A stretch of DNA of 37,463 nucleotides from Candidatus Thorarchaeota archaeon MP11T_1 (GTDB lineage: Archaea; Asgardarchaeota; Thorarchaeia; Thorarchaeales; Thorarchaeaceae), in assembly GCA_002825515.1 (NCBI GenBank), contig PJET01000109.1, positions 1 to 37,463 on the forward strand, in the 5' to 3' direction. The notes beneath the pieces were generated by a model, which did not search any database, had not been told where the DNA came from, and was given only the letters and a program-made list of their open reading frames with translations. Positions 1 to 37,463 of the stretch are shown piece after piece. The number at the start of each line of letters is the position of its first letter. The first letter of the stretch is position 1. The position numbers were made by a program, and so were the translations under genes.

Positions 1-2
1 AA

Positions 3-1385
3 GAATTTGGTAAGTTTGAGGAACGAATGTACGCTATTGAATTCTATTGCAAGCACTGTGATGAATCAAATAACAGGAAATTGATGAATGGTAGAGGATA
101 TAAAGTACCAGATGAAAGAGATAAAGAAATTTTGATAAATGCAAGCAGAGAGTACCAACTTATAGCTCAAGATTTACCGATCCCAGACACGTTGATTCCG
201 AGTGGTGTAGAAACAAAGCGGGCATTGAATCATGGGTACAGAAAATTTAGTGATATGTTTAATCCGAGGCAATTATTGAACCTAGGAAAGATTTACCGTT
301 GGATTATGAAAATAGAAGATTGGAACCTCAAAGAGTTCTTTGTCTTGGCATTCTCTAATAGTTTGAAATACAACAATATGTTTGCAAAATATAATGCAAC
401 TAGGGGGTTCATTACAGACATCTTTCGAACTCACTCATTTTCTCCTTCAATGTCACCAGTTGAAGCAAATTGTTATGATACCACGAAGGGAAGAGGTGCT
501 TTCACCGCTTTTGTTAATCTTGTAGTAGAGGGAAAGAAATACTGTAGAGACCCCTTCGAAAGAGTTCTTGATGGAAAATCGATGAGAAAGATACAGCTTG
601 GACCCAAAAATCCGTCAAGATTGGTAAAAAATTACAATAATTTAGTGAGAACTGGGGATATAATACTGAGAAGCGGCTCCTCAGAAAAACTTGAGATTCC
701 AGATGGAGTTGTAGATGTTGTTGTGACTGATCCCCCATACTATGGAAATGTAATGTATTCAGAACTGTCCAACTTCTTCTATGTCTGGCTAAGACTCGCT
801 TTAAAGAAACACTACGGTATTTTCAATGATTCGCTTGTACCAACAGATGATGAAGTTATAGAAAATCGGTATCAGGGTAAAGGAAGAATTGAGTTCATCC
901 ATGGTTTGACCAGAGTGTTTACAGAATCCAAGAGAGTATTATCCAATGATGGAATTCTGGTTTTTACCTTTCATCATAAGAAACAAGAAGCATGGGGTGC
1001 AATATTTAGGACAATATTGGACTCTGGATTCTATGTAACAACCACGTATCCAGTACGAAGTGAAATGAAAACGTCAACTCACCTTCATGATCTGGAGAAT
1101 ATAGTATACGACATGATTTTTGTCTGTAGGAAAAGAAATGATGAAAAATCTGTTCCAAAATCATGGGAATCAATCAAGAAGCTGATCAAACATTCTATCA
1201 CAAGGACAATAACTCAATTACAAGACAATGGAGAAGCACCAAGTTCAGCAGACGTTTTTGCGATTGTTCTAGGGAAATGTCTAGAACTTTATTCAAAACA
1301 CTACCCCATGGTGATGGATGGCGATGAAGTAGTAGGGCCGGAAATGGCTATAGAATCGATAGAGAAGTTATTGGGTAGCTTATAG
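3..1385 (+). CDS. Adenine-specific DNA methylase, DUF1156/COG1743 type (5' truncated)
   Basis: The reading frame is open to the left edge of the window, and an ATG at 27 is only internal, so the true start lies upstream. A Cys-X2-Cys knuckle (FYCKHC) sits at the visible N-terminus, as expected for the zinc-ribbon-containing COG1743 methylases. The catalytic amino-methyltransferase motif appears as TDPPYYG near position 729, followed by a helix-rich stretch and a VFTFHHK strand typical of this family. Known members are large (often 800-1000 residues) and are found as orphan methylases or in BREX/DISARM-like defence contexts. The 452 visible residues are therefore about the C-terminal half. No restriction or defence partner is visible downstream. 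The next gene is convergent, so any partner would be upstream of the window. Target sequence cannot be inferred. Confidence 0.82.
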   Translation, partial: EFGKFEERMYAIEFYCKHCDESNNRKLMNGRGYKVPDERDKEILINASREYQLIAQDLPIPDTLIPSGVETKRALNHGYRKFSDMFNPRQLLNLGKIYRWIMKIEDWNLKEFFVLAFSNSLKYNNMFAKYNATRGFITDIFRTHSFSPSMSPVEANCYDTTKGRGAFTAFVNLVVEGKKYCRDPFERVLDGKSMRKIQLGPKNPSRLVKNYNNLVRTGDIILRSGSSEKLEIPDGVVDVVVTDPPYYGNVMYSELSNFFYVWLRLALKKHYGIFNDSLVPTDDEVIENRYQGKGRIEFIHGLTRVFTESKRVLSNDGILVFTFHHKKQEAWGAIFRTILDSGFYVTTTYPVRSEMKTSTHLHDLENIVYDMIFVCRKRNDEKSVPKSWESIKKLIKHSITRTITQLQDNGEAPSSADVFAIVLGKCLELYSKHYPMVMDGDEVVGPEMAIESIEKLLGSL

Positions 1386-1474
1386 TGTTTTAATTGGACA
1401 ATATTTAATGAGAGAAGCACACGCATAATTGGTATTTGGGGCAAAAATCTAGGAGATTAAAAGAACTTTATTCT

Positions 1475-2260
1475 TCATTCGAAAGGAATACCATTTTGTC
1501 GAACATTCTCGGATATTGACATGATTTCGGCATTATTTCGCCGAATTGCTGTCTGTTCTAATATATCCGCCACAGTTTCATTGAACTCATTCTCAATCTC
1601 AGAGTTCTTTTCTTCACCAATAAGGTCCAAATAAGTTCCAAGAAGTGCCCAACACAATTTTTGTTTTCTGACATCAAAGATAGGATTTGTATCCAGCATA
1701 CTTGCAGCGGTACCTCCAATGTCCAAAACCCATGGACCAAGACGAGTTTCTTCATAGTCGACTCCATAGATTCGACCGTTATCGTAGATGAAGTTTCGAA
1801 GTCTTGGATCGCCTTTGATCATATCATGAGCATTATGATAGTTGTAATACCACTCAGCTAGTATGTCAATAAGCGATTGTTCGAACGTTCGATTTAGGAC
1901 ATCAACAAGGGGCTCTCCTGTTATGTAGTTCATGAGGATTACACCATCTCGTGCTTCAATCACTTCAGGAACAACAAGCGACTTCTCCCAACTTGATTTC
2001 AATATGCGACTCTCTATGTCGAATTTGTCAGCTACAAACATTTTTGCGACAACACCAATAGGTTCAGCCTGTTCTTCATTCACTATTTCAAGGTGAACAA
2101 CGATGTTTTTTCTACTCTTCAGTCGTTCTAATGATAATATAGAGGCTTTATGACCATAGTTCTCAACAAGAATCTCCTCTAGTGTGTTGATTCTTTCAGG
2201 ATTAAGGGTAGTTTCATTAGCGCCAATGGCAACTGATTGGAACCACTTTGACAAGTCCAT
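1475..2260 (-). CDS. APH/choline-kinase-like small-molecule kinase fold protein
   Basis: A 261-residue protein with a protein-kinase-like (aminoglycoside phosphotransferase) fold. A VVAKMF strand carries a candidate ATP-binding Lys around residue 78. A catalytic-loop-like stretch, KGDPRLRNFIYDNG, carries Asp and Asn in the HxDxxxxN arrangement with Lys in place of His. A metal-binding-like VDYEE follows about 15 residues later. Residues near 145 (YNYHNAH) form the helix that usually precedes the catalytic loop. The substrate is unknown; archaeal members of this superfamily phosphorylate small molecules or may be protein kinases related to Bud32/RIO. It is transcribed divergently from the DUF6485 gene and converges on the methylase. 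The ATG start at 2260 is the only sensible one. Confidence 0.6.
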   Translation of the reverse strand: MDLSKWFQSVAIGANETTLNPERINTLEEILVENYGHKASILSLERLKSRKNIVVHLEIVNEEQAEPIGVVAKMFVADKFDIESRILKSSWEKSLVVPEVIEARDGVILMNYITGEPLVDVLNRTFEQSLIDILAEWYYNYHNAHDMIKGDPRLRNFIYDNGRIYGVDYEETRLGPWVLDIGGTAASMLDTNPIFDVRKQKLCWALLGTYLDLIGEEKNSEIENEFNETVADILEQTAIRRNNAEIMSISENVRQNGIPFE

Positions 2261-2350
2261 GTTATTTCTACTTCAATACTTCATCGCTATTGCATATCGT
2301 ATTAACCAATCAGGTTTTAACGTATTAGGAGAAAAGGGATTTGATATTCC

Positions 2351-2569
2351 ATGACTGGCAGAACGTGTTCCACAGAGAGAAACAAGGATCGATGTAGTTG
2401 TTCGTACCCTGGATGTTCTAGGAAAGGGTATTGTTGTGACTGCCTTGATTACCATTGGAAACATCGTGAACTTCCAGGTTGTCTATTCCCTCCGGAAGCA
2501 GAGAGGACTTATGATAGGTCTCTTGAGTATTTTTTGGATGTCTGGAATAAGAAACTTGAAAAGAAGTAG
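2351..2569 (+). CDS. DUF6485 family small Cys-rich protein
   Basis: A 72-residue protein with the pattern CSCSYPGCSRKGYCCDCLDYH, then ELPGCLFPPEAERTYDRS. This matches the small cysteine-rich DUF6485 family of archaea and anaerobic bacteria as I remember it. Seven cysteines and two histidines in the central 35 residues suggest metal binding, probably zinc. The function of the family is unknown. The invariant ending 'ERTYDRSxE' helps identify it. It sits alone between a divergent kinase-like gene and a tRNA. An overlapping reading frame at 2436-2651 is a shadow. Confidence 0.75.
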   Translation: MTGRTCSTERNKDRCSCSYPGCSRKGYCCDCLDYHWKHRELPGCLFPPEAERTYDRSLEYFLDVWNKKLEKK

Positions 2570-2674
2570 TCCTTTTGCAATTAATTTAGAGCAGCAACTG
2601 CTATTGCTATTATTGGGTATACTTGCTCGAAACAGCGTTAGTTTTTGGTGATATGCTACATGATGATTAGAGTG

Positions 2675-2752
2675 TGGCGGGCGCGCCAGGATTTGAACCT
2701 GGGATACCCAGCTCCGAAGGCTGGTGCCTTATCCAAACTAGACTACGCGCCC
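2675..2752 (-). tRNA. tRNA-Arg (UCG)
   Basis: A complete cloverleaf on the minus strand. The acceptor GGGCGCG pairs with CGCGCCC, the T arm is CCAGG-TTCAAAT-CCTGG, and the anticodon stem-loop is CCAGC-CTTCGGA-GCTGG with anticodon TCG at plus-strand positions 2715-2717. It reads CGA codons. The 3' CCA is encoded at 2677-2675. No intron. Confidence 0.95.
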
Positions 2753-2811
2753 CAAAGAAAATCTGATTTGTTTGGCTCTTAAGGACTTCTATATTCTTGA
2801 AGAGGGTTGTT

Positions 2812-3846
2812 CTACTCGAAGAGTTTCCGCATCTTCTCTTCTGTCGGATTCTTAACAATACCTCTGTCTGTGATTATTGCATCTATTAACTCGGGAGGGG
2901 TCATGTCAAACGCAGGATTGTACACTTTTGCATCAGGAACTGTTACATATTCTCCATTGATGATACGGATTTCGTCAGGGTCACGTTCTTCGATGACCAC
3001 GTCCTCTGGGTCAGTGACCATATCTATTGTTGATACTGGAACCACAGAATAGAATGGAATATTATGATATTTAGCAGTGATCGCCATAGTGTAGGTACCG
3101 ATTTTATTAATCACATGGCCCGTTCGTAGAATCCTATCAGCACCTACAACACAACAATCAACTCTACCTTCACGAAAGACCGTGCCGATCATTCCGTCAG
3201 TAATTAAGGTCGTGTCAATACCATCTTCCATGAACTCGAATACTGTGAGACGTGCACCCTGTTGTCTAGGTCTGGTTTCTACAGCATATACTTTGATGTT
3301 ACCACTATATCTTTCATGAGCCACTCGGACAACTGCTCCTACAGTACCAAGATGGACTGTAGCAAGAGACCCTGCGTTGCATATAGTCTGAATTGTAAAA
3401 CCAGGTTTTATGAGTGTGAGTGCTTGTTCACCCATATTCCTGCTCATTCGGACATCTTCCTCAGCAATTTCTTTTGCTTCTTCTATCAGTTTTTGGATGA
3501 TGTCGTCAACACTACCTTCTGTGGTCTTTGCAACTTCTAGCATTCGATTCGTTGCCCAGACTAAATTTACTGCAGTCGGTCGTGTGTTTAACGTGACTGC
3601 AGCCTTTTCAAGATACTCCATAAGGTCATCAATTGTTCGGGCTTTGCTCTCAATTGCAGCTAATGCCATGCCCATTCCTGCAGCCGCTCCAATTGCAGGA
3701 GCGCCACGAATCTCCATTATCTCAATTGATTCTGCAATACGTTCGTGACTGTTAGTTGTGATATGTTCTAGAGTCAATGGGAGTTTAGTCTGGTCTACAA
3801 GACGTACTTCTGACGTGTCATCTAACCATTCAATTGTTCGAAACAT
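2812..3846 (-). CDS. mtnA: S-methyl-5-thioribose-1-phosphate isomerase (MtnA family)
   Basis: A 344-residue aldose-ketose isomerase of the eIF2B-like superfamily. Diagnostic motifs are RGAPAIG (residues 47-53), CNAGSLAT with the catalytic Cys at about 156, ETRPRQQGARLT (190-201), GADRI with the catalytic Asp at about 237 followed by NKIGTY, and NPAFDMTPPELI near the C-terminus. In the methionine salvage pathway this enzyme converts 5-methylthioribose-1-phosphate to 5-methylthioribulose-1-phosphate. Archaeal relatives also act as ribose-1,5-bisphosphate isomerases in AMP recycling, but the ETRP-QGARLT signature favours MtnA. The gene lies 7 bp downstream of the hydrogenase-protease gene on the same strand, so the two are probably cotranscribed although functionally unrelated. 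Length is normal for the family. Confidence 0.9.
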   Translation of the reverse strand: MFRTIEWLDDTSEVRLVDQTKLPLTLEHITTNSHERIAESIEIMEIRGAPAIGAAAGMGMALAAIESKARTIDDLMEYLEKAAVTLNTRPTAVNLVWATNRMLEVAKTTEGSVDDIIQKLIEEAKEIAEEDVRMSRNMGEQALTLIKPGFTIQTICNAGSLATVHLGTVGAVVRVAHERYSGNIKVYAVETRPRQQGARLTVFEFMEDGIDTTLITDGMIGTVFREGRVDCCVVGADRILRTGHVINKIGTYTMAITAKYHNIPFYSVVPVSTIDMVTDPEDVVIEERDPDEIRIINGEYVTVPDAKVYNPAFDMTPPELIDAIITDRGIVKNPTEEKMRKLFE

Positions 3847-3853
3847 TTCTTCG

Positions 3854-4348
3854 TCATCTCAAATATTCTTTCAATATACGTTCTAATGTGTTGACAGTTT
3901 TGTCAACAACCTCTTGAATCTCTGGTGTCAGACCCTCACCGAACTGTATATTTTTCGGCTGAATACCAATCAATACTGTTTTGCTACCTGTTGCCTGCTC
4001 TAGATACATCATTAGAAATGAAAGCGGCATGCTGTGAGTGCTAATGCTAATTCCGCCTATACGTTCCTTGGTGATAAGCTCAGTATGTCCAGGAGGCTTT
4101 CTCATGTCGGCAGCGTCAACCATGATTATTCTATCAGCACCAAACTCAGCTAATGGTTGTGCAAACCCTTCAGGAACTGACCCAACATTCTCAATAATTA
4201 CGCGAGGATCATCTATGCTGAGTTTTTCTATGAAATACAATCCAAGTCCATCATCCGAACGTAGGTCGTTTCCTAGCCCTAGGATTGCGATTTTATTAGC
4301 ACCAAGGATAAAGTTCCTTAGTTCTTCCTCAAATCTGTTGGTTGACAC
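3854..4348 (-). CDS. hycI: [NiFe]-hydrogenase maturation endopeptidase (HycI/HyaD family)
   Basis: A 164-residue protease that removes the C-terminal peptide of the hydrogenase large subunit after Ni insertion. Visible landmarks are ILGLGNDLRSDDGLG near residue 20 (the conserved GxGNxxxxDDG with the Ni-sensing Asp), VDAADM around residue 77 (second metal-ligand Asp), STHSMPLS around residue 103 (metal-ligand His) and GIQPKNIQFGEGLTP, which is typical of HycI-type proteases. The start is GTG at 4348. HypF, another hydrogenase maturation factor, is encoded at 30.1 kb, but no hydrogenase subunit gene is in the window, so the target enzyme lies elsewhere. Confidence 0.88.
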   Translation of the reverse strand: MSTNRFEEELRNFILGANKIAILGLGNDLRSDDGLGLYFIEKLSIDDPRVIIENVGSVPEGFAQPLAEFGADRIIMVDAADMRKPPGHTELITKERIGGISISTHSMPLSFLMMYLEQATGSKTVLIGIQPKNIQFGEGLTPEIQEVVDKTVNTLERILKEYLR

Positions 4349-4443
4349 AACAGGGATTCTTTCGGAATAGGCTATAGTTCTTGTGGCGTGCCGAAGGGTT
4401 TTTCACATTATCGTCTTGGCTAGACCAAGCAGGCGAAATGTAG

Positions 4444-5079
4444 TTGACAGATGATGATGAATATCCCGAGCAGGAATCTTCTGAAGATCTTGAAGAATAT
4501 GAGTTGGATGATGAAATAATAGAAGAACCTGCAGAAGCAATTTTTGAAAATGGAAAGGGATATGTGGGTAGTGAGGATGCTGACCGAATCTCACAGCAGG
4601 GATTCTATGGAAATCGTGTTGATGGGAACAGACTCGAGTTAGACTCGGTGGAATTATTGCACCTTCTTGAACGAAAACGACTAATTGTCAAAAGACCTAA
4701 TGGTGAAACCATAGGACCAGACTCGATTGTGAATGAACTGCTTGATGAAGATCCAAACCTATGGACCAGATATCTTGTGTTTAGAGACCTGAGAAGTAGA
4801 GGATATGCTGTCCGTCAGGGGTTTGGCGGTGGTATTGGATTTCGTGTATATGCTCGAGGTGAGAAACCAGGAGCAGCGAGTGCTAGTCAGTTAGTCTATG
4901 TGCTAAAAGAGGGCGTACCAATATCTCTAAGTGATTTAGATATGGTTACAAAAACAGCTGCTGGCTCTCGAAAGAAGCTTGTTTTTGCTCTTGTAGACCA
5001 AAATGGTGAGGTTAACTTCTATCGAGTTGCTCAGGCTACTCTTCGAAATCGTGGAAGTGATGATAGTGAAGGACAATGA
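4444..5079 (+). CDS. endA: tRNA-splicing endonuclease subunit (EndA-like), catalytic His replaced
   Basis: A 211-residue protein with an acidic N-terminal extension (about 60 residues) followed by the EndA fold: ELLHLLERKRLIV, then RYLVFRDLRSRGYAVRQGFGGGIGFRVY, then SRKKLVFALVDQNGEVNFYRV. Archaeal EndA cleaves bulge-helix-bulge introns with a Tyr-His-Lys triad. The Tyr of FRVY and the Lys of SRKKLV are present. The His that should lie ten residues after the Tyr (usual context HSxxLV) is Ser (ASASQLVY). This resembles the structural subunit of heterotetrameric enzymes, implying a separate catalytic subunit elsewhere. The start is TTG directly after a stop codon, and no in-frame ATG exists before the conserved domain. 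The 3' end overlaps the next gene, indicating translational coupling. Confidence 0.8.
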   Translation: MTDDDEYPEQESSEDLEEYELDDEIIEEPAEAIFENGKGYVGSEDADRISQQGFYGNRVDGNRLELDSVELLHLLERKRLIVKRPNGETIGPDSIVNELLDEDPNLWTRYLVFRDLRSRGYAVRQGFGGGIGFRVYARGEKPGAASASQLVYVLKEGVPISLSDLDMVTKTAAGSRKKLVFALVDQNGEVNFYRVAQATLRNRGSDDSEGQ

Positions 5080-6331
5080 AGACAGGGAAGAGATTATGAC
5101 TCTCAAGGCATTCTTTGATGATCATACAATGAGTGTGCATCTGATAGAGAACAACCCCCCTCGTGCTAAGAGAGGTGAGCCTGGAAATTGGGAATTAGTA
5201 GAGTTATCTGATAGACTACTCACCTATGAAGAACTTGATATTCTTGCAGAGGCAATTCTCGAAACCGCAGAGAACGATAATAATTCATTCATTGAGATAG
5301 AAGAAGAAGGAGCTGCTGTAGTCCAATTGAGGAATCTCAGAATTGCCATTGCCAGAAGACCCTTTGCTGATAAGATGGAGATTTCTGCAATTCGCCCAAT
5401 TGTGAAACTGAGTCTCGCTGACTACAATCTCAGTCCAAAGCTAATGACTAGGCTTGAGTCACGAGCTGAGGGTATACTTGTTTCAGGGTCACCAGGATCT
5501 GGAAAGAGTACTTTTGCTGCAGCTCTCGCTGAGTTTTATGGTAGTAAGGGGAATGTCGTAAAAACACTGGAACAGCCTAGAGACCTCCAAGTAGAAGAGG
5601 CTATTGTTCAATACTCGCCTCTTGATGGGAGCATGGAAAAAGCCGCAGACATATTGCTTCTGGTTCGTCCAGATTTTGTCATCTATGATGAACTTCGAAA
5701 GAATTCAGATTTTCAGGCTTACTCAGATCTTCGTTCAGCAGGAGTAGGAATGGTGGGGGTTGTACATGCAGGTTCAGCTATTGATGCACTGCAAAGACTA
5801 CTTCTTGGCGGGAGGGTCGAGTTAGGGCAAGTCCCAAGTACAGTGGATACTGTAGTTCATATTGAGGATGGACGTGTGTCCAAAGTGTCTTCTCTCTCAT
5901 TGAAAGTGAAATTACCTACTGGAATGGGAGGTACACAGAGAGATTTAGCAAGACCTGTCGTTGAAGTTCGGGATTTTGAACGAGGAATCTTGGAGTTTGA
6001 GATGTTTTCATTTGGTGGGGAGAAAGTCGTGGTTCCAGTCAGAGGTACATTTGCGCCTCCTATGAGGGGTGAAAGACAACCTGTTGGAAAAGGGGTGCCA
6101 GGTGAAACAGTTCCCGTGTCTGTAAGTTATAGCAAGAAAAAGGTGACAATATATACTGGCAGGAAATATTCCAAGCAGAGAATAGAGATATTTGCAGATG
6201 ATTTGTATCTCTTCACGACTGTCGTTGGGAGAAATGGAGAGAGTTCCATACGAATTAAAACTCGTCAAGGCAGTATCCTTGTTGATGCGATGGAAGAAGG
6301 GGCTAACATCACAGCTAAGATTGCCGAGTAA
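5060..6331 (+). CDS. PINA-like ATPase with KH domain, lacking the N-terminal PIN domain
   Basis: An RecA/VirB11-superfamily ATPase of the archaeal PilT/PINA group (COG1855). It has FFDDHTMSVHL and PPRAKRG near the N-terminus, RIAIARRPF and IRPIVKLSLADYNLS before the ATPase core, Walker A GSPGSGKST, Walker B-like FVIYDELRK, GVGMVGVVHA, and VDTVVHI. A KH-like RNA/DNA-binding domain forms the last 80 residues (KKVTIYTGRKYSKQRIEIF onwards). Crenarchaeal PINA acts with Hjc/Hjm in Holliday-junction branch migration. Usual members have an N-terminal PIN nuclease domain and about 600 residues; here the protein begins just before the middle part, so PIN is absent. ATG 5060 overlaps endA by 20 bp; ATG 5096, preceded by AGGGAAGAG, is an alternative start. 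In-frame sequence further upstream lies inside endA. Confidence 0.82.
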   Translation: MIVKDNEDREEIMTLKAFFDDHTMSVHLIENNPPRAKRGEPGNWELVELSDRLLTYEELDILAEAILETAENDNNSFIEIEEEGAAVVQLRNLRIAIARRPFADKMEISAIRPIVKLSLADYNLSPKLMTRLESRAEGILVSGSPGSGKSTFAAALAEFYGSKGNVVKTLEQPRDLQVEEAIVQYSPLDGSMEKAADILLLVRPDFVIYDELRKNSDFQAYSDLRSAGVGMVGVVHAGSAIDALQRLLLGGRVELGQVPSTVDTVVHIEDGRVSKVSSLSLKVKLPTGMGGTQRDLARPVVEVRDFERGILEFEMFSFGGEKVVVPVRGTFAPPMRGERQPVGKGVPGETVPVSVSYSKKKVTIYTGRKYSKQRIEIFADDLYLFTTVVGRNGESSIRIKTRQGSILVDAMEEGANITAKIAE

Positions 6332-6385
6332 CATATCAACACTGCAAAAGCTTTAACAACAGACTTCCTACACGCTCAAATTCAA

Positions 6386-6493
6386 GGGCCCGTGGCCTAG
6401 CCTGGACTTATGGGACTCCATCCCATTGGAGGTATATAGGGCACTAGCCTCCTAAGTTAGTAATCCCCGGTTCAAATCCGGGCGGGCCCGCCA
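6386..6493 (+). tRNA. tRNA-Arg (CCU) with an insertion (probable intron) in the D-loop
   Basis: The acceptor GGGCCCG/CGGGCCC, T arm CCCGG-TTCAAAT-CCGGG and anticodon stem CTAGC-CTCCTAA-GTTAG (anticodon CCT, reads AGG) are all intact, and CCA is encoded at 6491-6493. The D stem pairs GCCT (6395-6398) with GGGC (6439-6442), but 40 nt lie between the two arms instead of about 10. The flanks AGCCTGG...ATA match the D-loop of the tRNA-Met in this window, so about 30 nt are extra. The insert can form ATGGGA/TCCCAT or, alternatively, CTCCA/TGGAG. An AAAGCTTTAA promoter-like stretch lies about 40 bp upstream. Confidence 0.9.
6407..6436 (+). other. Probable D-loop tRNA intron (boundaries approximate)
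   Basis: Removing about 30 nt here leaves a normal 10-nt D-loop. The exact cut sites cannot be fixed by eye because no strict bulge-helix-bulge is evident: GCCT (6400-6403) can pair with AGGT (6430-6433), enclosing the hairpin ATGGGA (6410-6415)/TCCCAT (6421-6426), but the two single-stranded sides are 6 and 3 nt. Shifts of a few bases are possible. Confidence 0.6.
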
Positions 6494-6501
6494 TTTTTCC
6501 T

Positions 6502-7185
6502 TTATTTCTTAAGTACTCTGACACCATCTTTAAGGCCTACATGGATCTCATCTGCCATGTCTACAAACAGCCCTGTTTCTACAACACCTGGTATCATCTT
6601 TAAGTCAGTAGCAACTTTTGCAGGGTCATCGATTGGTTTTGAAAACTTGAGATCAATGATAAAGTTGCCATTGTCAGTCACGACAGGACCCATCTTTTTC
6701 TCAGCTTGTCGTACAAATGGTTCAATTCCCATGGCTCTGATTTTTCTTTGAACTACACCTAGGGAAAATGGGAGCACTTCTATCGGGATCAAAAATCTAG
6801 AGGCAAGTTTATCCACAAGTTTGGATTCGTCTACGATTATAATCAACCTCTTGGAGGCTGAAGCCACTATTTTCTCTTGGAAAAGAGCACCTCCACCACC
6901 TTTGGTAAGATTAAGGTTCTTGTCAACCTCATCGGCACCGTCAACTGTAAGGATTAATTCTGGATTGATATCGAGATTAGTTAGGGGGATACCATTTTCT
7001 ATTGCAAGTAGGTATGCTTGATATGAGCTAGGAACTACAGAAATATCATTCTTACCTTCCGTGATTAGTTGTCCAAGTTCGTTGGCAAAAACAGCTACTG
7101 TAGATCCACTACCAAGACCAATTGGACCAGTTTGAGGAATATTCTTCAGAGCACTTTTTGCGGCGTTCAGCTTCACTTGTGACAT
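6502..7185 (-). CDS. rpiA: Ribose-5-phosphate isomerase A
   Basis: A 227-residue cytosolic enzyme interconverting ribose-5-phosphate and ribulose-5-phosphate. Conserved blocks are GLGSGSTVAVFANELG (phosphate binding, residues 21-36), LTVDGADEVD (catalytic Asp pair), and TKGGGGALFQEKIVA with the catalytic Glu and Lys, followed by KRLIIIVDESKLV. The length is normal for RpiA. A GGAG motif lies 8 nt upstream of the ATG at 7185. It ends 8 bp after the tRNA-Arg(CCU) CCA end on the opposite strand, so the two converge. Archaea without an oxidative pentose phosphate pathway use it mainly for nucleotide ribose supply. Confidence 0.96.
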   Translation of the reverse strand: MSQVKLNAAKSALKNIPQTGPIGLGSGSTVAVFANELGQLITEGKNDISVVPSSYQAYLLAIENGIPLTNLDINPELILTVDGADEVDKNLNLTKGGGGALFQEKIVASASKRLIIIVDESKLVDKLASRFLIPIEVLPFSLGVVQRKIRAMGIEPFVRQAEKKMGPVVTDNGNFIIDLKFSKPIDDPAKVATDLKMIPGVVETGLFVDMADEIHVGLKDGVRVLKK

Positions 7186-7250
7186 GTTATAGTCTCCACT
7201 GCAGAGTAACTGATTTGTGCACTAAGCTTCCCAAAAGCTTTCCGAGAGAA

Positions 7251-7454
7251 TCAAACAACACCATATGGACAGAGTGTTCCAGTCTTGGGCCGCCAATAGA
7301 CCGCCCATCTGCCATCTTCTGTGGAAATGATAGCAATAGTACAGTTCTCCTCAAGAGATTTTGCTAGGATTTCGGCATTCCTTTTACTGTGAAGTATGTC
7401 TACAAGACGATATATTTGACCGTCTACTAATTGCCATCTTGAGGGTTTTATCAT
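7251..7454 (-). CDS. Small conserved protein, paralogue of the gene at 11457-11669
   Basis: A 67-residue protein of unknown function. It aligns along its whole length with the 70-residue product encoded at 11457-11669. Shared positions follow the pattern W-x-LV-x-G-x-x-YRLV-x-I near the N-terminus and RWAVY-x-RPK near the C-terminus, with an A...A..L-x-EN middle. Such conservation between two otherwise unlabelled small genes is good evidence that both are real. Three Trp and clustered Tyr/Arg suggest a compact mixed alpha/beta domain. No metal motif, signal or membrane segment is seen. The ATG at 7454 has no Shine-Dalgarno, so the mRNA may be leaderless. It lies just upstream of rpiA on the same strand. 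Confidence 0.7.
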   Translation of the reverse strand: MIKPSRWQLVDGQIYRLVDILHSKRNAEILAKSLEENCTIAIISTEDGRWAVYWRPKTGTLCPYGVV

Positions 7455-7556
7455 GTGTTACTGTTTATGTGTACCTTAATAATGATGGAATTGTGTTATT
7501 CGTCGATAGTTACGCATACAAGTGCAAAATACTGACATTTGTTATGTCTTTGCTGC

Positions 7557-8534
7557 CTAATCGCCACCCATGAGTGCTTTCAGACGCTCCATTTCTGCCA
7601 ACATTTCTGACTGGAGAGAACTTTTTCCGCTTGCAGGTTTGGGGGTGTCATCAACAACTCCGCCACCTGGGGGACCAGCACTTGGAGCTGCACCGCCTGG
7701 AGGACCAGCACTTGGTGTCACGCCACTAGGAGGACCAGCACTTGGAGCTGCTTCAGTCGGAGAATCTCCTGAAGGACCACCACTCGGAGGGGCACCGTCT
7801 GGGGGACCACCACTCGGAGGGCCACCACCCGGAGGACCGCCACTTGGAGGACCACCACTCGGAGGGCCACCACCTGGAGGACCGCCACTCGGGGGGCCTT
7901 TACTTGGAGCTGCATCACCAGGAGGACCAGTGGTTACTTTAGTAGGCATTCCAACACTTGATGGTCCAGCTTCAGCAGTGTCATCTTCAACAGCAGTTCC
8001 GGACATTGCAGCTAGCTTAGCTAAATAATCAGAACGTGCTCTGTCAACCGCAGAAGAAGTATCTACAATTTCCTTAAGCTGTTCATCTTTTGCCAGAGCA
8101 TCTTTTACAGTCTTGAGACGATCTTGGTATACTGTAGCAAGCTTATCCTTTACGGCTTCGTCAATATCACCCTGTTGGTTGTAGTAGTCTACTGCAGACA
8201 ATGCTTGTTGAATAGCATTTTCTTCAATTTTCAAAAACACTAATGCTTGTGCAGGTGTTTTTAGAAATTTGAGCCTCTTTGCACCTGCGAGACCACCTGA
8301 AACATCACCAGTTGATGCAATGACTTTCCTGATTGCTTCATCTACGCCAGGACTTCCAGAACCACGCCGTCCTCGGACCACCAGTAGGACTATTATTAGA
8401 AATAATGGTGTTACAGTTATGATAAACATCCACGCCATCGGACCAAAGGGTATGCCAATGGACTGGAAAAAGTCTGATATTGGTATGAATAGATTAACTA
8501 TTGATTCTGCGAATTGTGAATAGGGGGTTTGCAA
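7557..8534 (-). CDS. Membrane-anchored protein with Pro/Gly-rich repeats
   Basis: A 325-residue protein not assignable to a named family. Residues about 30-55 form one hydrophobic transmembrane segment (AWMFIITVTPLFLIIVLLVV) followed by RGRRG, so the N-terminus is probably outside and the rest cytoplasmic. Residues 70-170 are a charged helical region with AQALVFLKIEENAIQQAL. Residues about 200-300 consist of repeated GGPPS/GGPPG units, at least a dozen imperfect copies, with occasional TEAAPS and DAAPSK variants. A final amphipathic helix (SEMLAEMERLKALMGGD) closes the protein. The layout, membrane anchor plus helical domain plus flexible Pro/Gly arm plus helical tip, suggests a scaffold or tether. 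The DNA repeat also creates long open frames on the opposite strand, which are artefacts. Confidence 0.75.
   Translation of the reverse strand: MQTPYSQFAESIVNLFIPISDFFQSIGIPFGPMAWMFIITVTPLFLIIVLLVVRGRRGSGSPGVDEAIRKVIASTGDVSGGLAGAKRLKFLKTPAQALVFLKIEENAIQQALSAVDYYNQQGDIDEAVKDKLATVYQDRLKTVKDALAKDEQLKEIVDTSSAVDRARSDYLAKLAAMSGTAVEDDTAEAGPSSVGMPTKVTTGPPGDAAPSKGPPSGGPPGGGPPSGGPPSGGPPGGGPPSGGPPDGAPPSGGPSGDSPTEAAPSAGPPSGVTPSAGPPGGAAPSAGPPGGGVVDDTPKPASGKSSLQSEMLAEMERLKALMGGD
7650..7910 (+). repeat. Tandem imperfect GGACCACC-type coding repeat
   Basis: Imperfect 15-27 bp units containing GGAGGACC/GGAGGGCC and CCACCACTCGGAGG encode the Pro/Gly-rich arm of the gene on the minus strand. The tract is markedly GC-richer than its surroundings and probably varies in copy number between strains through slippage. 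Confidence 0.8.
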
Positions 8535-8618
8535 TTATTTCACCTACTGGTATTCATCCTATACGTTCCTAGGCAATTCTGTTTGCTATTTTACTTTTCT
8601 CGTAAGGATTAGGGTTTG

Positions 8619-8646
8619 TAAGACGTGTGTCTTATTCCTTAAGGAA
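8619..8646. promoter_or_regulatory. Two abutting palindromes between divergent genes
   Basis: TAAGAC-GTGT-GTCTTA (8619-8634) is followed without a gap by the perfect 12-bp palindrome TTCCTTAAGGAA (8635-8646). They lie in the 249-bp spacer between the divergently transcribed Pro/Gly-rich protein gene and the LURP-one-like gene. Operator sites or the stem of a short hairpin are both possible. Otherwise the spacer shows only AT-rich promoter-like sequence. Confidence 0.4.
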
Positions 8647-8783
8647 ATGGTCCTTATCAGTTACTTGAACATGGGTACTCATAAACATGTCTTTGACTAA
8701 CAGGCATTACATGATTGGTATGTAACCCAGTTTTTCTTAATTAGATTTGCAACATACAAATATCCATTCTAAGGTGATGAAAT

Positions 8784-9326
8784 ATGGATCTTTTTGACCC
8801 ATCAATTGAGTATTATGTACTTCACGAAAAAGCTTGGAAGTTTGGTGGTGGTGATATCTACAATCCACAAGGTGAAAAGGTCGGATCGATGAAGAGGAAA
8901 CTCATTTCGATGCGTGCTGAAATCGAACTAAGAAACCCTGATGATTCTATTGTCTGTATCATCAATAAGAAATTAGTAAGCGCTCGCCCAATTTATGACG
9001 TCAAGGCTCCTACAGGGGAATTAATTGGTCGAGGAAAAAGACCTATGATTGCATTCAGAGGTTCTGTTGATATGTATGATTCTGAAGATAGGATGGTATA
9101 CAAAGCACAGGGCGGAGTAATGAAATGGAACTTCACAATTACAGACGCTCAAGATAAAAACAGAGTGTATGCTGAGATTAGGAAAAGTGACAAATGGAGA
9201 GATATCTTTGCTCCAGCTTTCAACTTCAAAGACAGATATGTAATTCACATTGTCGACCCTATGGCACCTAGAATGATGCTACTCGCTTATGCCATTATCA
9301 TTGACAATGTGTATCATGACAAGTAG
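8784..9326 (+). CDS. LURP-one-related / tubby-C-like beta-barrel protein
   Basis: A 180-residue protein with repeated beta-hairpin patterns: YYVLHEKAWKFGGGDIYNPQGEKVGSMKR, then YDVKAPTGELIGRGKRPMIAFRGSVDMYDSEDRMVYKAQGG, ending in a hydrophobic helix (APRMMLLAYAIIIDNVYHDK). This is the layout of the LURP-one-related/YxjI family (PF04525, COG4894), a 12-stranded barrel around a buried C-terminal helix, related to phospholipid scramblases. The biochemical role in archaea is unknown; membrane-lipid binding is a common guess. An AAGGTGATGAA ribosome site directly precedes the ATG at 8784. The gene stands alone, divergent from the Pro/Gly-rich membrane protein gene. Confidence 0.75.
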   Translation: MDLFDPSIEYYVLHEKAWKFGGGDIYNPQGEKVGSMKRKLISMRAEIELRNPDDSIVCIINKKLVSARPIYDVKAPTGELIGRGKRPMIAFRGSVDMYDSEDRMVYKAQGGVMKWNFTITDAQDKNRVYAEIRKSDKWRDIFAPAFNFKDRYVIHIVDPMAPRMMLLAYAIIIDNVYHDK

Positions 9327-9377
9327 ATGTGCTGCTACGAAAACTCTATAATATGTTCAGATTGACCAGCAAGTCGT

Positions 9378-9453
9378 GCCCCAGTGGCTTAGAGGCTATA
9401 GCGGCTGACTTGTAATCAGCAGGTCGCGAGTTCAAATCTCGCCTGGGGCTCCA
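9378..9453 (+). tRNA. tRNA-Thr (UGU)
   Basis: The acceptor GCCCCAG/CTGGGGC, T arm GCGAG-TTCAAAT-CTCGC and anticodon arm GCTGA-CTTGTAA-TCAGC give anticodon TGT, reading ACA. The discriminator is T and CCA is encoded at 9451-9453. No intron. A CTCTATAATATG stretch about 30 bp upstream resembles a TATA box. Confidence 0.95.
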
Positions 9454-9477
9454 TCTTTACGTATTTTGACTGATGTA

Positions 9478-9825
9478 TCAAATGAGATAGAGAAGCCACA
9501 TTATTGCTCTCCACTGGAACCAATATATTATGAATGAAGTAATCAATCCAAATACTGCAATAACTTGAAACAATCTCTTTCTGGTTTTATGGCGAAAACG
9601 GAACATCCCTAAAAACATGCCAATTGCACCACCGATGAAACTGATGATGAGCAGAGTAGCCTCGCTGACTCGCCATTCATCCTTCTTCGCTCTTCTTTTG
9701 TCCCACCACATCGTCAAGAGAGCTAGTACATTGATGAAGACTAGATATATCAACAATATCCATAATCTTGATTCTTGACTTAGCCAGATGATAATATCTT
9801 GGGTGAGCTGCACACTTCTACCCAT
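9478..9825 (-). CDS. DUF1294 family small membrane protein
   Basis: A 115-residue protein with three predicted membrane segments: residues about 20-42 (LWILLIYLVFINVLALLTMWW), 55-75 (TLLIISFIGGAIGMFLGMF) and 86-112. The signature WDKRRAKKDEWRVSEATLL, then GMFRFRHKTRKRLFQ, is diagnostic of DUF1294, whose function is unknown. The ATG at 9825 overlaps the pgk stop codon region by 8 bp on the same strand, so it is translationally coupled to phosphoglycerate kinase. No functional link is evident from the pairing itself. Confidence 0.85.
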   Translation of the reverse strand: MGRSVQLTQDIIIWLSQESRLWILLIYLVFINVLALLTMWWDKRRAKKDEWRVSEATLLIISFIGGAIGMFLGMFRFRHKTRKRLFQVIAVFGLITSFIIYWFQWRAIMWLLYLI

Positions 9826-11029
9826 CCATTTTCTTGGCTGATGCTTCTAGGGCTGCTATGAGATCTAGTTTCTTGCCAGTCAGGAAGTTGATTGTTGCTC
9901 CACCACCTGTGCTGATATGTGTAATACTATTTTCAAGACCCATTTTCTTTGCCATGGCGCCCATATGACCTCCACCAACGACGGTGACACCTGTACATTC
10001 TGCAATTGCATTAAGGACTTCAGTTGTGCCTTGTGCAAATGCTTCTTTCTCAAAATATCCCATAGGACCATTGGCAAAAACAACTGCAGATTCCTTAATG
10101 ATTCTTACATACTTGATGGCGGTTTTGGATCCAATATCAAGGAATGGATTATTTTCCACTTGATTGAAACTACAATCGAATCTCTCACCATTTCTTTCTA
10201 CAGCTGCATCTTCAGGAAGTATAATTATATCAGGATGGTTTCTTAGAAGACTTCGTGCTGTTTCTACTGCTGTTTCGTAGCCTTTGATTGGTTTCGAGTA
10301 GCTTTCTGGAATTTTTCCATCAGCTATGAGAAAAAGTGTTCCGATGAGTCCACCTAGAAGAGCATTGTCAACTCTGCCGGTAGATAGAAGTCTGTTAAGT
10401 ATGTCAACCTTATCTTCTACTTTACTCCCTCCTAACACTAGGGTCCATGGATGTTGATCAGTAGCCGTTGCATTAGTTAGTGTGCGAATCTCTTTCTCTA
10501 CGAGTCTTCCAGCAACGGATGGCAGCACAGTGGTAAAGCCAACGATAGACGCCTGAGAACGATGTGAAGCCCCAAAGGCATCATTCACAAAGATGTCAAA
10601 AAGTGGGTAAAGTTCCTGTACAATCTTCTCTTTGGCGACTTCCTGAGGTGGAGCTTTCTTCAGTTCGCCTTCAAAGTAGCGAACATTCTGAAGAACTAGA
10701 ATCTCGCCATCTTTAACCCGTGATATAGCCGTCTTTGCCTTTTCTCCAAAGATATCATCGATGAAACTCGCTTTTAGTCCAAGATCCTTCAAAATTTCAG
10801 TATGTTGCTCGAGCGAAATGAAATCATCACTTCCGGGACTTCCCTGATGAGCCATTAGCACAACCTTGCTTCTAGAGAGTTCTTCTAACGTTTCTTGAAT
10901 CGCTTCAATCCGTGAAATATCAGTGATCTGTTTGGTTTCGGGATCTACCGAGCAATTCATGTCCACACGAATGAGTACTCGTTTTCCAATATAGTCTATA
11001 TCATCAAGTGTCTTGAAAGCGAACTTCAT
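9818..11029 (-). CDS. pgk: Phosphoglycerate kinase
   Basis: A 403-residue glycolytic/gluconeogenic enzyme catalysing ATP-dependent interconversion of 3-phosphoglycerate and 1,3-bisphosphoglycerate. Landmarks are LIRVDMNCSVDP (N-terminal substrate loop), MAHQGSPGSDDFISLEQH, LQNVRYFEGE, NDAFGASHRSQASIVGF, VLGGSKVEDK, FANGPMGYFE and the C-terminal nucleotide-binding GGGHMGAMAKKMGLE...STGGGATINFLTGK. Length and motif order are those of archaeal PGK. A clear AGGTGA ribosome site precedes the ATG at 11029. The downstream DUF1294 gene overlaps it. In an anaerobic archaeon it could serve either direction of the pathway. Confidence 0.97.
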   Translation of the reverse strand: MKFAFKTLDDIDYIGKRVLIRVDMNCSVDPETKQITDISRIEAIQETLEELSRSKVVLMAHQGSPGSDDFISLEQHTEILKDLGLKASFIDDIFGEKAKTAISRVKDGEILVLQNVRYFEGELKKAPPQEVAKEKIVQELYPLFDIFVNDAFGASHRSQASIVGFTTVLPSVAGRLVEKEIRTLTNATATDQHPWTLVLGGSKVEDKVDILNRLLSTGRVDNALLGGLIGTLFLIADGKIPESYSKPIKGYETAVETARSLLRNHPDIIILPEDAAVERNGERFDCSFNQVENNPFLDIGSKTAIKYVRIIKESAVVFANGPMGYFEKEAFAQGTTEVLNAIAECTGVTVVGGGHMGAMAKKMGLENSITHISTGGGATINFLTGKKLDLIAALEASAKKMDG

Positions 11030-11093
11030 TTTTTCACCTGCTTTGTTTCAAGCAATGCGGCAATAAAGAGATTTTCAAGGCTTTTGAAGTGGC

Positions 11094-11405
11094 TCACCAC
11101 TCACAGGATTTGATTGCATTTGCGAGTGATTCTAACATATGACCTTTCGGATATCTGACTGGCATAAGGTATCTTGTTCCATCTTTAAGTGTAATTTTAA
11201 GGTCTTTTTCAGCACAGACTTTTAGCAATGCTCTCAGAGCCTCAATTGTCCAGTCTGTGATATCAACAACTCCTGAAATGATTGATTCTCGTATGAGTTT
11301 CTCAAAGTGTGGGCGCTGGAGCTGTTTGACAATTCTGCCCAATGATTCAATTCTGGTTTTTCTGGTTTCAATTTCGTCTTCATTTACAATGGGCTTGATT
11401 GTCAT
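11094..11405 (-). CDS. Conserved-looking hypothetical protein (103 aa)
   Basis: Not recognised. The product has a charged helical N-terminal half (EDEIETRKTRIESLGRIVKQLQRPHFEKLIRESII) and a second half with TIEALRALLKVCAEKDLKITLKDGTRYLMPVRYPKGHMLESLANAIKS, which could form an alpha-beta unit. No membrane segment, signal or metal motif is visible. It lies between pgk and the second copy of the small Trp-rich paralogue, all on the minus strand. Codon use and base composition match its neighbours. The ATG at 11405 is the only plausible start. Confidence 0.6.
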   Translation of the reverse strand: MTIKPIVNEDEIETRKTRIESLGRIVKQLQRPHFEKLIRESIISGVVDITDWTIEALRALLKVCAEKDLKITLKDGTRYLMPVRYPKGHMLESLANAIKSCEW

Positions 11406-11456
11406 AGTTCTATGTACTTTTGGAATCTATTAAGCACCAATTGAAATAAGAATTAT

Positions 11457-11669
11457 CTATACTAAATTGAAGTGTTTGGGAGTACATTCAACATTAGGAT
11501 CTTTTGGTCTGTGATAAACAGCCCATCTGTTATTTCCCAGCTTTGAGAGAAATATATGATTATTTTCGTTCAATTCTCTCGCTTGTAGCGTTGCATCAAG
11601 TATGTTGTCAAAGATATTTACAAGTCTATAGACGCGTCCACCTACCAATTTCCACTTTTCTTTCTTCAT
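11457..11669 (-). CDS. Small conserved protein, paralogue of the gene at 7251-7454
   Basis: A 70-residue protein with the same pattern as its relative 4 kb away: WKLVGGRVYRLVNI at the start, a helical middle (DATLQARELNENNH) and NRWAVYHRPKD followed by a short divergent tail. Identity is roughly 35-40% by eye and without internal gaps beyond one or two residues, so this is an older duplication. The function is unknown. Both copies lie leftward-facing and next to metabolic genes (rpiA, pgk), which may be coincidence. There is no Shine-Dalgarno in front of the ATG at 11669, as in the other copy. Confidence 0.7.
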   Translation of the reverse strand: MKKEKWKLVGGRVYRLVNIFDNILDATLQARELNENNHIFLSKLGNNRWAVYHRPKDPNVECTPKHFNLV

Positions 11670-12065
11670 GGTGTTAAGTATAGATTATGCCTAATAATCC
11701 CGTCATAGTAAAAATAGAAAAGTGATGTGGTGCCTCAGGAGGTTATTGAATCGATTCCTCATCCTTCGAGAAACTTCAGGCACCCCCAACACTGACTAAA
11801 CAAGCGCACACACTTCTCCTCCTGCGCCTCCTCACACAACCCAATCGCCATCTCCGTCGGAATCGACTTCAGTCACGTATCTTCCTGAGAGAGCTGGAAT
11901 TCAAACAACTATCCCCAATGTTTAGACCTCATAAGAAGAATCGGGCAAGAAACAATGGCAGGTCGTCCTAAAACCCAACAATTCATTCCAATAGACCCTT
12001 AAATCCTACTCAATGTAGAACTCTACAAATGCTGTTGGGATGCCCCCATAGAGTTCAATTATCGT
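11670..12065. other. Gene-free stretch with inverted repeat, possible element remnant
   Basis: No convincing gene. GGTGCCT (11729-11735) and AGGCACC (11778-11784) form an inverted repeat around a GAATCGATTC palindrome. A short hairpin GTCG-GAAT-CGAC starts at 11856. The part from 11725 to 11900 is GC-richer than neighbouring spacers. It shares the words TTCAGGCAC and CGTCGGAAT, in the same order, with the island at 28.6-28.8 kb. Open but unrecognisable frames run through it. It adjoins the foreign-looking gene at 12066. Confidence 0.4.
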
Positions 12066-12989
12066 TCACTCTTGGCAGTTCGTTTCCTGAGAGGTATTCA
12101 TCTTGTCGTTAATCTCGTTCACAGCCTGCTCGAGGTCCTCCGCTGTCCGCATCGAGGTGGCTGTCGGGACGCTCGTCGTGACGAAGTGCTGCGCGTACGG
12201 GAAGCACGCCGCCTCGAACGGCATCGGATCCAGTGCGCCAGCGCCGAAGGTGTTGGTGCACAACGAGATATCATCGAGCGGGAGTTTCAGCGCTTGCGCC
12301 ATCTCCTTCGGATCGAACACCAGACTGAACGGCTTGGTACATTGCTGCAGCTCACCGCCGTAGTCGACTGAGAGATTGCCCTCGACCCACAGGCGCTGAT
12401 TGAGTTCCGTGAACACACCGTTCTTCAAGTCGGCGACGAAGACGAGGCTGTTGTCAGACTGCGCGCTCGCAACATCAATGATGATCTCCCCGAGATAAGA
12501 TGTCGTGACTACCGAATGGGACGTACTCGGACCGATGAAGCCCTGGCTCGGGTCGTAGCTGTGCGTGTTGCTCTCATACTCAACGATGACCCAAGAGAGA
12601 AGTCCTGTTTCGCAGTTCTCAGCAATCAGATAGAACTCCACGCGGCTCCCCCAAAACACGCTTGTGTGAATGTTGAAGGCGCTAACGATTGCGCATAGTC
12701 GTTTGGGAGTATTGCTGAACATCGCTGAAGGGAGCAAGCTGTAGTTCGGCGGCAACAACCGCTCGACCGTTTCAGTATCAGTGACCTCAAAGGCAAGGAA
12801 CACACTGTATGGCTCAACGATGAAGCTCATGTACGGGTTGGAGCGCGCCCCTCTTTTGACGATGTACCGCTGGAGTCTGAGCGGCAGCTTGCGGAGAAAG
12901 CCACTACCCTGAGTCGTGGACGCAACCTTGGCAGGCACGACCATCTTCTCGGTAGTCTTGATATAACGTCGAAGATCCTTAATTTTCAT
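12066..12989 (-). CDS. Acetoacetate-decarboxylase-like fold protein, GC-rich, probably acquired
   Basis: A 307-residue protein. Segments such as FLAFEVTDTETVERLLPPNYSLLP, CAIVSAFNIHTSVFWGSRVEFYLIAEN and a long beta-rich middle resemble the acetoacetate decarboxylase superfamily (the PPxYxLxP entry and the GxxxEFY strand), but I do not see an unambiguous catalytic Lys. A function cannot be stated. The coding DNA is far GC-richer than anything else in the window (68% G+C over 12121-12180, against roughly 40% elsewhere) and uses GCG, CGC and CTC codons its neighbours avoid, which indicates recent horizontal transfer. A GAGGAGATGTC ribosome site precedes the ATG at 12989. It is flanked by a decayed gene-free stretch and the 3' end of tRNA-Met. 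Confidence 0.6.
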   Translation of the reverse strand: MKIKDLRRYIKTTEKMVVPAKVASTTQGSGFLRKLPLRLQRYIVKRGARSNPYMSFIVEPYSVFLAFEVTDTETVERLLPPNYSLLPSAMFSNTPKRLCAIVSAFNIHTSVFWGSRVEFYLIAENCETGLLSWVIVEYESNTHSYDPSQGFIGPSTSHSVVTTSYLGEIIIDVASAQSDNSLVFVADLKNGVFTELNQRLWVEGNLSVDYGGELQQCTKPFSLVFDPKEMAQALKLPLDDISLCTNTFGAGALDPMPFEAACFPYAQHFVTTSVPTATSMRTAEDLEQAVNEINDKMNTSQETNCQE

Positions 12990-13175
12990 GACATCTCCTC
13001 ACATTAACGTTTCATGATTCTTTTGTTTCTCTTTCAGCACATAAGAACTATTCAATTCCATGAATCCACACTCTATACCTTTCTCACAGTATATCAAAGT
13101 ACTCACTAATTGTATGGAAGTATCAACCAAAGAGAAAAGAATGCGTGCGTGAAAATATAGTGCCGCAGGTGGGAA

Positions 13176-13205
13176 TTACTCTCTATCACGAAATGTGATA
13201 AAGTT
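13176..13205 (-). other. Non-canonical T-loop intron of tRNA-Met, about 30 nt
   Basis: 37 nt separate the two arms of the T stem where 7 are expected. Of these, CTTTATCAC and GTGATAGAG form a nine-pair hairpin with loop ATTTC. Removing 30 nt restores a loop of the CTCGAAT or CTCGATT type. The exact boundaries can slide by one to three bases. Confidence 0.7.
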
Positions 13206-13226
13206 TCGAGCCCACGACTTCGAGAT

Positions 13227-13288
13227 GCCTCATCAGAGTTCGAGCCGAGATTTGACCCCTTAGTTTTGACTGGGAATTCCAGTCAGAT
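13227..13288 (-). other. Canonical-position (37/38) intron of tRNA-Met, 62 nt
   Basis: The exon CTCAT (13294-13290) can pair with intron ATGAG near its 3' end, leaving the three-nucleotide bulge GCA before the exon stem TCTCG. This is the 3' half of a bulge-helix-bulge with cleavage between GC and A. The intron also folds a GACTGG/CCAGTC hairpin. One-base ambiguity exists because A occurs at both boundaries. Confidence 0.8.
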
Positions 13289-13430
13289 TATGAGTCTCGC
13301 GCCCTAACCAGGCTAGGCCACTGCGGCTTGTTTTTCTCATAATGAAGTCTGGCAAAGGAGCACTCTGGATTCCTCTAATTAACCTTATCCTTGAGTTGTT
13401 TAAAATATGCTAGCTACTTTCATGGACTGT

Positions 13431-15347
13431 CTATGATTTGAGTAGTTTCTGGATTTCGGTTGTAAGTAGCTCTTTGACCTTTTTACCGTCAGCCTTCCCA
13501 CGGAGTTCTTGCATAGCTATACCCATAAGCCCACCTATTGATCGTTCTCCTTGCGCTCGAACAAAATCTTCTCGCTCTGCTACTATTTTCTTAACAATAT
13601 CATCTATCTCATTTCGGGTCGCCATACCTATGCCAATTGACTCTATTGCTGTTTCAATGTTTGATTTAGGGTGATTGGCGAAGAATGTAAGTATCGCAGG
13701 GATGGCCTCAGATGATATCGCTTTCTTGGCAATTGATTGGAAAATCTCAAGAAAGTGATTATCATTAAGATTCTCAGTTGGAACTTGGTCTCTATATAGA
13801 CTAATTACTGTATTTTCTAAGGTCACTGCAATCAATGTTGGCGAAACCCCAGTTTCTTTGACTATTTGTTCGAAAAGGTCAAGATTTTGAGAACGAGTGA
13901 TTTGGAATGCAAGATCAGGACTTAATTCATATTCCTTAATGAATCGTTTCTCACGCTTCTCAATGGTTTCAGGCATATTCTTCCTGACTTTCTTCAACCG
14001 TGATTCAGTGATTTTTACTGGTCTAACGTCTGTTTCAGGATACATACGCGATGATCCAGGTCTTGGTCTTGCATATTTTGATGTGCCATCAGGAAGTGGT
14101 GTTCTTGTTTCTGCTGGAACTCCTATGACTGCCTCTTTGGCTCTACTGACTACTGCTTCAAGAGCGTCTGTGCATTGTTCTTCAGATGATGCAACAATTA
14201 CAACTGCATCTTTTTCGCTTGCATTGACTTTTTTGCGTAGTTTTGAAACATCTAAGTCAGTGATTCCATACTTAGGAAGTTCATCTGTATGAAATATCCC
14301 TCCAACTCCACCCCAGAACTTTGCATAGTCAGACAGTTCAGTTCCAAGCCGTCGATTTGGTTGAATTTCAATCCCAATTAGGTTTGCAAAACCTGGGAGT
14401 TTTACAGCGTATACAACACCATCGGATTTTAGAGCATTTTTAATGACTTTTGATTCGCTTTTCGCAAAAATCTCAGTTATATCTTCGAATTTTGATTTGA
14501 TATCATCTACAGAAATACTACGAGTTTCCAAAATATCCCTAATTTCAATCAATTTCGCTTGTCGTTGAACCTCAAATTCAACAAGTGTTGATAGCATGTC
14601 GAGTTGTTGGAATCCTTTAATTTCAATTATGGCTCCATCTTTGATTGATACATTAACATCTTGACGAATTGTTCCGAGACCCCGTTTGACACTTCCTGTG
14701 GATCTTAAGAGAAGACCCAATGCGAGTGCGACTTCTTGTGCTTCTTCAGGGGTTTGAATATCAGGGTCAGTAGCAATCTCGATCAGTGGAATACCAAGAC
14801 GATCGAGCCTGTAAACTCGCATATTATGCTCTTCATCATCAGCAATCTTTCTTGCAGCGTCTTCCTCAAGACAAATTGTCTGAATTCCAATTGTTTTCTC
14901 TCCTACAGCAACCTGTCCTCCGTTTGCAATAATTGTTGTACGTTGAAAACCTGTTGTATTAGATCCGTCAATCACAATTTTTCTCATGGGATGTATTTCA
15001 TCCACAGGTTTTGATTTGAGAAATTCAGCCATTGTCAAACAAATATCGACAGCCTCTTCACAGAAATCATGAGGTGGTTCTTCATCAGCCTCTACAAGAC
15101 AAGTGCTATCATTGTAATACTCATAACAAAACCGTTTTTGTCTTTGAAATTCGAAGAGTGCAGCAGGATCAATCTCCCCCATTTCACTCTGGGTCGGACG
15201 TAATCTTCGTACAAATTTTCCATCTGGCGCTTCATCGCGAATTGATGTTGGACAGTGACAAAACAGCTTGCGTTTGGTGTTCAATTGTTGATGAAGTTCG
15301 AGACCCACCATTAGACCAAGTTTTCTGAACCTGTTTCCTTCAGACAC
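13431..15347 (-). CDS. gatE: Glutamyl-tRNA(Gln) amidotransferase subunit E
   Basis: A 638-residue archaeal GatE, which with GatD forms the amidotransferase converting Glu-tRNA(Gln) to Gln-tRNA(Gln). Landmarks are LMVGLELHQQLNTKRKLFCHCP at the N-terminus (zinc/kinase cradle domain of the GatB/E family), IDGSNTTGFQRTTIIANGG, IGIQTICLEEDAARK, RLGIPLIEIATDPDIQTPEEA and GSVKRGLGTIRQDVNVSI. Then come the archaea-specific AspRS-like insertion (about residues 290-420), a MYPETDVRP motif and the tRNA-binding YqeY-like tail (ARxQGERSIGGLMGIAMQELRGKADGK). The start is GTG at 15347, directly after the gatD stop (TGA|GTG), with AGGAGGGG inside the end of gatD. The two are a tight operon. Confidence 0.97.
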   Translation of the reverse strand: MSEGNRFRKLGLMVGLELHQQLNTKRKLFCHCPTSIRDEAPDGKFVRRLRPTQSEMGEIDPAALFEFQRQKRFCYEYYNDSTCLVEADEEPPHDFCEEAVDICLTMAEFLKSKPVDEIHPMRKIVIDGSNTTGFQRTTIIANGGQVAVGEKTIGIQTICLEEDAARKIADDEEHNMRVYRLDRLGIPLIEIATDPDIQTPEEAQEVALALGLLLRSTGSVKRGLGTIRQDVNVSIKDGAIIEIKGFQQLDMLSTLVEFEVQRQAKLIEIRDILETRSISVDDIKSKFEDITEIFAKSESKVIKNALKSDGVVYAVKLPGFANLIGIEIQPNRRLGTELSDYAKFWGGVGGIFHTDELPKYGITDLDVSKLRKKVNASEKDAVVIVASSEEQCTDALEAVVSRAKEAVIGVPAETRTPLPDGTSKYARPRPGSSRMYPETDVRPVKITESRLKKVRKNMPETIEKREKRFIKEYELSPDLAFQITRSQNLDLFEQIVKETGVSPTLIAVTLENTVISLYRDQVPTENLNDNHFLEIFQSIAKKAISSEAIPAILTFFANHPKSNIETAIESIGIGMATRNEIDDIVKKIVAEREDFVRAQGERSIGGLMGIAMQELRGKADGKKVKELLTTEIQKLLKS

Positions 15348-16697
15348 TCAATCCCCTCCTAGGCTTTTGATGTACTCAGATTCCTCACTGCGCATATCAA
15401 TCTCGCCTGCAAGCGGCTTCAAGAAGAGGTGTCTTGCGGAGTCTTGGTCCTTGCTATTTGCCAACACCCACATAAGCTTCACAAGTGCAGTTTCTGGAAA
15501 CATATCTTCGCAAGGTACAACTCCAATATCAAGTAGTTCAACTCCAGAACGGTAGACATTCATGTTTATACGTCCGAATAGACACTGACTTGACATAGCG
15601 ACAACGATTCCAGCATCGATAGCCTTCTTGATTGATGGCTGGAGACGATCTGGAGCATGTCCTAAGCCTGTACCCTCAATCACGATTCCTCTGTATCCTG
15701 TTTCTACAAGCAAATCAATTTGTGAAGCTTCAATCCCTGGATTGGTCTTTACGAGAGCTACTTTTTCCTCGAATTTAGGTTTCAGGCTGAGTTTTCTTTC
15801 AATATTTCTTCGTTGTATAGGAGAACAGATCTCTATTACATCTTCTCCATACACACGATAAAAGGGATAACTATTGACTGATTGAAAGGCATCACGGCGA
15901 CTTGTGTGAAATTTTCTGGTTCGTGTTCCAAGGTGAGCATGAAGGTAGCTATCACCTATTTCGGCATGCATTAACACAAAGACAGCTGCAGCATCTGCTC
16001 TTGTAGCCAAGTTAATGGCTCCAATTAGATTCATCGCTGCGTCTGAAGATGGACGATCAGAGGACCTCTGTGACCCAACTAAAACAACTGGAATTGGAAG
16101 GTCTTGGAGTGCAAATGATAGTGCTGCAGCGGTGAATCCTAGTGTATCGGTCCCATGTGCAATCACGACTCCATCTGAACCAGCTTTTATTTCAGATGCC
16201 ACACTTCGGGCAATTTTGGTCCAATCATTTGGTCGGATATTCTCAGAGAGCACACTCATGATGACTTTGGCACGGACATTAGCATAATTACCAAGTTCTG
16301 GAACAGTATCATAGAGGTCTTGCGCTGATAAAGCGGGGTTAACTGCACCGGTCTGGTAATCGACTTTGCTAGCAATGGTACCACCCGTACTTAGAATCGA
16401 AGCTGTGGGTAAGTTCTTTGCATTGATTTCTTTCTCTGAGGAAACTGTCTGTTTCTTCCTACCAATCTTGATTCTTCGTACTTGAGAGTCTTGACTTAAT
16501 TTTATACCAATATTGTAGCCACTTTCAAGCTTGATGACAAGGTGAAATTGATCACTGCCAACTTGACTTCGAGGCATGAGTATTCCAATATATTCATCCT
16601 CTCTTATGATAACACGAATCATATCTCCAACTTTGATATTGGAGTTAGACAGTTTGTCTAGAACCAGACCACTATACCCTGAATCGTCAAGACTCAT
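15348..16697 (-). CDS. gatD: Glutamyl-tRNA(Gln) amidotransferase subunit D
   Basis: A 449-residue asparaginase-type subunit that releases ammonia from glutamine or asparagine for GatE. The N-terminal 80 residues form the GatD-specific beta domain (GDMIRVIIREDEYIGILMPR, SGYNIGIKL). The catalytic part shows ILSTGGTIASKVD (first catalytic Thr), IAHGTDTLGFTAAALSFAL (Thr-Asp) and a downstream Lys in VLVGSQRSSDRPSSDA. C-terminal EGTGLGHAPD and SQCLFGRINMNVY are typical of GatD. I chose ATG 16697 because GAGGTGAGGAT lies at proper spacing upstream; a GTG at 16709 is the alternative. It is translationally coupled to gatE. Confidence 0.97.
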   Translation of the reverse strand: MSLDDSGYSGLVLDKLSNSNIKVGDMIRVIIREDEYIGILMPRSQVGSDQFHLVIKLESGYNIGIKLSQDSQVRRIKIGRKKQTVSSEKEINAKNLPTASILSTGGTIASKVDYQTGAVNPALSAQDLYDTVPELGNYANVRAKVIMSVLSENIRPNDWTKIARSVASEIKAGSDGVVIAHGTDTLGFTAAALSFALQDLPIPVVLVGSQRSSDRPSSDAAMNLIGAINLATRADAAAVFVLMHAEIGDSYLHAHLGTRTRKFHTSRRDAFQSVNSYPFYRVYGEDVIEICSPIQRRNIERKLSLKPKFEEKVALVKTNPGIEASQIDLLVETGYRGIVIEGTGLGHAPDRLQPSIKKAIDAGIVVAMSSQCLFGRINMNVYRSGVELLDIGVVPCEDMFPETALVKLMWVLANSKDQDSARHLFLKPLAGEIDMRSEESEYIKSLGGD

Positions 16698-16774
16698 TGA
16701 TATCCTCACCTCGAGTTCGAACTCAATGTGGTCAGATGAATCATAAAAGGCTTCGTTATCAGGGAATGTAAAGA

Positions 16775-17338
16775 CTAGAGAATGCCTAAAACTACGAGAG
16801 AACCAAACAATATGAAAATAAAGCCGACAACTCTTTTCACAATCTTGAGTGGTATACGAGCAGCCGCCCGGTCTCCCGCCATAGCACCAAGAGAGTTTAC
16901 AATCAGAAATCCAATCATAGAACCTATGAATACAAGTATTGCAAAGGAAGATTGTGCAGCTAAAGCAAGTATTGTTATTTGACTCTTGTCGCCAAGTTCG
17001 GACAATAGGACTAGTGAGAACATCCCAAATAATGTGCCAGGGTTATCGCAAGTATCAGGTTCCTCAGAGTTTGCTCTGGCAAGTGTATATATTCCAAGAC
17101 CAATAAACAATATTCCTGACACATAGGTTATGAGTTCGATAGGAAGTGTAGTGGAGAGAATATAACCTATAATTACTGCAATGACTGATGAGGTTGCTAA
17201 TGCCGTCATCGTGGATAAGAGTACTAGCCCAGGTCGTCTATACTGCGCACTAAGACATATTGTGGTGAGCATTGTCTTGTCGCCAAGCTCCATTAGTAGA
17301 ACCAATCCTATTGAGGAAAAAAAAGCTTGAATAGGCAT
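16775..17338 (-). CDS. GDT1/TMEM165 (UPF0016) family cation transporter
   Basis: An approximately 187-residue integral membrane protein with six hydrophobic segments in two homologous halves. Each half carries the family signature E-x-G-D-K-(T/S): LLMELGDKTMLT near the N-terminus and LLSELGDKSQIT in the second half. Family members transport Mn2+ and/or Ca2+ against H+; the bacterial MneA/Mnx proteins export manganese. A cytosolic loop between the halves contains EEPDTCDNPG. I place the start at ATG 17338 (IIM-PIQAFF); an in-frame ATG at 17380 precedes the GGAGG sequence and would add 14 hydrophilic residues. It lies between tRNA-Leu and gatD on the same strand. Confidence 0.9.
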   Translation of the reverse strand: MPIQAFFSSIGLVLLMELGDKTMLTTICLSAQYRRPGLVLLSTMTALATSSVIAVIIGYILSTTLPIELITYVSGILFIGLGIYTLARANSEEPDTCDNPGTLFGMFSLVLLSELGDKSQITILALAAQSSFAILVFIGSMIGFLIVNSLGAMAGDRAAARIPLKIVKRVVGFIFILFGSLVVLGIL

Positions 17339-17398
17339 AATTATAGGCTCCGCGCATGTCCTCCTTTTAGGATTTGGCATGTGGTTCCAAAAGAGGAT

Positions 17399-17520
17399 TG
17401 GTGCGGGAGGTGGGCTTCGAACCCACGAACTCCTACGAGAGCGGATAGCCTATTCACATGACCCCTTGATTTCATGCGATCTTAAGTCCGCCGCCTTTGA
17501 CCGGGCTTGGCTACTCCCGC
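17399..17520 (-). tRNA. tRNA-Leu (UAA) with a 34-nt intron
   Basis: A class II tRNA: acceptor GCGGGAG/CTCCCGC, long variable arm with stem CTC-GTAG-GAG, T arm GTGGG-TTCGAAG-CCCAC and encoded CCA (17401-17399). The anticodon stem GCGGA (17491-17487) pairs with TCCGC (17445-17441), and the loop CTTAAG|A holds anticodon TAA with an intron between positions 37 and 38. The mature length is 85 nt plus CCA. Confidence 0.93.
17447..17480 (-). other. Intron of tRNA-Leu (position 37/38), 34 nt
   Basis: A good bulge-helix-bulge. CTTA of the exon pairs with TAGG of the intron, leaving bulges AGA (5') and CTA (3'). The intron interior forms TCGCATGA/TCATGTGA, eight pairs including one G-T. Cleavage is predicted as AG|A and CT|A. 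Confidence 0.88.
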
Positions 17521-17637
17521 TATGCTCGGTCAGGCAAGCGACAAACTATTCTCTAATTGTAGGAGCTTACCGCATTGATTTTTTGCGGCATACATACTCT
17601 TCAACTCTTTGGTGCGGAATTGACAAGGCGTAAGAAA

Positions 17638-17715
17638 TGGTGGGGCGGGCCGGATTTGAACCAGCGACCTTCTCGGTGTAAGCGAGACATCATAGCCGGG
17701 CTAGACTACCGCCCC
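17638..17715 (-). tRNA. tRNA-Val (UAC)
   Basis: The acceptor GGGGCGG/CCGCCCC, anticodon arm TCTCG-CTTACAC-CGAGA with anticodon TAC (reads GUA), and T arm GCTGG-TTCAAAT-CCGGC (one T-G pair) form a full cloverleaf with discriminator A and encoded CCA. No intron. It lies 117 bp upstream of tRNA-Leu on the same strand. Confidence 0.95.
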
Positions 17716-17752
17716 TAAAAGAGTTGGGTTTGTTATTCAAATAAAAAGTTGC

Positions 17753-18430
17753 TTACATGCGAATTGCAGTGATATGAACTTCTTGACGCGATTTGTCTAG
17801 AACTATCTCTTGAATCTGTATATATCCAAGCTGAGCGATACCATCTTTGAGAGATAATAGTGTGTCAGATTTGTGATTTGATTTGAATGCTGCGAGCAGA
17901 CGACCCTTTCTTTTTAGTAGTGATGTAAATCTCTCGATTAGTATCAATGTGCCCTCAGGTTCTGTTGTAACATCAATAAGAAGTAGATCAAGCTGGTCAC
18001 CGCTAGTGATGATGTTTGGATCTATATTGAAAGCATCATCAAAAATTACAGAGATGTTTTGATATTTCTCAACTATAACATGTAACTTTTCAGTAAATCT
18101 CTCAGAAACCTCAATTCCTACTGCGTTTGCTCTTTTTTCAGCTAAATAGATTAGAAAACCACCAGCAGAACTACCAATGTCAAGAGCTTTACAGTCGCTA
18201 CATACAAGTCTGCCTTGTAGGCGTTTATCAAGTTCTTTTAACTTCTGAAAACCTTGCGGAACATCAGCTTCAGTACTATGTAGTTCGATTTTGTCTTTCT
18301 CAGAAACTTGAGTTGATGGTTTGCATCCTAGTCCATTTACTGTGACTAAACCATCTTTGATTGCCCTTTTTGCTGCTTGCCGAGAAGAAAATTGGCCTGT
18401 TTCTACAAGCCATGTATCAAGTCTTGGCAT
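17753..18430 (-). CDS. S4-domain FtsJ/TlyA-like RNA methyltransferase
   Basis: About 225 residues from the ATG at 18430: MPRLDTWLVETGQFSSRQAAKRAI followed by VNGLGCKPSTQV is an S4 RNA-binding domain. Next comes a Rossmann methyltransferase with motif I LDIGSSAGGFLIYLAEK, VGIEVSERF, and LDLLLIDVT, in the manner of TlyA (COG1189) 2'-O-methyltransferases of rRNA. Whether the TlyA K-D-K-E catalytic set is complete is not clear to me: K123, D and K214-like residues can be placed but not with certainty. I rejected the longer start at 18562 because its extra 44 residues are only the shadow of the DUF2110 gene. The start overlaps the upstream gene by 14 bp. Confidence 0.78.
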   Translation of the reverse strand: MPRLDTWLVETGQFSSRQAAKRAIKDGLVTVNGLGCKPSTQVSEKDKIELHSTEADVPQGFQKLKELDKRLQGRLVCSDCKALDIGSSAGGFLIYLAEKRANAVGIEVSERFTEKLHVIVEKYQNISVIFDDAFNIDPNIITSGDQLDLLLIDVTTEPEGTLILIERFTSLLKRKGRLLAAFKSNHKSDTLLSLKDGIAQLGYIQIQEIVLDKSRQEVHITAIRM

Positions 18431-19187
18431 GTTTCTTTGCCTCGAGTTCTTTTGGTATGAAGAGATGCATTGGAACACCCTTGAGTCTAGGGCCAATTGA
18501 TGCAAGAATTCCAGAAGCGCGTGTGCTCCTTTTGCATCTAAGTGAAAACTCAAACTTTCCAAGCTGCTCTATCTCATAGATGTCCTCTCTATGGTTCACT
18601 TTTTTCAGCGAACTCTCTATTTGATATGAATTGGCGCCAAACACCAGAAGTCGTTCGTGATCGTCTTGCATCCACTCTGTAATCCGTGTCAGCGTTGATT
18701 GATTAAGTTCTCCTTCAATTCTATTGTTGTACAAATCAATACTTGTAAGACTGACCTCAACAGGAAGATGTTCTACAAGGACAAATACATCTGCAATCAT
18801 CTTCAAAGGACCTTGTAGGTCAAATTGCTCACGTAACCTGTAAAGTGGGATTAGTACATCCAGTTGCTTTGAATCACTTATCCCAATATCTGAATATAGT
18901 CCATAACCTACTTTTCCTACATCTATGAGCTGACCAAGATATGGCTTGTTGGGAATTAGATTGTCTGATTGAAGTGATTTACCATACTCCTTAGCGAGGG
19001 CGTTGACTACAAATTCCTCATCTTCACCATCTATCTTTATGATAATGTGGTTCCTTTTGTCAGTACCCAGACTTGTAATTTCTGCATCAAGTTCTGCCAC
19101 CATTTCAGATACTTCTGATCTAATTGTTTCAAGTAATCGGCCTCTATATGCTCCATATGCCTTTGGAAATAGAACAACAGTCTTCAA
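18417..19187 (-). CDS. DUF2110 family protein
   Basis: A 256-residue protein matching the archaea-specific DUF2110 (COG4073) family as I know it: KTVVLFPKAYG at the N-terminus, PNKPYLGQLIDVGKVGYGLYSDIGIS in the centre and QLGKFEFSLRCKRSTRASGILASIGPRLKGVPMHLFIP at the end. DUF2110 genes commonly follow tfe in archaea, and this order is kept here. The central GYGLYSDIGI-type segment could be an OB/S1-like RNA-binding barrel; that is inference. The start is TTG at 19187 with GAGGTT upstream. It overlaps the S4 methyltransferase gene, so both are likely made together. Confidence 0.82.
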   Translation of the reverse strand: MKTVVLFPKAYGAYRGRLLETIRSEVSEMVAELDAEITSLGTDKRNHIIIKIDGEDEEFVVNALAKEYGKSLQSDNLIPNKPYLGQLIDVGKVGYGLYSDIGISDSKQLDVLIPLYRLREQFDLQGPLKMIADVFVLVEHLPVEVSLTSIDLYNNRIEGELNQSTLTRITEWMQDDHERLLVFGANSYQIESSLKKVNHREDIYEIEQLGKFEFSLRCKRSTRASGILASIGPRLKGVPMHLFIPKELEAKKHAKT

Positions 19188-19264
19188 ATAATAACCTCGG
19201 CCTTATTTTCTTGAGTTTTGCTAAGTACCTTTTGTAAAAACCAGCTAATAAAGAAGTAAACACA

Positions 19265-19786
19265 TTAGGAGGATGCTTCTAAATCAGCTTTGAGTTCTTC
19301 AACGCGTTTTCTCAAAAATGAGATTGCTCGTGCATTATCTACAAACTCTAACTGGCCATTACATGTGGGACAACGGAAGGAGAGATTCATTGCTTCTTCA
19401 AATGGTACTGGGGATGAATCACGATTAACACATACATAGAGGTCATTATTTGTTTCATGTTCTAATCTCTGTTCAAGAAGATTAAGCACCATTCGTTTCT
19501 TTCTATTAACAAGAGCTTGTGCCTTTTTAGGGTCGATACGCCAGTAATACAGAAACCAGCCTGTGTTTGCATCTCTGATTCGTCGGTAGGATGCAAGATG
19601 ATTATCATGAAGCTTGTAGAGGATTCTTCGAACGATATTCAGCTTGAGATCAGTCTTAGTTGCGATTTCTTCGTCAGTGGTTTCTTCTGCATTAACCAGT
19701 ACAGTTGATACATCTACCCCTTCCTTACCAGCAATTTCTTCAACAACAAGTCGGAAGAGGTCGTGATTGAAATTCGTGTGAACCAT
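19265..19786 (-). CDS. tfe: Transcription initiation factor E, alpha subunit (TFE)
   Basis: An approximately 173-residue archaeal TFE, which helps TBP/TFB/RNA polymerase open promoters. The winged-helix domain spans residues about 5-95: TTDEEIATKTDLKLNIVRRILYKLHDNHLASYRRIRD then GWFLYYWRID. A coiled linker (RKKRMVLNLLEQRLEHE) leads to the zinc ribbon. The ribbon has YVC...FRCPTCNG with only three cysteines, because the usual second Cys of the first knuckle (CPxC) is Asp/Arg here (CVNRD). I chose ATG 19786, preceded by GGGTGATT; a GTG at 19798 lies inside that site. It is followed by DUF2110 and preceded by MBF1, all on one strand. Confidence 0.95.
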   Translation of the reverse strand: MVHTNFNHDLFRLVVEEIAGKEGVDVSTVLVNAEETTDEEIATKTDLKLNIVRRILYKLHDNHLASYRRIRDANTGWFLYYWRIDPKKAQALVNRKKRMVLNLLEQRLEHETNNDLYVCVNRDSSPVPFEEAMNLSFRCPTCNGQLEFVDNARAISFLRKRVEELKADLEASS

Positions 19787-19868
19787 TGACGTAATCACCC
19801 AAGTGTGTAATATGGCTAGTCGACTGACCTAAATAACAGCGAAAACATCCGCAGTGGAAATTTACACC

Positions 19869-19895
19869 TATAGTATTATACGTCCAAATACTATA
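19869..19895. promoter_or_regulatory. Perfect 9-bp inverted repeat between MBF1 and tfe
   Basis: TATAGTATT (19869-19877) and AATACTATA (19887-19895) are exact inverted repeats separated by 9 bp. The site is about 85 bp upstream of the tfe ATG and contains the best TATA-like sequence there, so it could be the tfe promoter with an overlapping operator. Confidence 0.5.
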
Positions 19896-19898
19896 TAT

Positions 19899-20483
19899 TC
19901 ACTTCGCTTGGGTATCATCTTGACGCGCTTTCTGCGACATTTTCCTTTTTACAACTACCCTATCACCAAGGGTAGGACCAGAGCCTGGCTTATCACTGCC
20001 TACCTTGATTGGTACTGATCCTAAAGGTTCTAGAAGAGAGATTTCAAGTTCTCGTTCAAGACCTCGAATAGCTTTCCCTGTTGGCTTTAATCGTCCAGCT
20101 TCAATTGACTGAAGTGTTGAAATTCGTTCTCCAATCTTCTGTGCAAGCTCTTCTTGGGAAAGTTGCTTCTTTTGTCTAGCAACACGGATTACTTTGGCAT
20201 AATCCTCTATCAGCTCCAATTCATCAATAAGGACACCAGACCTAGGCTTGGGTTTTGGTTTAGGTGTAGATACTCTTCTAGTCTGAGTGGGTGGTATTTT
20301 CCGGGGACTTTCAATCCAAGATGGACGTGCTTGAGGAGTAGATGATGTTCGGGATTCAGACGAAATAGACTGGCCACCAAATTTAGCAGCACATTGAGGA
20401 CAGACTAGCATTGAGGCTCCTTCAATTGTCACGTTTCGGCCGCGACCCTTCATGTTTCTGCCACATAATTCACAACTGGGCAC
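19899..20483 (-). CDS. mbf1: Multiprotein bridging factor 1 homologue (MBF1)
   Basis: A 194-residue archaeal MBF1. The N-terminal zinc ribbon is CELCGRN (residues 4-10) with the second CPQC pair near 28. A Pro/Ser/Thr-rich linker with PKPKPKP follows. The cro-type helix-turn-helix spans residues about 95-150: YAKVIRVARQKKQLSQEELAQKIGERISTLQSIEAGRLKPTGKAIRGLERELEISL. In eukaryotes MBF1 is a TBP coactivator and also binds collided ribosomes; the archaeal protein associates with ribosomes. The tail is basic (VVVKRKMSQKARQD). The start is GTG at 20483 behind AGAGGG. It is first in the leftward block MBF1-tfe-DUF2110. Confidence 0.95.
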   Translation of the reverse strand: MPSCELCGRNMKGRGRNVTIEGASMLVCPQCAAKFGGQSISSESRTSSTPQARPSWIESPRKIPPTQTRRVSTPKPKPKPRSGVLIDELELIEDYAKVIRVARQKKQLSQEELAQKIGERISTLQSIEAGRLKPTGKAIRGLERELEISLLEPLGSVPIKVGSDKPGSGPTLGDRVVVKRKMSQKARQDDTQAK

Positions 20484-20590
20484 AGCTGATTCCCTCTAGG
20501 TGATAATGAGGTGGGGGGTGTTGATAAAGATTGCCGACTAAACAAATTTGTAAGTGATGTTTACATATTGTTTACCTTGATATGTAATAG

Positions 20591-20617
20591 AAGCATTGCT
20601 CCCTCAAAGCAATGCTT
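20591..20617 (+). promoter_or_regulatory. Perfect 10-bp hairpin enclosing the PAN start codon
   Basis: AAGCATTGCT (20591-20600) and AGCAATGCTT (20608-20617) pair exactly, with loop CCCTCAA. The ATG at 20612-20614 lies inside the 3' arm. A TTTACATATT TATA-like element at about 20559-20568 would put the transcript start near the first base of the hairpin, so the whole 5' leader would be this stem. No Shine-Dalgarno sequence is present. Confidence 0.7.
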
Positions 20618-21859
20618 AAAACATCAACAGTGGATGAACTCCTGAGGTGGCGTCCAATGCCAGGGACTACGGATACAAAAGATGAAGGTAGTGTTGATGA
20701 GTCAGCATACTCACAAAGCTATACAAGGCATCTGGAACGTAGACTTAGAGCATTGGAAACTGAGAAACAAATACTTCAAGCTGAACGTAGTCGTCTTGAG
20801 AAAGAAACTCAAACTCTGAGAACTGAGCTTGAGAAATTGAGACAATCACCTCTCATTACTGCTACAATTACTGAGATGCTTGAAGATGGTAGAGCAATAG
20901 TCAAGAGCTCTACTGGGCCTAATTTTGTTGTTCATGTTGCCTCATCAATTCCTAAAGACAAATTACAACCTGGAGCTCTAGTAGCGCTTAATCAGAGATC
21001 ATTTGCGATTACTCAGGAGCTTCCACCCTCTCGTGACCCAATAATACGGGCTATGGAAATTGAAGAAGCACCTAATGTATCATATCAAGATATTGGTGGA
21101 CTTCAGGATCAACTCAGAGAAATTCGAGAAACTGTAGAACTTCCTCTTTTGAAACCTGAATTATTTGAGGAGGTTGGTATAGAACCTCCAAAAGGAGTGT
21201 TGCTTACAGGTAAACCAGGAACTGGCAAAACTCTTTGCGCTCGGGCTGTGGCTCATGAAACAAATGCAACTTTTATACGGGTTATTGGTTCGGAGCTCGT
21301 TCAGAAGTTTATAGGTGAAGGAGCTCGACTTGTTCGGGAAATATTTATGCTAGCAAAGGAGAAAGCACCAGCAATTATTTTCGTAGATGAACTTGATGCT
21401 GTTGGTTCTCATAGACTTGACATTGCTACATCAGGAGACAGAGAAGTACAACGCACATTAATGCAGCTTTTAAGCGAATTAGATGGTTTTGAAAGTCGTG
21501 GTCAAGTTGCTGTTTTGGGTGCAACAAATCGTCCTGATATACTTGATCCGGCACTTCTAAGACCAGGTCGTTTTGACAGGATTATTGAATTCCCACTGCC
21601 TGATGATGTGAGTAGAAAGGAGATTTTCAAAATTCATATTCGTGGAATGAAAATAGATACTGCTGTTGATTTCGGTCAGTTGCTCTCTGCAACTCAGGGT
21701 AGAACTGGTGCGGATATTAAAACAATATGTACTGAAGCAGGTATGTTTGCGATTCGAGACAATAGAACATGTGTCACTCAAGACGATTTCCGAAAAGCTA
21801 TTTCTAAGGTTCAAGAACGAGGATTAGGTGATCATGCTCCTGGTAGTATGTACTGTTAG
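20612..21859 (+). CDS. pan: Proteasome-activating nucleotidase (PAN)
   Basis: A 415-residue AAA+ ATPase that unfolds substrates and opens the 20S proteasome gate. An N-terminal coiled coil (residues about 38-80, [27 protein letters not shown]) is followed by an OB domain (about 82-145) and the AAA module: [14 protein letters not shown], Walker A GKPGTGKT near residue 195, pore loop [22 protein letters not shown], Walker [15 protein letters not shown], and arginine fingers in [12 protein letters not shown]. The C-terminus ends Met-Tyr-Cys, satisfying the HbYX rule for docking into the proteasome alpha ring. Length is typical. The proteasome subunits are not in the window. Translation starts inside a hairpin. 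Confidence 0.97.
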
Positions 21860-21885
21860 GCAAGTCTAATGATTTGTGAACAGCT

Positions 21886-22716
21886 ATGAGATATAGAAAT
21901 TTCCTCAGAATCAAGTTAAATGGAATAGTTCCGACTGATTTAGAACTGCCTTCAGGTTTTCATCTCGTAGGACATGTTGCCCTACTGCACCTAGATTCTA
22001 GCTTAATGAGATATGCATCAGCAATCGGTGAAAAGACTCTTGAATATGATCAAAGGATATTGTCAGTTGCCGCGAAAACGGGACCTACAGAAGGCATCAA
22101 AAGATTACCATCATACGCATTAATTGCCGGGGATAGTAATACAATTACTACACATATTGAAGATGGGGTAAAGTTTCGAGTGGATCCACTTCGTTTCATA
22201 TTCTCGGGAGGCAACAGAAGAGAGCGTATGCGTTTGTCAAGACTCGTCAAAGCTGATGAGAAAGTAGTGGATATGTTCTCTTGTGTTGGACAGTTCGCTC
22301 TTCATATTGCTAAGTCTGCTGATGTTAAGGTCACTGCAATTGAGATTAACAAAGATGCGTTCCAGTTGTTACTTGAGAATATTGGATTGAATAAACTAGA
22401 CAATAGAGTAGTTGCTGTATTAGGAGATTGTCGTGAAGTACATCCGAAAGGAGTAGCTAATCGAGTGGTGATGGGATATCTGCACAATACTATAGAATAT
22501 CTTCCTTTTGCTTTGGAAACCTTAGTGGAAGATGGAGGAGTTATTCATATGCATATGAATGCTCCAGAATTTGAAGTGTTGAATATCTTAGTGGAGATTC
22601 AACAAATGTGTAAAAGAAAAGGATATTCTTGCTCTACCGACGTACATTATGTCAAGAACTATTCGCCTAGAATAGGACATTATGTATTTGATATCACTGC
22701 AACTTCCAAAGCGTAA
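21886..22716 (+). CDS. taw2: Trm5/TYW2-family methyltransferase-like enzyme, probably Taw2
   Basis: A 276-residue class I SAM-dependent enzyme of the Trm5/TYW2 family acting on G37 of tRNA-Phe in wyosine synthesis. Features are KFRVDPLRFIFSGGNRRERMRLSRLV (substrate/SAM entry), motif I KVVDMFSCVGQFALHIAK, TAIEINKDAFQLLLENI, VVAVLGDCREVHP, and VVMGYLHNTIEYLPFALETL. The MGY in the last motif, in place of the NLP seen in Trm5 methylases, favours Taw2, which transfers the aminocarboxypropyl group from SAM. The YW-type distinction is from memory. It follows pan by 26 bp on the same strand and precedes the NAC gene. Confidence 0.75.
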   Translation: MRYRNFLRIKLNGIVPTDLELPSGFHLVGHVALLHLDSSLMRYASAIGEKTLEYDQRILSVAAKTGPTEGIKRLPSYALIAGDSNTITTHIEDGVKFRVDPLRFIFSGGNRRERMRLSRLVKADEKVVDMFSCVGQFALHIAKSADVKVTAIEINKDAFQLLLENIGLNKLDNRVVAVLGDCREVHPKGVANRVVMGYLHNTIEYLPFALETLVEDGGVIHMHMNAPEFEVLNILVEIQQMCKRKGYSCSTDVHYVKNYSPRIGHYVFDITATSKA

Positions 22717-22804
22717 TCGTTTTATCGACTCATAAACCAGCAGTTATTGAAATACTGGATAGGTTGTTGTCTACACCTTCCCTTCAAGAGCTGGAGATGA
22801 TCCT

Positions 22805-23197
22805 ATGGGATTTAGAGGACTATCGCCCAAACAAATGGCACGAATGATGAAGAAGATGGGTATTGAGCAGAAGGAGATAGATGGTGTGAAAGAAGTGATA
22901 ATACGCTTCGCCGATAAGGAATGGGTCATTTCTAATGTTCAATTAACAATGATTAAACAGGCTGGTAGTGAGTCTTTTCAAGTAACAGGTACCAAGAGTG
23001 AAAGACAGGTATCTGGAAGAGTTGAAAGCAAAACCGAAATAACTTCAGAAGATGTGGTCGAAAAGAAAATTGAGATACCAATGGAGGATGCTGCATTGGT
23101 AGCTAGCCAAACAGGTGTTGATATTCAGGTGGCCAAGAAAGCATTAGAAGAAACTGGTGGAGATTTAGCGGCGGCAATTTTGAAGTTAAGGCACTAA
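22805..23197 (+). CDS. nac: Nascent polypeptide-associated complex protein (NAC)
   Basis: A 130-residue archaeal NAC, a ribosome-bound chaperone homologous to eukaryotic alpha-NAC. The N-terminus LSPKQMARMMKKMGIEQKEIDGVKEVIIRF leads into the NAC beta barrel (KEWVISNVQLTMIKQAGSESFQVTG). The C-terminal UBA domain is EDAALVASQTGVDIQVAKKALEETGGDLAAAILKL. Length and domain order are exactly those of the family. GGAGATGATCCT precedes the ATG. Together with pan and the tRNA-modifying enzyme it forms a rightward protein-quality and translation group. Confidence 0.97.
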   Translation: MGFRGLSPKQMARMMKKMGIEQKEIDGVKEVIIRFADKEWVISNVQLTMIKQAGSESFQVTGTKSERQVSGRVESKTEITSEDVVEKKIEIPMEDAALVASQTGVDIQVAKKALEETGGDLAAAILKLRH

Positions 23198-23201
23198 AAT
23201 C

Positions 23202-23217
23202 GTATTACAAATAATAC
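23202..23217. promoter_or_regulatory. Palindrome GTATTA-N4-TAATAC between convergent genes
   Basis: A perfect 6-bp inverted repeat in the 25-bp gap between the NAC and atpD 3' ends. It is one of several related TGTATTACA-type sites in the right half of the window. It may act as a terminator-associated or protein-binding site; purpose unknown. Confidence 0.4.
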
Positions 23218-23222
23218 ATGTT

Positions 23223-23858
23223 TTATTCTTCTTCTTGAGTAATCCAATCACGTACCATCTTTAACCTTACAAAGTCTTCACGTTCTCGTTCTTCAAGTGC
23301 AAGTTTTACGAAACGGGCTGTTGCATCAAGACGAGGTATAACAACAGTTTCAAGAGCTGATACTCGTCGTTTTGTACGCTCAATTTCAAGCGCAAGTCGT
23401 TTCACTGTTGATTCAATTTCAGCTAGACGAACAATTGCGTTCAGAGCTTCTTTGAATTTTTCACTCATAACATCAAATTTCGCACTAGAGTCTGAAAGTG
23501 AATAAGGAAGATCAGGAGTATGTTGTTCAACCGATAGAATCGGAACTCTGACCCCCATCATTGATCTTGTTGAAATACTAAGGTTCGCTTCAAATTTACT
23601 TGCATATGCGAATTCTACAACTCTTGCAGGTCCCATTACCATTTTTGCTTGAGTAAGAGCTGAGAAAGCTTCTGAAAGTGCGGCATCTACTTTCACCCTT
23701 GCTTCCTTAATCTCTGCTATCGCATTGAAAAATTCCATTATGAGCGAGTCTCGTTTCTCTCGGAGGAGATCGTGACCTCTTTCAGCCAACCTCATTCTAT
23801 TTTTTAGAGCAAGTAGTTCCATGCGGGTAGTTTTTGTGCCTGGCAGAATCTTACTCAT
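23223..23858 (-). CDS. atpD: A/V-type ATP synthase subunit D
   Basis: A 211-residue central-stalk subunit of the archaeal A1Ao ATPase. The N-terminal signature is KILPGTKTTRMELLALKNRMRLAERGHDLLREKRDSLI. A long coiled coil occupies both ends and the middle has the family block GVRVPILSV followed by YSLSDSSAKFD. The C-terminal helix is IVRLAEIESTVKRLALEIERTKRRVSALETVVIPRL. I chose ATG 23858 because that gives the conserved MSKILPGT start; an upstream GTG at 23867 adds three residues. The remaining ATPase subunits are not adjacent, so the operon is split in this genome. Confidence 0.96.
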   Translation of the reverse strand: MSKILPGTKTTRMELLALKNRMRLAERGHDLLREKRDSLIMEFFNAIAEIKEARVKVDAALSEAFSALTQAKMVMGPARVVEFAYASKFEANLSISTRSMMGVRVPILSVEQHTPDLPYSLSDSSAKFDVMSEKFKEALNAIVRLAEIESTVKRLALEIERTKRRVSALETVVIPRLDATARFVKLALEEREREDFVRLKMVRDWITQEEE

Positions 23859-23928
23859 TATTATCACTTTTATGGGAATAGAGTGGCATGGTGTGTATCA
23901 TAGCTGTTCTAAACTCTTGTGTTTCGTA

Positions 23929-24207
23929 TCAATAGAATGTGAAAGCTAATGCACTGATGATAATTCCAATGAAGCACATTATCAGCCAGTCGCGAAGATA
24001 TTTCTGAATTAGTTTTGGACGTTCATTTATTTGAGCAGTCACTACAAATGTAGCGGCGGAAATATATAGAAATGCAAAGGGTAAAGAAACGGATGTGTTA
24101 GTTAAAGGAACATCTGTTATCAAAATTATTCCTGATAGAACACCAAAAATCATGAAAGAGAGAATCATAAGCGAATTCATGATGTGCTTTATTCGATCTA
24201 CATCCAT
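23929..24207 (-). CDS. Small three-helix membrane protein of unknown function
   Basis: A 92-residue product with three hydrophobic segments: residues about 10-31 (MNSLMILSFMIFGVLSGIILI), 42-59 (LPFAFLYISAATFVVTAQ) and 73-91 (LIMCFIGIIISALAF). Between segments 2 and 3 is a basic loop (NERPKLIQKYLRDW). I do not recognise a family. It lies between atpD and the divergent AAA+ cassette. Base composition is like the neighbours, and the gene is plausible although short. Confidence 0.55.
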   Translation of the reverse strand: MDVDRIKHIMNSLMILSFMIFGVLSGIILITDVPLTNTSVSLPFAFLYISAATFVVTAQINERPKLIQKYLRDWLIMCFIGIIISALAFTFY

Positions 24208-24312
24208 TCTAAGTTACTCCTGTAACATTTACTAATATTGTCTTAAGTTGACCTTTCAGCCTGTTCATTCTCTTCAAAAAGGTTGTGTCTGAATGGCGCA
24301 ATTTACCACACA

Positions 24313-24352
24313 TTTTATATCTGAAACTATTGTTTCAAAATTGTATTACATG
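24313..24352 (+). promoter_or_regulatory. Promoter and candidate operator of the AAA+/RHH cassette
   Basis: A TTTTATAT TATA box (24313-24320) is followed immediately by the perfect inverted repeat TGAAAC-TATT-GTTTCA (24322-24337) and then AAATTGTATTACATG (24338-24352), near where transcription should start. The 15-mer recurs exactly at 28508-28522. A palindrome directly behind TATA is the usual position for a repressor site, and the cassette encodes its own RHH candidate. Confidence 0.6.
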
Positions 24353-24389
24353 AAGTACTTGTGATACCACATCTTTAGAGGTCCACAAA

Positions 24390-25364
24390 ATGACAATCGC
24401 AATTCATGAGAGTGCATTGATCCGGCACTTCAATACCCGCAAAGAAGTTCTTCGTGCTTGGGAAGAGAAGATTGGTGCTAGATTCTCGCCATTTCGTGGC
24501 TTCAAGATGCCAGACAGTCGTCTGTACATTGAAGATAGTGACTTTTTGGACTCTATTGTTGATTTAATTATAACAAATGAACGTCATGTTTTCATTCGTG
24601 GACCAGTAGGCTCGGGTAAGAGTACATTGATGCTATTAGCATTGAGAGATTTACCAACATTAGCTGATCGTAGAGGAAACAAATTCATCACTGGCTATGT
24701 TGGTATGACTGGTCTTTATGAAAAACAAATGGCATCAGCAATTGCTGATTCTCTTAGAATAAAATATCGAAGATCATGGGAGTCTAGTCAGATTATTGAT
24801 GCAGTTGCGAAAGAGAGTCTTCGAAGATATCTTGAAGAACAAAGTCGCACAGCATTATTCATTGAAGACGTTGCAGACAATCAAGAAGCAGCATTTCATA
24901 AATTAAGATTCCTTGCGGACCTACCTACTGAAGAGATGATTGATGCATACTCGGGAGCTCTTGACGAACCTATTTTCACATTGGTTATGTCTGGGACTAT
25001 GATATACTGGAATGCAATGCTTTCTTTCCTACCGCAGATTGCGGACCGTACGGAACCTCTTGATGTTCCCTCACTCAATGATGCGAAAGCAAGGGAATTC
25101 ATAGGACGTCGAATTGCTTATGCACAAGGACATATTGACAGCTTTAATCCGGAGAGTTTCAGTGTTTATCCATTTACTGATGATGCAGTGAATGTCATTA
25201 ATACAGCAGCAAAGGGAAATCCACGTGATATACGAATGCTTGCACGTGGATGTCAGCAAGTTGCAGCTGAGAATCTAAGAAATTCTGGGAATCCAGGAGT
25301 GACAAGAGAAATTGCTGAGCTAGTTTCTGAAGCATATGCAACATTACTCAGGGAGGTACAATGA
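24390..25364 (+). CDS. AAA+ ATPase of the Orc1/Cdc6-TniB-like type, partner of an RHH protein
   Basis: A 324-residue AAA+ protein. Residues 1-60 precede the ATPase and end in MPDSRLYIEDSDFLDSIVDLI. Walker A is HVFIRGPVGSGKST (about residues 65-80), Walker B ALFIEDVADN, sensor-1-like LVMSGTMIYW, and sensor-2 region AAKGNPRDIRMLARGCQQVA, the GNPR type found in Orc1/Cdc6, ExeA and TniB ATPases. It lacks the Orc1 winged-helix tail and the IYGxTGTGKT wording, so it is not an obvious initiator. GAGGT precedes the ATG. The gene ends 1 bp before the start of an RHH-like gene, a strict two-gene cassette. A role in DNA segregation, defence or transposon biology is possible; none is proven. Confidence 0.72.
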   Translation: MTIAIHESALIRHFNTRKEVLRAWEEKIGARFSPFRGFKMPDSRLYIEDSDFLDSIVDLIITNERHVFIRGPVGSGKSTLMLLALRDLPTLADRRGNKFITGYVGMTGLYEKQMASAIADSLRIKYRRSWESSQIIDAVAKESLRRYLEEQSRTALFIEDVADNQEAAFHKLRFLADLPTEEMIDAYSGALDEPIFTLVMSGTMIYWNAMLSFLPQIADRTEPLDVPSLNDAKAREFIGRRIAYAQGHIDSFNPESFSVYPFTDDAVNVINTAAKGNPRDIRMLARGCQQVAAENLRNSGNPGVTREIAELVSEAYATLLREVQ

Positions 25365-25365
25365 A

Positions 25366-25668
25366 ATGAGTTTACTTGGTAAGTATAGAAAAGAAGCGGA
25401 AAAAGAAGAAGGAGAAGAAAAACCAACAAGAATGGTGGCTAGAGAATCTAGACCAGTAGAACAAAAGAGTGAGCTTATATCTTCTGTTCCAAATCGAGAA
25501 CGAAAGAGTCCAATTGTTTCTTTCTCTATACCAACTGATCTCAGAGCTTGTCTAAAAGCAATTAGAAAATCAAAGGCAATCAACCTGAGTATGTGGGTAG
25601 AGAAACAGCTGCGTGAAGCGATTGTACAAGAATTCCCGCAGATAGCTGAAGAATATCTTGAGTCATAG
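25366..25668 (+). CDS. Ribbon-helix-helix-like small protein
   Basis: A 100-residue product. The first half is charged and probably disordered (KYRKEAEKEEGEEKPTRM). Residues about 55-95, SPIVSFSIPTDLRACLKAIRKSKAINLSMWVEKQLREAI, have a ribbon (IVSFSIP), helix A and helix B in the spacing of RHH DNA-binding proteins such as CopG/SegB/Omega. I chose ATG 25366 behind GGGAGGTACA rather than an upstream ATG at 25336 that lies within the ATPase gene. It presumably dimerises, binds DNA and represses the cassette; a partition-like centromere-binding role is an alternative. It is convergent with the acyl-CoA synthetase gene. Confidence 0.65.
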   Translation: MSLLGKYRKEAEKEEGEEKPTRMVARESRPVEQKSELISSVPNRERKSPIVSFSIPTDLRACLKAIRKSKAINLSMWVEKQLREAIVQEFPQIAEEYLES

Positions 25669-25683
25669 ACCGTTTTTCAATTG

Positions 25684-25697
25684 TAATACTGGTATTA
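25684..25697. promoter_or_regulatory. TAATAC-TG-GTATTA palindrome between convergent genes
   Basis: The extended word TTGTAATACTGGTATTA closely matches TTGTAATACTAGTATTA at 32526-32542. Both lie just behind a rightward gene and in front of the end of a leftward gene. Two such sites suggest a shared function at convergent 3' ends. Confidence 0.45.
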
Positions 25698-25723
25698 AGA
25701 TTCAGGGTTGGATAGTTTGAGAT

Positions 25724-27109
25724 TTAATTATGCATAGCTGTATACTCAGCCACTCTTGCGATGCAGAGTGTAGCTTGTGCAGGGTCATCATAACAGGGTA
25801 TCTTATTCATTTCTAAAAGATCTTTTCCTGGTTTGCCAACATCTCCAGCCAACCATACTCCTATAACTGGTTTATCTATCAAGGTAGAGCGAACACCCTC
25901 TAAAGTTCCTGCTGCATGTTCCGTCTGTGTCATTCCTGCAAATGTTGGAACTGCACATATAACAAGTAGTATGTCAACATTAGAGTCTTTCAACAGAAGT
26001 TCGGTAGCTATTCTATACTCTCTCCGACCTCCACTTGCCACAACATCAATAGGGTTATTATTTGAAGCCATTGGCGGAAGAACTTGTCTAAGCTCTTCTC
26101 TTGTTTTTTCTTCAAGAGATGCAATTTGAAGGTTTAAGTTAGATGCAGCATCAGTAGCAAGAACTCCTGCACCTCCTGTATTACTAATAATACCAATACG
26201 ATTTCCTTTTGGTTTTGGTTGATAGTCAAAAAGCTTACAAATTTCAAATAGTGTGTCTAAAGACGGTGCAGTAACACAACCAGCTTGACGTATCATTGCA
26301 TCAAACAGTTTGGTAGAACCTGCTAGCGATCCGGTATGTGATTGAGTAGCACGACTACCTTCTTTGCTCCTCCCTCCCTTCAATATGACTACGGGTTTTA
26401 CTTCAGCTGCTTTTTGTAATGACTCGAAAAGTGTTCGACCTTCGTCAACGCCTTCAATATAAGCTGCAATGACTGAAGATTTTGAATCTTCTCTGAAGTA
26501 ATTAAGAATTTCAACAAATCCTACATCTGCCGAATTACCAACGCTGACAAACTTGCTCATTCCAATCCTTTTTGCTCGAGTATTGTAGATGATCATCCCA
26601 CCAAGAGCCCCACTTTGAGATACGAATGCAATATTGCCGCGTTCTGGCATCATCGTGAATGTACCATTAAATAATCGACTATTGGAAACGCCAACACAAT
26701 TTGGACCAATTATACGAACTCCTGCTTCTCGAGCAGCTATCACAAGGCTCTTCTCTAACTCTACTCCCTCAGGACCAGCTTCGCTGAAACCACCTGAAAT
26801 TATAACTGCGTTTCTTGCACCGGCTTTTCTTACTTCAGGCATAAGTGATGAACAGTACTTGGCAGCAACAGCGACTATTACTAAATCAACAGGTTTGGGT
26901 AAATCGCTAAGACTCTTGTAGGCTTGTATACCTAAAACTCGTTCTGTGCTACGTGTTATGGGAAAGACTTCAATTTCAGATGCTAGTAAATTCATAAGTA
27001 TTGAATTCCCAAGCTTCCTATAATCTGTGGAAGCGCCAACAAGAGCAACTCTTTTTGGATTGAAGAATGGATCCATACTCTTGAACAACGCAGTTTCAGA
27101 ATCTTTCAT
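25724..27109 (-). CDS. acdA: ADP-forming acyl-CoA synthetase, alpha-type subunit
   Basis: A 461-residue protein of the NDP-forming acetyl/acyl-CoA synthetase family (COG1042), which in archaea makes ATP from acyl-CoA in fermentation. CoA-binding domain: RVALVGASTDYRKLGNSILMNL near residue 20, VIIGPNCVGVSN near 135. Succinyl-CoA-ligase-like domain: IAFVSQSGALGG, YIEGVDEGR, VILKGGRSKEGSRATQSHTGSLAGS with the phospho-His in SHTGSLAG. Last domain: ISNTGGAGVLATDA and PIDVVASG. Length fits a separate alpha subunit; the ATP-grasp beta subunit is not adjacent, so it must be elsewhere. MDPFFNPKR at residue 12 could be the true start. Confidence 0.9.
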   Translation of the reverse strand: MKDSETALFKSMDPFFNPKRVALVGASTDYRKLGNSILMNLLASEIEVFPITRSTERVLGIQAYKSLSDLPKPVDLVIVAVAAKYCSSLMPEVRKAGARNAVIISGGFSEAGPEGVELEKSLVIAAREAGVRIIGPNCVGVSNSRLFNGTFTMMPERGNIAFVSQSGALGGMIIYNTRAKRIGMSKFVSVGNSADVGFVEILNYFREDSKSSVIAAYIEGVDEGRTLFESLQKAAEVKPVVILKGGRSKEGSRATQSHTGSLAGSTKLFDAMIRQAGCVTAPSLDTLFEICKLFDYQPKPKGNRIGIISNTGGAGVLATDAASNLNLQIASLEEKTREELRQVLPPMASNNNPIDVVASGGRREYRIATELLLKDSNVDILLVICAVPTFAGMTQTEHAAGTLEGVRSTLIDKPVIGVWLAGDVGKPGKDLLEMNKIPCYDDPAQATLCIARVAEYTAMHN

Positions 27110-27171
27110 GTTTGCACGCCAGAATTGAGTGTGATTTATGTCTGTCGTCAGTATAGGTATTTCATGTATTA

Positions 27172-28422
27172 CTAGTAGTACAATGGTTTTTCTTTACTGA
27201 AACGTCGATATAGTTTTGTTAATTTTCCGCGATTCTTGCATTCGTTCTTTAATGAAGAGACAATAATATGATCAGCTTCAAAGCATTTTTTGTAAACATT
27301 TTCAAGGGCTTTTGCCGCAGCATCTTCTATCTCATTGTTTTTACTTTTGCACAATAAGTTCACTAAGGTTATAGCAGATGATTCATGGTAAAAACTACCA
27401 ATCGCTAGAATTGACATTGTTGCAATACGTGTACTATTCATTCGAGATGATTTTTCTAAAACGAGAATTGAGTCAACATCACGGATTGAGAGATGTGCAT
27501 TGATGCAATTAAGTATCTCTCTATAGCCACTTGAGGACTGTGAATTCTCATATATTGAAGAAGCTTCGTCAAGTAGAGTATTGAGTAATGGTATAGCATG
27601 TCTACTTCCCATTCGACCCAAGTTACTGACTTCGTGATGAATGAGAGATGTGAGTAGATTGCTGTATGTTTGGTTTGTTGGACGAGTCCAAGAACCATCT
27701 TTTGTGTATTTGAAAGAAGATGTATTGACACTCTTTGTTTTGATAAGATTAGATATTTGCATTGTTGATAATACAGTATCGAGTGTATTCGAATTCACAA
27801 CAAGCCCTTTGATTCCGAGTGTTGACAAGGCAAGTCGACCATATTCGGTATACCATAGAGGTTCGACATTGAATTGTTCTTTGTTCTGTTCTAGGGAGAT
27901 ATTATGAATGTTCTCGTTTCTCACTTTGTCTAACATTTCCACAGTTTCTTGAGATATTGAAATATTGTCAGAGAAATCAAAAAATAGTGTGTCACCAGCG
28001 TGTATTTGTTCAATCACCAATGGCTCAATACTGTCTATAGAAACACGGGAGGCATCAATTAGCGAAGGTTCTTGATTTAGATTCTTTAGAAGATCAGTTG
28101 TTTCTGTTGATACTGGTTCTAGTCCTTTACACGATAGTAGTTCGAATACCATCTCTCTATACTTCAACTCTTCCAGGTCTGTTTTGCCTTGACCAATAAT
28201 AAGCGGTGAGGAATACTTGTGGTGTTTTGCTTTCAATAGATATTCAAGTGCCGTGGACCAGCCTTCTTCGCTCTCAGTTCTAGATACGATATCTACTAGG
28301 TCTCTGTAACGTCGGTCTCCAATTGCATTTGCTATTAGTTGTATCTGTTCGGTTTCATCAGTTTCTTTTATACGCTCTTTGACAGCTTTGAAGATTCGAT
28401 CACGACTATTATCATCAGTCAA
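27172..28422 (-). CDS. Unrecognised protein with helical HEAT-like repeats (416 aa)
   Basis: Not recognised. The N-terminal 60 residues are charged (MTDDNSRDRIFKAVKERIKETDETEQIQ). From about residue 260 on, the sequence is built of paired helices resembling HEAT/ARM repeats: LTSLIHHEVSNLGRMGSRHAIPLLNTLLDEA, REILNCINAHLSIRDVDSILVLEK, TRIATMSILAIGSFYHESSAITLVNLLCK, EIEDAAAKALENVYKKC. The central part shows a beta/alpha pattern (DTLFFDFSDNISIS). It starts with TTG at 28422. The promoter region contains the TGTATTACA motif behind a TATA-like AATAATATAAG. It is the first of three consecutive leftward unknown genes; no partner suggests a role. Confidence 0.6.
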   Translation of the reverse strand: MTDDNSRDRIFKAVKERIKETDETEQIQLIANAIGDRRYRDLVDIVSRTESEEGWSTALEYLLKAKHHKYSSPLIIGQGKTDLEELKYREMVFELLSCKGLEPVSTETTDLLKNLNQEPSLIDASRVSIDSIEPLVIEQIHAGDTLFFDFSDNISISQETVEMLDKVRNENIHNISLEQNKEQFNVEPLWYTEYGRLALSTLGIKGLVVNSNTLDTVLSTMQISNLIKTKSVNTSSFKYTKDGSWTRPTNQTYSNLLTSLIHHEVSNLGRMGSRHAIPLLNTLLDEASSIYENSQSSSGYREILNCINAHLSIRDVDSILVLEKSSRMNSTRIATMSILAIGSFYHESSAITLVNLLCKSKNNEIEDAAAKALENVYKKCFEADHIIVSSLKNECKNRGKLTKLYRRFSKEKPLYY

Positions 28423-28830
28423 GTTATCATCACTACTGGGTATAGTGTACAGTCCATTGTCAGCATAGGATTACGATTAAGGTTTCTTAGGGTATTCAAC
28501 TTTGCATAAATTGTATTACATGTATTATCTTATATTATTAGGCGCCAAACCAAATTGAAGAATATGTTGAAAATTCTCGTTCTAAGATTAGAACTATGTA
28601 CGATTGTTACCATGTATAATATGAGTGTGTCGTACAATGGCAAGTAAGCCGACGTGGATAGGACACACCTTTCCGACGTTTCAGGCACTCGTCATTGTCA
28701 TCTCTATCTCCTCAAACAAACCTCCAGGATGACCTAAATGGTTGCTTGAGTGCTGGAGAAGGACTGTGCTCAAATGCGTCGGAATGCTTCTCGGTGCGAC
28801 ACTCTCGAGCCATTTTCTTTTTTGTTTTAA
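28423..28830. other. Gene-free stretch with a GC-rich structured island (28622-28810)
   Basis: No gene recognised. The first half is AT-rich promoter DNA with the direct repeat GTATTACAT-GTATTA (28513-28527). The second half is GC-rich relative to its surroundings and offers nested pairings: GTGTCG (near 28626) with CGACAC (near 28797), TTCCGACG (near 28670) with CGTCGGAA (28777-28784), and GGCACTC with GAGTGC. It ends in TTTTCTTTTTTG (near 28813). That pattern suits a structured non-coding RNA on the plus strand, but I cannot name one; a decayed insertion is the alternative. Confidence 0.4.
28512..28520. promoter_or_regulatory. TGTATTACA motif upstream of the HEAT-like gene
   Basis: TGTA-T-TACA lies about 90 bp before the TTG start at 28422, behind an AT-rich TATA candidate. 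The surrounding AAATTGTATTACATG is identical to the promoter of the AAA+ cassette at 24338-24352, implying a shared regulator. Confidence 0.5.
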
Positions 28831-29379
28831 TTAATCAGACTTCTTTTTGGATATCTCAGATTTAAGAGCTAGTGAGGATGAGAGCTCATCGAGTGTTGAC
28901 ATTATTGATCTTTCTGTTGCTCTAATGCTTTCTAGTTCCTCTGTTGTTAGCTCAACCTTTCCAGCAAGAATATCACGGATTCTTCTGTAATCACCGATAC
29001 GGGCGGCTACTTCCTCAAAGGGACGGAATATTGTTAGTTCGAAAAGACCTAAGTATGCTAATAGTAACATGGTGTAAAAGCAACGAGATAGGTTCCGACG
29101 AGCTTGGTTCAGAGTTCTATTGAATGCCCCTCTTGAAACACCTCTAGACTTGGTTCCATGTTTTGTTCGAATTGTTGCTTTGTCTTCATACGTAATATGC
29201 GACCCCAAACTGTCTTCCACTACCAAATCAATAAGAAGAGTTTCTAGTTGAGCGTCACTCAGTACGGATCCCTCCTGAAGCTTCTTCAGAATTGGTTCTT
29301 TTAGTACGTGACGTGTGCCAATTGCCAATTGCTTTATTTCATCCTTATCAGGATTTTTTCTGGTATTTTTGAGTCGCAA
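28831..29379 (-). CDS. Unrecognised helical protein (182 aa)
   Basis: Not recognised. An almost wholly helical protein: basic N-terminus (MRLKNTRKNPDKDEIKQLAIG), a segment RGVSRGAFNRTLNQARRNLSRCFYTMLLLAYLGLF that contains one weakly hydrophobic stretch, and a C-terminal coiled-coil-like region (DYRRIRDILAGKVELTTEELESIRATERSIMSTLDELSSSLAL). The RGAFNRTLNQARRN wording could be DNA-binding, but no known domain fits. The start is TTG at 29379, which is supported by a near-perfect GGTGATC ribosome site 5 nt upstream. It is grouped with two other unknown leftward genes. Confidence 0.6.
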   Translation of the reverse strand: MRLKNTRKNPDKDEIKQLAIGTRHVLKEPILKKLQEGSVLSDAQLETLLIDLVVEDSLGSHITYEDKATIRTKHGTKSRGVSRGAFNRTLNQARRNLSRCFYTMLLLAYLGLFELTIFRPFEEVAARIGDYRRIRDILAGKVELTTEELESIRATERSIMSTLDELSSSLALKSEISKKKSD

Positions 29380-29524
29380 GTAAGATCACCATATTTGATA
29401 TCCACTATTCGAACTTGTCCGAGTAGTTATTAGTATCAACCATTAGAGTTCTTTAAATCACAAATAGAGCGTTATAGTGCCTTTTTTTATTGTGGTCAAT
29501 AAGTCCTAATGGGTGGATACAATT

Positions 29525-29534
29525 TTGTATACAA
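29525..29534. promoter_or_regulatory. TTGTATACAA palindrome upstream of the 29379 start
   Basis: A perfect 10-bp palindrome related to the TGTATTACA motif. A second site, TGTAATACA, is at 29586-29594. Both are in the 232-bp spacer between two leftward unknown genes. Confidence 0.4.
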
Positions 29535-29611
29535 TAAATAAGTATGGAGTCTTATGAATTTTCAGTTGGTCAATAGTGAAATACCTGTAATACAAAAAGA
29601 GTTGAGTGTGA

Positions 29612-30028
29612 TTATCTATTCGAGAGAGTCCATTCTGATTCAGGTGTCATCATAACAAATCCTAGAATTAGATTGCCTCTAATCTCATCAAATTTGTAAA
29701 CCCCAAAAACGTTTTTCCCAGAATCATCTGTCCATTCAATTCGACCACGTAAAAGAAAATGTTGAAACACGACACGACTTTGTTTTCTCACAGAAGCAAA
29801 GAGGTTCTTGTATCGCCTCCGTTGAGAGGGTCTTATGCTCCATCTTGAAAAGATGAATCTGTTAGTAAGATTATTACTGGAAATTAAAACAGATTTTCTA
29901 CCTCGTCCTTTTGTATTAATTGCCTCTTTAAGAGCGTTCCTTAGACACTCTGGCACTGAAGCCAATATTGAAGGGGTGACCTCAGGTTCTCGAACTAAAG
30001 ATCGGGTTTGTTCAGTACGAATTGTCAA
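29612..30028 (-). CDS. Unrecognised basic protein (138 aa)
   Basis: Not recognised. The product has a helical N-terminal part (TPSILASVPECLRNALKEAINTKG), a very basic middle (RWSIRPSQRRRYKNLFASVRKQSRVVFQHFLLRGRIEW) and a beta-rich end (NVFGVYKFDEIRGNLILGFVMM). Nucleic-acid binding is plausible from charge only. The only available start is TTG at 30028, since a stop lies two codons upstream and no ATG occurs before the last 12 residues. No Shine-Dalgarno is seen. It is divergent from hypF with about 90-150 bp between them. Confidence 0.5.
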   Translation of the reverse strand: MTIRTEQTRSLVREPEVTPSILASVPECLRNALKEAINTKGRGRKSVLISSNNLTNRFIFSRWSIRPSQRRRYKNLFASVRKQSRVVFQHFLLRGRIEWTDDSGKNVFGVYKFDEIRGNLILGFVMMTPESEWTLSNR

Positions 30029-30179
30029 AGCAGCTCAATCTATTTTTCCTACAGGAACCTTAAGAGGACCTACAAAGAATAGGTATAGTACTATTGCTTA
30101 GTGTAATAAAATACTGACTTTGTCACTTCATTGGATTAATATCGAGATTGGTCACGAAAACATCAAGGTGTCTTCATCT

Positions 30180-32522
30180 GTGAAAAAAAGAGCAGAAATT
30201 CATGTGGCAGGAATCGTCCAAGGAGTTGGCTTTAGACCATTTGTGTTTAATCTTGCCGAGTCTCTCTTACTCACAGGATTCGTTCTTAATTTGGGTGATG
30301 CGGGAGTAAAAATTGTTGTAGAAGGACAAGAATCTGATATCATAAAATTAGTTGATACTATAAAGAAAAGCCCTCCATCCATTTCACGTATTGATTCAAT
30401 TTCAATTGATTGGACACCTAGCAATGATTCATTCATATCATTCGAAATACGAAAATCTTTGGAAACAAGAACAGAAGGGTCTGTTCCTGTTCTGCCGCCA
30501 GACATTGCGATATGTGATAATTGTATTGATGACTTAATGTCTAGAGAGTCTCGATGGTATCGATATCCATTCACGTCATGTGCAGCTTGTGGACCTAGAT
30601 TTTCAACTATAACGGATCTTCCATATGACCGGCCAAATACAACTATGGTTGATTTTCCTCTTTGTGATACTTGTAATACAGGTTATACAAATCCTATCGA
30701 CCGACGCTATCACGCTCAAACAACAGCTTGCGAAATTTGTGGACCTCTCTATAGACTAGTCGATTCAAATGGAAATCAGATTGAAACTGATAATCCCGTA
30801 CAGCGTATTATGCAGATACTTGATAATGATAGAGTTGTTGCAATACAAGGTATTGGAGGAACCCACGTTGCTACAAAGACATCCAGTTCTAGAGCAATTG
30901 AAACCTTGAGACAAAGGAAGAAAAGATCTCAGCGCCCTTTCGCAATAATGGTAAGAAGTCTTTCAGTCCTACAACAATTTGCATATCTTACCGATAAACA
31001 AAGAGAATTCTTGGAATCTTGGCGAAGGCCTATAGTCCTTTTACAAAAGAGGACAGGATCAAAAATGGTACCAGATGATGTGCAAGAGGCTATCGCACCA
31101 GGTCTTGATACCATTGGAGTTATGTTACCATACGCACCCATTCATCATCTTTTATTCCAATATACAAATGAACCTGCTCTGGTAATGACCAGCGCAAACC
31201 CGACAGGTGTACCGATGTATATTGAACCTGAAGTTATTATTTCTGAACTCAAAGACATAGTTGATTATTCTTTGATTCATAATCGTAGAATTTACCAAAG
31301 AGCTGATGATTCTGTTGTCAAATTTGTGGATGATGATAAACCAGTCTTTCTACGACGAGCAAGAGGATACGTTCCGGATCCGCTTCAATTCACAGATTCA
31401 TGGAAGTCTATTGAAGTGGTTGGTGTTGGTCCTGAGGAAAAGGTAACAGCTTCTATACTAAAATCAGGGAGAATCTATCCAACTCAGCATATTGGTGATA
31501 TTAATCGGGTTGAAAGTTTGGAGTTTCTTTCTTATGCTGTAAAACATCTTCTGCATCTTCTTGATGTAAACGAGTTGGATGGGGTTGCATGTGATTATCA
31601 CCCTGATTTTTTAACTACTGAATTTGCAGAGCAAATGAGTAGTAATCAAGATATCCCACTCTATCGTGTACAGCATCATCATGCACATCTTGCATCAATG
31701 ATTGTAGATCATAAATTAGGTGTTGATACAGGTATTGTTTGTATTACAGCTGATGGCTATGGTTTAAGTATGGATAATACTGGTTGGGGAGGAGAAATAC
31801 TACTTGGTGATCTTAGAGATTTCAAGAGATTTGGTGGTCTCAGGAGTGTGGACTATCCTGGCGGAGACCTCTCAGCAATTTATGCAGCCAGATCCGTTAC
31901 AGGAATTCTAAGTGAGTCCTTAGAAAAAGATGAGATTCTGCAAATTGTTAATTCAGCACCCATTGGACCCGAAACTGATATGGACTCAGATTCATTGGAT
32001 ATTATTCTTGACACAATTAATCGTCAAATTAACACATTAAATAGTACAAGTGCTGGTAGATTCCTTGATGCAGTAGCAATGATACTTGGTATTTGTTCTA
32101 AGAATTCCTATGATGGAGAATGTCCAATGAAGCTCGAATCTGTTGCAAGAAACACAAGCTTACGAATTCCTCCTGAATTCAAGTCAGTAAAGGATGGATT
32201 GGATTTAGATATTGTAGATGCCTTGATGAAAATTCTTGAGTTAAAGAAGAAAAGTGTCAATAGACAAGAGATTGCTTATGCTGCCCAATGGTATCTTGGG
32301 AACTCATTGGCTGATATTGCATGTACTGTGGCGAAAGAGAATAAGCTAAAGCATGTTGGTTTTTCTGGAGGTGTTGCCCTCAATCGGATTATCACAAATG
32401 CAGTCATTGATCGGGTAAAGAAAGAGAATCTTAAGCCACTCATTCATCTCAACGTACCACCAGGAGATGGTGGAATCTCAATTGGACAAGTTGTTATTGC
32501 AGGTGCAAAATTAGTTGAGTAA
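30180..32522 (+). CDS. hypF: Carbamoyltransferase HypF, hydrogenase maturation
   Basis: About 780 residues with the full HypF layout. An acylphosphatase domain (VAGIVQGVGFRPFVFNLAE) opens the protein, followed by two zinc fingers (CDNCIDDL...CAACGPRFS and CDTCNTGY...CEICGP). Next is a YrdC-like domain (IQGIGGTHVATKTSSSRAIETLRQRKKR, VMTSANPTG, LRRARGYVPDP), then a Kae1-like domain (HHHAHLASMIVDH, ITADGYG, GGVALNRII). HypF makes carbamoyl-AMP and hands the carbamoyl group to HypE for the CN ligands of [NiFe] hydrogenase. The start is non-ATG: GTG 30180 gives MKKRAEIHVAGIVQGVGF, the usual family N-terminus; a TTG at 30120 would add 20 residues. No other hyp genes are adjacent. Confidence 0.95.
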   Translation: MKKRAEIHVAGIVQGVGFRPFVFNLAESLLLTGFVLNLGDAGVKIVVEGQESDIIKLVDTIKKSPPSISRIDSISIDWTPSNDSFISFEIRKSLETRTEGSVPVLPPDIAICDNCIDDLMSRESRWYRYPFTSCAACGPRFSTITDLPYDRPNTTMVDFPLCDTCNTGYTNPIDRRYHAQTTACEICGPLYRLVDSNGNQIETDNPVQRIMQILDNDRVVAIQGIGGTHVATKTSSSRAIETLRQRKKRSQRPFAIMVRSLSVLQQFAYLTDKQREFLESWRRPIVLLQKRTGSKMVPDDVQEAIAPGLDTIGVMLPYAPIHHLLFQYTNEPALVMTSANPTGVPMYIEPEVIISELKDIVDYSLIHNRRIYQRADDSVVKFVDDDKPVFLRRARGYVPDPLQFTDSWKSIEVVGVGPEEKVTASILKSGRIYPTQHIGDINRVESLEFLSYAVKHLLHLLDVNELDGVACDYHPDFLTTEFAEQMSSNQDIPLYRVQHHHAHLASMIVDHKLGVDTGIVCITADGYGLSMDNTGWGGEILLGDLRDFKRFGGLRSVDYPGGDLSAIYAARSVTGILSESLEKDEILQIVNSAPIGPETDMDSDSLDIILDTINRQINTLNSTSAGRFLDAVAMILGICSKNSYDGECPMKLESVARNTSLRIPPEFKSVKDGLDLDIVDALMKILELKKKSVNRQEIAYAAQWYLGNSLADIACTVAKENKLKHVGFSGGVALNRIITNAVIDRVKKENLKPLIHLNVPPGDGGISIGQVVIAGAKLVE

Positions 32523-32528
32523 TAGTTG

Positions 32529-32542
32529 TAATACTAGTATTA
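32529..32542. promoter_or_regulatory. Perfect palindrome TAATACTAGTATTA between hypF and iorB
   Basis: A 14-bp exact palindrome in the 25-bp gap between convergent 3' ends. With its flank TTG it matches the site at 25681-25697 in all but one or two bases. Confidence 0.45.
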
Positions 32543-32547
32543 GAGAA

Positions 32548-33165
32548 CTATTTTTTGCAGGCTTGTGACATCTCAAAACCCATCTTTGTTGCATTAACAT
32601 TGACTTTTTCAAATTTCTTTGGAAATGATGTGCGAACAACATTGAGTGCAATTTCTTTTGTAATCGGTACTAGGTCAGTTCCAATGATTGCTCCTAACAT
32701 AACCATATTGAGAGCTTGAGTACTTCCTGCCTTTATTGCAAGTTCTAAAGCGTCAAATTCGATTATTCTATCAGTATACTTGCACATATTCTTGATTATT
32801 TCTTCGTGATTAGGGTATTCAGATTTGCCCATTGAAACTGCAACAGGATATTGAACATGAGAGCTCATGAGAACACAACCACCTTGTTTAACGAGATTGA
32901 TTTCTCTAAGAGTTTCAAGTGGTTCAAATCCAACGAGAAGATGAGCAGAGCCTGGATCTATAATTGGCCCTCTGGCATTTTTACCTATGCGGACTGTGCA
33001 AACAACATGACCCCCTCGCTGGGCCATTCCATGAATTTCTCCTACTCGGACATTGAGACCGCATTCTAATGCCGCTTTTGCTAAAATCTCTGCAAGAGTC
33101 AAAACACCTTGACCTCCGACTCCAGTGATTGCAATATTCACTGTATTGTCAATGATATTATTCAT
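32548..33165 (-). CDS. iorB: Indolepyruvate:ferredoxin oxidoreductase, beta subunit
   Basis: A 205-residue gamma-domain subunit of the 2-oxoacid:acceptor oxidoreductase family. The opening NIAITGVGGQGVLTLAEILAKAAL and VGEIHGMAQRGGHVVCTVRIG are the classic IorB signatures. EPLETLREINL and NMVMLGAIIG follow. With IorA it oxidatively decarboxylates arylpyruvates to aryl-acyl-CoA, reducing ferredoxin, in aromatic amino-acid fermentation. The acyl-CoA could feed an ADP-forming synthetase such as the one at 25.7 kb. GGAGGATACAATAA precedes the ATG at 33165, which overlaps the iorA stop by 8 bp. Confidence 0.95.
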   Translation of the reverse strand: MNNIIDNTVNIAITGVGGQGVLTLAEILAKAALECGLNVRVGEIHGMAQRGGHVVCTVRIGKNARGPIIDPGSAHLLVGFEPLETLREINLVKQGGCVLMSSHVQYPVAVSMGKSEYPNHEEIIKNMCKYTDRIIEFDALELAIKAGSTQALNMVMLGAIIGTDLVPITKEIALNVVRTSFPKKFEKVNVNATKMGFEMSQACKK

Positions 33166-35059
33166 TTATTGTATCCTCCTGCTTTATGGCTCCTTGTGGA
33201 CATACTGAAACGCAGGTACCACATAGATTGCATAATGTTTCATCAATTATTGCTTGTTCTGTTTCTGAATCCATGTACATAGCAGGACATGAAAGACGAT
33301 TAAGACAACGTTTGCATGCATTACAGAGCTCTGAGTCAACATAGTATTTGGGGGGATATTTGTCTGTACGTCGACGTTCGGCAGCTGTAAGAAGTGCACA
33401 TGGTTCTCTTGATACTAATACTGCAGGACTATGGTTTTCTCTAGTCCATTTGACCATCTCACGTACCTCGGCCACCAGCCTCGCCATTGACTGAAATGGT
33501 TCAACCGTTTTGACATATTTCACACCAAGACCTCTGCACACATCTTCAATATCCAGAGGTGGAACTTCTTTCTGCATACCAGTTACTCCAGTGCCAGGGT
33601 GTGGTTGATGACCAGTCATTGCAGTAGTTCGATTATCAAGTACTACAACACAAATTCGATGTTGATTGTATACTGCATTTGCAATTCCTGGCAAACCAGA
33701 TGCAAAGAATGTACTGTCTCCGATTGATGCAACTATATCTTGATCAGTGACTTCCGCAAGACCACATGCAGTAGTAATTGAAGATCCCATATCGAATAAT
33801 ATGTCTGCAGTTTCTAGTGGAGGAGCAATGCTTAATGTATAACATCCGATATCGGAAGGATAGATAGCTTTTCCTCGAGTTGCAGTTCTTATTGCATAGT
33901 AAGTTGCTCTGTGTGGACAACCAGCGCATAGAAGAGGTGGTCTCGGAGGTAGTTCTGGTAGTTCTTTGGTTTTTTCATCAATCTCTTTCCAGTTGATAGG
34001 TGTATTATATGTAGTAATTTGTTTTAGAGCATCCATAACAATTCGAGGACTATATTCGTATGTACGGGAGAAAATTCCTTGTTCCTTTCCAATGATTTCA
34101 ACATTGATTTTGTTCAATTGAGCTAAGCGTCTAGCGTGTGTTTCTAAGAACGGTTCTAGCTCTTCAACAATAATAACTTGATTATGGTGACTAAGAAAAT
34201 CTGTAACCATTTTCTCAGGGATTGGATGTGTAATTCCAAGTTTCAGGATTTCTGCTTTGATTTTCATGATTGATAGTGCTTCAATGACATAATTGTATGA
34301 AACACCGGATGTGATTATTCCAAGATCACCCTTGCCCTCAGTAAAGTTCAATGGGCTTTTTTCAGATAATTCACGTGCAAGACCTATTTGTTCAAGAAGC
34401 CATGGATGTCTTTTTCGGGCAACTGATGGAATAGGAACAAAACGGAATGGTTCCTTTTCAAATTCAATCTTATTTGGACGTGGAAGGATTTTTCCAAATT
34501 TCACTGGAGCTCGGGTATGGTTGACTCTTGTCGTTGTTCGAAAGAGTACTGGGAGCTCTAGCTCTTCTGAATATTTGTAAGCTTCAAGTAGCATGGATTT
34601 TGCTTCAATAGGATCAGCGGGTTCCATCATTGGCATGTTTCCCATTAATGCATAGTATCTACTGTCATTCTCATTTTGTGAGCTCCACATACTTGGATCA
34701 TCTGCTACGATAATTACCATTCCTCCACGAACACCAACATATGATAGTGAAAAGAATGGGTCAGCAGCAACATTGAGACCTGGACCCTTACATACCATCA
34801 TTGATCTTACGCCAGCAACGGCAGCTGCACCTGCAATTTCTAGTGCGACTTTTTCATTTGTACTGAATTCAAAGTAGAAGTTTTGAATATGTGGTGCCAT
34901 AAATGTCAGGTTATTTCCAATTTCACTACTTGGTGTACCAGGATAAAGAGCTACTAGTCTGACACCAGCTTCTAACACACCTCGAGCTATTGCTTCATTT
35001 GCAAGAAGGAGAATTTCTTTTCCTGGTTTGTCTTCAAGTAGTTCTTTGGATTTTGTCAT
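33158..35059 (-). CDS. iorA: Indolepyruvate:ferredoxin oxidoreductase, alpha subunit
   Basis: A 633-residue thiamine-diphosphate and iron-sulfur enzyme. The N-terminal part has LALYPGTPSSEI-like VALYPGTPSSEIGNNL and NEKVALEIAGAAAVAGVRSMMVCKG. The middle has RPPLLCAGCPHRATYYAIR, the TPP-binding block IGDSTFFASGLPGIANAVYNQHRICVVVLDNRTTAMTGHQPHPG. The C-terminus holds two [4Fe-4S] ferredoxin motifs (CNACKRC, then CNLCGTCVSVCP). I chose ATG 35059 because GGAGGATCAGTCA precedes it; an in-frame start at 35131 would add 24 unrelated residues. It forms an operon with iorB. Its upstream region is the putative replication origin and carries a GAACACGTGTTC palindrome 88 bp before the start. Confidence 0.96.
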   Translation of the reverse strand: MTKSKELLEDKPGKEILLLANEAIARGVLEAGVRLVALYPGTPSSEIGNNLTFMAPHIQNFYFEFSTNEKVALEIAGAAAVAGVRSMMVCKGPGLNVAADPFFSLSYVGVRGGMVIIVADDPSMWSSQNENDSRYYALMGNMPMMEPADPIEAKSMLLEAYKYSEELELPVLFRTTTRVNHTRAPVKFGKILPRPNKIEFEKEPFRFVPIPSVARKRHPWLLEQIGLARELSEKSPLNFTEGKGDLGIITSGVSYNYVIEALSIMKIKAEILKLGITHPIPEKMVTDFLSHHNQVIIVEELEPFLETHARRLAQLNKINVEIIGKEQGIFSRTYEYSPRIVMDALKQITTYNTPINWKEIDEKTKELPELPPRPPLLCAGCPHRATYYAIRTATRGKAIYPSDIGCYTLSIAPPLETADILFDMGSSITTACGLAEVTDQDIVASIGDSTFFASGLPGIANAVYNQHRICVVVLDNRTTAMTGHQPHPGTGVTGMQKEVPPLDIEDVCRGLGVKYVKTVEPFQSMARLVAEVREMVKWTRENHSPAVLVSREPCALLTAAERRRTDKYPPKYYVDSELCNACKRCLNRLSCPAMYMDSETEQAIIDETLCNLCGTCVSVCPQGAIKQEDTINE

Positions 35060-35146
35060 TGACTGATCCTCCGTAAGTAGGATATCCGCTGAGAATTGTG
35101 AGTACTGTATCAGTTTTGTGGTATTGAACAAGAACTTTGAAAATTA

Positions 35147-35158
35147 GAACACGTGTTC
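35147..35158. promoter_or_regulatory. Palindrome GAACACGTGTTC, copy 1
   Basis: A perfect 12-bp palindrome, 88 bp upstream of the iorA ATG and 56 bp to the left of the left origin box. It is one of four copies within 652 bp. Confidence 0.8.
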
Positions 35159-35213
35159 CAGTTCATATTATTCCCAGCATATCTAGATAATCTCTGGTAA
35201 TGTATCTGGATAA

Positions 35214-35234
35214 GACCCCTTCATTTCCACTAGA
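35214..35234 (-). repeat. Left origin recognition box (ORB)
   Basis: Read on the minus strand it begins TCTAGTGGAAATGAAGGGG and ends TC. This matches the archaeal ORB: a TCCAGTGGAAA-like half followed by a G-string, the site bound by Orc1/Cdc6. It is 18/21 identical to the right box and in inverted orientation to it. Confidence 0.8.
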
Positions 35235-35359
35235 AAGATCTTATGGAGAATGTCTGCAGCGGGTATTATTATATGTTAAAAAAATGGAGATAAAAGCAGC
35301 TTTTAAAACGATTATATATATTTTTTGATATTTTAACGATTAGATATTTGTTAATAATC

Positions 35360-35380
35360 TCTAGTGGAAACAAGGGGGTC
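35360..35380 (+). repeat. Right origin recognition box (ORB)
   Basis: TCTAGTGGAAACAAGGGG followed by GTC. It contains the GTGGAAAC-AA-GGGGG wording of published archaeal ORBs almost exactly. It is the inverted partner of the box at 35214-35234. Confidence 0.85.
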
Positions 35381-35392
35381 CGATTCAATTTA

Positions 35393-35404
35393 GAACACAT
35401 GTTC
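35393..35404. promoter_or_regulatory. Palindrome GAACACATGTTC, copy 2
   Basis: A palindrome with one central change from the other copies (CACATG instead of CACGTG), 12 bp to the right of the right origin box. Confidence 0.75.
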
Positions 35405-35455
35405 CATAGGAAATCATGGATCAGACTAGCATTGTAATACAAGTAATAGTATTTA

Positions 35456-35467
35456 GAACACGTGTTC
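35456..35467. promoter_or_regulatory. Palindrome GAACACGTGTTC, copy 3
   Basis: A perfect copy between the origin and the 3' end of the short unknown gene. It is preceded by TTTA as in copy 2. A TGTAATACA motif (35433-35441) lies between copies 2 and 3. Confidence 0.8.
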
Positions 35468-35480
35468 TCAATATCAATAC

Positions 35481-35768
35481 CTATAACTCTTGAACAACCT
35501 CATAGATCCTCAATTTGAGAATATCTTCATACATTTTGAAAAGCGTATCAAAAATAGTACGATATTCAGAAGGAACAAGAATAGCTGAATCTGCAACAGC
35601 CTCTGCACCAGGACATTCTTCTAAAAGACCTGGTTTTCTTTTTTGTTTAATTCCCGACTTTGTCTTCCAAGAGTAAAAGTATCCATAAAGCTCCTTTGTG
35701 AACGCAACACGTCTTGCATTAGTTCTTCTTGCATGTTGACAGTCGTACAAATAAAGATACAAAGTCAT
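35481..35768 (-). CDS. Unrecognised small protein beside the origin (95 aa)
   Basis: Not recognised. From ATG 35768 the product begins MTLYLYLYDCQHARRTNARR and continues with a basic segment (ELYGYFYSWKTKSGIKQKRKPGLLEECPGA), then an acidic/hydrophobic end containing VPSEYRTIFDTLFKMYEDIL. The Tyr-rich strand, basic loop and final helix suggest a small alpha/beta nucleic-acid-associated domain; that is inference. A GTG at 35792 would lie within palindrome copy 4, so I rejected it. The palindrome sits about 19 bp before the ATG, where it would overlap promoter or transcript start. The gene occupies the space between the origin and the lysine operon and faces the origin. Confidence 0.6.
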   Translation of the reverse strand: MTLYLYLYDCQHARRTNARRVAFTKELYGYFYSWKTKSGIKQKRKPGLLEECPGAEAVADSAILVPSEYRTIFDTLFKMYEDILKLRIYEVVQEL

Positions 35769-35786
35769 TTGAAACAACCAATTAGA

Positions 35787-35798
35787 GAACACGTGTTC
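35787..35798. promoter_or_regulatory. Palindrome GAACACGTGTTC, copy 4
   Basis: A perfect copy between two divergent genes: just upstream of the short unknown gene and 118 bp before the lysine-ketoglutarate reductase start. Preceded by ATTAGA, like copy 1. Confidence 0.8.
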
Positions 35799-35834
35799 CG
35801 ATTTTGAGTTCTAGTAATACAACACTTGGCCGGC

Positions 35835-35850
35835 AAGGAAAAGTTAAAGC
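35835..35850 (+). promoter_or_regulatory. Promoter-like element of the lysine operon
   Basis: AAGGAAAAGTTAAAGC has a purine-rich BRE-like part followed by an AT-rich core, about 70 bp before the ATG at 35916. The leader then contains CGGCCCACGGCC, which can pair with GGCCG at 35828, and a TGGAGGACAAACA ribosome site. Confidence 0.4.
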
Positions 35851-35915
35851 GTGAGTAATTCGGCCCACGGCCTAAACACCACACTGCATTTCAGCTGGAA
35901 TATGGAGGACAAACA

Positions 35916-37220
35916 ATGAATCGAATTGGACTTAGAAAAGAAGAGAAAGCGTTTGAAACTCGAGTTCCAGTAGTACCTGATCATGTTAGGCTCTTACAAG
36001 AAAAACACGGTATCAATTTTGTATTAGAACCAAGTAATCAGCGCGCATTTTTAGAGAATGAGTATAATATCGATGTTCAACCACTAAAAGGCAGTGGTGT
36101 ACATATTGTATTGGGAATAAAGGAGATGCCCATCGATTTCTTCGAGAAAGATATCGTATACGTATTTTTCAGTCACACTGTTAAAGGTCAACCTAACAAT
36201 ATGCCTATGCTCAAACAGATAATGGACATTGGAGCAACATTAATTGACTATGAACGAGTTGTCGATGAAAAAGGTCGAAGACTCATCTTTTTTGGTAATT
36301 GGGCAGGAATGGCTGGTATCTCAAACACACTTCGTATTCTTGGTGAACGTTTTGAAATAATGGGAATAAAACCTAATCCTTTCTTCGGAATGAAACCGAC
36401 ACTTGAGATAAGAGAGCTTGATGAATTAAAAGAAGAGTTCAAGCTCCTTGATAATCGAATCAAGGAACAAGGTCTTCCCAGTGAGTTTACACCTTTTGTA
36501 ATAGGATTTGCAGGTTATGGAAATGTATCTAAAGGCGCCCAAGAAATTTTTGATATTTTACCACATAGGACAGTAGAACCAGAAGAGCTACCGGGTTTGG
36601 CTCCAGAATCAAATCTACTTTACAAATGTGTTTTCAAAGAAGAACACATGGTTGAACCTAAAGACACCTCAATAAAATTCAATCTTCAAGACTACTACAA
36701 ATTTGGGAAAGCAAAGTATGTTGGTGTGTTCCAAAAACACATACCCTATCTTACTGTACTAATGAATTGTATATATTGGACAGACAAATACCCCAGATTA
36801 TTGACCTTGGATTTCATTCGTAATTATTGGTATAATGAAAATCGAAAGCTCCAAGTCATAGGTGACATCTCTTGTGACATTAGAGGTGCGATAGAATTCA
36901 CTGTTCAATGTACAAGTGCAGACAAACCAGCTTTCACTTACATTATTGATGAAGATCGAGCAAGGCTAGGAATAGAAGGCGAAGGACCAGTCATCATGGC
37001 TGTAGACAATCTTCCGTGTGAACTCCCACGTGAATCATCTACATCCTTTAGTGAAACACTCCTAGACTTTATTCCAGCTCTAGCTACTACAGATTTCAAA
37101 GTACCATTTTCAGATCTTGAGTTACCTCGGGAGCTCAAAGATGCTGTGATAGTATACCGAGGAAAACTAACTGAGAAATTCCAGTATCTTGAACAATACC
37201 TTCCAAAGGAGGATAACTAA
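35916..37220 (+). CDS. Lysine-2-oxoglutarate reductase domain protein (eukaryote-like LKR)
   Basis: A 434-residue protein equivalent to the N-terminal half of eukaryotic AASS (LKR/SDH). The first 130 residues belong to the alanine dehydrogenase/PNT N-terminal fold: IGLRKEEKAFETRVPVVPDHVRLLQEKHG, KGSGVHIVLGIKEMPIDFF, VYVFFSHTVKGQPNNMPML. The sequence then reads LIDYERVVDEKGRRLIFFGNWAGMAGI and, as Rossmann core, PFVIGFAGYGNVSKGAQEIFDILP. The SHTxKxQ and FGxWAGxAG wording is what distinguishes LKR from alanine dehydrogenase. It would condense lysine and 2-oxoglutarate to saccharopine with NADPH. It is followed at 2 bp by a saccharopine dehydrogenase gene. TGGAGGACAAACA precedes the ATG. Confidence 0.88.
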   Translation: MNRIGLRKEEKAFETRVPVVPDHVRLLQEKHGINFVLEPSNQRAFLENEYNIDVQPLKGSGVHIVLGIKEMPIDFFEKDIVYVFFSHTVKGQPNNMPMLKQIMDIGATLIDYERVVDEKGRRLIFFGNWAGMAGISNTLRILGERFEIMGIKPNPFFGMKPTLEIRELDELKEEFKLLDNRIKEQGLPSEFTPFVIGFAGYGNVSKGAQEIFDILPHRTVEPEELPGLAPESNLLYKCVFKEEHMVEPKDTSIKFNLQDYYKFGKAKYVGVFQKHIPYLTVLMNCIYWTDKYPRLLTLDFIRNYWYNENRKLQVIGDISCDIRGAIEFTVQCTSADKPAFTYIIDEDRARLGIEGEGPVIMAVDNLPCELPRESSTSFSETLLDFIPALATTDFKVPFSDLELPRELKDAVIVYRGKLTEKFQYLEQYLPKEDN

Positions 37221-37222
37221 GA

Positions 37223-37463
37223 ATGAAGAAAATAGTCTGCTTGGGTGCTGGATTAGTTGCTCGCCCATACATACAATACTTGTCTGACAATGGGTTCCAC
37301 GTTATTGTTGCTAGTCGTACAATAAGTAAAGCTGAACATCTAATTGAGGGTAGCAAAAATACCGAAGCTGTGGCTTTTAACATAGCAAAGGATGATAGTT
37401 TCTTAGAAGAACTCACAAAAAAAGCTGACCTTGTTTGCTCTCTTTTACCTTACACATACCATG
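37223..37463 (+). CDS. Saccharopine dehydrogenase, glutamate-forming (3' truncated by window)
   Basis: 80 codons are visible before the window ends. KKIVCLGAGLVARPYIQYLSDNG is the NAD(P)-binding Rossmann start and VIVASRTISKAEHLI the second strand. DLVCSLLPYTYH is the conserved block that precedes the catalytic part in Lys9/AASS-type saccharopine dehydrogenases. It splits saccharopine into glutamate and 2-aminoadipate semialdehyde. The ATG at 37223 lies 2 bp after the previous stop, with AAAGGAGG at good spacing. The pair forms an operon for lysine degradation, separate genes where animals and plants have one fused enzyme. Confidence 0.88.
   Translation, partial: MKKIVCLGAGLVARPYIQYLSDNGFHVIVASRTISKAEHLIEGSKNTEAVAFNIAKDDSFLEELTKKADLVCSLLPYTYH

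Follow-up and report, generated by a model that had tools for sequence, protein, structure and literature searches.

A 167-bp module lying upstream of iorA, in the 37,463-nucleotide stretch of DNA analysed here (hereafter, the window), is, to judge from its sequence and that of its relatives, very probably the Orc1-type core of a Thorarchaeial chromosomal replication origin. An earlier note on this DNA had proposed a putative archaeal replication origin at this place, and the proposal is now supported by a switch in strand composition located at the site, by the concentration of origin recognition boxes (ORBs) around it, by the conservation of the ORB pair and by the presence of orc1/cdc6 genes. 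The note had also remarked that, should the organism be an Asgard archaeon, such an origin would have been little described; the window does belong to Thorarchaeota, its iorA being 91% identical to the iorA of Thorarchaeota SMTZ1-45.

Anatomy and conservation of the module

The module consists of two putative ORBs flanking an AT-rich spacer. ORB-L (35214..35234, minus strand, TCTAGTGGAAATGAAGGGGTC) is made of a dyad, TAGTGGAAA, and a G-string pointing outward, and the G-string of ORB-R (35360..35380, plus strand, TCTAGTGGAAACAAGGGGGTC) also points outward. The two boxes are inverted relative to each other and identical at 18 of 21 positions. Between them lie 125 bp with 24% G+C (35235..35359), a putative duplex unwinding element; the coordinates previously given for two inverted 21-bp elements and for the AT-rich DNA separating them proved exact. 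The stretches of lowest G+C content in the window, whether of 40, 60, 80 or 100 bp, are all found in the spacer, with an overlap of at most 4 bp with ORB-R, and the 100-bp one has 17% G+C. A core motif, AAAATGGAGATAA (35281..35293, plus strand), which reads TGGA[GT]AT in the alignment of 23 modules, sits at about mid-spacer, and the module alignment revealed a second conserved block, the AT-rich AAAACGATTATATATATTTTTT (35305..35326, plus strand). A search of the window with the common ORB expression of Ori-Finder 2 (PMC4164010, Table 1), allowing up to three mismatches, found exactly two matches, ORB-L and ORB-R, where 0.03 were expected; none of 100 shuffles contained two matches to the same expression at the same threshold. 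The boxes differ from the published consensus, TCCA[CG]T[TG]GAAA[TC][GA]AAGGGGT, at 1 and 2 positions. The statement that published archaeal boxes have the same wording stands in part only: as far as Table 1 of PMC4164010 goes, a G-string is present in the boxes of Methanomicrobia, in one from Sulfolobaceae and in the common motif, but those of Thermococcaceae are without it.

Among 46 relative loci, 23 are from Thorarchaeota (one, L011, being labelled just ‘archaeon’), and 22 of these include the DNA upstream of iorA, two of them (L001 and L002) coming from one bin. The inverted ORB pair was found upstream of iorA in all 22, with at most three mismatches per box. When the window is added to them, the distance between box starts is 144–152 bp and the spacer is 124–132 bp long in 23 cases out of 23, and the G+C content of the spacer is 0.19–0.35, as compared to 0.35–0.45 for the flanks. 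Further iorA loci with upstream DNA brought the pair again in 21 out of 21, with at most four mismatches per box and spacers of 120–130 bp having a G+C content of 0.21–0.39. Four of these 21, however, are apparent repeats of L010, L013, L018 and L021, as judged by their boxes, which leaves about 17 new loci, and a twenty-second one (L236) is a fragment whose match starts at contig base 3. Boxes with 3–4 mismatches occur in some distant modules. Conservation of the spacer in related genomes, one of the checks suggested in the earlier note, is thus borne out in both sets of loci. In each of the 17 loci that extend far enough, a third ORB is present, 4.4–4.6 kb upstream of iorA or, in the case of L008, 5.9 kb; the window ends short of this position. 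The SMTZ1-45 bin carries two differing copies of the origin locus (L001 and L002, on contigs LRSL01000069 and LRSL01000115), which correspond either to two strains in the bin or to a duplicated locus.

The core motif TGGA[GT]AT is located 49–55 bp into the spacer in the 23 modules and is nearly invariant there. In its strict form it is present at the ORBs in six of the seven long contigs, G016 being the one that deviates, and there is a single stray match in 1.19 Mb. Among the 21 further modules, a looser core was found in 14 (10 out of 17 if the apparent repeats are set aside) and is missing in seven, so that the core is not shared by the whole class. Seven of the 23 loci (L006, L007, L008, L012, L014, L015 and L017) carry the module in the opposite orientation with respect to iorA; it is turned round in one piece, with ORB-L, ORB-R, the spacer between them and the palindrome next to ORB-R. 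Comparison of the inverted spacers with four references gave alignment values of 14–33 in the reverse orientation and of 2–12 in the forward one, with shuffle means of 3–6. The seven loci form one clade in the IorA tree (support, 99/99), and a single change accounts for them. Survival of the inverted form would not be expected if the module were a promoter element.

The ORB pattern, with up to two mismatches, has 2–5 matches per genome and 64 in total in 17 Thorarchaeial genomes. By hand count, 50 of the 64 correspond to the ORB pair or to the third box, 4.1–5.6 kb off (the second locus copy of the G001 bin being included), and the remaining 14 do not go much beyond the 12 matches obtained with a reversed-pattern control. 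Thus, when searched for elsewhere in the genome, as had been advised, the element turns out to be concentrated at this locus. With at most one mismatch, a match is present in 38 of the 47 class genomes. In G039, a genome of about 2.6 Mb assembled as one contig of 2,579,037 bp, the pair (at 1.8075 Mb) and the third box account for three of the four matches at this threshold. A relaxed pattern, applied to 18 genomes, gave no match in six of the 47 class genomes (G023, G033, G035, G036, G040 and G045), and some of its matches in other genomes do not adjoin iorA. Since iorA was likewise not found, at E 1e-150, in the six ORB-negative genomes, the iorA/ORB locus may be unassembled there; G023 is a possible exception, given its contig of at least 2.7 Mb.

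Strand composition around the module

Skew was also among the checks suggested. Seven contigs of 129–268 kb were analysed whole, and raw cumulative GC skew was replaced by GC skew at third codon positions, with gene orientation included in the model. On a 1-kb grid, the best positive split was never more than 1.12 kb from the ORB pair in any of the seven, with t from 4.9 to 9.8. Pooling the 315 ORFs located no more than 30 kb away gave a side effect of 0.121 and a t of 18.7; in 2000 sets with random centres, |t| reached 10.2 at most. On the cdc6-B side the skew stays at +0.14 to +0.24 for 25 kb before decreasing. On the side of iorA, values of −0.07 to −0.12 extend over about 70 kb and weaken further out, where the number of contributing contigs is smaller. 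The module is inverted in three of the seven contigs (G006, G007 and G011) and the switch is in place there, which makes it independent of the orientation of the module. In the window, the orientation-balanced skew is +0.12 on the left (bootstrap 0.077 to 0.167, 32 ORFs), and the two ORFs on the right have −0.38 and −0.15. The flanks of the window thus show the same sign change as the seven relative contigs. The change, from positive to negative, makes the site a maximum of GC skew, a sign that in bacteria goes with the terminus.

When raw cumulative GC skew is used, the maximum falls no more than 3 kb from the module in four of the seven contigs (G006, G001, G016 and G013); G017, G007 and G011 show no peak within that distance. 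Nor is the module extreme in its raw left-right contrast, the ranks being 0.05–0.31 at 10 kb (seven contigs) and 0.011–0.095 at 20 kb (the six contigs with room). For AT skew at third positions, t is −3.4, inside the random range (largest value, 6.6). Two other places, cdc6-A (t 1.5, five contigs) and cdc6-B (t −4.2, six contigs), found no support as strand-switch sites. A third-position change of opposite direction lies just beyond cdc6-B, near −28 to −31 kb; five of the seven contigs have it at −29 to −31 kb, and in G007 its t of −6.3 is larger in size than the best value at the module, 4.9. An example of this opposite change is found near 84 kb in contig C69 of G001. In G039, sixty 20-kb blocks (1.2 of 2.58 Mb, within the first 1.55 Mb, short of the origin) displayed a weak and irregular skew.

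Initiator genes, flanking genes and alternative readings

The earlier note had left to be checked whether orc1/cdc6 exists in these organisms at all: genes scoring above the family cut-off are found in 47 out of 47 Thorarchaeial genomes, most of which have two strong paralogues, cdc6-A (about 405–430 bits when complete) and cdc6-B (about 280–305 bits). The best matches of the cdc6-A product of G001 among solved structures are 2qby_A, i.e. Sulfolobus Cdc6-1, and 2v1u_A, which we take to be an Aeropyrum protein on ORB DNA; by these matches, cdc6-A of this relative is an orthologue-like gene of Orc1-1 type. For cdc6-B, the nearest solved structure is 1fnn. In L051, the neighbour of cdc6-A resembles the DNA polymerase II small subunit, with 420 bits, under the cut-off of 445.

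Neither gene is close to the module. Where ORBs and cdc6-B are on the same contig (27 genomes), they are 15.6–42.2 kb apart, with a median of 24.1 kb and 25 of the 27 values at 20–27 kb; this count omits the genomes having them on different contigs, as well as G029 and G038, for which only the third box was known. Measured by hand, the distances in G029 are about 24.8 kb to cdc6-B and 65.9 kb to cdc6-A. The Orc1-1-type gene, cdc6-A, is at least 58 kb from the ORBs in the 12 same-contig cases out of 12, and 1.02 Mb away in G039, where it is located at 0.783 Mb. The earlier observation that no orc1/cdc6 gene is adjacent therefore holds across the relatives, and the edge of the window is not its cause. 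An initiator gene beside the origin, as in the replicator-initiator pair described in PMC4010727, is not what is found in Thorarchaeia.

The situation differs in other Asgard archaea. In a phylum sample of 148 genomes, 72 have an ORB match with at most one mismatch; 42 of these (hand count) are outside the 47 class members, and orc1/cdc6 was searched for in all 42. In 27 of them an Orc1-1-type gene was found on the same contig as the ORBs, and in 26 of the 27 the two are within 2 kb of each other, the exception being G090, with 10.3 kb; 17 distances were computed and 10 measured by hand (all of the latter at most 1.6 kb), and the gene is a fragment in G150. In the other 15 genomes, the ORBs and the Orc1-1-type gene are on separate contigs or the gene was not found. 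Because the two are so close in 26 of 27 cases, the coupling of origin and initiator gene is likely the ancestral state, from which Thorarchaeia have departed. As in Thorarchaeia, ORB clusters in other Asgards (e.g. in G063, G070 and G088) comprise an inverted pair and a distant third ORB; however, at the five loci with a readable pair the spacers are 162–187 bp long with 30–42% G+C, versus the Thorarchaeial 120–132 bp. The Thorarchaeial core motif was not found in the spacers of L298, L299 and L308; the spacer of L309 contains ATGGAGA and that of L312 a looser match.

One alternative is that the module is a true origin but a secondary or dormant one, the main origin being elsewhere, for instance at orc1/cdc6-A. 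Dyads reading TCCANTGGAA or TTCCANTGGA, at no more than 350 bp from the gene match, are present at 32 of 43 cdc6-A loci, nine of which have at least two, as opposed to none of 17 cdc6-B loci, and such a distribution of TTCCANTGGAA dyads would suit this possibility, as would the fact that several origins are frequent in archaea (PMC5333045). Three observations make it unlikely: at cdc6-A the skew gives a t of 1.5 (five contigs) against 18.7 at the module, most of the cdc6-A dyads are without a G-string, and in G039 the cluster of full ORBs (at most one mismatch) exists at this locus only.

On the left of the module is iorA (33158..35131, minus strand), coding for the alpha subunit of indolepyruvate ferredoxin oxidoreductase (TIGR03336, 745.8 bits, above cut-off), the true start of which is probably near 35059. 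On its right is a gene for an AlaDh/PNT-domain dehydrogenase (35916..37220, plus strand), followed in L001 by one for a saccharopine dehydrogenase. The operons were said to run away from the site on both sides; this is correct for iorAB on the left and for the AlaDh/PNT-like gene on the right, but a conserved gene for a 103-amino-acid protein (35481..35792, minus strand) faces the site. A ferredoxin-like fold is predicted for this protein, with weak Cas2- and CutA-like fold matches (Foldseek E >0.001); it has no PADLOC match, and its relative in L001 has no Pfam match. Among the matches listed (120 of 195), those with a name are from Thorarchaeota, and the position of the gene adjoining the origin is conserved in relatives. 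Another gene, coding for a 209-amino-acid protein (L001:5911-6540), is found beside the third ORB, about 3.2 kb from the pair in relatives, which places it past the end of the window. Its product, with 68–95% identity in the alignment, is conserved more than that of the AlaDh/PNT-like gene (17 of 17 loci); it has no Pfam match and, among the matches listed (120 of 306), the named ones are from Asgard archaea, mostly Thorarchaeota. A C-terminal winged helix is predicted for the 209-amino-acid protein, with weak PadR-, RosR- and Cdt1-like matches; the protein is no more than a candidate for a core-binding factor. For both proteins, the fold search brought nothing at an E of 0.001 or better.

Several palindromes surround the module. 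The sequence GAACACGTGTTC occurs at 35147..35158, beside iorA, where it is a probable transcription-factor operator, at 35456..35467 and at 35787..35798, upstream of the AlaDh/PNT-like gene; GAACACATGTTC (35393..35404) is next to ORB-R and stays next to it in the inverted modules. In the window, four copies of the palindrome GAACAYRTGTTC (at 35147, 35393, 35456 and 35787) surround the origin. There are 8–17 copies of it per genome in 17 relatives, against 0–2 for a control, and in five of seven contigs a copy is located 67–108 bp before an unrelated gene that contains VTDLVYH; the product of this gene, from its sequence, looks like a histone-deacetylase-like protein. As origin elements, the GAACAYRTGTTC palindromes were ruled out on both counts, i.e. 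the number of copies per genome and their presence before an unrelated gene; GAACAYRTGTTC is probably the operator of some regulator.

Such surroundings give some ground to the view that there is no origin here and that the ORBs are Orc1/Cdc6-bound sites for transcriptional control of the iorAB and dehydrogenase operons: the module lies between divergent operons and among operator-like palindromes, its boxes are about 70–370 bp upstream of iorA in relatives, and regulation by an Orc1-type protein has been described (Orc1-2; PMC9738581). We nevertheless hold it to be very unlikely. The orientation relative to the regulated gene, fixed in the case of a gene-bound operator, is not so here, the block being inverted in seven of the 23 loci with the module still conserved; furthermore, the strand-composition switch is located at this place, the AT-rich spacer is nearly fixed in length, and ORBs are concentrated at the locus on a genome-wide scale. 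A replication terminus or domain boundary at this place, which would agree with a GC skew going from positive to negative as at bacterial termini, is hardly credible, inverted ORBs around an AT-rich element having been described as archaeal origins (PMC12141716, PMC5333045) and the ORBs of other Asgards being next to the initiator gene.

A few other features of the window may be mentioned. A match to the Rfam tRNA family (17402-17520, minus strand; 43 bits, 119 bases), absent from the ARAGORN list, is possibly a tRNA with a long intron; conversely, the tRNA-Arg found by ARAGORN at 6413-6493 is absent from the Rfam list. An AAA ATPase-like gene with sub-threshold AAA_16/AAA_22 matches is present at 24390-25668 (plus strand) and is followed by a small overlapping ORF. 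The stretch at 12001-13000, which contains a 307-amino-acid ORF (12066-12989, minus strand), has 54% G+C, compared to 41% for the window, and is possibly a recent arrival.

Proposed functioning and comparison with known systems

How the origin would function can be proposed by analogy with Sulfolobus oriC1, from which we infer the binding protein, the loading of the helicase, the direction of the forks and the role of the core. An ATP-bound Orc1/Cdc6 of Orc1-1 type would bind both ORBs, which face outward, and bring two MCM hexamers to the AT-rich DNA between them, perhaps around a core-bound protein, and bidirectional forks would then leave the module both ways. The dyads in the promoter of cdc6-A might let Orc1-1 regulate its own gene in trans. 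One may go further and imagine a single origin cut loose from its initiator gene and able to flip as a block, with Orc1-1 supplied in trans through the dyads of its promoter and the 209-amino-acid protein serving, where the core is present, as a UBP-like bridge bound to it; strand asymmetry being opposite to that of bacteria, methods relying on the skew minimum would then misplace the origin. Taken as a whole, we find this reading rather doubtful, the more so as the core motif does not occur throughout the class.

Of the prokaryotes known, Asgard archaea are those most closely related to eukaryotes. Among the titles listed by literature searches, with subscription journals and preprints outside their scope, none describes a Thorarchaeial origin. 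Two papers on Asgards judge replication from whole-genome GC skew: for complete genomes of Heimdall-, Loki- and Odinarchaeia, it was said to suggest that replication is not bidirectional (PMC11291895), and the Odinarchaeum origin was placed at a local skew minimum (PMC9246712). The module provides a class-wide origin candidate at base level, whose strand switch stands out clearly at third codon positions alone, and it could be checked against existing read-depth data. The uncoupling in Thorarchaeia, set against the coupling in other Asgards, would allow initiation in cis-linked and in trans-acting form to be compared in nature.

A parallel in layout is Sulfolobus oriC1, in which inverted ORB2 and ORB3 flank an AT-rich DUE with the ucm midway; according to the same source, losing either ORB abrogates activity and mutation of the ucm severely reduces it (PMC12141716). 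The Thorarchaeial module likewise has inverted boxes, an AT-rich element and, in many modules, a motif near the middle, a likeness of layout only, and the stretch mutated in oriC1 (PMC12141716) is 130 bp long, to be compared with Thorarchaeial spacers of 120–132 bp. However, oriC1 adjoins cdc6-1 (PMC5333045), whereas both Thorarchaeial orc1/cdc6 genes are far off. The ORB pairs reported for Methanomassiliicoccales resemble ours in box wording, pairing and inversion, one of them having a spacing of 113 bp, but they too adjoin a gene of this family, orc1/cdc6.1 (PMC4153887, Table 2). A precedent for uncoupling is provided by Aeropyrum pernix, in which, by the account given in PMC5333045, neither cdc6 gene adjoins a predicted origin. 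The difference is that Aeropyrum belongs to another archaeal group, while here one class of Asgard archaea is uncoupled and the other Asgards are coupled.
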